From Luteimonas sp. S4-F44 (lineage in GTDB: Bacteria > Pseudomonadota > Gammaproteobacteria > Xanthomonadales > Xanthomonadaceae): a DNA stretch of 64,000 nt. The notes below the pieces were generated by a model. That model was not told the DNA's origin. It made no database searches and was given only the letters and a program-made list of their open reading frames with translations. Made by a program: the position numbers and the translations under genes. Location of the stretch: contig NZ_CP093340.1 in NCBI RefSeq assembly GCF_022637415.1, forward strand, positions 930,001 to 994,000. Reading direction: 5' to 3'. Each line of letters opens with the position of its first letter. Within the stretch, counting starts at the first letter, position 1. Of this stretch, positions 1 to 64,000 are shown in pieces.

Positions 1-46
1 AGTGGGGGCGGTCACGGCGGCCGTCGCGAAGCGGAAAGGACCGGGG

Positions 47-55
47 ATTCTAGCA
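47..55 (-). promoter_or_regulatory. Possible extended -10 element reading off the left edge
   Basis: On the minus strand this reads TGC followed by TAGAAT, an extended -10 (five of six matches to TATAAT). No good -35 lies at the usual distance. It points left, towards a gene outside the window and divergent from the DUF2066 gene. I see nothing else in positions 1-162 beyond the leader of the first gene. This is a motif match only. Confidence 0.25.
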
Positions 56-162
56 GCCGCGGCCGGCCCGCCGCGGCTGGCGCGCGGGCGCATCGCGACG
101 GACCGCTCGCGCGGTTTGTGGCACCATCGCGCGTCGATGTCCCCCGACCCAGGATCAACCGG

Positions 163-1248
163 ATGCACCGCCCGAAGCGCTCGTTGGGAATGATGGCGTG
201 GCTGTTGGCCGCCCTGCTGCTGGCCGCCGGCCAGGCGGCCGCACAGCGCGTGGAGGGCGACCGCGCCGAAGGCACCGGTCTGTACGCGGCCGAGATCCCG
301 GTGCGCAGCCAGAACGAGAACGAGCGCACCGCGGGCTTCTCGCGCGCGCTGGCCCAGGTGCTGGGCAAACTGTCGGGCGACCGCGGGGTCGCCCAGCGGC
401 CGGGCGTGTCGCAGGAGCTGCGGCGCGCAGAACAGTATGTGGAGGGCTACGATTACCGCCAGGACGAGGGCGTGTCCTCACGCGGCTCGCCGACCTTCAC
501 CACGACCCTGGTGGTGCGCTTCCGTCCCGAGGACGTCGATGGCGTGGCCGCCGCGCTCGGCCTGCCGGTGTGGCCCGATCCGCGGCCCAAGCCGGTGCTG
601 TGGCTGGCGATCGACGACGGCTCCGGGCCGCGTCTGGTCGGCCTGCAGCAGAACAACGTCGCCAGGCCAGTGCTTCAGCGCGCGATCGAGCGCGGCTACC
701 GGCTAGGTCTTCCTGGCGGCAGCGCCGCCGAGCAGGCCGCCGTCGGCGCGATCTGGCGGGGCGATACCGCCGCGATCGCGCGCATCTCGGCGCGCTACAA
801 CCCGCCGATGCAGCTGGTCGGCAAGCTCTATCGCGACGGCAGCGGCTGGAAGGCCGACTGGATCTTCGTCGACGGCGGCCGGGTGCTGGCGCGCTGGAGC
901 GAAACCGGCGACGACGCCCGGCGGATCCTGCCGAGCGGCGCCGACGGTGCCGCCGATGCGCTGACCCGCCGCTACGCCAAGGCGAGCCCCGCGGGCACGC
1001 CCTCGACCGAGACGGTCCTGTTCACCGGCATCAACAGCAGCGCGGACTTCATCCGCCTGTCGGCGCAGTTGCAGCGCATGTCGGTGGTCCGTGCGATCCG
1101 CCCGGTGCGTGCGACCCCGCGCGGGCTGGAGGTCCAGCTCGACCTGCTGACCGGACTAAGCGGATTCCGCCGCATGGCCGACGAGAATGTGCTGGTCGAA
1201 GCCGACGGCGCCCCCGAGGGCGTGACCCCCACCTTCCACCTGCGCTGA
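163..1248 (+). CDS. DUF2066 domain-containing exported protein
   Basis: 361 residues of unknown function. Residues 1-27 form a signal peptide (basic MHRPKR start, Leu/Ala-rich core, AAA end before QRVEG), so the protein is probably periplasmic. The rest matches my memory of the DUF2066 family, found in gammaproteobacteria next to an AI-2E permease and hda, as here. The frame is open from a GTG at 118, but the ATG at 163 has an AGGA eight bases upstream and puts the signal peptide at the N-terminus; an ATG at 190 is also possible. The next gene starts 17 bases after the stop, so the two are probably co-transcribed. No catalytic motif is evident. Confidence 0.8.
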   Translation: MHRPKRSLGMMAWLLAALLLAAGQAAAQRVEGDRAEGTGLYAAEIPVRSQNENERTAGFSRALAQVLGKLSGDRGVAQRPGVSQELRRAEQYVEGYDYRQDEGVSSRGSPTFTTTLVVRFRPEDVDGVAAALGLPVWPDPRPKPVLWLAIDDGSGPRLVGLQQNNVARPVLQRAIERGYRLGLPGGSAAEQAAVGAIWRGDTAAIARISARYNPPMQLVGKLYRDGSGWKADWIFVDGGRVLARWSETGDDARRILPSGADGAADALTRRYAKASPAGTPSTETVLFTGINSSADFIRLSAQLQRMSVVRAIRPVRATPRGLEVQLDLLTGLSGFRRMADENVLVEADGAPEGVTPTFHLR

Positions 1249-1264
1249 TCGTCCCAGGACCGCC

Positions 1265-2443
1265 ATGACCGAGCACGATCCCGCGAACGCCGACATCGCG
1301 CGTTTTCTCCGGCGCCTACAGTGGGGGTTGGTTCTCGTCGTGGTCGCCTGGGTGATCGGGCAACTGGGGCCGGTGCTCACGCCGTTCGTGCTGGCCGCGC
1401 TGCTGGGCTGGCTCGGCGACCCGCTCGTCGACCGCATCGAGCGTCGTGGCCATTCGCGTACGCTGGCCGTCTCGTTGGTCTTCGCGCTGATGACGTTGCT
1501 GCTGGCGCTGGTGCTGATCATCCTGGTGCCGATGATCGAGCGGCAGATCGTCACGCTCGTCGACAGCCTGCCGGCCTACCGCGACTGGATCATCGGGACC
1601 GCGCTGCCGTGGATCGAGCAGCGCACCGGCTACGAGGTCGTCGCCTGGCTCGACACCGACCGGCTGATCCAACTGGTCCGCGAGCACTGGCAACAGGCCG
1701 GCGGCATCGCCGCGGCGGTGCTGGGCTATCTGTCGCGCTCGGGCTTCGCGCTGCTGGCGGTGGTGATCAACCTGGTGCTGGTGCCGATCCTGACCTTCTA
1801 CTTCATGCGCGATTGGGACCTGCTGGTTGAGCGTTGTGCGTCGCTGGTGCCGCGCGATCACATCGGCACCGCCACCCGGCTGGCGCGCGAGACCAGCGAC
1901 TCGCTCGGTGGCTTCCTGCGCGGGCAGTTCCTGGTGATGCTGGGGCAGGGCGCGATCTATGCGGTCGGCATGTCGCTGGTCGGCCTGCGCCTGGGTCTGC
2001 TGATCGGCATGATCGCAGGCCTGATCAGCTTCATCCCGTATCTGGGCGCGACGGTCGGCATTCTGATGGCGCTGATTGCCGCGATCGTCCAGGTGCAGGG
2101 CTTCGACTGGACGCTGCTGATCCTGATCGGCGTTGTGTTCACGATCGGCCAGCTCGTCGAAAGTTACGTGCTGACCCCGCGTCTGGTCGGCGACCGCATC
2201 GGCCTGCATCCGGCCGCGGTGATCTTCGCGGTGCTCGCCGGCGGACAACTGTTCGGGTTCCTGGGCATGCTGCTGGCGCTGCCGATGGCAGCGGTTGCCA
2301 ATGTGCTGTTGCGCTACGCGCACGAGCGCTACACCCAGAGCAAGCTCTACGCGGGCGACAAGCCGACGATCGCGCTGTCGGGCCGCACGCTCGTCGTACC
2401 CGCCGACGGTCGCACCGATGAGCCGGTCGATCCGACGCGATGA
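1265..2443 (+). CDS. AI-2E family transporter (PerM-like permease)
   Basis: 392-residue inner-membrane protein. Several long hydrophobic segments are visible: residues about 18-45, 60-85, 155-180, and a series from 215 to 350. The segment around LISFIPYLGATVGI is the most conserved signature of the AI-2E/PerM/UPF0118 family. Members move small solutes or autoinducers or act in sodium/proton exchange, and the substrate cannot be told from sequence. Its last codons overlap the ATG of hda (ATGA), which implies translational coupling. The hydrophilic tail (about 355-392) is typical of the family. Confidence 0.88.
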   Translation: MTEHDPANADIARFLRRLQWGLVLVVVAWVIGQLGPVLTPFVLAALLGWLGDPLVDRIERRGHSRTLAVSLVFALMTLLLALVLIILVPMIERQIVTLVDSLPAYRDWIIGTALPWIEQRTGYEVVAWLDTDRLIQLVREHWQQAGGIAAAVLGYLSRSGFALLAVVINLVLVPILTFYFMRDWDLLVERCASLVPRDHIGTATRLARETSDSLGGFLRGQFLVMLGQGAIYAVGMSLVGLRLGLLIGMIAGLISFIPYLGATVGILMALIAAIVQVQGFDWTLLILIGVVFTIGQLVESYVLTPRLVGDRIGLHPAAVIFAVLAGGQLFGFLGMLLALPMAAVANVLLRYAHERYTQSKLYAGDKPTIALSGRTLVVPADGRTDEPVDPTR

Positions 2444-3144
2444 GTGCACCGTCACCGCAATTGCCGCTGGCGCTGCGCTATCCGCCAGACCAGCGGCTGG
2501 ACACATTCGTCGCCGACGACCCGGCGTTGTTGCCGCAGCTGCATGATTTCGCGCTCGCCGGCGCGCGGCGTGCGCTGTACGTGGCCGGCCCGGCCGGCAC
2601 CGGCAAGACCCACCTGGCGATCGCGCTGTGCGCGCAGGCCGAACAGCTGGGGCGCAGCGCCGTCTACCTGCCGTTGCGCAGCCTGGCCGGGCGCGTGCGC
2701 GCAGCGGCCGAGGCGCTGCAGGGCCACGATCTGGTCGCGGTCGACGGCCTGGACGCAATCGCCGGCGACAGGGACGACGAGGTGGCGCTGTTCGACCTGC
2801 ACAACCGGCTGCACGACGCCGGCCGCAGCGTGTTCTACACCGCCGACCAGCCGCCCGAAGCACTGGCGCTGACCTTGCCCGACCTGCGCTCTCGCCTCAG
2901 CCAGAGTGTGCGCGTGGCACTGGCGCCACTCGACGACACGGGCCGGCACGCGTTGCTGCGCCTGCGTGCCGAACGTCGCGGCCTGCAGGTGGATGCGGCG
3001 ACCATCGACTGGCTGCTGCGCCGGGTCGACCGCGACCTGCCGGCGCTGACCGCGCTGCTCGATCGGCTCGACCGGGCCTCCTTGGCCTCGCAGCGGCGGC
3101 TCACCGTGCCGTTCGTGCGTCAGGTGCTGGCCGAAGCCTCGTAG
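2440..3144 (+). CDS. hda: DnaA regulatory inactivator Hda
   Basis: 234-residue DnaA-like AAA+ protein that, with the DNA-loaded sliding clamp, stimulates ATP hydrolysis by DnaA and so limits re-initiation. Visible motifs are an N-terminal clamp-binding QLPL (7-10, compare QLSLPL in the E. coli protein), a Walker A GPAGTGKT (50-57) and a Walker B-like VDGLD (101-105). It lacks the DnaA C-terminal DNA-binding domain, and its length fits Hda. The start overlaps the permease stop by four bases. It converges with moaB, with 19 bases between the two stops. Confidence 0.92.
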   Translation: MSAPSPQLPLALRYPPDQRLDTFVADDPALLPQLHDFALAGARRALYVAGPAGTGKTHLAIALCAQAEQLGRSAVYLPLRSLAGRVRAAAEALQGHDLVAVDGLDAIAGDRDDEVALFDLHNRLHDAGRSVFYTADQPPEALALTLPDLRSRLSQSVRVALAPLDDTGRHALLRLRAERRGLQVDAATIDWLLRRVDRDLPALTALLDRLDRASLASQRRLTVPFVRQVLAEAS

Positions 3145-3163
3145 CGGCGGTGGCCGCGCGCCG

Positions 3164-3682
3164 TCATTCCTTCAGGCGCGGACGGATCGTCGCCAGGTTG
3201 CAGGGTCGGGTGGTCGAATCGAGCTGGTGACGGATGATCCGCTCCCACGCGGTCGTGCAGGCCGAGGTCGAACCAGGCAGGGCAAAGACGAAGGTCGCGT
3301 TCGCCAGGCCGGCGAATGCGCGCGACTGCAGCGACGAGGTGCCGATCTCCTCGAACGACACCGCGCGGAACAGTTCGCCGAAGCCCGGCATCTCCTTGTC
3401 GAGCAGGGGCAGCAGCGCCTCGGGCGTCGAATCGCGGCCGGTGAAACCGGTGCCGCCGGTGACCAGGATGCCGTCAACCTCGGGATCGGCGATCCAGCGC
3501 GAGACCAGCGCGCGCATCGCATAGCGGTCATCGGGCAACAGCGCACGCTCGGCGACGCGGTGGCCGTCGGCGCGCAGCGCTTCGGCGAGATAGTCGCCGG
3601 ACGTGTCGTTGGCGGCCGTGCGGGTATCGGAGACCGTCAGCACGCAGATGGACAGCGGGATACGTTCGTTCAGTGCGCTCAT
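3164..3682 (-). CDS. moaB: Molybdenum cofactor biosynthesis protein B
   Basis: 172-residue MoaB/Mog-family protein, thought to adenylylate molybdopterin before molybdenum insertion. SDTR (18-21), TGGTG (75-79) followed by GRD (82-84), and a Pro-Gly-Ser segment near the C-terminus (FALPGSTSA) form the MPT-binding fold. The length matches E. coli MoaB. No other molybdenum cofactor gene lies in the window, so it seems to stand alone. Other MoaB/MogA paralogues have nearly the same motifs, so the exact subfamily is less certain than the family. Confidence 0.88.
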
Positions 3683-3922
3683 GCGGTCAGATTACCACCG
3701 GTGCCTGCACCTCCCCGAAGCATTCGTCGGTTCGAGTGCGGTTGGAATCGCGATACGAGGCGACAGGGTGACTTGCCATGAGCAGGTGCGCAGCAGCCGT
3801 CGAGGCCATGTGCATCAGTATTTTCCTATACGCAATGAAGGAGAATTCTGACGGCGTGTGTGCGGTGTATCCGCGATGGTTGGCCTCGCGAGCCATCCGG
3901 CTCGCTTGCATGGAGGAACATC

Positions 3923-4144
3923 ATGAAGAAACTGGGTCTGCGATTCGCCCTCGTGTGTGCGGTCGCCGTTGCGGCGTCGGGTAGCGCAAACGCGCTCGAG
4001 GGCACGCCGTGCACGGAGGGTCAGGAGAACGCATACGTGCAGACCGGGATGTACGGCTACAAGGTCTATCAGTGTTTGGGCGTGTGGACCTATCTTTACG
4101 AATGCGATGAATCCGGCTACTGCTTCATCGGCAGTCCCGGCTGA
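3923..4144 (+). CDS. Small exported cysteine- and tyrosine-rich protein, function unknown
   Basis: 73 residues that I do not recognise. Residues 1-24 are a clear signal peptide (MKKLGLRF, hydrophobic core, ANA end). The mature part is about 49 residues with four cysteines, allowing two disulfides, and many aromatic residues (YVQTGMYGYKVYQ, WTYLYE). The ATG at 3923 has a near-ideal GGAGGA five bases upstream. Further in-frame open sequence upstream (from 3860) lacks a ribosome binding site. The preceding 240-base spacer (3683-3922) is more AT-rich than its surroundings and holds no other gene I can support. A hairpin follows the stop. It could be a small secreted or envelope protein, a toxin-like peptide or an inhibitor. 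Confidence 0.7.
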   Translation: MKKLGLRFALVCAVAVAASGSANALEGTPCTEGQENAYVQTGMYGYKVYQCLGVWTYLYECDESGYCFIGSPG

Positions 4145-4163
4145 CGCGGTGGCTTGAAACCCG

Positions 4164-4186
4164 GGGCTCTGACTCCGTCAGAGCCC
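4164..4186 (+). terminator. Stem-loop terminator after the small exported protein
   Basis: GGGCTCTGA pairs with TCAGAGCCC (9 bp, extendable to 10) around a short loop. No T-run follows, so it may act as a weak terminator or a stabilising 3' end. It lies between the stop of the small protein and the convergent prfA stop. Confidence 0.5.
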
Positions 4187-4249
4187 ATCAACTGAGCGCG
4201 CGAGCGATGAGCAGCGTCGCTCAGGCGGCTCGGCAAGGCTCGCGCACGC

Positions 4250-5338
4250 TCACTGCGCGGTGAGCTGCGCCAACGCGTCGGCCTGGTGTTCCTGCGACAA
4301 CCGGTCGACGAGCGGCTCGAGTTGGCCCTCGAGCACGTTGGGCAGGTCGTAGAGGGTCAGGCCATCGACCCGGTGGTCGGTGATCCGGCCCTGCGGGTAG
4401 TTGTAGGTGCGGATGCGCTGGCTGCGGTCACCGCTGCCGACCTGCAGCCGGCGGATCTGCGCCGTCGCAGCCGCACGGCGTTCGGCCTCGGCCTCGGCCA
4501 GCATCGCGCGCAGCCGCTTCATCGCTTTGTCGCGGTTGGCGTGCTGGCTGCGCTCGGTCTGCGACTCGACGACGGTACCGGTGGGCACGTGGGTGATGCG
4601 GATCGCCGAGTCGGTCTTGTTGACGTGCTGGCCGCCAGCACCCGAGGAGCGGAAGGTGTCGACTTTGAGGTCGGTCGGATTGAGCACGATGTCAGCGGCC
4701 TCATCCTCGATCGGGATGATCGCCACGGTTGCCGCCGAGGTGTGGATGCGCCCCTGCGATTCGGTCTCGGGCACGCGCTGCACGCGATGGGTGCCCGACT
4801 CGAACTTCAACCGCGCGTAGGCGCCGGCGCCCTCCACGCTGGCGACGATCTCGCGGAAGCCGCCATGTTCGCCGGGGTTAGCCGATTCGACCTCGACCCG
4901 CCAGCCGTTGCGCTCGGCGAAGCGCTGGTACATCCGGAACAGGTCGCCAGCGAAGATCGCGGCTTCGTCGCCGCCGGTGCCGGCGCGGATCTCCAGGTAC
5001 AGGCCGCCCTCGTCGCGGGCGTCGCGCGGGATCAGCAGCGCCAACAGTTCGGCCTCGAGCGCCTCGAGTCGCGCGGTCGCCGCGGCGATCTCTTCTTGGG
5101 CGAGTTCGCGCAGGTCGGCGTCGTCGAGCATCGCGCGTGCGGCGGCGAGGTCGGCATGGACGGCCCGTTCCTGCGCCAGCGCTGCCGACAATGGTTCGAG
5201 CTGGGCGAACTCGCGCGATAGCGCACGGTAACGGCCCTGGTCGGCGACCGTGGCCGGGTCGGAGAGCAGGCGTTCGACCTCGTCGCGACGCTCGGCCAGG
5301 GCCTCGAGCTTAACGCGCAGGGTCGGCAGCATCGGCAT
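4250..5338 (-). CDS. prfA: Peptide chain release factor 1
   Basis: 362-residue class I release factor that recognises UAG and UAA and triggers peptidyl-tRNA hydrolysis. The catalytic GGQ is at 235-237 (GAGGQHVN) and the codon-reading PxT tripeptide is PET (190-192), where E. coli RF1 has PAT. The Gln of GGQ is normally methylated by PrmC, not encoded here. It follows hemA on the minus strand, with the start inside the hemA 3' end (29-base overlap), the usual hemA-prfA pairing. A second ATG two codons in (5332) has a better spaced GGA and could be the real start. Confidence 0.95.
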
Positions 5339-6608
5339 CGGTCCGAGCGGGCGCGGGTGGCAGCAGCCGGTCGAGGCTGTCGGCCAGCGCGTCGTCGCCG
5401 CGCAGCGCGGCTTCGCGCAGCGCGGCGGTAGGCAGGTGCAGCAGCCGGTTGGTCAGGGTGTGCGCGAGCAGTTCGAGCACCGCCTCGGCGGACTGGCCGG
5501 CCGCCAGTTGCTGGCGCGCGCGCGTCAGCGATTCGCTGCGGATCGCGTCGCCGTGCGCGCGCAGTCGCTTGACCGGGGCCAGGCGCGCGCTCGCCGCGCG
5601 GGTTTCGCCGTAGCGGCTGACCTGCAGATCGATGATCGCCTCGGCATCGCTCGCGGCCTCGCGCCGGCTGCGCCGGTTGTCGTCGAGCGTGCGCTCGAGG
5701 TCGTCGACGGTGTACAGGAACACGTCGCGCAGCTCGGCGACGTCGGGTGCGATGTCGCGCGGGACTGCGAGGTCCATCAGCAGCATCGGACGGTGCTTGC
5801 GCGCGGACAGCGCGGCGGCGACCTGCGGCCGGGTCAGTACCGGTTCGCGGCTGGCGGTGGCCGAGAACACGATGTCGGCCAGGAACAGATGCCGGTCGAT
5901 CTCGTCGAGCGGCAGCGCGATGCCGCCGTGCCGCGCCGCCAGTTCCTGGGCGTGGGCATAGGTGCGGTTGGCGACCAGCAGCCGCTTGACCTTGGCCTGC
6001 GCCAGGTGCCGCGCGGCCAGTTCGATGGTCTCGCCGGCGCCGATCAGCAGCACGGCCGAATCGGAGGGCCGCGCGAACGACTCCTGTGCGAGCCGCACGG
6101 CGAGCGAGGCGACCGACACCGGGCTGTTGCCGATCCGGGTCTCGCTGCGCGCCCGCTTGGCGGTCACGAACGCGTGCTGGAACACGCGGTCGAGTTCGCC
6201 GCCCAGCGTGCCGGCGCTGCGCGCGGTCGCCCAGGCCTGTTTGACCTGGCCGAGGATCTGCGGCTCTCCGAGCACCAGCGAGTCCAGCCCGGTCGCCACC
6301 CGGAACAGATGACGCACCGCATCGTCGTCGCGATGGCGGTAGAGATAGGCGTCGAGCGAACCGCCGCCGGTGCCGCCGTCCTGGTCGGGATGGGCGGCCA
6401 GCCAGTGCGCCAGCGCGCTGCCGTCGTCATCGGCCACCGCGTAGAGCTCTGTGCGGTTGCAGGTCGACAGCAGCGCGACCTCGCGCACCTGCGGCAGCGA
6501 CTTGAGTTCGGCCAGCGCCGTCTGCAGCGCATCCCCGGAGAACGCGACGCGCTCGCGCAGGGCGACCGGCGCGGTCTGGTGGTTGATGCCGAGGGCGTAC
6601 AGACTCAT
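5310..6608 (-). CDS. hemA: Glutamyl-tRNA reductase
   Basis: 432 residues. It reduces glutamyl-tRNA(Glu) to glutamate-1-semialdehyde with NADPH, the first committed step of C5-pathway heme synthesis. The N-terminal catalytic domain has Cys50 in STCNRTE, the thioester-forming residue. An NADPH-binding segment (VLLIGAGET) follows in the middle, and the C-terminal part is the helical dimerisation domain. The frame runs much further upstream, but the ATG at 6608 gives the conserved [14 protein letters not shown] start. It is divergent from the TPR gene across a 93-base spacer, where a minus-strand TAAAAT (6684-6679) is a possible -10. Confidence 0.95.
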
Positions 6609-6701
6609 GGGCTGGCGGGCTCTCCCGGGATGGCTCATCCCGTTCAGGCGCTTGCGATAAGCTTCCGGTGAAGCGCCCATTTTACGGCCCGGTTGCCCCA
6701 G

Positions 6702-8396
6702 ATGCCCGTTTTCGATTCCATTCCGGTCGCCCGAGTGCGCGCGGCCCTGCTGGTGCCGTTGCTCGGCGTCGCCTGCGCGGTGCAGGCGCAGCCCGCGGTC
6801 GAGGCCGCCGACCCGCTCAGGCGCGATGTGCTCGGCGCCACATTGGCCGGGGAGTTTGCGGTGCAGGCCGGGCGTCTGGACGAGGCCGCTAACTGGTACC
6901 TGGACGCGGCCCGTCATTCCGACGGCGATGCCGGCCTGGCCGAGCGGGCGACCCGCATCGCGCTGCTCGCTGGCGACGACCGCCGCGCGGGCCAGGCGTT
7001 GGACCTGTGGCGTCGTCATGCGCCCGAGTCGCTGCCGATGCGCGCTGCAGAGGCGACACTGTCGCTGCGCAATGGACGCGATCGCGCCGCGCGCCGCCAG
7101 CTCGAAGCGTTGCTGCGCAGTGGCGATCCGACCGGCTGGCGGCATGCCTTCACGGTGCTGTCGGGCGGCGGTCGCGACCCGCGGCAGGCGGCGCGCCTGC
7201 TCGAGCGGATCGTCGCCGACGGCGCGATTCCCGACGAATTGCAGGCGTGGATGGCCTTCGGTGGCCTGGCCCAGCGCCTCGATCGCCCGGACCTGACCGA
7301 GCGCGTGCTCGACAACATCGTGGCGCGCTTCCCCGGCGAACCGCGGGTCGCGCTGCTGCGGGCCAGCCAACTGCGCGAATCGGGTCGCCTCGACGAGGCC
7401 CGCGCGGCGCTGGCGGCGATGGCCGAGGCGGCGCTGGCCGCGCCCGACCTGCGTCTGGCGATCGCGGGTGAGTACGAGGCGATGGGCGATCTCGACGCCG
7501 CCGAGGCCACGCTGGCCAACGGGCCACAGGACGGCCGCACCTACGTGCTGCGCGCCTCGCTATTGGCCCGGGCCGAGAACAAGGCCGCGCTCGCGGCGCT
7601 GTACGACGAGGTCAAGGCGGTGGCGCTGGCGCCCAATCCCGCGCAGCGCCTGCTGCTGGGACAGATGGCCGAGTACCTCGAACAGTACGACGAGGCGCTG
7701 GAGTGGTACGACGCGGTGCCGGGCGGCGAAGAACGCTTCCAGGCCAGGCTGCGCGGCGCCCGGGTGCTGCACGAACTGGGGCGTCACGACGAGGCCTGGG
7801 CGCGCTTGCGCGCACTGCAGGCCGACGGGACCGCTGATGACGAATTCCGCCGCAGTGCCTACCTGCTGGAGGCCGAGCTGCGCCGGTCGGCCGATGATCC
7901 GGCCGAGCTCGACACCTACAACCGCGGGTTGTCGGCGATGCCCGACGACCCGGCGCTGCTCTACGCGCGCGCGTTGATGTGGGAGCGCCGCGACGACATT
8001 CCGCGCGCCGAGGCCGACCTGCGCCGGCTGCTGGTCGCCGAGCCGGAGAACGTGGCCGCGCTCAATGCGCTGGGTTACACGCTGGCCGACCGCACCACCC
8101 GTTATACCGAGGCGCTGGAGCTGATCGACCGCGCGCGCGTGGCCGAGCCCGACAATGCCGCGATCGTCGACAGTTACGGTTGGGTGCTGCACCGGCTGGG
8201 CCGCAATGCCGAGGCGCTGGTGGAGCTCCGCCGGGCTTATTCGATGATGAGAGACGCGGAAGTCGCTGCGCACATCGCCCAGGTGTTGTGGGCGATGGGG
8301 CGCCGCGACGAGGCGCGCAAGTACTTCGACGAGGCGCGCGCCATCGATCCGGAAAACCGGTCGCTGCTGCGTGCGCTGGAGGTCACCGGCGCATGA
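6702..8396 (+). CDS. Tetratricopeptide repeat protein, exported
   Basis: 564 residues, almost entirely helical repeats. Residues 1-29 look like a signal peptide ending VQA, suggesting a periplasmic or envelope-anchored protein. TPR-like repeats with alternating Ala/Leu/Asp-Glu pattern fill the rest; the clearest are near the C-terminus ([32 protein letters not shown]). Such proteins commonly precede lolB in gammaproteobacteria and act as scaffolds, but the partner is unknown. A TTG at 6693 is also in frame; I chose the ATG at 6702. The stop overlaps the lolB start (ATGA). Confidence 0.85.
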
Positions 8397-9070
8397 GGCG
8401 GTGGCACGGTATGGCGATGCTCGCGGCGGTGGTCACGCTGTCGGCCTGCACCAGTGTCCCGGTCCGGCCGCCTGCCGAGGTGGTGCGGCTCGATGCCGAC
8501 GCGCGGGTGGCGGCCGATGCCCGGCTCGCCGCGCGTGAAGCGGCGGTGCGCGCCCTGCCGGAGTTCGGATTCGCCGGGCGCGTGGCGATGTCCAACGGGC
8601 GCGACGGCGGCAGTGGTCGCATCGAATGGCTGCAGCAGGGTGCGCGTTACCGGGTCGTGCTCAGCGCACCGGTCACCCGCCAGAGCTGGCAACTGCAGGG
8701 CGGGCCGGACGGCGCGCGGATCGACGGCCTGGACGGTGGCCCGCACGAAAGCACCGATGTTGGGCAACTGCTGTGGGAGACCACCGGCTTCGAGATCCCG
8801 GTCGCGGCGATGGCCGCCTGGGCGGCCGGCGCGCGCGCCGACGCCGCGCTGTCGGGCGAGGCCCAGGTCGACTACGACGCCGCGGGGCACCTGGCACGGC
8901 TGCGCCAGGACGGCTGGACGATCGACTACCTGGAATGGCAGCCCGAGAGTGCCGGGGCGCTGGCGCTGCCGACCCGAGTGAATGCCGCGCGCGGCACCGC
9001 GCGGGTGCGGCTGGTGGTCGATGCCTGGACACTTCCCGACGTCGCGCCCGCAGCGCCTGTAGCACCGTGA
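8393..9070 (+). CDS. lolB: Outer-membrane lipoprotein insertion protein LolB
   Basis: 225-residue lipoprotein that takes lipoproteins from the periplasmic carrier LolA and inserts them into the outer membrane. The lipobox is LSAC with the acylated Cys at residue 19. The mature part has the LolB pattern: [18 protein letters not shown] and WTIDYLEWQ strands of the half-barrel. It overlaps the TPR gene by four bases and ispE by four bases (GTGA), so the three are probably translationally coupled. The lolB-ispE-prs order is conserved in gammaproteobacteria. Confidence 0.92.
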
Positions 9071-9933
9071 GCCCGCTGGACGACGCCGGCTGGTCCAGTT
9101 GGCCGGCCCCGGCCAAACTCAATCTTTTCCTGCGGATCACTGCCCGTCGCGCGGACGGCTACCACGTCCTGCAGACGGTGTTCCGGATGCTCGACTGGGG
9201 CGATACGGTGCGCCTGCGGCTCCGCGACGACGGCCTGATCCGCCGGGTGGGCCCCTCGGTGCCCGGATTGACGGAGGACGATGACCTGGTCGTGCGGGCC
9301 GCGCGCGCGCTTCAACGTGCAGCCAATTGTGCGCAAGGGGTCGATATCACCGTCGAAAAACGGATTCCGACCGGTGCAGGGCTGGGCGGTGGGTCGTCGG
9401 ATGCGGCCACCGTGCTGCGGGCGCTCGACCGACTGTGGGGCATCGATCTCGGCGAGGACCGGCTGGCCGCACTGGGCCTGACGCTGGGGGCCGATGTCCC
9501 GGTGTTCGTCCGCGGACGCAACGCCTGGGCCGAGGGCGTGGGCGAAACGCTGACGCCGGTGGCGCTCGAACCCGCCTGGTATCTGCTCGCCGACCCCGGC
9601 GTACACGTGAACACTGCGGGCTTGTTCCAGGCCCCTGAATTGACGCGAAATGCCCAGCCCGCGACAATGGTCGACTTCGTTTCAGGTGCTTCGCTCGGCA
9701 ACGCGTTCGAGCCGGTCCTGCGGCGCCGGGAGCCAGCCGTCGAGGCGGTGTTCGCCGCGCTCGCAACGGTCGGCACGCCACGTCTGACCGGGACGGGCAG
9801 CGGCTGCTTCGTCGAATTCGCGACCCGCGAATCCGCCGAGGCCGCCCAGGCGCAGGTCGCATCGCGGGTCCAGACCCGCGTCGTCGCCGGCGCCGCCCGC
9901 TCGCCGCTGCTCGAGGCACTGGACGCGATGTAA
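9067..9933 (+). CDS. ispE: 4-diphosphocytidyl-2-C-methyl-D-erythritol kinase
   Basis: 288-residue GHMP-family kinase that phosphorylates CDP-ME in the non-mevalonate isoprenoid pathway. Visible are PAPAKLNL with Lys17, the glycine-rich ATP loop [12 protein letters not shown] (101-112), GADVPVF with the catalytic Asp, and a C-terminal GTGSGCF loop. The start is GTG at 9067, inside the lolB stop. The frame is open further upstream but only as a shadow of lolB. tRNA-Gln follows 72 bases downstream. Confidence 0.95.
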
Positions 9934-10005
9934 TGGGTGATGTGGCCTTCGTGATGCCGGCTTCGACGCATCGGCAATCGCGGGTCCCCATCACCGCTCA
10001 TCCAG

Positions 10006-10081
10006 AGGGGCGTCGCCAAGTGGTTAAGGCACCGGGTTTTGATCCCGGCATTCGCAGGTTCGAATCCTGCCGCCCCTGCCA
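10006..10081 (+). tRNA. tRNA-Gln (anticodon TTG)
   Basis: 76 bases including an encoded CCA. The acceptor stem AGGGGCG (10006-10012) pairs with CGCCCCT (10071-10077), with G as the discriminator. The anticodon stem CCGGG/CCCGG encloses TTTTGAT with TTG at 10039-10041, reading CAA and, by wobble, CAG. The T-loop is TTCGAAT. It sits between ispE and prs, a placement shared with related genomes. Confidence 0.97.
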
Positions 10082-10147
10082 TCCCCGTGCGCGCGTGCGT
10101 GCGCGGTCCTTCCATCCGCTCGGTCAGAGCGACGCGGAATCTCCAAC

Positions 10148-11107
10148 ATGAAAGAAGAACGCAATCTCCTGATCTTCTCGGGCAACGCCAATCGCCCGCT
10201 TGCCAAGTCCGTCTGTCGCGAGCTGGGTGTGCGCCAGGGGCGGGCGCTGGTGTCCACGTTCTCCGACGGCGAGGTGCAGGTCGAGATCGAGGAGACCGTG
10301 CGTCGCCAGGACGTGTTCGTCCTGCAGCCCACCTGCGCGCCCTCGGCCGAGAATCTGATGGAGCTGCTGGTGCTGATCGATGCGCTCAAGCGCGCATCGG
10401 TATCGAGCGTCACCGCGGTGATCCCGTACTTCGGCTACTCGCGCCAGGACCGCCGGCTGCGCTCGAGCCGCGTGCCGATCACCGCCAAGGTCGCCGCGCG
10501 CATCATCACCGCCGCCGGTGCCGATCGCGTGCTGACGGTCGACCTGCATGCCGACCAGATCCAGGGCTTTTTCGATATCCCGGTCGACAACGTCTATGCT
10601 TCGCCGCTGCTGCTGGCCGACATCTGGCGCGCGCACGGCACCGACAATCTGATCGTCGTGTCCCCGGACGTCGGCGGCGTGGTGCGCGCGCGCGCGATCG
10701 CCAAGCGGCTCGACGATGCGGACCTGGCGATCATCGACAAGCGCCGTCCGCGCGCGAACGTCGCCACGGTGATGAACATCATCGGCGACGTGCAGGGCAA
10801 GACCTGCGTGCTGGTCGACGACATCGTCGATACCGCCGGCACGCTGTGCGCCGCCGCCGCCGCGCTCAAGGCCCAGGGGGCGATCAAGGTCGTCGCCTAT
10901 TGCACGCACGCGGTGCTGTCGGGGGCTGCGATCGACAACATCAACAAGTCCCAGCTCGACGAGATGGTCGTCACCGACACCATTCCGCTGTCGGAAGCCG
11001 CGCGCAACTGCGCGCGCATCCGCCAGCTCAGCGTCGCCGAACTGCTCGCCGAGACGATCCGCCGGATCGCATTCGGCGAGTCGGTCAGCTCGCTGTACGT
11101 CGATTGA
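10148..11107 (+). CDS. prs: Ribose-phosphate pyrophosphokinase
   Basis: 319-residue enzyme that makes PRPP from ribose-5-phosphate and ATP for nucleotide, histidine and tryptophan synthesis. It has the ATP-loop region FGYSRQDRR, the divalent cation-binding [12 protein letters not shown], and the ribose-5-phosphate loop [11 protein letters not shown] near the C-terminus. Length and motifs are those of class I PRPP synthase. The Shine-Dalgarno is poor (GGAATCTCC upstream of ATG). rplY follows 86 bases on; the spacer holds two small hairpins (11123-11142 and 11152-11165, the latter with a GCGA loop). Confidence 0.97.
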
Positions 11108-11193
11108 TCCCAACCCAACCGGCTCTTCTGGTCGCGGAAGAGTCAATCCAACCGCCGCGAGGCGGAATCATCGCAACATCAAGAGTGAATCCA

Positions 11194-11847
11194 ATGGCCA
11201 TTTCGCATGAAATCAAGGTGCAGCGCCGCGAGGACGAGGGGAAGGGTGCGAGCCGCCGCCTCCGTCACGCCGGTGAAGTGCCTGCTGTCGTCTACGGCGG
11301 CGATCTCGCACCGGTGAGCATCAAGCTCAGCCACAACGATGTCTGGCTCGCCAGCCAGCACGAGTGGTTCTACGCGTCGATCCTGGACCTGAGCCTCAAT
11401 GGCGACATCCAGAAGGTGCTGCTGCGCGATATGCAGCGTCACCCGTTCAAGCAGCAGATCCTGCACCTGGACTTCCAGCGCGTGAACGACAACGAGGTGA
11501 TCAAGACGGCGGTGCAGCTGCACTTCCTCAACGAGGACACCTCGCCGGCCGGCAAGGCGGGCGACGTGATCGTGATGCACGAACTCACCGAAGTCACCGT
11601 GACCTGCCTGCCCAAGGACCTGCCGTCCTCGATCGAGGTCGACCTGGGCAATCTGACGGTCGGCGACATCATCCACCTCTCGGCACTGAAGCTGCCCAAG
11701 GGCGTGGAGATTCCCGAGCTGGCGCTGGGCCCCGACCACGACGTCGCCGTCGTCGTCGCCAAGCACGGCCGTGTCGAAGCCGAGCCTGAAGAGGGCGAAG
11801 CTGCGTCGGCCGACGTGCCGGCGACCAAGGCCGCGAAGGAAGAGTGA
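11194..11847 (+). CDS. rplY: 50S ribosomal protein L25 (CTC/Ctc-type)
   Basis: 217 residues, the long form: an N-terminal L25 domain that binds 5S rRNA plus a C-terminal TL5/CTC beta domain. E. coli L25 is only about 94 residues, so the second domain is the difference. The tail is acidic and Ala-rich (EPEEGEAASAD). The start MAISHEIKVQ at 11194 is the family start; the frame is open upstream but only as a shadow of prs. It lies between prs and pth, as in most relatives. Confidence 0.95.
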   Translation: MAISHEIKVQRREDEGKGASRRLRHAGEVPAVVYGGDLAPVSIKLSHNDVWLASQHEWFYASILDLSLNGDIQKVLLRDMQRHPFKQQILHLDFQRVNDNEVIKTAVQLHFLNEDTSPAGKAGDVIVMHELTEVTVTCLPKDLPSSIEVDLGNLTVGDIIHLSALKLPKGVEIPELALGPDHDVAVVVAKHGRVEAEPEEGEAASADVPATKAAKEE

Positions 11848-11899
11848 TCCCGTCGCGGACGCGCGCGCCTGTCGGTGCGCGCGTCCCGGCGGCGTTGCG

Positions 11900-12484
11900 A
11901 TGACGACCGGTCTGCAATTGATCGTGGGACTGGGCAATCCCGGTCCCGAGCACGCGCGAACCCGGCACAACGCCGGGTTCCGTGTCGTCGATGAGATCGC
12001 CGCACGCGCCGGCGAGGCGTTCGGCATCGACGCCAAGCTGTTCGGCGAAACCGCGCGGGTGCGGATCGGCGGCCATGACGTGCGCCTGCTCAAGCCGGCG
12101 ACCTTCATGAACCTCAGCGGCAAGTCGGTGTTGGCTGCGCAGCGGTTCTGGAAGATCGACCCCGAGCGCACGCTGATCGCCCACGACGAGCTGGACTTGC
12201 CGCCCGGCGTGGCCCGGTTCAAGTTCGACGGCGGCCATGGCGGGCAGAACGGCTTGCGCGACACGATGCGGTTGCTGGGCCACGGTCGGTTCCATCGCCT
12301 GCGCATCGGCATCGGTCATCCCGGCCACCGCGACAAGGTCACGCCCTGGGTGCTGGGCCGGCCAAGCGCCGACGACGACATTCTGATCGGCCGCGCCGTG
12401 GACGATGCGATCGACGCACTGCCGCTCGCACTGGCGGGCAATTTCATGGACGCGATGACGCGGCTGCATACGGCGAAGCCGTAA
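11900..12484 (+). CDS. pth: Peptidyl-tRNA hydrolase
   Basis: 194-residue esterase that recycles peptidyl-tRNAs dropped by the ribosome. The catalytic His23 is in TRHNAGF, with conserved GLGNPG (10-15), FMNLSG, and HDELDLP carrying the catalytic Asp. The ATG at 11900 has a weak Shine-Dalgarno. The stop codon lies inside the left arm of a long inverted repeat that fills the gap to ychF. Confidence 0.96.
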   Translation: MTTGLQLIVGLGNPGPEHARTRHNAGFRVVDEIAARAGEAFGIDAKLFGETARVRIGGHDVRLLKPATFMNLSGKSVLAAQRFWKIDPERTLIAHDELDLPPGVARFKFDGGHGGQNGLRDTMRLLGHGRFHRLRIGIGHPGHRDKVTPWVLGRPSADDDILIGRAVDDAIDALPLALAGNFMDAMTRLHTAKP

Positions 12485-12561
12485 TTGGTGATTGGCGATT
12501 CGCCGCGGCATGCGCCGGCGCGTTCGAATCCCCAATCACGAATTACGAATCACGAATCACG
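12482..12561. repeat. Inverted repeat plus tandem AATCACG heptamers
   Basis: A 21-base left arm (12482-12502) matches the reverse complement of 12525-12545 at 19 of 21 positions, around a 22-base GC-rich loop. The right arm runs into four tandem heptamers, AATCACG, AATTACG, AATCACG, AATCACG (12534-12561), ending nine bases before the ychF start. Related heptamers precede the second tuf gene. It resembles dispersed intergenic repeats of the xanthomonads. It overlaps the pth stop codon. Confidence 0.75.
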
Positions 12562-12569
12562 GACGCGCC

Positions 12570-13661
12570 ATGGGCATCAAATGCGGCATCGTCGGCCTGC
12601 CGAACGTCGGCAAGTCGACTCTCTTCAATGCGCTGACCAAGGCGGGCATCGCTGCGGCCAACTTCCCGTTCTGCACGATCGAGCCGAACGTCGGCATCGT
12701 GCCGGTGCCGGACCTGCGTCTGAACGCGCTGGCGACGATCGTCAAGCCGCAGAAGGTGCTGCCGACGGCGGTCGAGTTCGTCGACATCGCCGGGCTGGTC
12801 GCGGGCGCGGCCAGCGGCGAAGGCCTGGGCAACAAGTTCCTGTCGCACATCCGCGAGGTTGATGCGATCACGCATGTCGTGCGCTGCTTCGAGAACCCCG
12901 ACGTCATCCACGTCAACAACAAAGTCGATCCGATCGCCGACATCGAGACGATCGACACCGAGCTGGCGCTGGCCGATCTCGATTCGGTCGAGCGCGCACT
13001 GCAGCGCGCCGAGCGTTCGGCCAAGACCGGCGACAAGGATGCGAAGGTCCGCGCCGAGGTGCTCGGCCGCGTGCATAAGGGCCTGGCTGACGGGCGGCCG
13101 GTGCGCGCGCTCGCGCTGTCGGACGACGACCGCGCGGCGATCCGCGACCTGTTCCTGCTCACCGCCAAGCCGGTGCTGTACATCGCCAACGTGCTCGAAG
13201 ACGGCTTCGAGAACAATCCGCACCTTGATGCGGTGCGTGCGCGCGCCGTGGGTGAGGGCGCCGAGGTCGTGCCGGTGTCGGCGGCGATCGAAGAGGAACT
13301 GTCGCAGCTCGATGATGCCGACCGCGACGCGTTCCTGGCCGACCTCGGGCTCGACGAGCCGGGTCTTAACCGGGTGATCCGCGCCGCCTATGGCCTGCTG
13401 GCGCTGCAGACCTACTTCACTGCCGGCGTCAAGGAAGTGCGGGCGTGGACAGTGAAGATCGGCGCGACCGCGCCACAGGCCGCGGCGGTCATCCATACCG
13501 ACTTCGAGAAGGGCTTCATCCGCGCCGAGGTCGTCGGTTACGACGACTTCATCCGCTACGGTGGCGAATCGGGCGCCAAGGAAGCTGGCAAGTGGCGCCT
13601 GGAAGGCAAGGAGTACATCGTCAAGGACGGCGACGTGATGCACTTCCGCTTCAACGTCTGA
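12570..13661 (+). CDS. ychF: Redox-regulated ATPase YchF (Obg-like)
   Basis: 363-residue Obg-family P-loop protein that prefers ATP, binds ribosomes and influences stress responses. G1 is GLPNVGKST (9-17), G3 is DIAGL, and the usual NKxD motif is replaced by a degenerate N..E motif (NVLED), the mark of the YchF subgroup. A C-terminal TGS domain runs over about 280-363 ([29 protein letters not shown]). The pth-ychF pairing is conserved. A strong terminator follows. Confidence 0.95.
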
Positions 13662-13723
13662 TCTGCGTCGAGGGGCTTTGGCGTGAGTTTCGCCGTCTGA
13701 GTCCTTGAAGGTCGAGTATCGCC

Positions 13724-13747
13724 AAAGGCGTCCTTCGGGGCGCCTTT
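13724..13747 (+). terminator. Rho-independent terminator after ychF
   Basis: AAAGGCGTCC pairs with GGGCGCCTTT (10 bp, one G-T pair) around a TTCG tetraloop. The stem begins in an A-run and ends in a T-run, so it could work in both directions. It closes the prs-rplY-pth-ychF unit. Confidence 0.85.
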
Positions 13748-13866
13748 CGCGTGTATGGCACCCATGGGCAGGCGCCGCATGTGGGCAGCGATGGCCGCGA
13801 CGCGTCGCGTGTCGATGGGCTGCGGCCCGCCTACACTCGACGTCTCGTTATGTCACCGGAGTTCCC

Positions 13867-14934
13867 ATGCGCGCCCTCGCCCTGTCCGCCTGCGTTCTGC
13901 TGTCGAGCGCCGTCCTCGTTCCATCTCCGGCCGTCGCGTCCGGTGCGGCGCCGGACCAGGTCGCGCCCGGCCCGGTGCTGGCGATCCACGGCGGCGCCGG
14001 GGTCGTGCGCGGCAATCTCACGCCCGAGGAAGAGGCGTCGGCGCGCGCGGCGCTGGCGCTGGCCCTGCGCACCGGTCATGCCTTGCTGCGCGAGGGGCGG
14101 CCGGCGCTCGATGCGGTGGTCGCGGCGGTGACCGTGCTCGAAGACGATCCGGCGTTCAATGCCGGTCGCGGCGCGGTCTTCACCCACGAGGGCCACAACG
14201 AGCTCGACGCTTCGCTGATGGATGGGGCCACACGCGCCGCGGGTGCAGTCGCGGGCGTGCGGCGGATCCGCAATCCGATCCAGCTCGCAAGGCGGGTCAT
14301 GGAGGACTCCCCGCATGTGATGCTAATCGGCGAGGGCGCCGAGGCGTTCGCCCACTCGCAGGGCGTCGAGCTGATCGATCCGATCTGGTTCCGGACCGAG
14401 AAGCGCTGGCAGCAACTGCAAAAGGCCCGCGCCGAGGGCGCAGCGGGCGGGCGCGCCGCGACCGTCGTCGCCGACGACCCGCTGCGTTACTTCGGGACCG
14501 TCGGCGCGGTCGCGCTCGACACGCGAGGCGCACTGGCCGCGGCGACCTCGACCGGTGGCATGACCGATAAGCGCTGGGGGCGCGTCGGCGATGCACCGGT
14601 GATCGGCGCCGGCACCTGGGCCGACGCGCGGTGTGCGGTCTCGGGCACCGGTTGGGGTGAGTTCTACATCCGCAGCGCCGCCGCGCACGCCATCTGCAGC
14701 CGCGTCGGGCTGCTGGGCGAGGGCATCGGCGAGGCGGCGGCCGCGGTGATCGACCGGGACATCCCGGCGATGGGCGGCAATGGCGGCGCGATCGCGCTCG
14801 ATGCCGCCGGCAACATCGCCATGCCGTTCAACACCGAGGGCATGTACCGGGGCTGGATCGGCGCCGACGGCGTGCCGCATGTCGCGATCGGACGCGACGA
14901 TGTGTCTGCAGAGGATGGCGCGTCGGCGCGTTGA
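13867..14934 (+). CDS. Isoaspartyl peptidase/L-asparaginase (Ntn hydrolase), exported
   Basis: 355-residue Ntn hydrolase that cleaves isoaspartyl dipeptides or asparagine. Residues 1 to about 24 are a signal peptide (MRALALSACVLLSSAV, end AVA), so it is predicted periplasmic, unlike cytoplasmic E. coli IaaA. HGGAG (41-45), NAGRGAVF (98-105) and the autocleavage site G210/T211 in FGTVGAVA are present; Thr211 would be the nucleophile of the beta subunit. GTGWGEF and GGNGG match substrate-binding loops. It has its own spacer after the ychF terminator. Confidence 0.9.
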   Translation: MRALALSACVLLSSAVLVPSPAVASGAAPDQVAPGPVLAIHGGAGVVRGNLTPEEEASARAALALALRTGHALLREGRPALDAVVAAVTVLEDDPAFNAGRGAVFTHEGHNELDASLMDGATRAAGAVAGVRRIRNPIQLARRVMEDSPHVMLIGEGAEAFAHSQGVELIDPIWFRTEKRWQQLQKARAEGAAGGRAATVVADDPLRYFGTVGAVALDTRGALAAATSTGGMTDKRWGRVGDAPVIGAGTWADARCAVSGTGWGEFYIRSAAAHAICSRVGLLGEGIGEAAAAVIDRDIPAMGGNGGAIALDAAGNIAMPFNTEGMYRGWIGADGVPHVAIGRDDVSAEDGASAR

Positions 14935-15010
14935 CCGGTACTATGCGCGCCCCGCCATCGCGTACCGCAGGTACCGGGGCGGGGCAGCCTGGCTCCACCG
15001 CACCGCGGCG

Positions 15011-15039
15011 TTGACAGGAAGGAGAACTGGCCCCAAAAT
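15011..15039 (+). promoter_or_regulatory. Promoter of the tRNA-Tyr-Gly-Thr (tuf) unit
   Basis: A perfect -35 TTGACA (15011-15016), a 17-base spacer and a -10 CAAAAT (15034-15039, four of six). The bases after the -10 are GC-rich (CGCGGGC), the discriminator type of stringently controlled stable-RNA promoters. The first tRNA starts 35 bases downstream. Confidence 0.7.
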
Positions 15040-15073
15040 CGCGGGCTGTTTTCACCGGCAGCGCGAAATCGCC

Positions 15074-15159
15074 GGAGGGATACCCAAGTGGCCAACGGGG
15101 GCAGACTGTAAATCTGCTGGCTTACGCCTTCGGTGGTTCGAATCCACCTCCCTCCACCA
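15074..15159 (+). tRNA. tRNA-Tyr (anticodon GTA)
   Basis: 86 bases, class II with a long variable arm. GGAGGGA (15074-15080) pairs with TCCCTCC; the discriminator is A and CCA is encoded. The anticodon GTA is at 15108-15110. It is first in a three-tRNA cluster that resembles the E. coli tyrU-glyT-thrT-tufB locus. Confidence 0.97.
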
Positions 15160-15221
15160 TTTTGCAGTTCGGTGGAACGAACAAGCAGTGCGACAGGTTG
15201 TGCGGCAGGCTGGATCCCGGT

Positions 15222-15295
<74 letters not shown>

Positions 15296-15332
15296 TTGAC
15301 GGCTCCGGCCGCATCCAGAGGTTGAAATCGTT

Positions 15333-15408
15333 GCTCACGTAGCTCAGTCGGTAGAGCACCTCCTTGGTAAGGAGGAGGTCGAAGGTTCGATTCCTTTCGT
15401 GAGCACCA
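15333..15408 (+). tRNA. tRNA-Thr (anticodon GGT)
   Basis: 76 bases with CCA. GCTCACG (15333-15339) pairs with CGTGAGC; the loop TTGGTAA holds GGT at 15366-15368, reading ACC and ACT. It is last in the cluster and is followed by a terminator-like hairpin before tuf. Confidence 0.97.
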
Positions 15409-15430
15409 CATCTATGCGGATCCTTCCGCG

Positions 15431-15460
15431 AAAAGCCCGGCCCTGCATGGCCGGACTTTT
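15431..15460 (+). terminator. Terminator or attenuator between tRNA-Thr and tuf
   Basis: AAAAG pairs with CTTTT and CCGGCC with GGCCGG, with one C-A mismatch, around CTGCAT. A T-run is part of the 3' arm. It may end most tRNA transcripts while letting some continue into tuf, which starts 45 bases on. I see no separate strong tuf promoter in between. Confidence 0.65.
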
Positions 15461-15504
15461 CATAAAGGCAGTCATTCACAAACGTTCAGCGAGACAAGGC
15501 AGCC

Positions 15505-16695
15505 ATGGCAAAGGGTAAGTTCGAGCGCACCAAGCCGCACGTCAATGTCGGCACGATCGGTCACGTCGACCACGGCAAGACGACGCTGACGGCGGCGCTG
15601 ACGAAGATCGGCGCTGAGCGTTTCGGCGGCGAGTTCAAGGCCTACGACGCGATCGACGCGGCGCCGGAAGAGAAGGCGCGCGGCATCACGATCTCGACCG
15701 CGCACGTGGAATACGAGAGCCCGACGCGCCACTACGCGCACGTCGATTGCCCGGGCCACGCGGACTACGTCAAGAACATGATCACCGGTGCGGCGCAGAT
15801 GGACGGCGCGATCCTGGTGTGCTCGGCCGCTGACGGCCCGATGCCGCAGACGCGCGAGCACATCCTGTTGTCGCGTCAGGTCGGCGTGCCGTACATCGTC
15901 GTGTTCCTGAACAAGGCCGACATGGTGGACGACGCCGAGCTGCTCGAGCTGGTCGAGATGGAAGTGCGCGAGCTGCTGAGCAAGTACGAGTTCCCGGGCG
16001 ACGACACCCCGATCATCTCGGGTTCGGCGCGCCTGGCGCTGGAAGGCGACCAGTCGGAGATCGGCGTGCCTGCGATCCTGAAGCTGGTCGACGCGCTGGA
16101 CACCTGGATTCCGGAGCCGGAGCGCGACATCGACAAGGCGTTCCTGATGCCGGTCGAGGATGTGTTCTCGATCTCGGGTCGCGGCACGGTGGTCACGGGC
16201 CGTATCGAGCGCGGCATCATCAAGGTCGGCGACGAAATCGAAATCGTCGGTATCCGTCCGGTGCAGAAGACGACCGTCACGGGCGTCGAGATGTTCCGCA
16301 AGCTGCTCGACCAGGGCCAGGCGGGCGACAACGCCGGTCTGCTGCTGCGCGGCACCAAGCGTGACGACGTCGAGCGTGGCCAGGTGCTGGCCAAGCCGGG
16401 TTCGATCAAGCCGCACACCGACTTCGAGGCCGAGGTCTACGTGCTGTCGAAGGACGAGGGTGGCCGTCACACGCCGTTCTTCAAGGGCTACCGTCCGCAG
16501 TTCTACTTCCGCACCACCGACATCACCGGTGCGGTGGAGCTGCCGGAAGGCACCGAGATGGTGATGCCGGGCGACAACGTGAAGATGGTGGTCACGCTGA
16601 TCAACCCGGTGGCGATGGACGAAGGTCTGCGCTTCGCGATCCGCGAAGGCGGCCGGACCGTCGGCGCCGGCGTGGTGGCCAAGATCCTGAAGTAA
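15505..16695 (+). CDS. tuf: Elongation factor Tu (first copy)
   Basis: 396-residue GTPase that delivers aminoacyl-tRNA to the ribosomal A site. GHVDHGKT (19-26) is the P-loop, DCPGH the G3 motif, NKAD the G4 motif, and SARLAL near the end of the G domain serves as G5. Domains 2 and 3 follow ([15 protein letters not shown], then [13 protein letters not shown]). The protein is identical to that of the copy at 32933-34123; I counted seven nucleotide differences, all silent. Identity starts exactly at the ATG and runs 16 bases past the stop, which suggests gene conversion between the copies. Confidence 0.98.
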
Positions 16696-16764
16696 GCCCA
16701 CGGCCCGCGCGTTCACGCGTGCGGCGCCGGATCACTCTCGCTTCGCGGCGGGGGTGACGATTCA

Positions 16765-16792
16765 AAGGCGGGCCGGCAACCCGGTCCGCCTT
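16765..16792 (+). terminator. Rho-independent terminator after first tuf
   Basis: AAGGCGGGCCGG pairs with CCGGTCCGCCTT (12 bp, one G-T) around CAAC. A T-rich but interrupted stretch (CGTCGTCT) follows. tRNA-Trp begins 44 bases downstream and so needs its own promoter; GGGTATCCT (TATCCT at 16807-16812) is a weak -10 candidate with no good -35. Confidence 0.75.
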
Positions 16793-16835
16793 CGTCGTCT
16801 AAGGGGTATCCTGGGCGACGTGTTCCAACAGCCAC

Positions 16836-16911
<76 letters not shown>

Positions 16912-16983
16912 TTTTTGCGGAGCCTTTTCCGCACGGGCCCTGGCGCAGCGCGGCCTGGCCTGCCAAACGAGCAGTCGCAACCG

Positions 16984-17379
16984 ATGAGTCGCCGGGACTT
17001 GAACAGCAGAGTGGAACATTCGAAAGGCGCATCCTCTACGGATCTCGCCAAGTACGCCGCCGCCGCGCTGCTGGTCGTCGCCGGCGTCTTCGCCTTCTAC
17101 TGGTTCCAGGCGCAATTGGCCACGCCCGTGCGCAGCATCATCGTCGGCCTGTGCGTCGTCGGCGCCGCGGCGGTCTTCCTGACCACCGGCAAGGGCCATC
17201 AGACCCGCGAGTTCTTCTCGGAAACCCGTTTCGAGATGCGCAAGGTGGTCTGGCCGACGCGCCAGGAAGCGATGCGCCTGACCTGGATCGTCATCGTCGC
17301 GGTGATCCTCATCAGTTTGGTGCTGGCCGGTTTCGACCGGGTCATCCAGTGGCTCATCCAGCTCATCCTGCGGCAGTGA
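16984..17379 (+). CDS. secE: Preprotein translocase subunit SecE
   Basis: 131-residue inner-membrane clamp of the SecYEG channel. Three hydrophobic segments are visible (about 22-41, 47-66, 98-122), the three-TM form of gammaproteobacteria. The conserved amphipathic stretch before the last TM ([20 protein letters not shown]) is the family signature. I start at the ATG at 16984; upstream in-frame sequence overlaps tRNA-Trp. nusG follows 16 bases on. SecY is at 44093. Confidence 0.94.
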
Positions 17380-17395
17380 CGGAGTAACGAACCTG

Positions 17396-17968
17396 ATGGA
17401 AACCGAAGGCGTCAAGCGCTGGTACGTCGTGCATGCCTATTCCGGCTTCGAAAAGTCGGTGGCACAGGCGCTGCGCGATCGGATTGCGCGGACCGGCATG
17501 CAGGACCGTTTCGGCGATGTCCTGGTACCGACCGAGGAAGTGATCGAAATGCGCTCCGGCCAGAAGCGCCGTTCCGAGCGCAAGTTCTTCCCCGGCTACG
17601 TCCTGGTGCAGATCCTGACCTCGGACGAGGGCGGCATCCCGCGCATGGATAACGAGAGCTGGCACCTGGTCAAGGAGACCCCGAAGGTGATGGGCTTCAT
17701 CGGTGGCACCGCAGACCGCCCGCTGCCGATCCGCGACGAGGAAGCCGCCGCGATTCTCGATCGCGTTCAGGAAGGTGTCGAGAAGCCGCGTCCGAAGGTG
17801 CTGTTCGAGGCCGGCCAGATGGTCCGCGTCGTCGACGGTCCGTTCAACGACTTCAACGGCGTCGTCGAGGAAGTCAACTACGAGAAGAGCCGGCTGCGCG
17901 TCGCCGTGCTGATCTTCGGCCGTTCGACCCCAGTCGAGCTGGAATTCGGGCAGGTCGAGAAGGCCTGA
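17396..17968 (+). CDS. nusG: Transcription termination/antitermination factor NusG
   Basis: 190-residue factor that binds RNA polymerase, suppresses pausing and links it to Rho or to ribosomal S10. The N-terminal NGN domain starts [13 protein letters not shown] and holds the FPGYVLV strand; a linker follows (about 120-137), then a KOW domain ([18 protein letters not shown]). It has a GGAG Shine-Dalgarno. The secE-nusG unit ends ahead of the rplK promoter. Its partner S10 is encoded in this window. Confidence 0.97.
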
Positions 17969-17987
17969 CCCGCGGCGCGCCGCCGAT

Positions 17988-18016
17988 GTGACGGGCGCGC
18001 CAAACCCTGCTATAGT
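17988..18016 (+). promoter_or_regulatory. Promoter of the rplK-rplA (L11) operon
   Basis: -35 GTGACG (17988-17993, four of six), a 17-base spacer, and an extended -10 TGC-TATAGT (18008-18016, five of six in the hexamer). It lies 153 bases before rplK, leaving a leader of about 145 bases. Confidence 0.75.
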
Positions 18017-18053
18017 GCCCGACTCACTGTCCGGTCGAGCAGGGCAAGCGCAT

Positions 18054-18074
18054 AGGCCGCCGCATGGGCGGCCT
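18054..18074 (+). other. Leader hairpin upstream of rplK
   Basis: AGGCCGCC pairs perfectly with GGCGGCCT (8 bp) around GCATG, followed by TTCG. It lies in the predicted rplK leader. It could be an attenuator or an mRNA stability element. In E. coli this leader carries the L1 binding site; I did not identify such a site with confidence. Confidence 0.5.
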
Positions 18075-18168
18075 TTCGCGCGGATGGACAACGTGAAGCC
18101 GGGACACGTGATTTTCCCGGCCCGATGGGGAGCCTGAGCACCAGGCGTTCGCACCCGGAGAGCACACA

Positions 18169-18597
18169 ATGGCAAAGAAAGTCGTCGGTTACATCAAGCT
18201 GCAGGTGAAGGCCGGGCAGGCCAACCCCTCGCCGCCGGTCGGTCCCGCGCTGGGTCAGCGTGGCCTGAACATCATGGAGTTCTGCAAGGCGTTCAACGCA
18301 GCGACCTCCAAGCTCGAGCCGGGTCTGCCGACCCCGGTCATCATCACCGCGTACTCCGACCGTACGTTCACCTTCATCACCAAGAGCACGCCGGCCACGG
18401 TGCTGCTGAAGAAGGCGGCGGGCGTGGGCTCGGGCTCCAAGCGTCCCAACACCGAGAAGGTGGGCAAGGTCACGCGCGCCCAGCTCGAGGACATCGCCAA
18501 GGCGAAGGAGCCGGATCTGACCGCAGCGGATCTGGATGCAGCAGTGCGCACCATCGCGGGCTCGGCCCGTTCGATGGGCCTGACGGTGGAGGGCTGA
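18169..18597 (+). CDS. rplK: 50S ribosomal protein L11
   Basis: 142-residue protein that binds the GTPase-associated region of 23S rRNA and is needed for RelA activation on stalled ribosomes. The N-terminal domain carries the conserved [16 protein letters not shown], where thiopeptide antibiotics contact; the C-terminal domain binds rRNA. It has a strong GGAGAG Shine-Dalgarno. Only four bases separate its stop from rplA, so the two are coupled. Confidence 0.98.
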
Positions 18598-18601
18598 GAC
18601 C

Positions 18602-19303
18602 ATGGCACAGACCAAGCGACAGAAGCGGCTGCAGGCCGCGGTGCAGCCGGGCAAGAGCTACGGCATCGATGATGCGCTGAAGATCGTCAAGGACAACAGC
18701 AACGCCAAGTTCGCCGAGGCCGTGGACGTCGCCGTCCGCCTGGGCGTCGATGCGCGCAAGTCCGACCAGCAGGTCCGCGGCTCGACCGTGCTGCCCGCCG
18801 GTACCGGCAAGAGCGTGCGCGTCGCGGTGTTCGCCCCGGCCGGTGCCAAGGCCGACGAGGCGCTGGCCGCTGGTGCCGACGCCGTCGGCATGGACGATCT
18901 GGCCGAGAAGATGCAGGCCGGCGACATCAACTATGACGTCGTGATCGCGACCCCGGACGCGATGCGCGTCGTCGGCAAGCTCGGCACGCTGCTCGGCCCG
19001 CGCGGCCTGATGCCCAACCCGAAGGTCGGCACGGTGTCGCCGAACCCGGGCGAGGCGGTCAAGAACGCCAAGGGCGGTCAGGTCCGCTACCGCACCGACA
19101 AGGCCGGCATCATCCATTGCACGATCGGCAAGGCCGACTTCGACGCCGACAAGCTCAAGGAAAACCTGCAGGCGCTGCTCGCCGACCTGGTCAAGGCCAA
19201 GCCGGCCACCGCCAAGGGCCAGTACCTGCAGAAGATCTCGCTCAGCTCGACGATGGGCCCGGGCGTGATCGTCGACCAGTCCACGCTGAGCATCGCGCGC
19301 TGA
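18602..19303 (+). CDS. rplA: 50S ribosomal protein L1
   Basis: 233-residue protein of the mobile L1 stalk at the E site. [14 protein letters not shown] is the family signature. In E. coli, L1 represses its own operon by binding the rplK leader, and the same arrangement is possible here. The length matches the family. A strong hairpin (19321-19346) follows the stop. Confidence 0.98.
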
Positions 19304-19320
19304 TCGAGTGGTGATATCGC

Positions 19321-19352
19321 GCGTCGCCCCGTCCGCGGGGCGACGCCACTTT
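19321..19352 (+). terminator. Terminator-like hairpin after rplA
   Basis: GCGTCGCCCC pairs perfectly with GGGGCGACGC (10 bp) around GTCCGC, followed by CACTTTTG. The short T-run makes it a plausible partial terminator separating rplKA from rplJL. Confidence 0.7.
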
Positions 19353-19480
19353 TGGGGGCATCGCGACGGACCTGTGGTCCAGCGCGGCGCCGTCAAAGAC
19401 CGCAGGCGCGGTCTGGATCAACGTGGCGACGGGCATCGGATGCGCCCAATTGGCAGGGAATCGCCGCCACCGAGGATCGA

Positions 19481-19540
19481 GAGCGCTTAATCCCGAGGTG
19501 TCCGCACCAAAGGGCCTGCGCAGATGGTGATGCCCTTTCT
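19481..19540 (+). promoter_or_regulatory. L10-leader-like regulatory RNA with attenuator hairpin
   Basis: The 384-base gap 19304-19687 holds no gene. GCTTAATCCCGAGGTGT (inside 19484-19502) resembles, from memory, the conserved core of the ribosomal L10 leader, where an L10-L12 complex binds and represses rplJL. Just downstream AAAGGGC (19509-19515) pairs with GCCCTTT (19532-19538), followed by a T-rich stretch with GTTTTCT, which could be an attenuator. I see no convincing promoter in the gap, so readthrough from rplKA is possible. Confidence 0.6.
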
Positions 19541-19687
19541 GGAGTTTTCTGGTTCGACATGTGTCCAGCCAGGCAGGAAAGGCCACCACCGGGATGCTTC
19601 GCGCATCCCCGGCCTCCCAGGGACGGGGGCCGCTCAGGACCGCAAGCGGCAGGAGCCGTGAGCGGAGTTCACAACGAGGAGTGATGA

Positions 19688-20233
19688 ATGGCTCTCAATC
19701 TGTCCCAGAAGCAGGAAGTTGTCGCCGAGCTGGCACAGGTCGCCGCGAACGCCCACTCCCTGATCGCCGTCGAGTACCTGGGCACCTCGGTCAGTCAGCT
19801 GACCGCGATGCGCAAGAAGGCTCGTGAGACCGGTGTGTACTTGCGTGTTGTCAAGAACACCCTGGCCGCGCGTGCCGTGGAAGGTACCGAGTACGAGTGC
19901 GCCAAGGACTCGCTGTCCGGCCCGCTGCTGTACGCGTTCTCGACCGAGGAGCCCGGCGCTGCCGGTCGCCTGATCAAGGAATTCGCCAAGACCAACGACA
20001 AGCTGCTGCCCAAGCTGGTCGTCGTGGAAGGCCAGCTGTATCCGGCCAGCCATGTCGACGTGCTGGCGTCGCTGCCGACGCTCGAGCAGGCGCTGTCCAT
20101 GCTGGCCCGCGTGCTCTCCGAGCCCGCCGCGATGTTCGCCCGCGCCGTCAAGGCCGTCGGCGACAAGCAGGGCGGTGGCGAGGATGCGCCGGCCGAAGCT
20201 GCTGCCGAAAGCGCGACCGAAGCGACGGCGTAA
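19688..20233 (+). CDS. rplJ: 50S ribosomal protein L10
   Basis: 181-residue base of the ribosomal stalk. The N-terminal part binds 23S rRNA next to L11, and the C-terminal helix carries L7/L12 dimers. Conserved [20 protein letters not shown] and [13 protein letters not shown] are present. With L12 it feedback-regulates this unit. The Ala/Glu-rich tail ([16 protein letters not shown]) is slightly longer than in E. coli. rplL starts 57 bases on. Confidence 0.97.
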
Positions 20234-20290
20234 GCCCGACCTGCTGGTCCAACGAACCCAATCCCAGAAAACTTTTCAAAGGTAATCACA

Positions 20291-20665
20291 ATGTCCCTTA
20301 CCACTGAGCAGATCGTCGACGCCATCGCCGAGAAGTCCCTGATGGAAGTGATGGAGCTGGTCAAGGCCATCGAAGAGAAGTTCGGCGTCTCCGCTGCCGC
20401 CCCGGTCGCCGCTGCCGCCGCCGCTGCCGGCCCGGCCGCCGCTGCCGAAGAGCAGACCGAGTTCACCGTCATCCTGAAGGCTGCCGGCGACAAGAAGGTC
20501 GAGTCGATCAAGGTCGTCCGCGCCATCACCGGCCTGGGCCTGAAGGAAGCCAAGGACCTGGTCGAAGGCGCGCCGAAGGAGATCAAGGAAGGCGCGACCA
20601 AGGAAGAAGCCGAGAAGATCAAGAAGGATCTCGAAGCCGCTGGCGCGACTGTCGAGATCAAGTAA
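20291..20665 (+). CDS. rplL: 50S ribosomal protein L7/L12
   Basis: 124-residue stalk protein that recruits EF-G, EF-Tu, IF2 and RF3. The N-terminal dimerisation helix (to about 33) is followed by an Ala/Pro hinge (about 35-53, [20 protein letters not shown]) and a globular C-terminal domain with [21 protein letters not shown] sequence (here [19 protein letters not shown]). The gene is strongly codon-biased. A tetraloop hairpin and a long stem-loop separate it from rpoB. Confidence 0.98.
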
Positions 20666-20705
20666 GCGGCACCATGGCATCGCAGCACATGCTGACGATG
20701 CGCCG

Positions 20706-20731
20706 GGGCCGGGGGCGAAAGCTCCCGGCCC
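20706..20731 (+). terminator. Attenuator-type hairpin between rplL and rpoB
   Basis: GGCCGGGGGC pairs with GCTCCCGGCC (10 bp, one G-T, extendable) around a GAAA tetraloop, followed by CTTGGTCGTT. The T-tract is poor, so partial termination would be expected. E. coli also has an attenuator at this position. Confidence 0.65.
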
Positions 20732-20774
20732 TTGGTCGTTCCGGAAACCGGGCGGCCTGAACAGACAACGACGC

Positions 20775-20845
20775 AGTTGTCAGTGGGTAGTAGCGGGAGA
20801 AGGCGTGCTGGTGCCGGCAATACCAGCGACTACCCAGTGGCAACT
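20775..20845 (+). other. Compound stem-loop upstream of rpoB (possible RNase III site)
   Basis: The outer arms (20775-20791 and 20829-20845) pair over 17 positions with one G-T and one G-G mismatch. Nested inside is GCTGGT/ACCAGC (20807-20812 with 20822-20827). The whole element ends 51 bases before the rpoB ATG. E. coli has an RNase III processing site between rplL and rpoB, and this is a candidate counterpart. The role is inferred. Confidence 0.65.
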
Positions 20846-20896
20846 CATGTTCCCGGATCGCCAGTCGGTCCACCGATCCATCGAGGCGTACTCCCC

Positions 20897-25087
<4,191 letters not shown>

Positions 25088-25102
25088 GGCAGGGCGTTTC
25101 GT

Positions 25103-25130
25103 CGCGCGGCGCATGTGAGCGCGCCGCGCG
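25103..25130 (+). other. Hairpin between rpoB and rpoC
   Basis: CGCGCGGCGC (25103-25112) pairs perfectly with GCGCCGCGCG (25121-25130) around an eight-base loop. No T-run follows. The rest of the spacer ends TTCCCCATTCCCGGAG, a G/C-rich motif with AAT spacing that merges into the rpoC Shine-Dalgarno. Confidence 0.5.
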
Positions 25131-25178
25131 CGACCACGATCCATCCCGCCCCAGGTTCCCCATTCCCGGAGTAAAGAC

Positions 25179-29456
<4,278 letters not shown>

Positions 29457-29470
29457 GATAGCCCACCTTT

Positions 29471-29490
29471 GGCGGCCCTTCGGGGCCGCC
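29471..29490 (+). terminator. TTCG-loop hairpin after rpoC
   Basis: GGCGGCCC pairs with GGGCCGCC (8 bp) around TTCG, a very stable hairpin. No T-run follows. It lies 15 bases after the rpoC stop and ahead of the str promoter. Confidence 0.6.
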
Positions 29491-29599
29491 CAGACTCCGA
29501 AATGAGGCGCAGGACGCGGCTCGTATTCGGTCCAGGACGGACGGGACGCGTTGTAGGCCGGGTCGACCCTGTGGGCGGCCGGCGGCAGTAGAGCTTGCG

Positions 29600-29629
29600 T
29601 TGACGCGTTGCGTCAGCGCGGGCTATACT
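29600..29629 (+). promoter_or_regulatory. Promoter of the str operon
   Basis: -35 TTGACG (29600-29605, five of six), an 18-base spacer, -10 TATACT (29624-29629, five of six). This is one of the best sigma-70-like promoters in the window. rpsL starts 78 bases downstream. Confidence 0.82.
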
Positions 29630-29706
29630 TTTTCGTCTGGCAGACGGCATGTTCCGTCTGCCTTCGTTTTCACCGGGCCCAGGCCCGATCCACAGACCAG
29701 AGACTG

Positions 29707-30081
<375 letters not shown>

Positions 30082-30091
30082 GGATTAGAGA

Positions 30092-30559
30092 ATGTCGCGT
30101 AAAGGAAACACCCCGCAGCGCTCGGTGCTGCCCGACCCGAAGCATGGCAGCGAGACGATCGCCCGCTTCATCAACATGGTCATGAAGAGCGGCAAGAAGT
30201 CGGTCGCCGAGAAGATCGTCTACGGTGCGATGGACGTCATCGGCGAGAAGAACCCCGAAGCGCTCGAGCTTGTCGAGAAGGCGCTGGGCAACGTCTCGCC
30301 GGCCGTCGAGGTCAAGTCCCGCCGCGTCGGTGGCGCGACCTACCAGGTGCCGGTCGAAGTGCGCGCCTCGCGCCGCATGGCGCTGGCGATGCGCTGGCTG
30401 ATCGAGTCGGCGCGCAAGCGCGGCGAGAACAGCATGCCGCGCAAGCTCGCCGCCGAGCTGATCGACGCCTCCGAGAACCGGGGCGGTGCGATCAAGAAGC
30501 GTGAAGAGACCCACCGCATGGCCGACGCCAACAAGGCGTTCGCGCACTACCGCTGGTAA
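30092..30559 (+). CDS. rpsG: 30S ribosomal protein S7
   Basis: 155-residue primary assembly protein that nucleates the 30S head and contacts mRNA at the E site. The start [16 protein letters not shown] and the C-terminal [16 protein letters not shown] match the family. In E. coli, S7 represses the str operon at the rpsL-rpsG junction; here that junction is only 10 bases. A 10-bp hairpin follows the stop. Confidence 0.98.
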
Positions 30560-30568
30560 GCGGACCTG

Positions 30569-30594
30569 CGGGCTCCGGTTGAACCCGGGGCCCG
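30569..30594 (+). other. Hairpin in the rpsG-fusA spacer
   Basis: CGGGCTCCGG pairs with CCGGGGCCCG (10 bp, one G-T) around TTGAAC. A smaller GCCGCC-GAAA-GGCGGC hairpin follows at 30650-30665. The 183-base spacer has no gene. Both may tune fusA expression relative to rpsL and rpsG. Confidence 0.5.
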
Positions 30595-30742
30595 CCGGCA
30601 CCATTCAAGGTGCCTCCAGGCGGTCATCGACCGCACGCAGGATTCGAAGGCCGCCGAAAGGCGGCATTCGTCCATTCAAGCGATTCCATCGCGAAGGCGC
30701 CCGGGCTCTGTCGGGTCCTTCCATCCAAACGAGAATACTGAC

Positions 30743-32836
<2,094 letters not shown>

Positions 32837-32850
32837 GCGTGATTCGTGAT

Positions 32851-32889
32851 GCGGGATCCGTGATTTGAAAGAACACGGGTCCCGCTTTT
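32851..32889 (+). terminator. Rho-independent terminator between fusA and tuf
   Basis: GCGGGATCCGTG pairs with CACGGGTCCCGC (12 bp, one T-G) around an 11-base AT-rich loop, followed by TTTT. This would cut fusA transcripts before tuf, yet I find no strong promoter between it and the tuf ATG 44 bases downstream. Confidence 0.75.
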
Positions 32890-32893
32890 CACC

Positions 32894-32921
32894 GATCACC
32901 AATCACCAATCACGAATTACG
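32894..32921. repeat. Tandem AATCACG-type heptamers upstream of tuf
   Basis: Four heptamers, GATCACC, AATCACC, AATCACG, AATTACG, run to within 11 bases of the tuf start, and the last merges into its GGAG Shine-Dalgarno. An inverted partner GTGATTCGTGAT is at 32839-32850, so the fusA terminator sits inside the repeat. It is the same family as 12482-12561. Confidence 0.7.
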
Positions 32922-32932
32922 GAGTTATTACA

Positions 32933-34123
32933 ATGGCAAAGGGTAAGTTCGAGCGCACCAAGCCGCACGTCAATGTCGGCACGATCGGTCACGTCGACCA
33001 CGGCAAGACGACGCTGACGGCGGCGCTGACGAAGATCGGCGCTGAGCGTTTCGGCGGCGAGTTCAAGGCCTACGACGCGATCGACGCGGCGCCGGAAGAG
33101 AAGGCGCGCGGCATCACGATCTCGACCGCGCACGTGGAATACGAGAGCCCGACGCGCCACTACGCGCACGTCGATTGCCCGGGCCACGCGGACTACGTCA
33201 AGAACATGATCACCGGTGCGGCGCAGATGGACGGCGCGATCCTGGTGTGCTCGGCCGCTGACGGCCCGATGCCGCAGACGCGCGAGCACATCCTGCTGTC
33301 GCGTCAGGTCGGCGTGCCGTACATCGTCGTGTTCCTGAACAAGGCCGACATGGTGGACGACGCCGAGTTGCTCGAGCTGGTCGAGATGGAAGTGCGCGAG
33401 CTGCTGAGCAAGTACGAGTTCCCGGGCGACGACACCCCGATCATCTCGGGTTCGGCGCGCCTGGCGCTGGAAGGCGACCAGAGCGAGATCGGCGTGCCTG
33501 CGATCCTGAAGCTGGTCGACGCGCTGGACACCTGGATTCCGGAGCCGGAGCGCGACATCGACAAGGCATTCCTGATGCCGGTCGAGGACGTGTTCTCGAT
33601 CTCGGGTCGCGGCACGGTGGTCACGGGCCGTATCGAGCGCGGCATCATCAAGGTCGGCGACGAAATCGAAATCGTCGGTATCCGTCCGGTGCAGAAGACG
33701 ACCGTCACGGGCGTCGAGATGTTCCGCAAGCTGCTCGACCAGGGCCAGGCGGGCGACAACGCCGGTCTGCTGCTGCGCGGCACCAAGCGTGACGACGTCG
33801 AGCGTGGCCAGGTGCTGGCCAAGCCGGGTTCGATCAAGCCGCACACCGACTTCGAGGCCGAGGTCTACGTGCTGTCGAAGGACGAGGGTGGCCGTCACAC
33901 GCCGTTCTTCAAGGGCTACCGTCCGCAGTTCTACTTCCGCACCACCGACATCACCGGTGCGGTGGAGCTGCCGGAAGGCACCGAGATGGTGATGCCGGGC
34001 GACAACGTGAAGATGGTGGTCACGCTGATCAACCCGGTGGCGATGGACGAAGGTCTGCGCTTCGCGATCCGCGAAGGCGGCCGGACCGTCGGCGCCGGCG
34101 TGGTGGCCAAGATCCTGAAGTAA
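32933..34123 (+). CDS. tuf: Elongation factor Tu (second copy)
   Basis: 396 residues, the same protein sequence as the copy at 15505-16695, with the same GTPase motifs. Differences are silent (for example TCG versus AGC at Ser of DQSEIG). It is the last gene of the str operon, with a GGAG Shine-Dalgarno. The identity with the first copy begins at the start codon and ends 16 bases after the stop; the flanks differ completely. Confidence 0.98.
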
Positions 34124-34167
34124 GCCCACGGCCCGCGCGCTTTTGGCGCGACGGGGCGGCGATGCAA

Positions 34168-34200
34168 GCGAAACGGACCGGGCTCCCCGGCCCGTTTCGC
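34168..34200 (+). terminator. Rho-independent terminator after second tuf
   Basis: GCGAAACGG pairs with CCGTTTCGC and, past one A-C mismatch, CCGG with CCGG, giving about 13-14 pairs, followed by CTTTCC. It closes the str operon just ahead of the S10 promoter. Confidence 0.78.
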
Positions 34201-34218
34201 CTTTCCGCAAGGCAGGGC

Positions 34219-34248
34219 TTGCGCCGGTAGGGCGGGACCCGCTAGAAT
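34219..34248 (+). promoter_or_regulatory. Promoter of the S10 operon
   Basis: -35 TTGCGC (34219-34224, four of six), an 18-base spacer, -10 TAGAAT (34243-34248, five of six). It would give a leader of about 315 bases before rpsJ. Confidence 0.68.
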
Positions 34249-34424
34249 GCAAGACCCTCGCGGGTTGGTCGATTCAGGCCTGCCCGCGAAATCGCGAAAT
34301 GAGGTGCAGGATGCCCTCGTCTTCGCCAGACACGGAAATGTCGCGAGGCTGCGCTCCACCCGTTCCGAAGGTCTTCGGAGCACGATGGGATGGAGCGGGT
34401 CATTGCGTCTGCAATTCCAGGTCT

Positions 34425-34459
34425 GGGCGGATCGGGCAACCGGTCTGCCTTTCGTTTTT
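34425..34459 (+). terminator. Attenuator hairpin in the S10 leader
   Basis: The 448-base gap 34124-34571 holds a terminator, a promoter and this element, but no gene. GGGCGGA plus TCGG (34425-34435) pairs with CCGGTCTGCCT (34440-34450), 11 bp with some G-T pairs, around a GCAA tetraloop. TTTCGTTTTT follows directly. It is placed like the L4-controlled attenuator of the E. coli S10 leader. Control by L4 here is inferred. Confidence 0.65.
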
Positions 34460-34571
34460 CCAGGGAAAGGCCCCGGGGCGCGGGTGAATGCTCCGGATCG
34501 CCACGATTTCACAGGGGTTCCGCGCACCCAGCCGCGGGCCCGTCGCTCTTTTAACGAAGGATATTTCCGTC

Positions 34572-34883
34572 ATGACGGACCAAAAGATCCGGATCCGCCT
34601 CAAGGCGTTCGATCATCGCCTGATCGACCGTTCGGCCAGCGAGATCGTCGAAACCGCGAAGCGGACGGGCGCCCAAGTGCGCGGCCCCATCCCGCTGCCG
34701 ACCAAGATCGAGCGTTACACCATCCTGACGTCGCCGCACGTCGACAAGGATGCGCGTGACCAGTACGAGACCCGCACGCACAAGCGCGTGCTCGACATCG
34801 TCGACCCCAACGACAAGACCGTGGACGCGCTGATGAAGCTCGAGCTCGCGGCTGGCGTCGACGTCCAGATCAAACTGACCTGA
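34572..34883 (+). CDS. rpsJ: 30S ribosomal protein S10 (NusE)
   Basis: 103-residue 30S head protein that also acts with NusB and NusG in antitermination. [13 protein letters not shown] and [19 protein letters not shown] are diagnostic. The ATG at 34572 has AAGGATATTTCC upstream; in-frame sequence further up is leader. It is first in the S10 operon, with rplC 12 bases on. Confidence 0.98.
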
Positions 34884-34894
34884 GGGCCGCCACC

Positions 34895-35548
34895 ATGACC
34901 GCGAAGATTCATTCGTTGGGCATCGTCGGCCGCAAGGCCGGCATGAGCCGGGTGTTCACCGAAGACGGCAAGTCCGTGCCGGTGACGCTGATCGAAGCCA
35001 CCCCCAACCGTATCACCCAGGTGAAGACCCCCGAGACCGACGGCTACAGCGCCGTGCAGGTCACCGCCGGCAGCAAGCGTGCCGTGCTGGTCAACAAGCC
35101 CGAAACCGGTCACCTCGCCAAGGCGAAGGTCGAAGCCGGTCGCGGCCTGTGGGAACTGCGCGTGGCCGACGACAAGATCGCCGACTTCAGCGTCGGCGGT
35201 GAGATCCGCGCCGATATCTTCGAAGTGGGCCAGCTCGTCGACGTCCAGGGCGTCACCAAGGGCAAGGGCTTCCAGGGCACGATCAAGCGCTGGAACTTCA
35301 AGATGGGCGACGCCACGCACGGTAACTCGCTGTCGCACCGCCAGCCCGGTTCGCTGGGTCAGCGCCAGACGCCTGGCCGCGTGTTCCCGGGCAAGAAGAT
35401 GTCCGGCCACATGGGTGCCGACGTCCAGACGACGCAGCGCCTGCAGATCGTCAAGGTCGACGCCGAGCGCGGCCTGATCGCGGTCAAGGGCGCCGTGCCG
35501 GGCGCGCCGGGCGGCGACGTGATCGTGCGTCCGTCGAGCAAGGCATAA
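34895..35548 (+). CDS. rplC: 50S ribosomal protein L3
   Basis: 217-residue early assembly protein near the peptidyl transferase centre. [18 protein letters not shown] contains the Gln that PrmB methylates in relatives. Its start is [18 protein letters not shown]. rplD follows 12 bases on with an AAGGAG ribosome binding site. Confidence 0.98.
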
Positions 35549-35559
35549 GGAGTAGCACG

Positions 35560-36165
35560 ATGGAACTCGCAATCAACAACAGCAGCAACAAGCTGTCGGT
35601 CTCCGACGCCGTGTTCGGCCGCGATTTCAGCGAGGATCTGGTCCACCAGGTCGTCGTCGCCTATCGCAACGCCGGTCGCGCCGGGACCAAGGCCCAGAAG
35701 ACCCGTTCGGAAGTCAGCGGCACGACCAAGAAGTCGAAGAAGCAGAAGGGTGGCGGTGCACGTCACGGCGCCCTGACCGCTCCGATCTTCGTCGGCGGTG
35801 GCGTGACCTTCGCGGCCAAGCCGCGCAGCTTCGAGCAGAAGGTCAATCGCAAGATGTACCGCGCGGCGATGTCGGCGATCCTGTCCGAGCTCAACCGCCA
35901 GGGCCGTCTGACGATCGTCGAGACGTTCGACCTGACCGAGACCAAGACCAGCGGCATGGTCGCCAAGCTCAAAGAATTCGACCTGGGCAAGCGTCCGCTG
36001 ATCGTGACCGAAGACGCGTCCGAGCACCTGTACCTGTCGGCACGCAACCTGCCGTACGTCGAGATCCGCGACGTGCAGGGCCTGGATCCGGTCGCGCTGG
36101 TCGGCGCCGATTCCGTGCTGATCACCACCGATGCGGTGAAGAAGATCGAGGAGTGGCTGGCATGA
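35560..36165 (+). CDS. rplD: 50S ribosomal protein L4
   Basis: 201-residue protein whose loop (about 40-75, including [13 protein letters not shown]) reaches the exit tunnel constriction. In E. coli L4 also represses the S10 operon at transcription and translation, which makes the attenuator at 34425 relevant. Its stop overlaps the rplW start (ATGA). Confidence 0.97.
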
Positions 36166-36461
36166 ACGACGCCAAGCTCTATGAAGTGATCCGTGCGCCG
36201 CGCGTGTCCGAAAAGACCGCGCGCCTGCAGGAACTGTCCAACCAGTACGCGTTCGAAGTGTCGACGGTCGCCACCAAGGCCGACATCAAGGCCGCGATCG
36301 AGAAGCTGTTCGACGTCAAGGTCGAGGCGGTCAACGTCGTCAACGTGAAGGGCAAGAACAAGTCCTTCCGTCAGCGTCAGGGCAGCCGCGGCGACTGGCG
36401 CAAGGCCTACGTGAAGCTGGCCGACGGCCAGTCGATCGACGTCATGAACGCGAAGGTCTGA
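36162..36461 (+). CDS. rplW: 50S ribosomal protein L23
   Basis: 99-residue protein at the tunnel exit, the docking site for trigger factor and [18 protein letters not shown] is the family N-terminus. I chose the ATG at 36162, overlapping the rplD stop, over an in-frame GTG at 36153. Confidence 0.97.
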
Positions 36462-36471
36462 GGAAGCCCCG

Positions 36472-37299
36472 ATGCCATTGATGAAATTCAAGCCCACGTC
36501 CGCCGGTCGCCGCTCCGCGGTCCGCGTCGTGCACCCCGAGCTGCACAAGGGTGCGCCGCATGCCGCGCTGGTCGAGAAGAAGAGCAAGTCGGGTGGTCGC
36601 AACCACCACGGCCGGATCACCACGCGCCACATCGGCGGCGGTCACAAGCAGCACTACCGCATCGTCGACTTCAAGCGCGACAAGGAAGGCATTCCGGCGC
36701 GCGTGGAGCGTATCGAGTACGACCCCAACCGCACCGCGCACATCGCGCTGCTGGTGTACGTCGACGGTGAGCGCCGCTACATCATCGCCCCCAAGGGCCT
36801 GAAGGCCGGTGACCAGGTGATCGCGGGTTCCGACGCGCCGATCAAGACCGGCAACACGTTGCCGCTGCGCAACATCCCGGTCGGTTCGACGATCCACTGC
36901 ATCGAGATGAAGCCGGGCAAGGGCGCGCAGATCGCGCGTGCCGCCGGCGCCGCCGTCCAGCTGATCGCGCGCGAAGGCGTCTACGCGACCCTGCGCCTGC
37001 GTTCGGGCGAAGTGCGCCGCGTGCCGTCGGAGTGCCGCGCCACGATCGGCGAGGTCAGCAACGACGAGCACAGCCTCGAGAAGCTCGGCAAGGCTGGCGC
37101 CAAGCGCTGGCGCGGCGTCAAGCCCACCGTCCGCGGTGCGGCGATGAACCCGGTCGACCATCCGCACGGCGGTGGTGAGGCCCGCGCCGGACAAGGCAAC
37201 CCGCACCCGGTCACCCCGTGGGGCGTGCCGACCAAGGGTTACAAGACCCGCCATAACAAGCGGACGCAGCAGTTCATCGTGCGCGACCGTAGGAGCTGA
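36472..37299 (+). CDS. rplB: 50S ribosomal protein L2
   Basis: 275-residue protein needed for subunit joining and peptidyl transfer. [14 protein letters not shown] contains the conserved His near the catalytic centre. The extended C-terminus is basic ([13 protein letters not shown]). rpsS starts six bases after the stop. Confidence 0.98.
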
Positions 37300-37305
37300 T
37301 AGACC

Positions 37306-37578
37306 ATGGCACGTTCACTCAAGAAGGGTCCGTTCGTCGACCACCACCTCATCAAGAAGGTCGAGGCCGCCGGCACCAACACCAAGAAGCCGATCAAGAC
37401 CTGGTCGCGCCGCTCGATGGTCCTGCCGGAAATGGTCGGCTTCACGATCGCCATCCACAACGGCAAGAACCACATTCCGGTGCTCGTCAACGAGAACATG
37501 GTTGGCCACAAGCTCGGCGAGTTCGCCCTGACCCGGACGTTCAAGGGTCACGGCGGCGACAAGAAGTCGGGCAGGTAA
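37306..37578 (+). CDS. rpsS: 30S ribosomal protein S19
   Basis: 90-residue 30S head protein that contacts S13 and the A-site t[18 protein letters not shown] and [13 protein letters not shown] are typical. It sits between rplB and rplV with short spacers. Confidence 0.98.
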
Positions 37579-37588
37579 GGAGCGCACA

Positions 37589-37981
37589 ATGGACAAGGCA
37601 ACGAAAGCCCGCCTCGAAGAGCAGAAGCGCGCTCGCACCGAGGTCAACAAGCGCACCGCGATCCTGCGGACCGCGCGCATCTCGCCCCAGAAGGCCCGTC
37701 TGGTCGCTGACCAGGTTCGCGGTCTGCCGGTCGAACGCGCCGTCGGCCTGCTGAAGTTCTCGGACAAGAAGGCCGCGCACCTGATCAAGAAGGTCGTCGA
37801 ATCGGCCATCGCCAACGCCGAGAACAACGCCGGCGCCGATGTCGATGAGCTGAAGATCGCCACCATCACGGTCGACGAAGGTCCGACGCTGAAGCGCTTC
37901 ATGGCGCGCGCCAAGGGACGCGGTACCCGCATCCTCAAGCGCACCAGCCACATCACCGTCGTCGTGGGAGAGGGCAAGTAA
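37589..37981 (+). CDS. rplV: 50S ribosomal protein L22
   Basis: 130 residues, longer than the 110 of E. coli because of an N-terminal basic extension ([20 protein letters not shown]). A beta-hairpin (about 95-115, [17 protein letters not shown]) lines the exit tunnel, where macrolide-resistance changes occur. Its stop abuts the rpsC ATG with no gap. Confidence 0.97.
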
Positions 37982-38719
37982 ATGGGTCATAAAGTTCATC
38001 CCACCGGTATCCGCCTGGGCATCGCCAAGGACTGGAACTCCAAGTGGTACGCCGGCAAGAAGGAATACGCCGAGTACCTCGCCGCCGACCTGAAGGTCCG
38101 CGAGATGCTGCGCAAGCGCCTGGCGCAGGCCGGCATCAGCAAGATCCTGATCGAGCGTCCGGCCAAGACCGCTCGCGTGACGATCCACACCGCCCGCCCG
38201 GGCGTGGTGATCGGCAAGCGCGGCGAAGACATCGAGAAGCTGCGCAAGGACGTGAGCCAGATGATGGGCGTTCCGGCGCACATCAACGTGACCGAGGTCC
38301 GCAAGCCGGAGCTCGACGCGCAGCTGGTCGCCGAGTCGATCGCGCAGCAGCTCGAGCGCCGCATCATGTTCCGTCGCGCGATGAAGCGTGCGGTCGGTAA
38401 TGCGATGCGCCTGGGCGCGCTGGGCATCAAGGTCAATGTCGCCGGCCGCCTCAACGGCGCCGAGATCGCACGTTCGGAGTGGTACCGCGAAGGTCGCGTG
38501 CCGCTGCACACGCTGCGCGCCGACGTCGACTACGGTTTCGCCGAGGCCAAGACGACCTACGGGATCATCGGCATCAAGACCTGGATCTACAAGGGCGAGA
38601 TCTTCGATTTCTCCCAGGTCGGCCAGGAGAAGCAGGACGACACGCCGCGCGGCGAGCGTGGTGACCGCGGAGACCGCGAGCGCCGTGGTCCGCGTCGTGA
38701 ACGCGAGGCGAGGGACTAA
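37982..38719 (+). CDS. rpsC: 30S ribosomal protein S3
   Basis: 245-residue protein of the mRNA entry channel with helicase activity. The KH domain has [11 protein letters not shown], and the S3 C-terminal domain has [14 protein letters not shown]. The last 30 or so residues are an Arg/Asp/Glu-rich tail ([13 protein letters not shown]), somewhat longer than in E. coli. rplP follows after two bases. Confidence 0.97.
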
Positions 38720-38721
38720 TC

Positions 38722-39135
38722 ATGCTGCAACCCAAGCGAACCAAGTACCGCAAGATGCACAAGGGCCGTAACGAAGGCCTGTCGTGGAGCGGCAATGCCG
38801 TCAGCTTCGGCGAGTACGGCCTGCGGGCGACCGCGACCGGCCAGCTGACCGCGCGTCAGATCGAAGCCGGCCGCCGGACCATCAGCCGTCACGTCAAGCG
38901 CGGCGGCAAGATGTGGATCCGCGTGTTCCCGGACAAGCCGATCACCAAGAAGCCGATCGAAGTCCGAATGGGCTCGGGCAAGGGCGGCGTGGAGTACTGG
39001 GTCGCCCAGATCCAGCCCGGCCGCATGATCTACGAGATCGAGGGCGTCGAGGAGACGGTGGCACGCGAAGCGTTCCGCCTGGCTGCCGCCAAGCTTTCGG
39101 TCACCACCCAATTCGTGACCCGGACGGTGCGCTGA
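38722..39135 (+). CDS. rplP: 50S ribosomal protein L16
   Basis: 137-residue protein that helps build the A-site tRNA binding region. [19 protein letters not shown] is the family start. An Arg of the [12 protein letters not shown] segment is the usual hydroxylation target of YcfD. The stop overlaps the rpmC ATG by one base. Confidence 0.98.
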
Positions 39136-39323
39136 TGGCTACGACCAAGGAACTCCGCGAGAAGTCGGCAGAAGAGCTGCAGTCGCATCTGCTCGAGCTG
39201 CACAAGGAGCGTTTCTCGCTCCGCATGCAGAAGGCGACCGGTCAGCTGACCAAGACGCACGAAGCCCGTCGGGTGCGCCGCGAGATCGCGCGCGTCAACA
39301 CCCTGATCGGCCAGAAGAAGTAA
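39135..39323 (+). CDS. rpmC: 50S ribosomal protein L29
   Basis: 62-residue two-helix protein at the tunnel exit beside L23. [12 protein letters not shown] and [14 protein letters not shown] are the conserved helices. Start and previous stop overlap (TGATG). Confidence 0.96.
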
Positions 39324-39333
39324 GGACCCGACC

Positions 39334-39594
39334 ATGAATACCGAGAAGAAGCAGCGCACGGTCCAGGGCCGCGTGGTCAGCAACAAGATGGACAAAACCG
39401 TCACGGTGCTGGTCGAGCGTCAGGTCAAGCACGCCCTGTACGGCAAGTACATCAAGCGTTCGACCAAGCTCCACGCCCACGACGCCGAGAACGCCTGCCA
39501 GGAAGGCGATCTGGTGAAGGTCGTCGAGATCGCGCCGATGTCCAAGACCAAGAACTGGCGCGTGACGGAAATCGTCGCGCGCGCGGCCGAATAA
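39334..39594 (+). CDS. rpsQ: 30S ribosomal protein S17
   Basis: 86-residue primary 16S-binding OB-fold protein. [18 protein letters not shown] and [13 protein letters not shown] are typical. It closes the S10 operon by E. coli definition, but rplN follows after 13 bases with no terminator. Confidence 0.98.
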
Positions 39595-39607
39595 CGAGGA
39601 GCTCGAA

Positions 39608-39976
39608 ATGATCCAGATGCAGAGCCACCTCGACGTGGCGGACAACAGCGGTGCCAAGGAAGTGATGTGCATCAAGGTGCTCGGCGGCTCCAAGCGCCGC
39701 TACGCCGCGATCGGCGACATCATCAAGGTGTCCGTGAAGGAAGCGATTCCGCGTGGCAAGGTCAAGAAGGGCGAAGTCTACGACGCCGTCGTGGTGCGTA
39801 CCCGCAAGGGTGTGCGCCGTCCCGACGGTTCGCTGATCCGCTTCGATGGCAACGCCGCGGTGTTGCTCAACAACAAGCAGGAGCCGATCGGCACCCGCAT
39901 CTTCGGGCCCGTGACCCGTGAGCTTCGTTCCGAGAAGTTCATGAAGATCGTGTCGCTCGCTCCCGAAGTGCTCTGA
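39608..39976 (+). CDS. rplN: 50S ribosomal protein L14
   Basis: 122-residue protein at the subunit interface, also the target of the silencing factor Rsf[20 protein letters not shown] is the family start. In E. coli it opens the spc operon with its own promoter; the 13-base spacer here leaves no room for one, so S10 and spc appear fused. Confidence 0.98.
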
Positions 39977-39991
39977 GCGGAGAGAACGAAC

Positions 39992-40309
39992 ATGGCCAAT
40001 CGAATCAAGAAGGGCGACCACGTCATCGTGATCGCCGGCAAGGACAAGGGCAAGCGCGGTGATGTGGTGCGCGTGGTCGGCGACAAGGTCGTCGTCTCCA
40101 ACGTCAACCTCGTCAAGCGCCACACCAAGCCCAATCCGCAAGCCGGCCAGGCCGGTGGCGTGATCGAGCGCGAAGCTCCGATCCACGCTTCGAACGTGAT
40201 GCCGTTCAACCCTGCCACCGGCAAGGGCGAGCGCATCGGAACCAAGAAGCTCGAGGATGGACGCACGCTGCGCGTGTTCCGCTCGAGCGGTGAGGCGCTC
40301 GACGCCTGA
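39992..40309 (+). CDS. rplX: 50S ribosomal protein L24
   Basis: 105-residue assembly initiator with a KOW motif ([18 protein letters not shown]). [18 protein letters not shown] follows as in the family. rplE is 11 bases on by the start I prefer. Confidence 0.97.
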
Positions 40310-40320
40310 GGATGCCCAAA

Positions 40321-40863
40321 ATGACGACCCGTCTGGAACAGTTCTACAAGGATGAAGTGGTGCCGAAGCTCATGGAGCAGTTCGGTTACGACAACATCAT
40401 GCAGGTCCCGCGCCTGACCAAGATCACGCTCAACATGGGCGTGGGCGAGGCAGCCGCGAACAAGAAGATCCTCGAGAACGCCACTGCCGACATGGCCAAG
40501 ATCAGCGGCCAGAAGCCGCTGGTGACCAAGTCGCGCGTGTCGGTCGCCTCGTTCAAGATCCGCGACGGCTGGCCGATCGGCTGCAAGGTCACGCTGCGCC
40601 GCAACCGGATGTACGAGTTCCTCGATCGTCTGGTGAACGTCTCGCTGCCGCGCGTGCGCGACTTCCGTGGCGTGTCGGGCCGTTCGTTCGACGGCCGCGG
40701 CAACTACAACATGGGCGTGAAGGAACAGATCATCTTCCCGGAAATCGACTTCGACCAGGTCGACGCGATCCGCGGCATGGATATCGCCATCACCACCACC
40801 GCACGCACCAACGAAGAAGCCAAGGCACTGCTCGAAGCCTTCCGCTTCCCGTTCCGCAACTGA
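40321..40863 (+). CDS. rplE: 50S ribosomal protein L5
   Basis: 180-residue 5S rRNA-binding protein of the central protuberance. VGEAAANKK and [12 protein letters not shown] are conserved. Two ATGs are in frame, at 40312 and 40321. The GAGGA at 40308-40312 lies eight bases before 40321, so the second is preferred. In E. coli S8 represses spc near this start. Confidence 0.96.
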
Positions 40864-40872
40864 GGAAAGCAC

Positions 40873-41178
40873 ATGGCAAAGACGTCCATGGTCAACCGCG
40901 AGGTCAAGCGGACCAAGCTGGCCAAGCAGCACGCCGAGAAGCGTGCGGCGCTGAAGAAGATCATCAGCAGCCAGACCGCGAGCTACGAGGACAAGATCGA
41001 GGCCGCGACCAAGCTGCAGAAGCTGCCGCGCGACTCGTCGCCCTCGCGTCAGGTCAACCGTTGCGCCCTCACGGGCCGCCCGCGTGGCGTGTACAGCAAG
41101 TTCGGCCTGGGCCGCAACAAGCTGCGCGAAGCCACGATGCGCGGCGACGTGCCGGGTCTGCGCAAGGCCAGCTGGTAA
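40873..41178 (+). CDS. rpsN: 30S ribosomal protein S14 (zinc-free type)
   Basis: 101-residue 30S head protein. It has one Cys ([11 protein letters not shown]) instead of the paired CxxC motifs, so it is the zinc-independent form. A 144-base spacer before rpsH is much wider than usual and carries promoter-like sequence. Confidence 0.97.
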
Positions 41179-41222
41179 TCGAGCGGGCGGGGTACGGGTC
41201 TGGCGTTCCGGCGCCGGGCCTG

Positions 41223-41228
41223 TACAAT
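41223..41228 (+). promoter_or_regulatory. Possible internal promoter before rpsH (-10 TACAAT)
   Basis: TACAAT matches TATAAT at five of six positions; the -35 at 17 bases (CTGGCG) is poor. A second -10-like TAGAAT is at 41277-41282. The spacer 41179-41322 has no gene. This is a weak candidate for a spc-internal promoter. Confidence 0.4.
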
Positions 41229-41322
41229 ACCGCCCCTCACGCTGTACCCCGGCCGGGCCACCGGTCGGTTCAAAACTAGAATTCGCGAAAGCGGATATCG
41301 GTGCACTCAGAAGGTAATCATC

Positions 41323-41718
41323 ATGAGCATGACTGATCCCATCGCCGACATGCTGGTCCGCATCAAGAATGCGGCAGCGGTCGGCAAGCAGACGGTGAAG
41401 ATGCCGTCGTCCAAGACCAAGGTCGCCATTGCCACCGTCCTCAAGGACGAGGGGTACATCGGCGATTTTCGCGTGACCGAGAACGGCGCCAAGGCCGAGC
41501 TCGAGATCGTCCTCAAGTATTACGAAGGCCGCCCGGTGATCGAGCGCCTGCAGCGCTTCTCGCGTTCGGGCCTGCGTCAGTACCGCGGCAAGGATGCGCT
41601 GCCCAAAGTCCTCAACGGGCTCGGCATCGCCATCATCTCCACCTCGAAGGGCATCATGACCGATGCGCAGGCGCGCCAGCAGGGCGTCGGCGGTGAAGTC
41701 CTGTGCTTCGTGGCCTAA
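41323..41718 (+). CDS. rpsH: 30S ribosomal protein S8
   Basis: 131-residue 16S-binding protein and, in E. coli, the spc operon repressor. [17 protein letters not shown] and the C-terminal GGEVLCFVA are diagnostic. An AAGG lies ahead of the ATG. rplF follows 15 bases on. Confidence 0.98.
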
Positions 41719-41733
41719 GGGAGTAAGCGCACA

Positions 41734-42261
41734 ATGTCCCGCGTCGCCAAGAAGCCCATCGCCCTGCCCAAGGGCGTCGAACTCAACATCCAGCCCGAGC
41801 TGGTCAGCGTCAAGGGCCCGAAGGGCACGCTGTCGCTCGCCAAGCCGGCGTCCATCGAGGTCAAGATCGAGGACGGCACTGCGCTGCTGTCGGCCGCCGA
41901 TCCGTCGCAGATCGCCCTGACCGGCACCCTGCGCGCGATCGTCGCCAACATGGTCCACGGCGTGTCGGAAGGCTTCGAGCGCAAGCTCGAGCTCGTCGGC
42001 GTCGGTTACCGTGCGGCGGTCCAGGGCAAGGACCTGAACCTCTCGCTCGGGTTCTCGCACCCGGTCGTGTTCCAGGCGCCCGAAGGCATCACCCTCAGCA
42101 CCCCCACCCAGACCGAGATCCTGGTCCAGGGCGCGGACAAGCAGATGGTCGGCCAGGTCGCCGCGAAGATCCGCGGATTCCGTCCGCCGGAGCCCTACAA
42201 GGGCAAGGGCGTGAAGTACTCCGACGAAACCATCATCCGTAAGGAAGCCAAGAAGGCGTAA
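41734..42261 (+). CDS. rplF: 50S ribosomal protein L6
   Basis: 175-residue protein near the factor-binding site, formed of two similar beta domains. [14 protein letters not shown] and [13 protein letters not shown] are conserved. The spacer to rplR (134 bases, 42262-42395) is unusually wide and starts with GGGAATCGGGATGGGG, a repeat-like stretch. Confidence 0.98.
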
Positions 42262-42395
42262 AGGCCGGGAATCGGGATGGGGAAATCCGGATGCATGCGA
42301 GCCACCGTCAGGTGCGCGCCTGCCCCGCCGCGGTTTCCCGGTCCTCACCCCCGACTTCTGTGTCCAGGCCGATCCGCTTCCACGAGGTCACCATC

Positions 42396-42752
42396 ATGAG
42401 CATCAAGAACACCGCCCGCCTGCGTCGCGCCAAGTCGACCCGTGCGCGCATCCGCGAACTGGGCGTGCCGCGCTTGTCGGTGCTGCGCACCGGTCAGCAC
42501 ATTTACGCCCAGTTGTTCAACTCGGACGGCTCGAAGGTCCTGGCTGCGGCCAGCACGACCCAGAGCGATGTCCGCGAGGGTCTGAAGAACGGCAAGAACG
42601 CCGACGCCGCAGCCAAGGTCGGCCGCGCCATCGCCGAGAAGGCCAAGGCCGCGGGCATCGAGCGCGTCGCGTTCGATCGTTCGGGCTACCGCTACCACGG
42701 TCGCATCAAGGCGCTGGCCGACGCGGCGCGCGAAGGCGGCCTGCAGTTCTGA
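42396..42752 (+). CDS. rplR: 50S ribosomal protein L18
   Basis: 118-residue 5S rRNA-binding protein. The basic N-terminus ([16 protein letters not shown]) and [17 protein letters not shown] are typical. I start at [10 protein letters not shown] (42396), with GAGG nine bases upstream; upstream open sequence is not conserved. A hairpin follows in the 165-base spacer to rpsE. Confidence 0.97.
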
Positions 42753-42765
42753 TTCATGCTGTCGG

Positions 42766-42786
42766 CGCCGCGCCTTGTGCGCGGCG
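42766..42786 (+). other. Hairpin in the rplR-rpsE spacer
   Basis: CGCCGCGC pairs perfectly with GCGCGGCG around CTTGT, 13 bases after the rplR stop. No T-run. The spacer 42753-42917 is otherwise featureless and has no clear Shine-Dalgarno just before rpsE. Confidence 0.5.
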
Positions 42787-42917
42787 TCGCCTGACGCGCC
42801 GGCACGCGATGTGTCGGGCGCCCGTGGCCTTCTGTGCCGCGTCCGCGTTCCACCGCTCCAGATCACAACTCCAAGCGGCCCAAGCCGTACATCATTTCTC
42901 CAATACAGGCATTCAAG

Positions 42918-43457
42918 ATGGCAAACGAAAGGGAAAACCGCGGGCGCGACCGTAATCGCGACCGCGAAGAGCTTGACGACGGCATGATCGAGAAGCTGAT
43001 CACGGTCAACCGCGTCAGCAAGACCGTCAAGGGCGGTCGCCAGTTCACGTTCACCGCGCTGACGGTCGTCGGCGACGGCAACGGCAAGGTCGGCTTCGGC
43101 TACGGCAAGGCGCGCGAAGTGCCGGTCGCGATCCAGAAGTCGATGGAGCAGGCCCGCAAGAACCAGAAGGCCGTCGATCTCAACGGCAGCACCCTGTGGC
43201 ACACGGTCAAGTCGCGCCACGGTGCGGCGAACGTGTTCATGCAGCCCGCCTCCGAGGGTACCGGCGTGATCGCCGGTGGCGCGATGCGCGCCGTGCTCGA
43301 GGCCGTCGGCGTGAAGGACGTGCTGGCCAAGGCCGTGGGTTCGCGCAACCCGATCAACCTGGTGCGCGCGACGATCCGCGGCCTGTCGGAGATGCATTCG
43401 CCGGCGCAGATCGCGGCCAAGCGCGGCAAGAAGCTGGAGGACATCACCCATGGCTAA
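42918..43457 (+). CDS. rpsE: 30S ribosomal protein S5
   Basis: 179-residue protein of the mRNA entry channel and decoding fidelity. [19 protein letters not shown] and [15 protein letters not shown] are conserved. The N-terminus is Arg/Asp/Glu-rich ([16 protein letters not shown]). I chose ATG 42918 as the conserved start although the frame is open further up; the ribosome binding site is weak. It overlaps rpmD by eight bases. Confidence 0.97.
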
Positions 43458-43647
43458 GAACGAAGCCGCCGGCGGCACCGTGAAGGTGCGTCTGGTGAAG
43501 GGGTTGCGCGGTGCGCAGGCCAAGCACCGTCTGTCGGTCAAGGCGTTGGGCCTCAGCAAGCTCAACGACGTGCGCGAACTGAAGGACAGCCCGCAGGTCC
43601 GTGGCCTGATCAACAAGGTCCATTATCTGGTCCGGGTCGAGGAATAA
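43450..43647 (+). CDS. rpmD: 50S ribosomal protein L30
   Basis: 65-residue protein. [17 protein letters not shown] and [17 protein letters not shown] define the family. It starts inside rpsE (8-base overlap) and ends four bases before rplO. Confidence 0.97.
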
Positions 43648-43651
43648 TCAC

Positions 43652-44086
43652 ATGAAGCTCAATACTCTCAAGCCCGCACCGGGCGCCCGCACCGAGCGCA
43701 CTCGCGTCGGTCGCGGTATCGGCTCGGGCCTCGGCAAGACCGCCGGCCGCGGCCACAAGGGTTCGTTCGCACGTTCGGGCAAGGGCAAGATCAAGGCCGG
43801 CTTCGAAGGCGGCCAGATGCCGCTGCGCAAGCGTTTGCCGAAGGTCGGCTTCCGTTCGCGCCTGAAGAACGACACCGCCGAGGTCTTCCTGTACCAGCTC
43901 GAGAAGCTCGAAGGCACGGTCGATTTCGCCGCGCTGCGCGCCGCCAAGCTGGTGCCGGCGACCGCCAAGCGCGCCAAGATCGTCAAGAACGGCGAGATCG
44001 GCAAGGCGCTGACCTTCAAGGGCCTGCTGGCCACCGCTGGCGCCCGTGCGGCGATCGAAGCGGCCGGCGGCAAGGTCGAGGAGTAA
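43652..44086 (+). CDS. rplO: 50S ribosomal protein L15
   Basis: 144-residue assembly protein. The Gly/Arg/Lys-rich N-terminal part ([18 protein letters not shown]) threads into 23S rRNA, and [14 protein letters not shown] is conserved. secY starts six bases after the stop. Confidence 0.98.
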
Positions 44087-44092
44087 TCGCCG

Positions 44093-45442
44093 ATGTCGCG
44101 GAGCGGCAGCGCAATGGGTGGGGTTGGCGCCGGGCTCGGTAAGTTCACCGAGCTCCGCCAGCGCCTGCTGTTCGTGCTCGGGGCCCTGATCGTCTATCGC
44201 ATCGGGTGCTTCATCCCGGTCCCGGGCGTCAATCCCGAGGCCATGCTGCAGCTGATGGAGCAGCAGGAAGGCACGATCGTGGACATGTTCAACATGTTCT
44301 CCGGTGGTGCGCTGTCGCGCTTCAGCCTGTTCGCGCTGAACGTGATCCCGTACATCTCCGCGTCCATTGTCATGCAGTTGCTGGTGCAGGTGGTGCCGAG
44401 CCTGAAGGCCATCCAGAAGGAAGGCGAGTCGGGCCGGCGCCGCATCACCCAGTGGTCGCGCATCGGTGCGATCCCGCTGGCGATCTTCCAGTCGGCGGGT
44501 ATCGCGGTGGCGTTGCAGAGCTCGGGCGCCAACAACGGCATCCCGGTCGTCTATTCGCCGGGCATGGGCTTCGTGCTGACCGCGATCGTCGCGCTCACCG
44601 CCGGCACCATGTTCCTGGTCTGGCTGGGCGAGCAGGTCACCGAGCGCGGTATCGGCAACGGCGTGTCGCTGATCATCTTCGCGGGCATCGTCGCCGGCCT
44701 GCCAGGCGCGGTGTTCGGCACGATCGAGTCGCTGCGCAATGGCGACATGAGCCCGATCGCGGCGATCCTGCTGGTGGCGGTGGTGCTGGCGGCGACGTTC
44801 TTCGTGGTGTTCGTCGAGCGTGGCCAGCGTCGGATCACGGTCAACTACGCGCGCCGCCAGGGCGGTCGCAACGCGTACATGAACCAGACTTCGTTCCTGC
44901 CGCTGAAGCTGAACATGGCGGGTGTGATCCCGGCAATTTTCGCCTCGTCGATCATCATGTTCCCGGCGACGGTCTCGACCTGGTTCGGTGAGGCCGGATC
45001 GGCGACCTGGCTGCAGCGCCTGGCGCAGGCGATGTCGCCTGGCGAGCCGCTGTACGTGCTGCTGTTCGGTGGTCTGATCGCTGGTTTCGCGTTCTTCTAC
45101 ACCGCCCTGGTGTTCAACTCGCAGGAAACCGCCGACAACCTGAAGAAGTCCGGCGCGCTGATTCCGGGCATCCGCCCGGGCAAGGCGACCGCGGACTACA
45201 TCGATGGCGTGCTGACCCGTCTGACCGCGGTTGGCGCCGCCTATCTGGTGCTGGTCTGTCTGCTGCCGGAGTTCATGCGCGCCGAGTTCGGCAGCTCCTT
45301 CCACTTCGGCGGCACGTCGCTGCTGATCGTGGTGGTGGTGGTGATGGACTTCATCGCCCAGGTCCAGTCGCATCTGATGTCGCACCAGTACGAGAGCCTG
45401 CTCAAGAAGGCCAATCTCAAGGGCGGCTCGCGCCCCCGCTGA
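44093..45442 (+). CDS. secY: Preprotein translocase subunit SecY
   Basis: 449-residue core of the SecYEG channel with about ten TM segments. [11 protein letters not shown], the plug-region and [13 protein letters not shown] match the family, as do the cytoplasmic loops ITQWSRIGA and [13 protein letters not shown]. The ATG at 44093 has an AGGAG upstream; another at 44114 is possible. In E. coli rpmJ follows secY, but no L36 frame is present here. Confidence 0.96.
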
Positions 45443-45457
45443 GGTCCCGCGTTTCGG

Positions 45458-45482
45458 CGCCGCCCCTCAGGTCGGGGCGGCG
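45458..45482 (+). other. Hairpin after secY
   Basis: CGCCGCCCC pairs perfectly with GGGGCGGCG (9 bp) around TCAGGTC. A weak T-tract (TGTGGTT) follows. It begins the 479-base gene-free spacer 45443-45921 and may end spc transcripts. Confidence 0.55.
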
Positions 45483-45852
45483 TGTGGTTCCGGCCTGCGC
45501 CGACGGCGTGCGCTGGGCGCCGCTTGGTGGTATGCTGTTCTGCTGCCGCCGGTCGCTTCGTGCGCCGGCACAGAATTCTTCGCGGTCCGGGACTCTCCCC
45601 GGTATCGCACGTCTCGCCCGGCAGGGCGGGGCACGGGCTCCGGACACACGCGCCGGAACCCAGGATGGGCGACTCGCGCGGCGGTCTCGGGCGCGGGTGG
45701 TGCAGGGTGATCCGCACGCCAGAGTAGCGCGCGGGGCATCCGGGGAGTCGTCCCCGGTTGCCGCCCCGGTACCGTCGCCGGAGCATGGGCACACTCCCCA
45801 TGCCGGGTCGAGCCGCTGGGTCGGGGCGCGACTGCAAGAAGGTCCGAGGCCT

Positions 45853-45861
45853 TGCTATCAT
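45853..45861 (+). promoter_or_regulatory. Extended -10 promoter of the alpha operon
   Basis: TGC-TATCAT is an extended -10 (five of six in the hexamer), 61 bases before the rpsM ATG. The -35 region is poor (CTGCAA at 18 bases), as is common with extended -10 promoters. A weaker TATGCT is near 45530. The spacer contains no open frame with coding character. Confidence 0.55.
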
Positions 45862-45921
45862 TTCATGTTCCCTTTTGTCGGGATTGAACCCCCGGCAGCC
45901 CCAACAGTTGGAGATCCGCGC

Positions 45922-46278
45922 ATGGCGCGTATTGCAGGCGTGAACCTGCCTGCCCAGAAGCATGTCTGGGTCGGGCTTCAGAGCATCTACGGCATCGGCC
46001 GTACCCGGTCGAAGAAGGTCTGCGAATCCGCGGGCGTCGAGGCCACCACCAAGATCCGCGACCTGTCGGAGCCGGAAGTCGAGCGCCTGCGCGCCGAAGT
46101 CGGCAAGTTCGTGGTCGAGGGCGACCTGCGTCGTGAGGTCGGTATCGCGATCAAGCGTCTGATGGACCTGTCGTGCTACCGCGGCCTGCGCCATCGTCGC
46201 GGCCTGCCGCTGCGCGGCCAGCGCACCCGGACCAATGCCCGTACCCGCAAGGGTCCGCGCAAGGCCATCAGGAAGTAA
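45922..46278 (+). CDS. rpsM: 30S ribosomal protein S13
   Basis: 118-residue head protein contacting both tRNAs and the 50[20 protein letters not shown] and the C-terminal [14 protein letters not shown] are diagnostic. GGAG lies eight bases before the ATG at 45922. In-frame open sequence further up is not conserved. Confidence 0.98.
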
Positions 46279-46290
46279 GGAACCGTACCC

Positions 46291-46683
46291 ATGGCCAAGC
46301 CGTCCGCAACCAAAACCAAGAAGAAGATCAAGCGCGTCGTCACCGACGGCATCGCGCACGTCCACGCTTCGTTCAACAACACGATCGTCACGATCACCGA
46401 CCGCCAGGGCAATGCGCTCTCGTGGGCGACCTCCGGCGGTGCCGGCTTCCGCGGTTCGCGCAAGTCGACCCCGTTCGCAGCCCAGGTGGCTGCCGAGAAG
46501 GCCGGCAAGGCCGCACTCGACTACGGCGTCAAGTCGCTGGAAGTTCGCATCAAGGGCCCGGGTCCGGGTCGTGAGTCGGCCGTGCGTTCGCTCAACAACG
46601 TGGGCTACAAGATCATCAACATCATCGACGTGACGCCAATCCCGCACAACGGGTGCCGTCCGCCGAAGAAGCGTCGCGTCTAA
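46291..46683 (+). CDS. rpsK: 30S ribosomal protein S11
   Basis: 130-residue platform protein. [18 protein letters not shown] and the C-terminal [15 protein letters not shown] are conserved, including the Asn/Gly context that can form isoaspartate. rpsM and rpsD flank it with 12- and 15-base spacers. Confidence 0.98.
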
Positions 46684-46698
46684 AGGAGCGATCAAGAA

Positions 46699-47331
46699 AT
46701 GGCTCGTTATATCGGTCCTACCTGTAAGCTCGCGCGCCGCGAAGGCGCCGACCTGTCGCTCAAGAGCCCGACGCGTGCGTTGGATTCCAAGTGCAAGCTC
46801 GAGCAGAAGCCCGGCCAGCACGGCGCGGGCAACACCCGTCGCGGCAAGCTGTCCGACTACGCCACCCAGCTGCGCGAGAAGCAGAAGGTCAAGCGTATCT
46901 ACGGTCTGCTGGAGCGTCAGTTCCGCAACTACTACAAGAAGGCCTCGACCAAGAAGGGCAACACGGGTGAGAACCTGCTGCAGCTCCTCGAGACCCGCCT
47001 CGACAACGTCGTCTATCGCATGGGCTTCGCCGTCACCCGCCCGGCCGCGCGCCAGCTGGTGTCGCACCGCGGTGTCACGGTCAACGGTCAGCCGGTCAAT
47101 CTGCCGTCGTACCAGGTCAAGGCCGGCGACGCGATCGCGCTGTCGGAGAAGGCCCAGAAGCAGCTCCGCGTCCAGGAGGCTCTGACCGTCTCCTCGTCGA
47201 TGGACCTGTCGCCGTCGTGGGTCGAGGTCGATTCGAAGAAGTTCAGCGGCGTGTTCAAGGCCGTGCCCGATCGTGGTGACCTGCCGGCGGACATCAACGA
47301 AGCGCTGATCGTCGAGCTGTACTCGAAGTAA
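46699..47331 (+). CDS. rpsD: 30S ribosomal protein S4
   Basis: 210-residue primary 16S-binding protein. It has the [16 protein letters not shown] start and an S4 RNA-binding domain (about 98-160, [15 protein letters not shown]). In E. coli S4 represses the alpha operon by binding the rpsM leader, and the wide spacer upstream of rpsM leaves room for such a structure. rpoA is 55 bases on. Confidence 0.98.
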
Positions 47332-47386
47332 TTCATTCAGGCCTCCGCGCCCCCCGGCGCGGACGGTCTCCAGGAGACACACAAAC

Positions 47387-48385
47387 ATGACGGCTACCGC
47401 CAACCAGGTACTGCGTCCCCGTGGCCCGCAGATCGAACGCCTTGCCGGCAACCGTGCGAAGGTCGTGATCGAGCCGCTGGAGCGCGGTTACGGGCACACG
47501 CTGGGCAACGCCCTGCGTCGCGTGCTGCTGTCGTCGATCCCGGGCTTCGCGATCACCGAAGTCGAGATCGACGGCGTGCTGCACGAGTACAGCACCATCG
47601 AGGGCCTGCAGGAAGACGTGCTCGAAGTCCTGTTGAACCTGAAGGATGTCGCGATCCGCATGGGCACCGGCGAAAGCGCGACGCTGTCGCTGTCGAAGTC
47701 GGGTCCCGGCGTGGTGACTGCTGCCGACATCAAGACCGACCACAACGTCGAGATTCTCAACGGCGAGCATGTGATCTGCCATCTGACCAAGGATGCGTCG
47801 ATCAACATGCGCCTGAAGATCGAGCGCGGTTTCGGCTACCAGCCGGCCGCCGCCCGTCGTCGTCCCGACGAGGAGACCCGTGCGATCGGTCGCCTGATGC
47901 TCGATGCGTCGTTCTCGCCCGTCCGCCGCGTCGCCTATGAGGTCGAGGCCGCTCGCGTCGAGCAGCGTACCGACCTGGACAAGCTGGTCATCGACATCGA
48001 GACCAATGGCACGATCGATGCCGAGGAAGCCGTGCGCACCGCCGCCGACATCCTCACCGAGCAGCTGTCGGTGTTCGGCGACTTCACGCACCGCGACCGC
48101 GGCGCCGCCAAGCCGCAGACCCCGGGCGTCGATCCGATCCTGCTGCGCCCGATCGATGATCTGGAGCTGACGGTGCGTTCGGCCAACTGCCTCAAGGCCG
48201 AGAGCATCTATTACATTGGCGACCTGATCCAGAAGACCGAGGTCGAGCTGCTCAAGACGCCGAACCTGGGCAAGAAGTCGCTCACCGAGATCAAGGAAGT
48301 GCTCGCGCAGCGCGGCCTGGCCCTGGGCATGAAGCTCGAGAACTGGCCGCCGGCCGGCGTCTCGGCGCACGGCATGCTTGGCTGA
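47387..48385 (+). CDS. rpoA: DNA-directed RNA polymerase subunit alpha
   Basis: 332-residue subunit. The N-terminal assembly domain has [21 protein letters not shown] flexible linker lies near 235-248. The C-terminal domain binds UP elements and activators ([15 protein letters not shown], then [14 protein letters not shown]). Length and layout are as in E. coli (329). A 12-bp hairpin follows the stop. Confidence 0.98.
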
Positions 48386-48397
48386 TGCAACATGTGG

Positions 48398-48424
48398 AAG
48401 GCGCGTCCTCGAAGGACGCGCCTT
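48398..48424 (+). other. Strong hairpin between rpoA and rplQ
   Basis: AAGGCGCGTCC pairs perfectly with GGACGCGCCTT (11 bp) around TCGAA, followed by TCGC. The spacer to rplQ is 186 bases and gene-free. With its A-rich base and partial T-tail it could terminate in part, lowering rplQ relative to rpoA. Confidence 0.6.
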
Positions 48425-48571
48425 TCGCACATCGCCAGACGGGCTTCGAGGCCCGCGGCGATCGCCGGTGACGGAGCCCCGGTTTTTCGGACCACCCGCA
48501 GTCCAAGTCACAACGCCAGGATGGCGACAACGATGTCCAACGACCCACCATTCCACTGAAGGATTCATCCC

Positions 48572-48949
48572 ATGCGCCACCAGAAAGCCGGTCGCAAGTT
48601 CAACCGCACCAGCGCCCATCGCGAAGCGATGTTCCGCAACATGGCCGCCTCGCTGATCAAGAACGAGCTGATCAAGACCACGCTGCCCAAGGCCAAGGAA
48701 CTGCGCCGTGTGGCCGAGCCGCTGATCACGCTGGCCAAGGTCGACGGCGTCGCCAACCGCCGCCTCGCTTTCGCGCGTCTGCGCGACAAGGCAGCGGTCG
48801 GCACCCTGTTCACGACGCTGGGTCCGCGCTACCAGTCGCGTCCGGGCGGTTACCTGCGCATCCTCAAGGCGGGCTTCCGCGCCGGCGACAACGCGCCGAT
48901 GGCCTACGTCGAGCTGGTCGATCGCCCGCAGGCCGACGCCGCCGAGTGA
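48572..48949 (+). CDS. rplQ: 50S ribosomal protein L17
   Basis: 125-residue protein of the tunnel exit side. [24 protein letters not shown] is reduced here to its key parts: [12 protein letters not shown] and SAHREAMF. The C-terminal [14 protein letters not shown] is conserved. It is the last gene of the ribosomal block, closed by a strong terminator. Confidence 0.97.
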
Positions 48950-48988
48950 TCCAGGCCGATCGCGCATTGCCCGGTCCGTGTCTCCCAG

Positions 48989-49013
48989 AAACCCCGGCCC
49001 ATGCCGGGGTTTT
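48989..49013 (+). terminator. Rho-independent terminator after rplQ
   Basis: AAACCCCGGC pairs perfectly with GCCGGGGTTT (10 bp) around CCAT, then TCT. The A- and T-runs at both ends allow use in either direction. It closes the alpha operon. Confidence 0.88.
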
Positions 49014-49123
49014 CTGCGTCCGGGGCGCGCGCAGGGACCCAAGGCCAGGCGCCTTGCGCAGCAGGCCTTTGGCTTTCGCCGCTGCGGCGGGATAATCGCC
49101 GTCTCCCTTTCTGGCCCATTTCC

Positions 49124-49633
49124 ATGAATCCACTGCGCTGGTCGTTCCGCACCTTGATGCTCGTCGGCGGGGTCGCCTGCTTTGCGCTGATCGGTTTTGC
49201 GATCTATTCGCAGCTGCAGTGGGGATTGCAGCCCTGTCCGTTGTGCATCTTCCAGCGCATCGCGTTCGCGGCGCTCGGCTTGGTGCTGCTGGTCGCCGGC
49301 GCGCATGCGCCCAGGGGGCAGGGCGGACGGCGCGTCTACGGCCTGCTGGGCCTGGCGGCGGCCGCGGTCGGCATCGGCGTCGCCGGGCGGCATGTCTGGC
49401 TGCAGATGCATCCGCCGGGCTTCGTGAGCTGCGGTGCGCCGTTTGCGTTCATGCGCCAGACCATGGACACGCCGACGCTGATCCAGAAGGTCCTGACCGG
49501 CAGTGGCGACTGCGGCACGATCGACTGGACGTTCCTGGGCCTGTCGATGCCCGCCTGGAGCCTGCTGTGGTTCGTGTTGCTGGGCGCGGTCGCGGTGTAT
49601 GCCGCATGGCGCCCACAGCGCGGCCGAAATTGA
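49124..49633 (+). CDS. dsbB: Disulfide bond formation protein B
   Basis: 169-residue inner-membrane oxidase that reoxidises DsbA and passes electrons to quinone. Four TM segments are visible (about 10-28, 43-60, 71-88, 139-160). The two redox pairs are Cys38/Cys41 (PCPLC) and Cys103/Cys130 in the periplasmic loop. Start ATG 49124; its spacer holds no clear promoter. Confidence 0.93.
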   Translation: MNPLRWSFRTLMLVGGVACFALIGFAIYSQLQWGLQPCPLCIFQRIAFAALGLVLLVAGAHAPRGQGGRRVYGLLGLAAAAVGIGVAGRHVWLQMHPPGFVSCGAPFAFMRQTMDTPTLIQKVLTGSGDCGTIDWTFLGLSMPAWSLLWFVLLGAVAVYAAWRPQRGRN

Positions 49634-49681
49634 CGCAGCGCAGCAAGCTGCGATGATGTGCGCTCGTACGAGGATGTTCCG

Positions 49682-51076
49682 ATGCCCGCTTCCGCCGAAC
49701 GCAGTCTGCGCCCTGTGACCCTGCCCGAAGACTGGGCCCCCGAAAGCTGGCGCAGCCGTCCCGCCGCGCAGCTGCCGGTCTATCCCGATGCCGAGGCGCT
49801 GGGCGAGGTGCAGACCGAATTGCGGGCGTTGCCGCCGCTGGTGACTTCCTGGGAGATCCTGAGCCTGAAGCAGCAGTTGGCCGAAGCCCAAAACGGCCAG
49901 CGCTTCGTGTTGCAGGGCGGCGATTGCGCCGAGCACTTCGGTGACTGCACCTCGGAGATCATCTCCAATCGCCTGAAGGTGCTGCTGCAGATGAGCCTGG
50001 TGCTCGTGCACGGCATGCGTCTGCCGGTAGTGCGGGTCGGCCGGTTCGCGGGCCAGTACGCCAAGCCGCGCTCGGCCGACACCGAGGTCCGCGATGGTGT
50101 GGCCCTGCCTAGCTATCGTGGCGACGTGGTCAATGCGCCGGCGTTCACCGCGCAGGCGCGGACGCCAGACCCGCGCCGCATGATCAAGGCGCATGCGCGT
50201 TCGGCGATGACGATGAACTTCGTCCGCTCGTTGATCGACGGCGGTTTCGCCGACCTGCATCACCCCGAGTACTGGGGGCTGGATTGGGTGGGGCATTCGC
50301 CGCTCGCCGAGGAGTACCAGCGCATGGTCTCGGGGCTCGGCGATGCGGTGCGTTTCATGGAAACGCTGGCCGGCACCCAGGTGCACACGCTCAAGCGTGT
50401 CGATTTCTACACCTCGCACGAAGCGCTGCTGCTGCCTTACGAGGAGGCACAGACGCGCCAGGTGCCGCGCCAGTGGGGCTGGTTCAACCTCAGCACGCAT
50501 TTTCCATGGATCGGCGTGCGCACTGCGGCGCTCGACGGCGCGCATGTCGAGTACTTTCGCGGCCTGCGCAATCCGATCGGCGTCAAGGTCGGCCCGACCT
50601 CGACCCCGGACGCGCTGTTGCGCCTGGTCGAAGTGCTCAATCCCGACGACGAGCCGGGTCGACTGAGCCTGATCCACCGCATGGGCGCGACCCAGATCGC
50701 CGAGCGCCTGCCGACGCTGCTGGATGCGGTGAAGCGCTCCGGCCGCCGTGTGCTGTGGATCTGCGACCCGATGCATGGCAACACCGAGTCGACCCGCAAT
50801 GGCTTCAAGACCCGGCGCTTCGACAACATCCGCAGCGAGATCGAGCAGGCATTCGACCTGCATGCCGCAGCCGGCACCCGCCTGGGAGGCGTGCATCTGG
50901 AGCTGACCGGCGAGGACGTCACCGAGTGCATGGGCGGCGCGCGGGCGCTGACCGAGGTCGATCTGGAGCGCGCCTACAAGAGCCAGGTCGACCCGCGGCT
51001 CAACTACGAGCAGGCGCTGGAGACGGCGATGCTGATCGTGCGCAAGCATGCGCAGGTTGGGCGCGCGGTGGGGTGA
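49682..51076 (+). CDS. 3-deoxy-7-phosphoheptulonate synthase, class II
   Basis: 464-residue plant-type DAHP synthase, the first shikimate step, condensing phosphoenolpyruvate and erythrose-4-phosphate. QGGDCAEHF, KRVDFYTSHEALLLPYE, WICDPMHGNT and HLELTGEDVTEC carry the metal and substrate residues of class II enzymes. Xanthomonads have such enzymes in addition to or instead of AroF/G/H. GAGGA precedes the ATG at 49682; the frame is open to 49658. Confidence 0.94.
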   Translation: MPASAERSLRPVTLPEDWAPESWRSRPAAQLPVYPDAEALGEVQTELRALPPLVTSWEILSLKQQLAEAQNGQRFVLQGGDCAEHFGDCTSEIISNRLKVLLQMSLVLVHGMRLPVVRVGRFAGQYAKPRSADTEVRDGVALPSYRGDVVNAPAFTAQARTPDPRRMIKAHARSAMTMNFVRSLIDGGFADLHHPEYWGLDWVGHSPLAEEYQRMVSGLGDAVRFMETLAGTQVHTLKRVDFYTSHEALLLPYEEAQTRQVPRQWGWFNLSTHFPWIGVRTAALDGAHVEYFRGLRNPIGVKVGPTSTPDALLRLVEVLNPDDEPGRLSLIHRMGATQIAERLPTLLDAVKRSGRRVLWICDPMHGNTESTRNGFKTRRFDNIRSEIEQAFDLHAAAGTRLGGVHLELTGEDVTECMGGARALTEVDLERAYKSQVDPRLNYEQALETAMLIVRKHAQVGRAVG

Positions 51077-51151
51077 GTCACTTCGGCGGCTGCAAGTCGA
51101 GCTGGCTCCGGGCGGGCATCGGCCTGCCGGCCGGAAGCCGCTTTTCCCTCG

Positions 51152-51226
51152 GTCAAGGCATCCTGCCTTGACTCGGGCGCGCGCCATCCATGGCCCGCGG
51201 CGGCGAGTCAGGCATGGATGCCTGAC
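51152..51226. repeat. Inverted pair of REP-like palindromes
   Basis: GTCAAGGCA-TCC-TGCCTTGAC (51152-51172) and GTCAGGCAT-GG-ATGCCTGAC (51207-51226) are two related palindromes, and the second with its flanks resembles the reverse complement of the first. Both flanks read CTCG/CGAG. GCCATCCATGGC lies between them. The arrangement is like a BIME of paired REP elements, placed between the DAHP synthase and the convergent DUF2127 gene. Confidence 0.7.
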
Positions 51227-51301
51227 CGAGCCGAGGAGTAACCCCCGGCCGGCGCAACGCTGTTTCCGAAGTCGAGCGCAGGCCGCTCCGTGCGTGCTGC
51301 T

Positions 51302-51760
51302 TCAGCCGCCCGCACGCCGCCGGTACAGATCGCGGGCCAGCACCAGCACGATCAGCAGATTGACCAGGAACACACCCCAGGTCATCCAGTCGGGGTGGTG
51401 CCAGAGCGCGTAGATCTCGAACGGCAGATACGCGGCCGCGCCGATGACGCCGAGCCACGAGGCCCAGGCGCGATGCCACCATAGACCCCAGGCTTCGAGC
51501 AGGCGCATGCCCGCATAGATCAGCGCGACGGCGATCGCGATGTGCAACGTCTGCGGTGTGATCGCATCGAGCAGATCCGTGCCGAAGCGATCAGCATCCG
51601 CGCCGAAGCGCGCGAGCACGTGCTCGACCCGATGCTGCAGCGCGTCGGGGCCGACCGCCGCCAGGCCGCCGGCGACAAGCAGGGCGATGGCGCCCTTGCC
51701 GGCCTCGAACAACGCGATTGCGCGCAGGCCCTTGTGTGAGGGGGTGATGTCGTCGGTCAT
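51302..51760 (-). CDS. DUF2127 domain-containing membrane protein
   Basis: 152-residue protein with four likely TM segments (about 14-38, 70-88, 98-115, 124-144). The opening SHKGLRAIALFEAGKGAIAL is typical of DUF2127. No function is known to me. Its start overlaps the thpR stop (ATGA), the third of an overlapping minus-strand set typA-thpR-DUF2127. Confidence 0.82.
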   Translation of the reverse strand: MTDDITPSHKGLRAIALFEAGKGAIALLVAGGLAAVGPDALQHRVEHVLARFGADADRFGTDLLDAITPQTLHIAIAVALIYAGMRLLEAWGLWWHRAWASWLGVIGAAAYLPFEIYALWHHPDWMTWGVFLVNLLIVLVLARDLYRRRAGG

Positions 51761-52340
51761 CAGAACAACGCGTCCTGGCGCGGCGGCAGGGGAAGGGGAG
51801 CGCCGGTCAGCGGCCAGCAGTCGAGCGCTTCATAGCGGCCGCCGGGATTGAACAGCAATTCGAAGGTGTCGACCGTCAGCGGGCCGATGTCGCAATCCAC
51901 GGCGTCGAGCCAGGGCTGCGTGTCGAGCCCCTTTGGCAGATAGGCCAGTGTCACGTGCGGCTGGGTCGTCACCTGCGCTGGCAGGATGCCGCAGCGGCGG
52001 ATCGCATCGCGCGTCGCATCGCACAGCGCCTGCAAGGCCCGGCAGTTGTGCGGCAACGCGACGACCGCCCCCGACTGGCGCCAGTAGGCGAGACGTTCGA
52101 GGGTGCACGTGTGTGACGGGATGCCGGCCGCGGCCGCTGCGAACGCATCGCGCAGCGCCGGCGTTGCGAGATGACCCACGTCGTGGCCGATGAAGCAGAG
52201 CGTGGCGTGCCACTGGTCGGCGCGCCGCAGTTGCAAAGAAGGCGCGTCCGATGGACGCGCCTCCTGCAAGCGTTGCGACAGCGTCGCGAGCGCCGCCCGA
52301 CCGACGGCGTCAGGCCGCCAGGCCGGGAACAGCGCCTGGC

Positions 52341-52344
<4 letters not shown>
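51760..52344 (-). CDS. thpR: RNA 2',3'-cyclic phosphodiesterase (2'-5' RNA ligase family)
   Basis: 194-residue 2H phosphoesterase. The two HxTx motifs are HATL (46-49) and HVTL (130-133). Family members open 2',3'-cyclic phosphates on RNA and ligate tRNA halves in vitro. The start is GTG at 52344, overlapping the typA stop (GTGA), so translation is probably coupled. The biological substrate is unknown. Confidence 0.9.
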
Positions 52345-54170
<1,826 letters not shown>

Positions 54171-54227
54171 GGGCAAGGCCGCACCTGGCTTTGACCTGGC
54201 GCGCTAGGGCAGTGGAGGAAGCCGGCT

Positions 54228-54259
54228 ATCATACCTTGTCGCGCGCCGCGCGCGACAGG
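54228..54259. promoter_or_regulatory. Palindrome and -10-like elements between typA and the cyclophilin gene
   Basis: TATCAT on the plus strand (54227-54232) and TATGAT on the minus strand (54233-54228) overlap, both five of six to TATAAT, with no good -35 for either. Next to them TGTCGCGCG-CCG-CGCGCGACA (54237-54257) is a perfect 9-bp palindrome. Possibly a shared control region for the divergent genes; motif evidence only. Confidence 0.35.
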
Positions 54260-54324
54260 CGGCTTGAAATCGGCCATTGGGGCCGCATCCAGCCTGTCGG
54301 ACCACCCCAACCCAGGATTTACCG

Positions 54325-54819
54325 ATGTCCCTGCACGCCGTATTCGATACCGACCGTGGCCAGATCCAGGTCGAGCTGTTCGCCGACAAGGCCCCGCTGA
54401 CCGTCGCCAACTTCGTCAACCTGGCCAAGCGCGGCTTCTACGACGGGCTGAACTTCCACCGCGTCATCGCCGACTTCATGGTCCAGGGCGGCTGCCCCGA
54501 GGGCTCGGGGCGCGGCGGCCCGGGGTATCGTTTCGAAGATGAAACGAACAATGGCGTCAAGCATGAACGCGGCGTGCTGTCGATGGCCAACGCCGGTCCC
54601 AACACCAACGGCAGCCAGTTCTTCATCACCCACATCAAGACCGACTGGCTGGACGGCAAGCACACCGTGTTCGGCAAGGTCACCCAGGGCCTGGACGTGG
54701 TGGACGCGATCAAGCAGGGCGACGTCATCAAGTCGGTGAAGATCGAAGGCGACGCCGAGGCCGTGCTGGCTGCCAAGGCCGATCGCGTCGCGGAGTGGAA
54801 CAAGACCCTCGCGGCGTGA
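54325..54819 (+). CDS. Peptidyl-prolyl cis-trans isomerase, cyclophilin type
   Basis: 164-residue cyclophilin. [13 protein letters not shown] with the catalytic Arg, and NGSQFFIT, are the active-site segments. There is no signal peptide, so it is cytoplasmic, PpiB-like. The C-terminal helix extends about ten residues past the usual end. A strong 11-bp hairpin follows the stop. Confidence 0.94.
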
Positions 54820-54826
54820 TGCAATC

Positions 54827-54853
54827 GGCAGGCCGGCGCATCGCCGGCCTGCC
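54827..54853 (+). terminator. Strong hairpin after the cyclophilin gene
   Basis: GGCAGGCCGGC pairs perfectly with GCCGGCCTGCC (11 bp) around GCATC, then TGCTGC. The T-tract is poor, so termination may be partial. It lies 17 bases before the lipoprotein ATG. Confidence 0.6.
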
Positions 54854-54869
54854 TGCTGCGAGGGACGCC

Positions 54870-55652
54870 ATGACATCGCCTGTCCGCCTGCGATCCCTCG
54901 CGCTGCTACCGGCCCTGCTGCTGGGCCTGGTCGCCTGCGAGCGCCCGTCCGAGGGTGCGCAATTGGCCCCGTCCACACCGTCCCCGTCGGCATCGCAGCC
55001 CCAGGACCCGGCGTTCGAGCAGAGCCTGGAGGGCATCTGGAGCACTGGCGGCGCGCAGGGCGACGATGCGCAGACGGTCTACGCCATCCAATACCAGGCG
55101 GGCGCAGGCCTGCGGATCCTGCGCGATGGTGCCTGGCTCGACGGCACGGTTGAGGACGTGGACCTCGACAACCAGACCCTGGCCTTCCGCATCGACCGCA
55201 AAGACGGACCCAGCGAGACCGCCACACTGCGCAAGGTGCGCGATCCGACCGCTGGCGACGGCTTCACCTTGCGCCTGACCTGGGCGCAGGGGCAGACCGA
55301 GGAACTGGGCTTCGTGCGCCGCCTCACCCCGCGCGATCGCCAGGAGATCACGCTCGCCGTCTCGCAGGCCGAGCAGGTGCCCGCGGTGGCTTGCGACACC
55401 GACGCCGCCCAGGGCAGTCTGCGTGCGACGCTGGCCTGCAACCGCGACGACTTCGCCGCGCTCGACCGCAACCTGCACGCGCAACTGGTCGAACTGTCGG
55501 CGCGCTATCCCGACGGCGACCGCACCGCGGCGGTGGTGGTTCAGCAGCTCGACGCCTGCACCACGCCGGCCTGCCTGCGCGAGGTCTACGCAAAGTGGCA
55601 GGCCTACTTCGACGAGAACTACGACCTGGGCGACGTGCTGGACTATCTGTAG
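54870..55652 (+). CDS. Putative lipoprotein with LprI-like C-terminal segment
   Basis: 260 residues. LVAC is a lipobox with Cys23 as the acylation site, after a short Leu-rich signal. A Ser/Pro/Gln linker (about 30-45) leads to a beta-rich middle (residues about 50-160). The last 75 residues (ATLACNRDDFAALDRNL, then LDACTTPACLREVYAKWQ) follow the Cys/Leu-Asp spacing of LprI/DUF1311 domains, some of which inhibit lysozyme; the match is weak and from memory. GAGGGA precedes the ATG. The function is unknown. Confidence 0.7.
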   Translation: MTSPVRLRSLALLPALLLGLVACERPSEGAQLAPSTPSPSASQPQDPAFEQSLEGIWSTGGAQGDDAQTVYAIQYQAGAGLRILRDGAWLDGTVEDVDLDNQTLAFRIDRKDGPSETATLRKVRDPTAGDGFTLRLTWAQGQTEELGFVRRLTPRDRQEITLAVSQAEQVPAVACDTDAAQGSLRATLACNRDDFAALDRNLHAQLVELSARYPDGDRTAAVVVQQLDACTTPACLREVYAKWQAYFDENYDLGDVLDYL

Positions 55653-55796
55653 GCGCCAACGCCCACGCGCCGGTCGCTCGCGCAGCGGGTCGAGTGGCGA
55701 ACGTGGCACGGCCCGGATGGGGCGCCGTGATACCATTTCGCGCCGGAAAAACCGCCCTCCAGCTGCCGGCCAGCCCTCCCAGAACGAGGTTGTGCG

Positions 55797-56996
55797 ATGC
55801 TCCAGCTCGCTGCGCGCACCGGTCGCGCCAAACCCAGCGCCATCATGCAGGTGGCCGAGAAGGCCAAGCGTCTGAAGGCCGAGGGGCGGGACATCATCAG
55901 TTTCTCGATCGGCGTGCCGAACTTCCTGCCCGGCCCGCACGTCTACGCCGCCGCGCGCGACGCGCTCGAGCGCGACAGCGGCCAGTACGGCAGCAATCGT
56001 GGCGGCGATGCGCTGCTCGACGCCTTCATCGGCCATCTCGACCGCATCGGCCTGCCGGGCTATACGCGTGCCCACTGTGCGAGCGGCATCGGCGCCAAGC
56101 ACATCCTTTACACGCTGGCCGAAGTGCTGCTGGACGAAGGCGATGGGTTCGCGTTCGCCACGCCGTACTGGACGACCTATCTCGACATCGCGCAGATCGT
56201 CGGCGCCGACATCCGGCTGCTGCCGTGCCCGCCGGAACAGGACTACAAGCTGACGCCGGCCCAACTCGACGCCGCACTGGCGCAACGGCCCAAGGTCTTC
56301 CTGTTCAACAACCCGTCCAACCCGACCGGCATGGTCTACACGCAGGGCGAGATCGCCGCGCTGGCGGACGTGATGGCGCGCCATCCCGACACCTGGATCG
56401 TCACCGACGACATCTACAACGCGATGGTGTTCGACGGCATCGGCTACCACCACGTCACGCAGGCCCGTCCCGAGCTGCGCGAGCGCACGATCTTCGTCGA
56501 CTCCTTGTCCAAGACCTATGGCATGCCGGGCTGGCGCGTCGGCCTGCTGGCCGGCCCCGAACGCGTCGCGACTGCGTTTGCGACGATGAACTCCAACCAC
56601 ATCACCAATGTGCCGGAGGTCGTGACCGCGGCCGCGGTCGCCGCACTGTCCGGTCCCCAGGACGTGCCCAGGGCCAAGTGCGCCGAGTTCCAGGCGCGTC
56701 GCGACGTGGTGATGGCAGCCCTGGCGGAGATTCCGGGCGTGGTCTGCCCGAAGCCTGCCGGTGCGTTCTACGTGTTCCCCGATGTCAGCGTCGCGTTCGG
56801 CAAGTCGCATGGGGCGCTGCGCATCGAGAACGATGTCGACCTGTGCAATGCGCTGCTCGAGACCAAGGGCGTGGCCTGCGTACCCGGCTCGGCCTTCGGC
56901 GAGCCGCGGGCCCTGCGCATCAGCTACACCTGCCCGGAGGCACAACTGGTGCCTGGGCTGACCCGCATCCGCGAGTTCTTCGCGGAATTGACCTGA
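55797..56996 (+). CDS. Pyridoxal-phosphate aminotransferase, class I
   Basis: 399-residue fold-type I aminotransferase close to aspartate/aromatic aminotransferases. Lys239 (SLSKTYGMPGWR) binds PLP; NPSNPTG and the C-terminal LRISYTCPEA with the substrate-binding Arg are present. The donor cannot be fixed from sequence; aspartate is the best guess. It neighbours malate dehydrogenase 69 bases on, which would act on the oxaloacetate it makes, but they may not be one operon. Confidence 0.85.
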   Translation: MLQLAARTGRAKPSAIMQVAEKAKRLKAEGRDIISFSIGVPNFLPGPHVYAAARDALERDSGQYGSNRGGDALLDAFIGHLDRIGLPGYTRAHCASGIGAKHILYTLAEVLLDEGDGFAFATPYWTTYLDIAQIVGADIRLLPCPPEQDYKLTPAQLDAALAQRPKVFLFNNPSNPTGMVYTQGEIAALADVMARHPDTWIVTDDIYNAMVFDGIGYHHVTQARPELRERTIFVDSLSKTYGMPGWRVGLLAGPERVATAFATMNSNHITNVPEVVTAAAVAALSGPQDVPRAKCAEFQARRDVVMAALAEIPGVVCPKPAGAFYVFPDVSVAFGKSHGALRIENDVDLCNALLETKGVACVPGSAFGEPRALRISYTCPEAQLVPGLTRIREFFAELT

Positions 56997-57065
56997 GCCG
57001 ACGGCACCGCCGCCCGGTTCGCTTCCACCCACGTAACCGTTCGATTTGATACGAGAGGATTGACG

Positions 57066-58052
57066 ATGAAGAAGCCCGTCCGTGTTGCCGTGACCGGCGC
57101 CGCCGGCCAGATCGGCTATGCGCTGCTGTTCCGGATCGCCTCCGGCGAGATGCTGGGCAAGGACCAGCCGGTGATCCTGCAACTGCTCGAGCTGCCGATC
57201 GACAAGGCGCAGGCCGCGCTCAAGGGCGTGATCATGGAGCTGGAGGACTGCGCGTTCCCGCTGCTGGCCGGCACCGTCGGCACCGACGATCCGGAAGTCG
57301 CGTTCAAGGACGCCGACATCGCGCTGCTGGTCGGTGCGCGTCCGCGCGGCCCGGGCATGGAGCGCAAGGACCTGCTGCTGGAGAACGCCAAGATCTTCAC
57401 CGCCCAGGGCGCCGCGCTGAACAAGGTCGCCTCGCGCGACGTCAAGGTGCTGGTCGTCGGCAACCCGGCCAACACCAATGCCTACATCGCGATGAAGTCC
57501 GCGCCCGACCTGCCGGCCAAGAACTTCACCGCGATGCTGCGCCTGGACCACAACCGCGCGTTGAGCCAGCTGTCGACCAAGGCCGGCGTGGCCGTGGGTG
57601 AGATCGAGAAGCTGATCGTCTGGGGTAACCACAGCCCGACCATGTACCCCGACTACCGCTTCGCGACCGTCGGCGGCGCGTCGCTGAAGGACAAGATCGG
57701 CGACGACGCCTGGAACGCCGACACCTTCATCCCGCAGGTCGGCAAGCGCGGCGCGGCGATCATCGAGGCCCGTGGCCTGTCGTCGGCCGCTTCGGCCGCC
57801 AACGCCGCCATCGACCATGTGCGCGACTGGGTGCTCGGCTCGGGCGGCAAGTGGACCACGATGGGCATTCCCTCCGACGGGTCCTACGGCATCCCCGAGG
57901 GCGTGATCTTCGGCTTCCCGGTGACCACCGAGAACGGCGAGTACGCGATCGTCCGCGATCTGCCGATCGACGATTTCAGCCAGAAGGCCATCGACAAGAC
58001 CCTGGCCGAGCTCGAGGAAGAGCGTTCGGGCGTCGCGCACCTGCTGGGCTGA
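57066..58052 (+). CDS. mdh: Malate dehydrogenase
   Basis: 328-residue NAD-dependent TCA-cycle enzyme. [12 protein letters not shown] (11-22) is the dinucleotide loop, RLDHNRA and [12 protein letters not shown] carry the catalytic Asp and His. It is the longer form found in xanthomonads and actinobacteria, not the short E. coli type. GAGAGGA precedes the ATG at 57066; a TTG at 57060 is in frame. A terminator follows. Confidence 0.95.
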
Positions 58053-58073
58053 CCGGCACTGTCGTGTGCCTCG

Positions 58074-58099
58074 CAAGGCCGGCTCTCGGGCCGGCCTTG
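58074..58099 (+). terminator. Rho-independent terminator after mdh
   Basis: CAAGGCCGGC pairs perfectly with GCCGGCCTTG (10 bp) around TCTCGG, then TCGT. It separates mdh from the propionate module. Confidence 0.75.
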
Positions 58100-58187
58100 T
58101 CGTATCCGCGCAAGCGACGTCCGTCCGGTAGTGCAACGCCGCGCCATGCGTGGTCCAGGGCCGCCGCCAGGCCAGGATGCGCGCGTA

Positions 58188-58230
58188 CTAGACCAACGTC
58201 GTAGCGCGGTCGGCGCACCGCACGGTCTAG
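58188..58230 (+). promoter_or_regulatory. Palindromic element upstream of prpE
   Basis: CTAGACC (58188-58194) and GGTCTAG (58224-58230) are exact 7-base inverted arms, 29 bases apart, ending 32 bases before the prpE ATG. The intervening sequence starts AACGTCGTAGCG. No good -35/-10 pair is near, which fits activator-dependent transcription. It could be a regulator site for an acetate or propionate sensor; none is identified. Confidence 0.45.
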
Positions 58231-58262
58231 CCTTCGAGATCCTCCCATCCGAAGGCAGGGCC

Positions 58263-60164
58263 ATGCGTTACGACGACTTCCATCGCCGCTCCATCGACGA
58301 TCCCGAAGGGTTCTGGGGCGAGCAGGCGCAGGCGATCCACTGGCACAAGGCGCCCGAGCGGATCCTTGATGATTCCAAGCCGCCATTTCGCAAGTGGTTC
58401 GTCGGCGGCCTGACCAATCTCTGCTACAACGCGGTCGACCGCCATCTCGAGACCGGCGGCGACCAGCTCGCGCTGGTGGCGATCTCGACCGAGACCGGCG
58501 AAACGCGCGAGCTCAGTTATCGCCAACTTCACCGCGAGGTCGTCGACTTCGCCGCGGTCTTGATCGCGCTCGGGGTCGGGCGCGGCGATCGCGTGGTCAT
58601 CTACATGCCCAACATGGCCGAGGCGGTGTTCGCGATGCTCGCCTGCGCGCGGATCGGCGCGGTGCATTCGGTGGTCTTCGGCGGTTTTGCCGCGCACAAC
58701 CTGGCGCTGCGCATCGACGACGCCAAGCCTGCGCTGCTGATCGCGGCCGACGCCGGCAGCCGCGGTGGCAAGGTCATTCCCTACAAGCCGCTGGTGGATG
58801 CCGCCCTGGCGCAGGCGACATCGCCGCCGCCGCGCGTACTGATCGTCGACCGCGGGCTCGCGCCCGGCGGGTCACGGGTCGAAGGACGCGATGTCGACTA
58901 CGCCACGCTGCGCGCCGCGCATGCCGGCAGCGATGTGCCGGTCGAATGGCTGGAATCCAACGAGCCCAGTTACCTGCTCTACACCTCGGGCACGACCGGC
59001 AAGCCCAAGGGCGTGCAGCGCGATGTTGGCGGCTACGCGGTCGCGATGGCGCTGTCGATGTGGGCGATCTATGACGTGCGTCCGGGCCAGGCGATGTTCT
59101 CGACCTCCGACGTCGGCTGGGCGGTCGGCCACTCCTACAACGTCTACGGTCCGCTGATCGCCGGTGCCACCGCGATCCTCTACGAAGGTCTGCCGACGGC
59201 ACCCGATGCGGGCATCTGGTGGAAGATCTGCGCCGACTATGGCGTGCGCACGATGTTTTCCTCGCCGACCGCGATCCGCGTGCTGAAGAAGCAGGACCCG
59301 AAGTTCCTGCGCCAGTACGACCTGTCGGCGCTGCGCTATCTGTTTCTGGCCGGCGAGCCGCTCGACGAGCCGACCGCGAGCTGGATCAGCGCCGGCCTGG
59401 GCGGCACGACGATCATCGACAACTACTGGCAGACCGAGACCGGATGGCCGGTGCTGGCGCTGATGCCCGGGGTCGAGATGAAGCCGGTGAAGTTCGGTTC
59501 GCCCGGACTGCCGACGCCCGGCTACGACCTGCGCGTGATCGACGAGGCAACCGGCGAGCGGGTGCCGCCGGGCACCAAGGGCGTGCTGGTGATCCAGCCG
59601 CCGCTGCCGCCGGGCTGCATGACTACAGTGTGGAACGACGACGCGCGGTTCCTGTCGAGCTACTTCTCGCACTTCAAGGCGCTGGTCTACAGCTCACTGG
59701 ACTGGGCGATCCAGGACGCGGATGGCTACACCTTCATCCTCGGGCGCACCGACGATGTCATCAATGTCGCCGGCCATCGCCTGGGCACACGCGAGATCGA
59801 GGAGTCGGTGGCCAGTCACCCGGCCGTCGCCGAGGCCGCGGTGATCGGCGTGGCCGACGAGATCAAGGGACAGGTGCCGATCGTGTTCGCGACGCTTAAG
59901 CAGGCCGCGGCCGACCCCCAGGCCCAGCACGCCACCGCCGGGGAGATGATGCGCACGGTCGCCGATCAGCTCGGCGCGGTCGCGCGGCCCGCGCGGGTGT
60001 ATGTCGTCAGTGCGCTGCCGAAGACACGCTCGGGCAAGCTGCTGCGGCGCTCGCTGCAGGCCTTGGCCGAATCGCGCGACCCGGGCGACCTGTCGACCCT
60101 GGACGATCCGAACGCGCTGGAAGAGGTGCGCCGGGTGCTCGCACGCGGCGCCGATGCCGGCTGA
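58263..60164 (+). CDS. prpE: Propionyl-CoA synthetase
   Basis: 633-residue AMP-forming acyl-CoA synthetase that activates propionate for the methylcitrate cycle. The ATP-loop YTSGTTGKPKGVQRDVGG is the PrpE version of the family motif, and Lys592 (SGKLLRRS) is the acetylation-sensitive catalytic Lys. WQTETGWP and the hinge region near DDVINVAGHRLGT follow. It lies convergent to the HTH/citrate synthase gene and near prpBC, so the role is well supported. Confidence 0.92.
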   Translation: MRYDDFHRRSIDDPEGFWGEQAQAIHWHKAPERILDDSKPPFRKWFVGGLTNLCYNAVDRHLETGGDQLALVAISTETGETRELSYRQLHREVVDFAAVLIALGVGRGDRVVIYMPNMAEAVFAMLACARIGAVHSVVFGGFAAHNLALRIDDAKPALLIAADAGSRGGKVIPYKPLVDAALAQATSPPPRVLIVDRGLAPGGSRVEGRDVDYATLRAAHAGSDVPVEWLESNEPSYLLYTSGTTGKPKGVQRDVGGYAVAMALSMWAIYDVRPGQAMFSTSDVGWAVGHSYNVYGPLIAGATAILYEGLPTAPDAGIWWKICADYGVRTMFSSPTAIRVLKKQDPKFLRQYDLSALRYLFLAGEPLDEPTASWISAGLGGTTIIDNYWQTETGWPVLALMPGVEMKPVKFGSPGLPTPGYDLRVIDEATGERVPPGTKGVLVIQPPLPPGCMTTVWNDDARFLSSYFSHFKALVYSSLDWAIQDADGYTFILGRTDDVINVAGHRLGTREIEESVASHPAVAEAAVIGVADEIKGQVPIVFATLKQAAADPQAQHATAGEMMRTVADQLGAVARPARVYVVSALPKTRSGKLLRRSLQALAESRDPGDLSTLDDPNALEEVRRVLARGADAG

Positions 60165-60199
60165 GCGTGGCCTCGTCGTGCTCGACGTTGAAGCTGCGT

Positions 60200-60223
60200 G
60201 CGGCCGGGGTCAGTCTCGGCCGC
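60200..60223. terminator. Convergent hairpin between prpE and the HTH/citrate synthase gene
   Basis: GCGGCCG pairs with CGGCCGC (7 bp) around a ten-base loop. It lies between two convergent stops (60164 and 60231) and may serve both. No T-run is visible. Confidence 0.45.
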
Positions 60224-60230
60224 GGTGCGC

Positions 60231-61421
60231 TCACTCCGGCTCGATGCCGGTGTAGCGCGCACGGGGCCGGATCAGCCGGCCCAGCGCCTGCTGCTCCAGC
60301 GCGTGCGCCAGCCAGCCCGACAGCCGCCCGGCGGCGAACATCGCCAATGCCGGGGTCGCCGGCAGGTCGTGGACGAAGCAGATCGCCGCCAGCATGCCGT
60401 CGATGTTGGGCGGTCGACCGCTGGTCTCGGCGGCCGCGGCGATGACCGCCTCGACCTGGCGCATCCGCGGCGTGTCGCCGCGCGTGGCGCGCAGCCGCGC
60501 GAGCACATGCGCCGCGCGCGGGTCGCCGTCGGGATACAGCACATGATGGAAGCCGGGCAGGTCGTCGCCGCGCTGCCAGCGCTCGGCGATGTAGGCGGCC
60601 GGCGAGGGCGCATCGCAGGCTTCGCGGATCAACGCATGCGCGCGCGCAGTCGCGCCGCCGTGGCGCGGCCCCGACAAGGCCGCCAAGCCCGCGCAGACCG
60701 TCGCGTGCAGGTGCGCACCGGTGGACGCAACCACGCGCGCGGCGAAGGCCGAGACATTGAGCTCGTGATCGGCGCACAGCACCAGGGCGGTCCGGACCAG
60801 ATCCGCGAAGACCGCATCGCCCGGACACCAGGCCTCGGCGAGCACCCCGTGGACGGGCCGCGCATCGGGCTGGCCTGCGACCAGCAGCGCCGCGTTCTGC
60901 CGCAGTAGGGTCGCCGCGATGCCGCGTTTGGCGGCCGGTGCTGCGCTCAGCGAATGCCGCAGGTCGGGCGCGAGCAGCGGCAGGACCGCCATCGCGCGCT
61001 CGATCGGCGGCAGCGTGGCATCGCCGGCAATCGCCTCGACCCGTGCCGGCCACGGGGCGACGGCGGCATCGAACGGATCGCTGTCGCCGCAGTCCCAGAG
61101 CAGCCGCGCCGTGTCCTCGAGCGTCGCCCCGGCCTCGACCATCGCCACGGCCGAATGCCCGCGGTAATAGGGGCTGTCGGGCCGGATCAGCGAGATCCGC
61201 GTCTCCATTACCGGCAGGCCGCGGTCCAGGCTCTGCGCTGCGCCGCGGGCCGCGCCGCGTCCAGCACGCTTGCGCTGGCCCAGCCGCTCGATGTCCTGGC
61301 GCAGATAGACGCGACTGCGGTGGTCGGGGCCGGGCCGCGAGGCCAGCAGCCCGCGGCTGACGTAGGCATAGAGTGTTGCGGGGCTGATGCCGAGCGCCGC
61401 GCAGGCCTCGGCGGCGGACAT
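60231..61421 (-). CDS. Helix-turn-helix / citrate synthase fusion protein
   Basis: 396 residues. Residues 1 to about 50 are a MerR/excisionase-type HTH (SAAEACAALGISPATLYAYVSRG, with RSRVYLRQDIERL as wing). Residues about 75-396 are a citrate-synthase domain that retains the catalytic set: His254 (GPRHGGA), His293 (GFHHVLYPDGDPRA) and Asp341 (NIDGML), plus His219 and a C-terminal RPRARYTG. It is divergent from prpB. I infer a regulator of the prp genes or a bifunctional enzyme. In-frame GTG (61445) and TTG (61478) starts exist, but ATG 61421 has GAAGG upstream. Confidence 0.82.
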   Translation of the reverse strand: MSAAEACAALGISPATLYAYVSRGLLASRPGPDHRSRVYLRQDIERLGQRKRAGRGAARGAAQSLDRGLPVMETRISLIRPDSPYYRGHSAVAMVEAGATLEDTARLLWDCGDSDPFDAAVAPWPARVEAIAGDATLPPIERAMAVLPLLAPDLRHSLSAAPAAKRGIAATLLRQNAALLVAGQPDARPVHGVLAEAWCPGDAVFADLVRTALVLCADHELNVSAFAARVVASTGAHLHATVCAGLAALSGPRHGGATARAHALIREACDAPSPAAYIAERWQRGDDLPGFHHVLYPDGDPRAAHVLARLRATRGDTPRMRQVEAVIAAAAETSGRPPNIDGMLAAICFVHDLPATPALAMFAAGRLSGWLAHALEQQALGRLIRPRARYTGIEPE

Positions 61422-61461
61422 CAGGTCGCCTTCGTTCGCATTCACTGTGAATTCCGATGTG

Positions 61462-61488
61462 TTGATTGATTCGATCAAGATTGATCAA
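61462..61488. promoter_or_regulatory. TTGAT/ATCAA operator-like cluster in the prpB divergent region
   Basis: Within 27 bases are TTGAT (61462-61466), the 13-base palindrome TTGAT-TCG-ATCAA (61466-61478) and the 8-base palindrome TTGATCAA (61481-61488). The stretch is far more AT-rich than its surroundings. It sits 62 bases before prpB and 41 bases before the start of the divergent HTH/citrate synthase gene, the place for a shared operator. The binding protein is inferred to be that HTH protein. No clear -10/-35 pair was found. Confidence 0.6.
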
Positions 61489-61549
61489 CCAGTCGCAGAG
61501 TGCCAGATTGTGCGTCATCGCGGTACACCGCAGTCCCGGAGTCGCATCG

Positions 61550-62437
61550 ATGAGCCCCCTGTCCGCTGGCGCCCGGTTCCGCGCCGCCCTGTCCGCCGAA
61601 TCGCCGTTGCAGGTGATCGGCGCGATCAACGCCAACCACGCGCTGCTCGCCAAGCGCGCCGGGTTCCAGGCGATCTACCTGTCGGGCGGCGGCGTCGCCG
61701 CGGGCTCGCTCGGCCTGCCGGACCTGGGCATCAACACGCTCGAAGACGTGCTGATCGACGTGCGCCGGATCACCGACGTCTGCGACCTGCCGTTGCTGGT
61801 CGACATCGACACCGGCTTCGGGCCGAGCGCCTTCAACATCGAACGCACGGTCAAGTCGCTGATCAAGGCGGGCGCTGCGGCCTGCCATATCGAGGATCAG
61901 GTCGGTGCCAAGCGCTGCGGCCATCGGCCGGGCAAGGAGATCGTGTCGCAGAGTGAGATGGTCGACCGGGTCAAGGCGGCGGCCGATGCCAAGACCGATC
62001 CCGATTTCTTCCTGATCGCGCGCACCGATGCGATCCAGGTCGACGGCGTGGAGGCCGCGATCGAACGCGCGATCGCCTGCGTCGAGGCCGGCGCCGACGG
62101 CATCTTCGCCGAGGCGGCCTACGATCTGGAGACCTACCACCGGTTCGTCGATGCGGTGAAGGTGCCGGTGCTGGCCAACATCACCGAGTTCGGCAAGACG
62201 CCGCTGTTCACCCGCGACGAGCTGGCCTCGGCAGGCGTTGCGATCCAGTTGTTCCCGCTATCGGCGTTCCGCGCCGCCAACAAGGCCGCCGAGCTTGTCT
62301 ATACCGCGGTGCGCCGCGACGGCCACCAGCAACACGTCGTCGATGCGATGCAGACCCGCGAGGAACTCTACGAGCGCATCGGCTACCACGCCTTCGAGCA
62401 GCGGCTGGACGCGCTGTTCGCATCCAACAAGCAGTAA
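61550..62437 (+). CDS. prpB: 2-methylisocitrate lyase
   Basis: 295-residue lyase that splits 2-methylisocitrate into pyruvate and succinate. KRCGH (121-125) holds the catalytic Cys123, and DIDTGFG is the metal-binding region of the ICL/PEP-mutase superfamily. GGAG precedes the ATG at 61550; the frame is open upstream. prpC follows 33 bases on. Confidence 0.95.
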
Positions 62438-62470
62438 GCGATCCATCCAGGCATTCACCGGAGATCCCAG

Positions 62471-63634
62471 ATGAGCGAGACCACCGCTACCACCGCCCCC
62501 GGCTTCAAGCCGAAGAAGTCCGTCGCGCTGAGCGGCACTGCCGCCGGCAACACCGCGCTGTGCACGGTCGGCCGCAGCGGCAACGACCTGCACTACCGCG
62601 GCTACGACATCCTCGACCTCGCGCGTACCAGCGAGTTCGAAGAGATCGCCTATCTGCTGGTCCACGGCAAGCTGCCCAACGAGGCCGAGTTGCGCGGCTA
62701 CAAGGCCAAGCTCAAGTCGCTGCGCGGCCTGCCGGCGGCGGTCAAGGCGGCGCTGGAAGAACTGCCGCCGTCGGCGCATCCGATGGACGTCATGCGCACT
62801 GGCGTGTCGGTGCTCGGTTGCGTGCTGCCGGAAAAGGACGACCACAACCATCCGGGTGCGCGCGACATCGCCGACAAGCTGATGGCCAGCCTCGGCTCGA
62901 TGCTGCTGTACTGGTACCACTGGAGCCACAACGGTCGGGTCATCGACGTGGAGACCGACGACGACTCGATCGGCGGGCATTTCCTGCACCTGCTGCACGG
63001 CGTCCCGCCGCGCGAGTCGTGGGTCCGGGCGATGCACACCTCGCTGATCCTTTACGCCGAGCACGAGTTCAATGCCTCGACGTTCGCCAGCCGCGTGATC
63101 GCGGGCACCGGCAGCGACCTGTATTCGTGCATTGCTGGCGGCATCGGCGCGCTGCGCGGGCCCAAGCACGGCGGCGCCAACGAGGTCGCCTTCGAAGTGC
63201 AGAAGCGCTACGACACGCCCGACGAGGCGGAGGCCGACATTCGGGCGCGTGTGGAGAAGAAGGAAGTGATCATCGGCTTCGGCCACCCGGTCTATACCGT
63301 CAGCGATCCGCGCAACGAGGTCATCAAGGAGGTCGCGCGGGAACTGTCCGACGAGGTCGGCAGTCGCAAGATGTACGACATCGCCGAGCGCCTGGAGGCG
63401 GTGATGTGGGACATCAAGAAGATGTTCCCCAACCTCGACTGGTTCAGCGCGGTGAGCTACCACATGATGGGCGTGCCGACGGCGATGTTCACCCCGCTGT
63501 TTGTCATCGCGCGCACCGCGGGTTGGAGCGCGCACGTCATCGAGCAGCGCATCGACGGAAAGATCATCCGCCCCAGTGCGCACTACACCGGTCCGGAGGA
63601 CCAGCCGTTCGTGCCGCTCGCCGAGCGTAAGTAA
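62471..63634 (+). CDS. prpC: 2-methylcitrate synthase
   Basis: 387-residue synthase joining propionyl-CoA and oxaloacetate. His233 (PKHGGAN), His272 (GFGHPVY) and Asp323 (NLDWFS) are the catalytic residues, with His198 in the substrate site. Sequence and context identify PrpC rather than GltA. It is the catalytic counterpart of the HTH fusion encoded upstream. A repeat-filled spacer follows. Confidence 0.95.
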
Positions 63635-63645
63635 ACGCAGATCTT

Positions 63646-63753
63646 CTTCTCCCGCTCGCGGGAGAAGCGGACGCGTCGCCGCGGAGGCGGGCGCGTGGTC
63701 CGCCTGGGGTGCGCCCCATCCGCCTTCGGCCCCTTCCCCGCAAGCGGGGGAGG
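63646..63753. repeat. Pair of REP-like palindromes between prpC and acnD
   Basis: CTTCTCCCGC-TC-GCGGGAGAAG (63646-63667, 10-bp arms) and CCTTCCCCGC-AA-GCGGGGGAGG (63732-63753, one T-G pair) flank a 64-base GC-rich middle. They look like the dispersed GC-rich palindromes of xanthomonads. The 152-base spacer has no gene and interrupts an operon. Confidence 0.65.
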
Positions 63754-63786
63754 GACTGCCACTGTCCTTCTTCGAAGTAGCCAGCC

Positions 63787-64000
63787 ATGAACAGCCAGCA
63801 CCGCAAGCCCCTTCCCGGTACCGACCTCGACTGGTTCGACGCGCGCGAGGCGGTCGAGGCGTTGTCGCCCGGCGCCTTCGATCGCATGTCCTACACGGCT
63901 CGGGTGCATGCCGAGAACCTCGTGCGGCGCTGCGATCCGGCGCTGCTCGACGATGCGCTGCGGCAGCTGATCGAGTTGCGTCGCGACCTCGACTTCCCGT
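63787..64000 (+). CDS. acnD: 2-methylcitrate dehydratase AcnD (partial, cut at right edge)
   Basis: The first 71 codons only. The opening NSQHRKPLPGTDLDWFD and TARVHAENLVRRCDP match the N-terminus of the Fe/S-dependent AcnD as I remember it. AcnD dehydrates 2-methylcitrate and usually works with PrpF. Start ATG 63787; the gene runs on past 64000. The [4Fe-4S] cysteines would lie outside the window. Confidence 0.88.
   Translation, partial: MNSQHRKPLPGTDLDWFDAREAVEALSPGAFDRMSYTARVHAENLVRRCDPALLDDALRQLIELRRDLDFP

Follow-up and report, generated by a model that had tools for sequence, protein, structure and literature searches.

Regulators dedicated to the 2-methylcitrate cycle have been described in several bacteria. 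PrpR of Salmonella and E. coli is a Fis-family sigma-54 activator whose homologue in Xanthomonas citri represses prp via a palindrome in the prpB promoter (PMC12153269), and all analyzed Xanthomonadales are under Fis-type PrpR according to a statement in PMC9765439 that cites another work. The PrpR of Pseudomonas aeruginosa belongs to the GntR family and is a putative ligand-released prp repressor with a palindromic operator (PMC9765439), while mycobacterial MtPrpR/IsaR is a one-component prp regulator that senses a pathway metabolite, binding CoA or a short acyl-CoA with a [4Fe4S] cluster (PMC6765138). An enzyme-derived sensor behind a helix-turn-helix (HTH) is known from MocR proteins, in which a GntR HTH is joined to an aminotransferase-like domain (PMC5320631).

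Here, we analyzed a locus at which a gene for an HTH-citrate synthase (HTH-CS) fusion protein lies divergent from prpB. We propose, with a probability of roughly 0.78, that this protein is a one-component repressor of the prp genes, in which a former citrate synthase serves as the ligand sensor and whose operator lies over the inferred prpB -35 element. The protein is unrelated to Fis-family PrpR, which carries a PrpR_N domain whereas the proposed sensor here has a citrate synthase fold. It differs from the GntR-family PrpR in both HTH and sensor families, and the motif published for that regulator, ATTGTCGACAAT, differs from the operator of the fusion gene. The domains of MtPrpR/IsaR are different again, and from MocR it is set apart by HTH, enzyme fold, and ligand alike. 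If correct, our reading adds one more type of regulator for the 2-methylcitrate cycle, unrelated to those above, in an order that has been described as using Fis-type PrpR. The architecture, fold, operator, gene adjacency, absence of PrpR, and single origin of the family were all computed and are supported, as detailed below. Architecture and name are known from databases; the regulatory reading, the operator, and the switching of partners were not found in print among the matches listed by our literature searches, which included neither an HTH-citrate synthase described as a regulator nor, for PrpQ, any relevant paper. Four new regulators of malonate and propionate catabolism were reportedly described by Suvorova in 2012, and the fusion protein may be among them.

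The fusion protein and its neighborhood

The window (the whole 64,000-nucleotide stretch under study) covers positions 930001–994000 of a single-contig genome of 3.69 Mb; near-identical database proteins mostly carry Luteimonas names. As a first-pass annotation of the window had noted, an HTH is joined here to a full citrate synthase domain: one minus-strand ORF (60231–61478) encodes HTH_17 at residues 19–66 and a full-length Citrate_synt domain at residues 86–406 (numbered in the TTG frame), with Pfam scores of 33.0 bits for HTH_17 (PF12728) and 194.8 bits for Citrate_synt (PF00285), both against a cut-off of 27. Two MerR models were reported in addition, of which PF13411 passed its cut-off (22.8 versus 21.6) and PF00376 stayed below (22.8 versus 28.2); Pfam reported only these four, and a GntR or FCD domain found no match in the fusion protein. 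These scores, together with a winged HTH in the predicted model, identify the N-terminus as a winged HTH of the MerR/HTH_17 type.

In the numbering from the probable GTG start, the winged HTH spans residues ~8–50, a linker helix ~49–74, and the citrate synthase (CS) domain ~75–404. The helix, which might correspond to the antiparallel dimerization coiled coil of MerR, was present at residues 49–74 of the model, in which a single chain was modeled and pLDDT was below 50 over residues 65–77. The protein has a citrate synthase fold: a fold search covered the CS part among the 50 matches listed; these contained no HTH match and say nothing about the HTH. Among NCBIfam enzyme models, the best score was 148.5 bits (cut-off 332), and the fusion protein is therefore claimed by no model listed.

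Database copies are either 404 aa (GTG 61445, e.g. P0001) or 396 aa long (ATG 61421, e.g. P0005), and alignments to less close relatives begin at residues 13–19 of the TTG frame. We preferred GTG 61445 to the alternative ATG 61421 because several relatives that have no such ATG have similar residues ahead of it; the gene thus probably occupies 60231–61445 on the minus strand and encodes 404 aa. The TTG at 61478 was rejected as a start, as part of the operator described below (61462–61478) would become coding; with either GTG or ATG, the operator stays outside the gene.

In GTG numbering, residues H227, H262, and D349, which we take to be the classical catalytic triad of citrate synthases, are all intact. 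The first-pass annotation, whose residue numbers count from ATG 61421, had correctly named His254 (in GPRHGG) and Asp341 (in PNID) as catalytic, whereas its third residue, His293, is the conserved histidine of a GF-H-H motif and lies outside the triad; the other catalytic histidine sits in ADHE (219 in that numbering). Among 150 family members (proteins of 340 aa or less were excluded from the residue-conservation counts), R310, R374, and R393 were retained without exception, as they were in the 32 enzymes aligned. Arginines of this type bind carboxylates in citrate synthases.

The fusion gene is indeed divergent from prpB, the first gene of a prpB-prpC-acnD-prpF operon. The 2-methylisocitrate lyase gene prpB (61550–62437, plus strand) scored 412.4 bits with TIGR02317 (cut-off 354.4), and prpC (62471–63634, plus strand), for a 2-methylcitrate synthase/citrate synthase, scored 719.4 bits with NF009006 (cut-off 550). 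The start of acnD lies at 63787–64000 on the plus strand, from where the gene continues past the window with prpF next (TIGR02333 and TIGR02334 above cut-off in locus L232). On its other side, the regulator gene is convergent with prpE (propionate-CoA ligase, 58263–60164, plus strand; TIGR02316, 1146.8 bits versus a cut-off of 827.4). We checked whether the architecture and prpB occur together elsewhere, and prpB was the divergent gene in 40 of the 41 close loci, which are unique loci with an identity of 56% or more (L002, L003, L033, L035, and duplicates were left out of locus counts, hits not covering the HTH were excluded, and loci were obtained for 30/46 and 30/49 matches in two relative searches). 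We noted two departures from the common picture. At L105 (G082), a 65% identical HTH-CS gene with an exact operator had no adjoining prpB, the best prpB of that genome being on another contig. At L038, L106, and L107, prpB is ~64% identical to that of the window, yet a regulator of the same kind is divergent from it, which suggests an in-place exchange of one of the two genes.

The first-pass annotation had also reported that no PrpR gene is present, which holds for the genome as a whole: PrpR_N (PF06506) had no match there and was found in 3 of 120 relatives. In G052 and G068, PrpR_N is divergent from prpB, the very place of the fusion gene here, and no fusion gene was found at threshold; in G099, a fusion gene lies at prpB and PrpR_N is far away. 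Across 169 genomes of the family, HTH-CS occurred in 36, PrpR_N in 18, and both in none (hypergeometric chance 0.010, not corrected for relatedness). HTH-CS was present in 10 and PrpR_N in 6 of 54 genera, for which the computed chance of no shared genus is 0.27; g53 is common to both counts, through different species, and there is hence no exclusion at genus level. At ten same-genus loci that have no fusion gene (L084–L093), prpE, prpB, and prpC were labeled on one strand in eight, and the few queries used recognized no divergent regulator.

The predicted operator and DNA-binding head

A 27-base stretch, TTGATTGATTCGATCAAGATTGATCAA, lies at 61462–61488 between the regulator gene and prpB. The first-pass annotation had described a cluster of motifs here, and the stretch is real and far beyond chance; the TTGAT-TCG-ATCAA that it named is, however, not conserved. 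We rejected TTGAT-N3-ATCAA as the operator, since the N3 spacing is not conserved (it is absent in L022, L025, and L032) whereas N7 is. In the 150 bp upstream of relatives' fusion genes, one recurring pattern was found, TCAATnTTGATn7ATCAA, often with TTGA before it. The conserved unit is a TTGAT-N7-ATCAA pair with an upstream TCAAT half-site, and the operator predicted from it, TCAATCTTGATCGAATCAATCAA, occupies 61462–61484 on the minus strand, reading in the direction of the regulator gene. HTH and enzyme fold are thus found in one chain that has a dedicated predicted operator, the composition of a one-component regulator.

When divergent spacers were compared, 129 of 152 unique loci had a site TCAATnTTGATn(6-7)ATCAA with at most one mismatch immediately ahead of the fusion gene, versus 0 of 2636 control windows drawn from the same 152 loci (a spacer of 6 or 7 bases was allowed). 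It was present in 41/41 close and 88/111 distant loci, exactly so in 37 and 70, and 23 of the 152 had no site within one mismatch. Sorted by divergent neighbor at the same tolerance, the site accompanied prpB in 40/40 loci, citrate synthase in 60/68, CoA-transferase in 14/16, dehydrogenase in 5/5, and other genes in 10/23. Among loci with a named phylum, it was found in 31/38 of the Alpha-, 17/20 of the Beta-, and 6/6 of the Gammaproteobacteria, in 3/3 Chloroflexota and 2/8 Myxococcota; the same upstream scan gave 0/3 in Acidimicrobiia and 0/1 in Gemmatimonadota.

A blind search of 398 whole genomes of the phylum with the exact 7-spacer form returned 50 places, spread over 49 genomes; 40 of these places precede an HTH-CS gene of matching orientation by no more than 150 bp. 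The reversed control pattern gave three matches in the same genomes. Nine genomes had an exact site but no HTH-CS gene at threshold or within the fetched stretch, and eight had an HTH-CS gene and no exact site. Among the 120 relatives, 44 genomes had one site each, 41 of these also had a fusion gene at threshold, and the control pattern had no match. Of the site-bearing relatives, G088 has no gene at threshold, but a diverged fusion gene adjoins its site; in G080, no fusion gene was seen beside the site, and the contig of G096 breaks off 27 bases past the site, too early to show whether a fusion gene follows. In the genome under study, the exact form was found once. A large regulon was rejected: the looser pattern (at most three mismatches) matched 15 places in this genome, one of them perfectly and the next best with two mismatches. 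As a separate observation, a second exact operator at L231 (G788:C3:429995) lies ~2.9 kb from a second HTH-CS gene, with a relative of 2-hydroxyacid dehydrogenase in the same stretch.

Changes in the HTH were accompanied by changes in the operator. Substitution Y28N/S, at the second tyrosine of the HTH motif TLYAYVSRG, occurred with TTGACG before TCAAT in 6/6 cases versus 0/143 of the others, and A27T occurred with TCGAT in place of TTGAT in 3/3 versus 1/146. Each of the two substitutions fell on a single branch of a tree computed from the protein minus its HTH, and we therefore count two independent co-changes and not nine. As far as covariation tells, the DNA-binding head does read the operator. 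With a 23-bp operator predicted and two HTH residues linked to particular bases in it, both DNA binding and sensing lend themselves to direct tests.

These data bear on the plainest alternative, namely that the protein is a spare citrate synthase of the ordinary kind whose HTH is vestigial and that the operator belongs to another regulator. Its database name, "citrate synthase family protein", would agree with this. However, the operator tracks the fusion gene across genomes and co-changes with the HTH, and TLYAYVSRG is exact in 124 of the 150 members. We therefore rejected a vestigial HTH and regard this explanation as extremely improbable; a regulatory role would instead assign a function to a family whose members are entered in databases as citrate synthases.

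Proposed mode of action and ligand

The prpB-side end of the 27-base stretch, TTGATCAA (61481–61488), contains a TTGATC (61481–61486) that we placed as the putative prpB -35 element. A -10-like CAGATT with an extended TGC (61504–61509, plus strand) follows at a distance of 17 bp, and the same arrangement, TTGATC 17 bp ahead of TGnCAnATT, was kept in 32 of the 41 unique close loci, although this pattern was picked after viewing the sequences. The -10 is weak, and a strict scan for consensus sigma-70 promoters called none here. Among 70 distant loci, 20 have their first in-frame start codon 1 nt past the operator.

The first-pass annotation had proposed that the fusion protein controls prpBC, acnD, and itself. 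For prpBC and the regulator gene, this is strongly supported by the divergent synteny, the cross-phylum operator, the co-change of HTH and operator, the lack of any genome with both HTH-CS and PrpR among 169, and the position of the operator on the inferred -35; comparative genomics could hardly make regulation of prp by the fusion protein more secure. For acnD the proposal needs amending: given the single exact site in the genome, acnD and prpF have none of their own and, if controlled, would be so through the prpB operon.

The sign of this control needs more care. Bound at the same operator over the -35, the same protein might instead act in the manner of MerR and recruit or remodel RNA polymerase when it holds its ligand. 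Its HTH is of the HTH_17/MerR type, its operator overlaps the inferred -35, and as the strict scan called no promoter, a weak one in need of help is conceivable. MerR regulators, however, activate promoters with spacers of 19–20 bp (PMC8113463), whereas the inferred promoter has 17 bp in most close loci; this normal spacing, with the regulator over the -35, fits a promoter blocked by a repressor. A start codon 1 nt past the operator also suits autorepression, and the prp regulators of X. citri and P. aeruginosa act as repressors (PMC12153269, PMC9765439). Activation thus appears unlikely, and we favor repression.

Beyond the computed parts, we infer DNA binding itself, repression, a ligand, and allostery, which would combine as follows. 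Citrate synthases work as dimers, and a homodimer with two N-terminal winged HTHs would bind 61462–61488 between the regulator gene and prpB. When no signal is present, the regulator would repress prpBC-acnD-prpF and itself; repression in both directions is suggested because the operator covers the inferred prpB -35 and adjoins the regulator's own start. While propionyl-CoA is being processed, a ligand would occupy the retained active site, close the two-lobed CS fold, shift the HTHs, and release the DNA. The adjoining propionate genes are very probably switched according to a metabolite bound in the former active site. Sensing through the enzyme domain, another suggestion of the first pass, gains indirect support from the tree, the residue conservation, the predicted model, and the fold search. 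As for the ligand, our first guess would be 2-methylcitrate, the product of PrpC, because other PrpR proteins use it: it is the signal for Salmonella and Corynebacterium PrpR and probably for Pseudomonas PrpR (PMC9765439). X. citri PrpR is reported to be unresponsive to it (PMC12153269). Otherwise, oxaloacetate together with an acyl-CoA might serve.

Whether the fusion protein is also an enzyme was left open at first pass. In the strongest form of this idea, a working (2-methyl)citrate synthase would bind DNA as well, and flux through its own active site would be the signal; the catalytic residues, intact here and in 140 of the 150 members, fit an enzyme too. Against this, CitB of Caulobacter complements an E. 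coli gltA mutant, but CitC fails to do so (PMC7083601). The printed identities to E. coli GltA are 33% for CitC and 30% for CitB (PMC7083601), and at two Caulobacter loci we found the HTH-CS protein to be 34–34.5% and its divergent partner 29.5–30% identical to GltA. Hence, CitC of Caulobacter crescentus is very probably a member of the HTH-CS family and CitB its divergent partner, an equation drawn from percent identities and adjacency rather than from the NA1000 sequence. In PMC7083601, CitC figures solely as a putative citrate synthase, and the main text uses none of the terms HTH, MerR, or DNA-binding domain; a regulatory role would explain why CitC failed as a citrate synthase in E. coli. 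Moreover, all NCBIfam enzyme scores are below cut-off, and at least one catalytic residue was lost in 10 of 109 distant members, by at least six changes on the tree, with the operator (at most one mismatch) retained in five of the ten. Because of the failed complementation and these losses, the evidence leans toward the fusion protein not being enzymatic, and signaling by its own flux seems rather improbable beside repression by a former enzyme.

Origin of the family and its partner genes

In a quick maximum-likelihood tree of 78 CS domains, 46 fusion proteins formed one group (SH-aLRT 99) and 22 partner enzymes another (97), the two groups were sisters (support 80), and the Xanthomonadales regulators formed a single group (100). 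The rows are a sample, with few citrate synthases besides these 46 and 22, and long branches make the deep order uncertain. When the tree was rooted on GltA, early branches adjoined citrate synthase or other genes and not prpB, so that control of prp was probably a later capture. The class of neighbor changed at least 19 times on a larger tree. The family would clearly exemplify an enzyme that became a sensor, and the ancestral neighbor of the regulator was probably its own paralogue.

Among the 111 distant loci, the divergent neighbor was a citrate synthase in 68, a CoA-transferase III in 16, a 2-hydroxyacid dehydrogenase in five, and unlabeled in 22, counts that describe a sample as 80 of 595 loci were kept. 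Scanning of unlabeled neighbors revealed transporters (including two tricarboxylate TctC receptors), five SAM methyltransferases, LeuB, and others.

Tentatively, and with the odds against the scheme as a whole, the fusion proteins may be a cross-phylum regulator family of single origin, in which an HTH was added to a duplicated citrate synthase that first controlled its adjoining sister citrate synthase gene. It would later have been rewired to other tricarboxylate and acyl-CoA genes and have taken over the methylcitrate cycle in Xanthomonadales. Most members examined retain the catalytic triad, and the regulator may therefore even form or trap its own citryl- or methylcitryl-type signal, reading the joint supply of acyl-CoA and oxaloacetate instead of a single metabolite.

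Two further features of the partner genes were noted. At L163, L164, L167, L173, and L115 (three Myxococcota, two other), a gene for a SAM-dependent methyltransferase is the divergent neighbor of the HTH-CS gene, and any tie to the methylation of aconitate is no more than a guess. Two of the partner citrate synthases were scanned and are PRK12350 members above cut-off, and the partner enzymes (L042, L056, L118, and others) carry Glu at the position of the catalytic Asp of PrpC and GltA in 22 of 22 cases.
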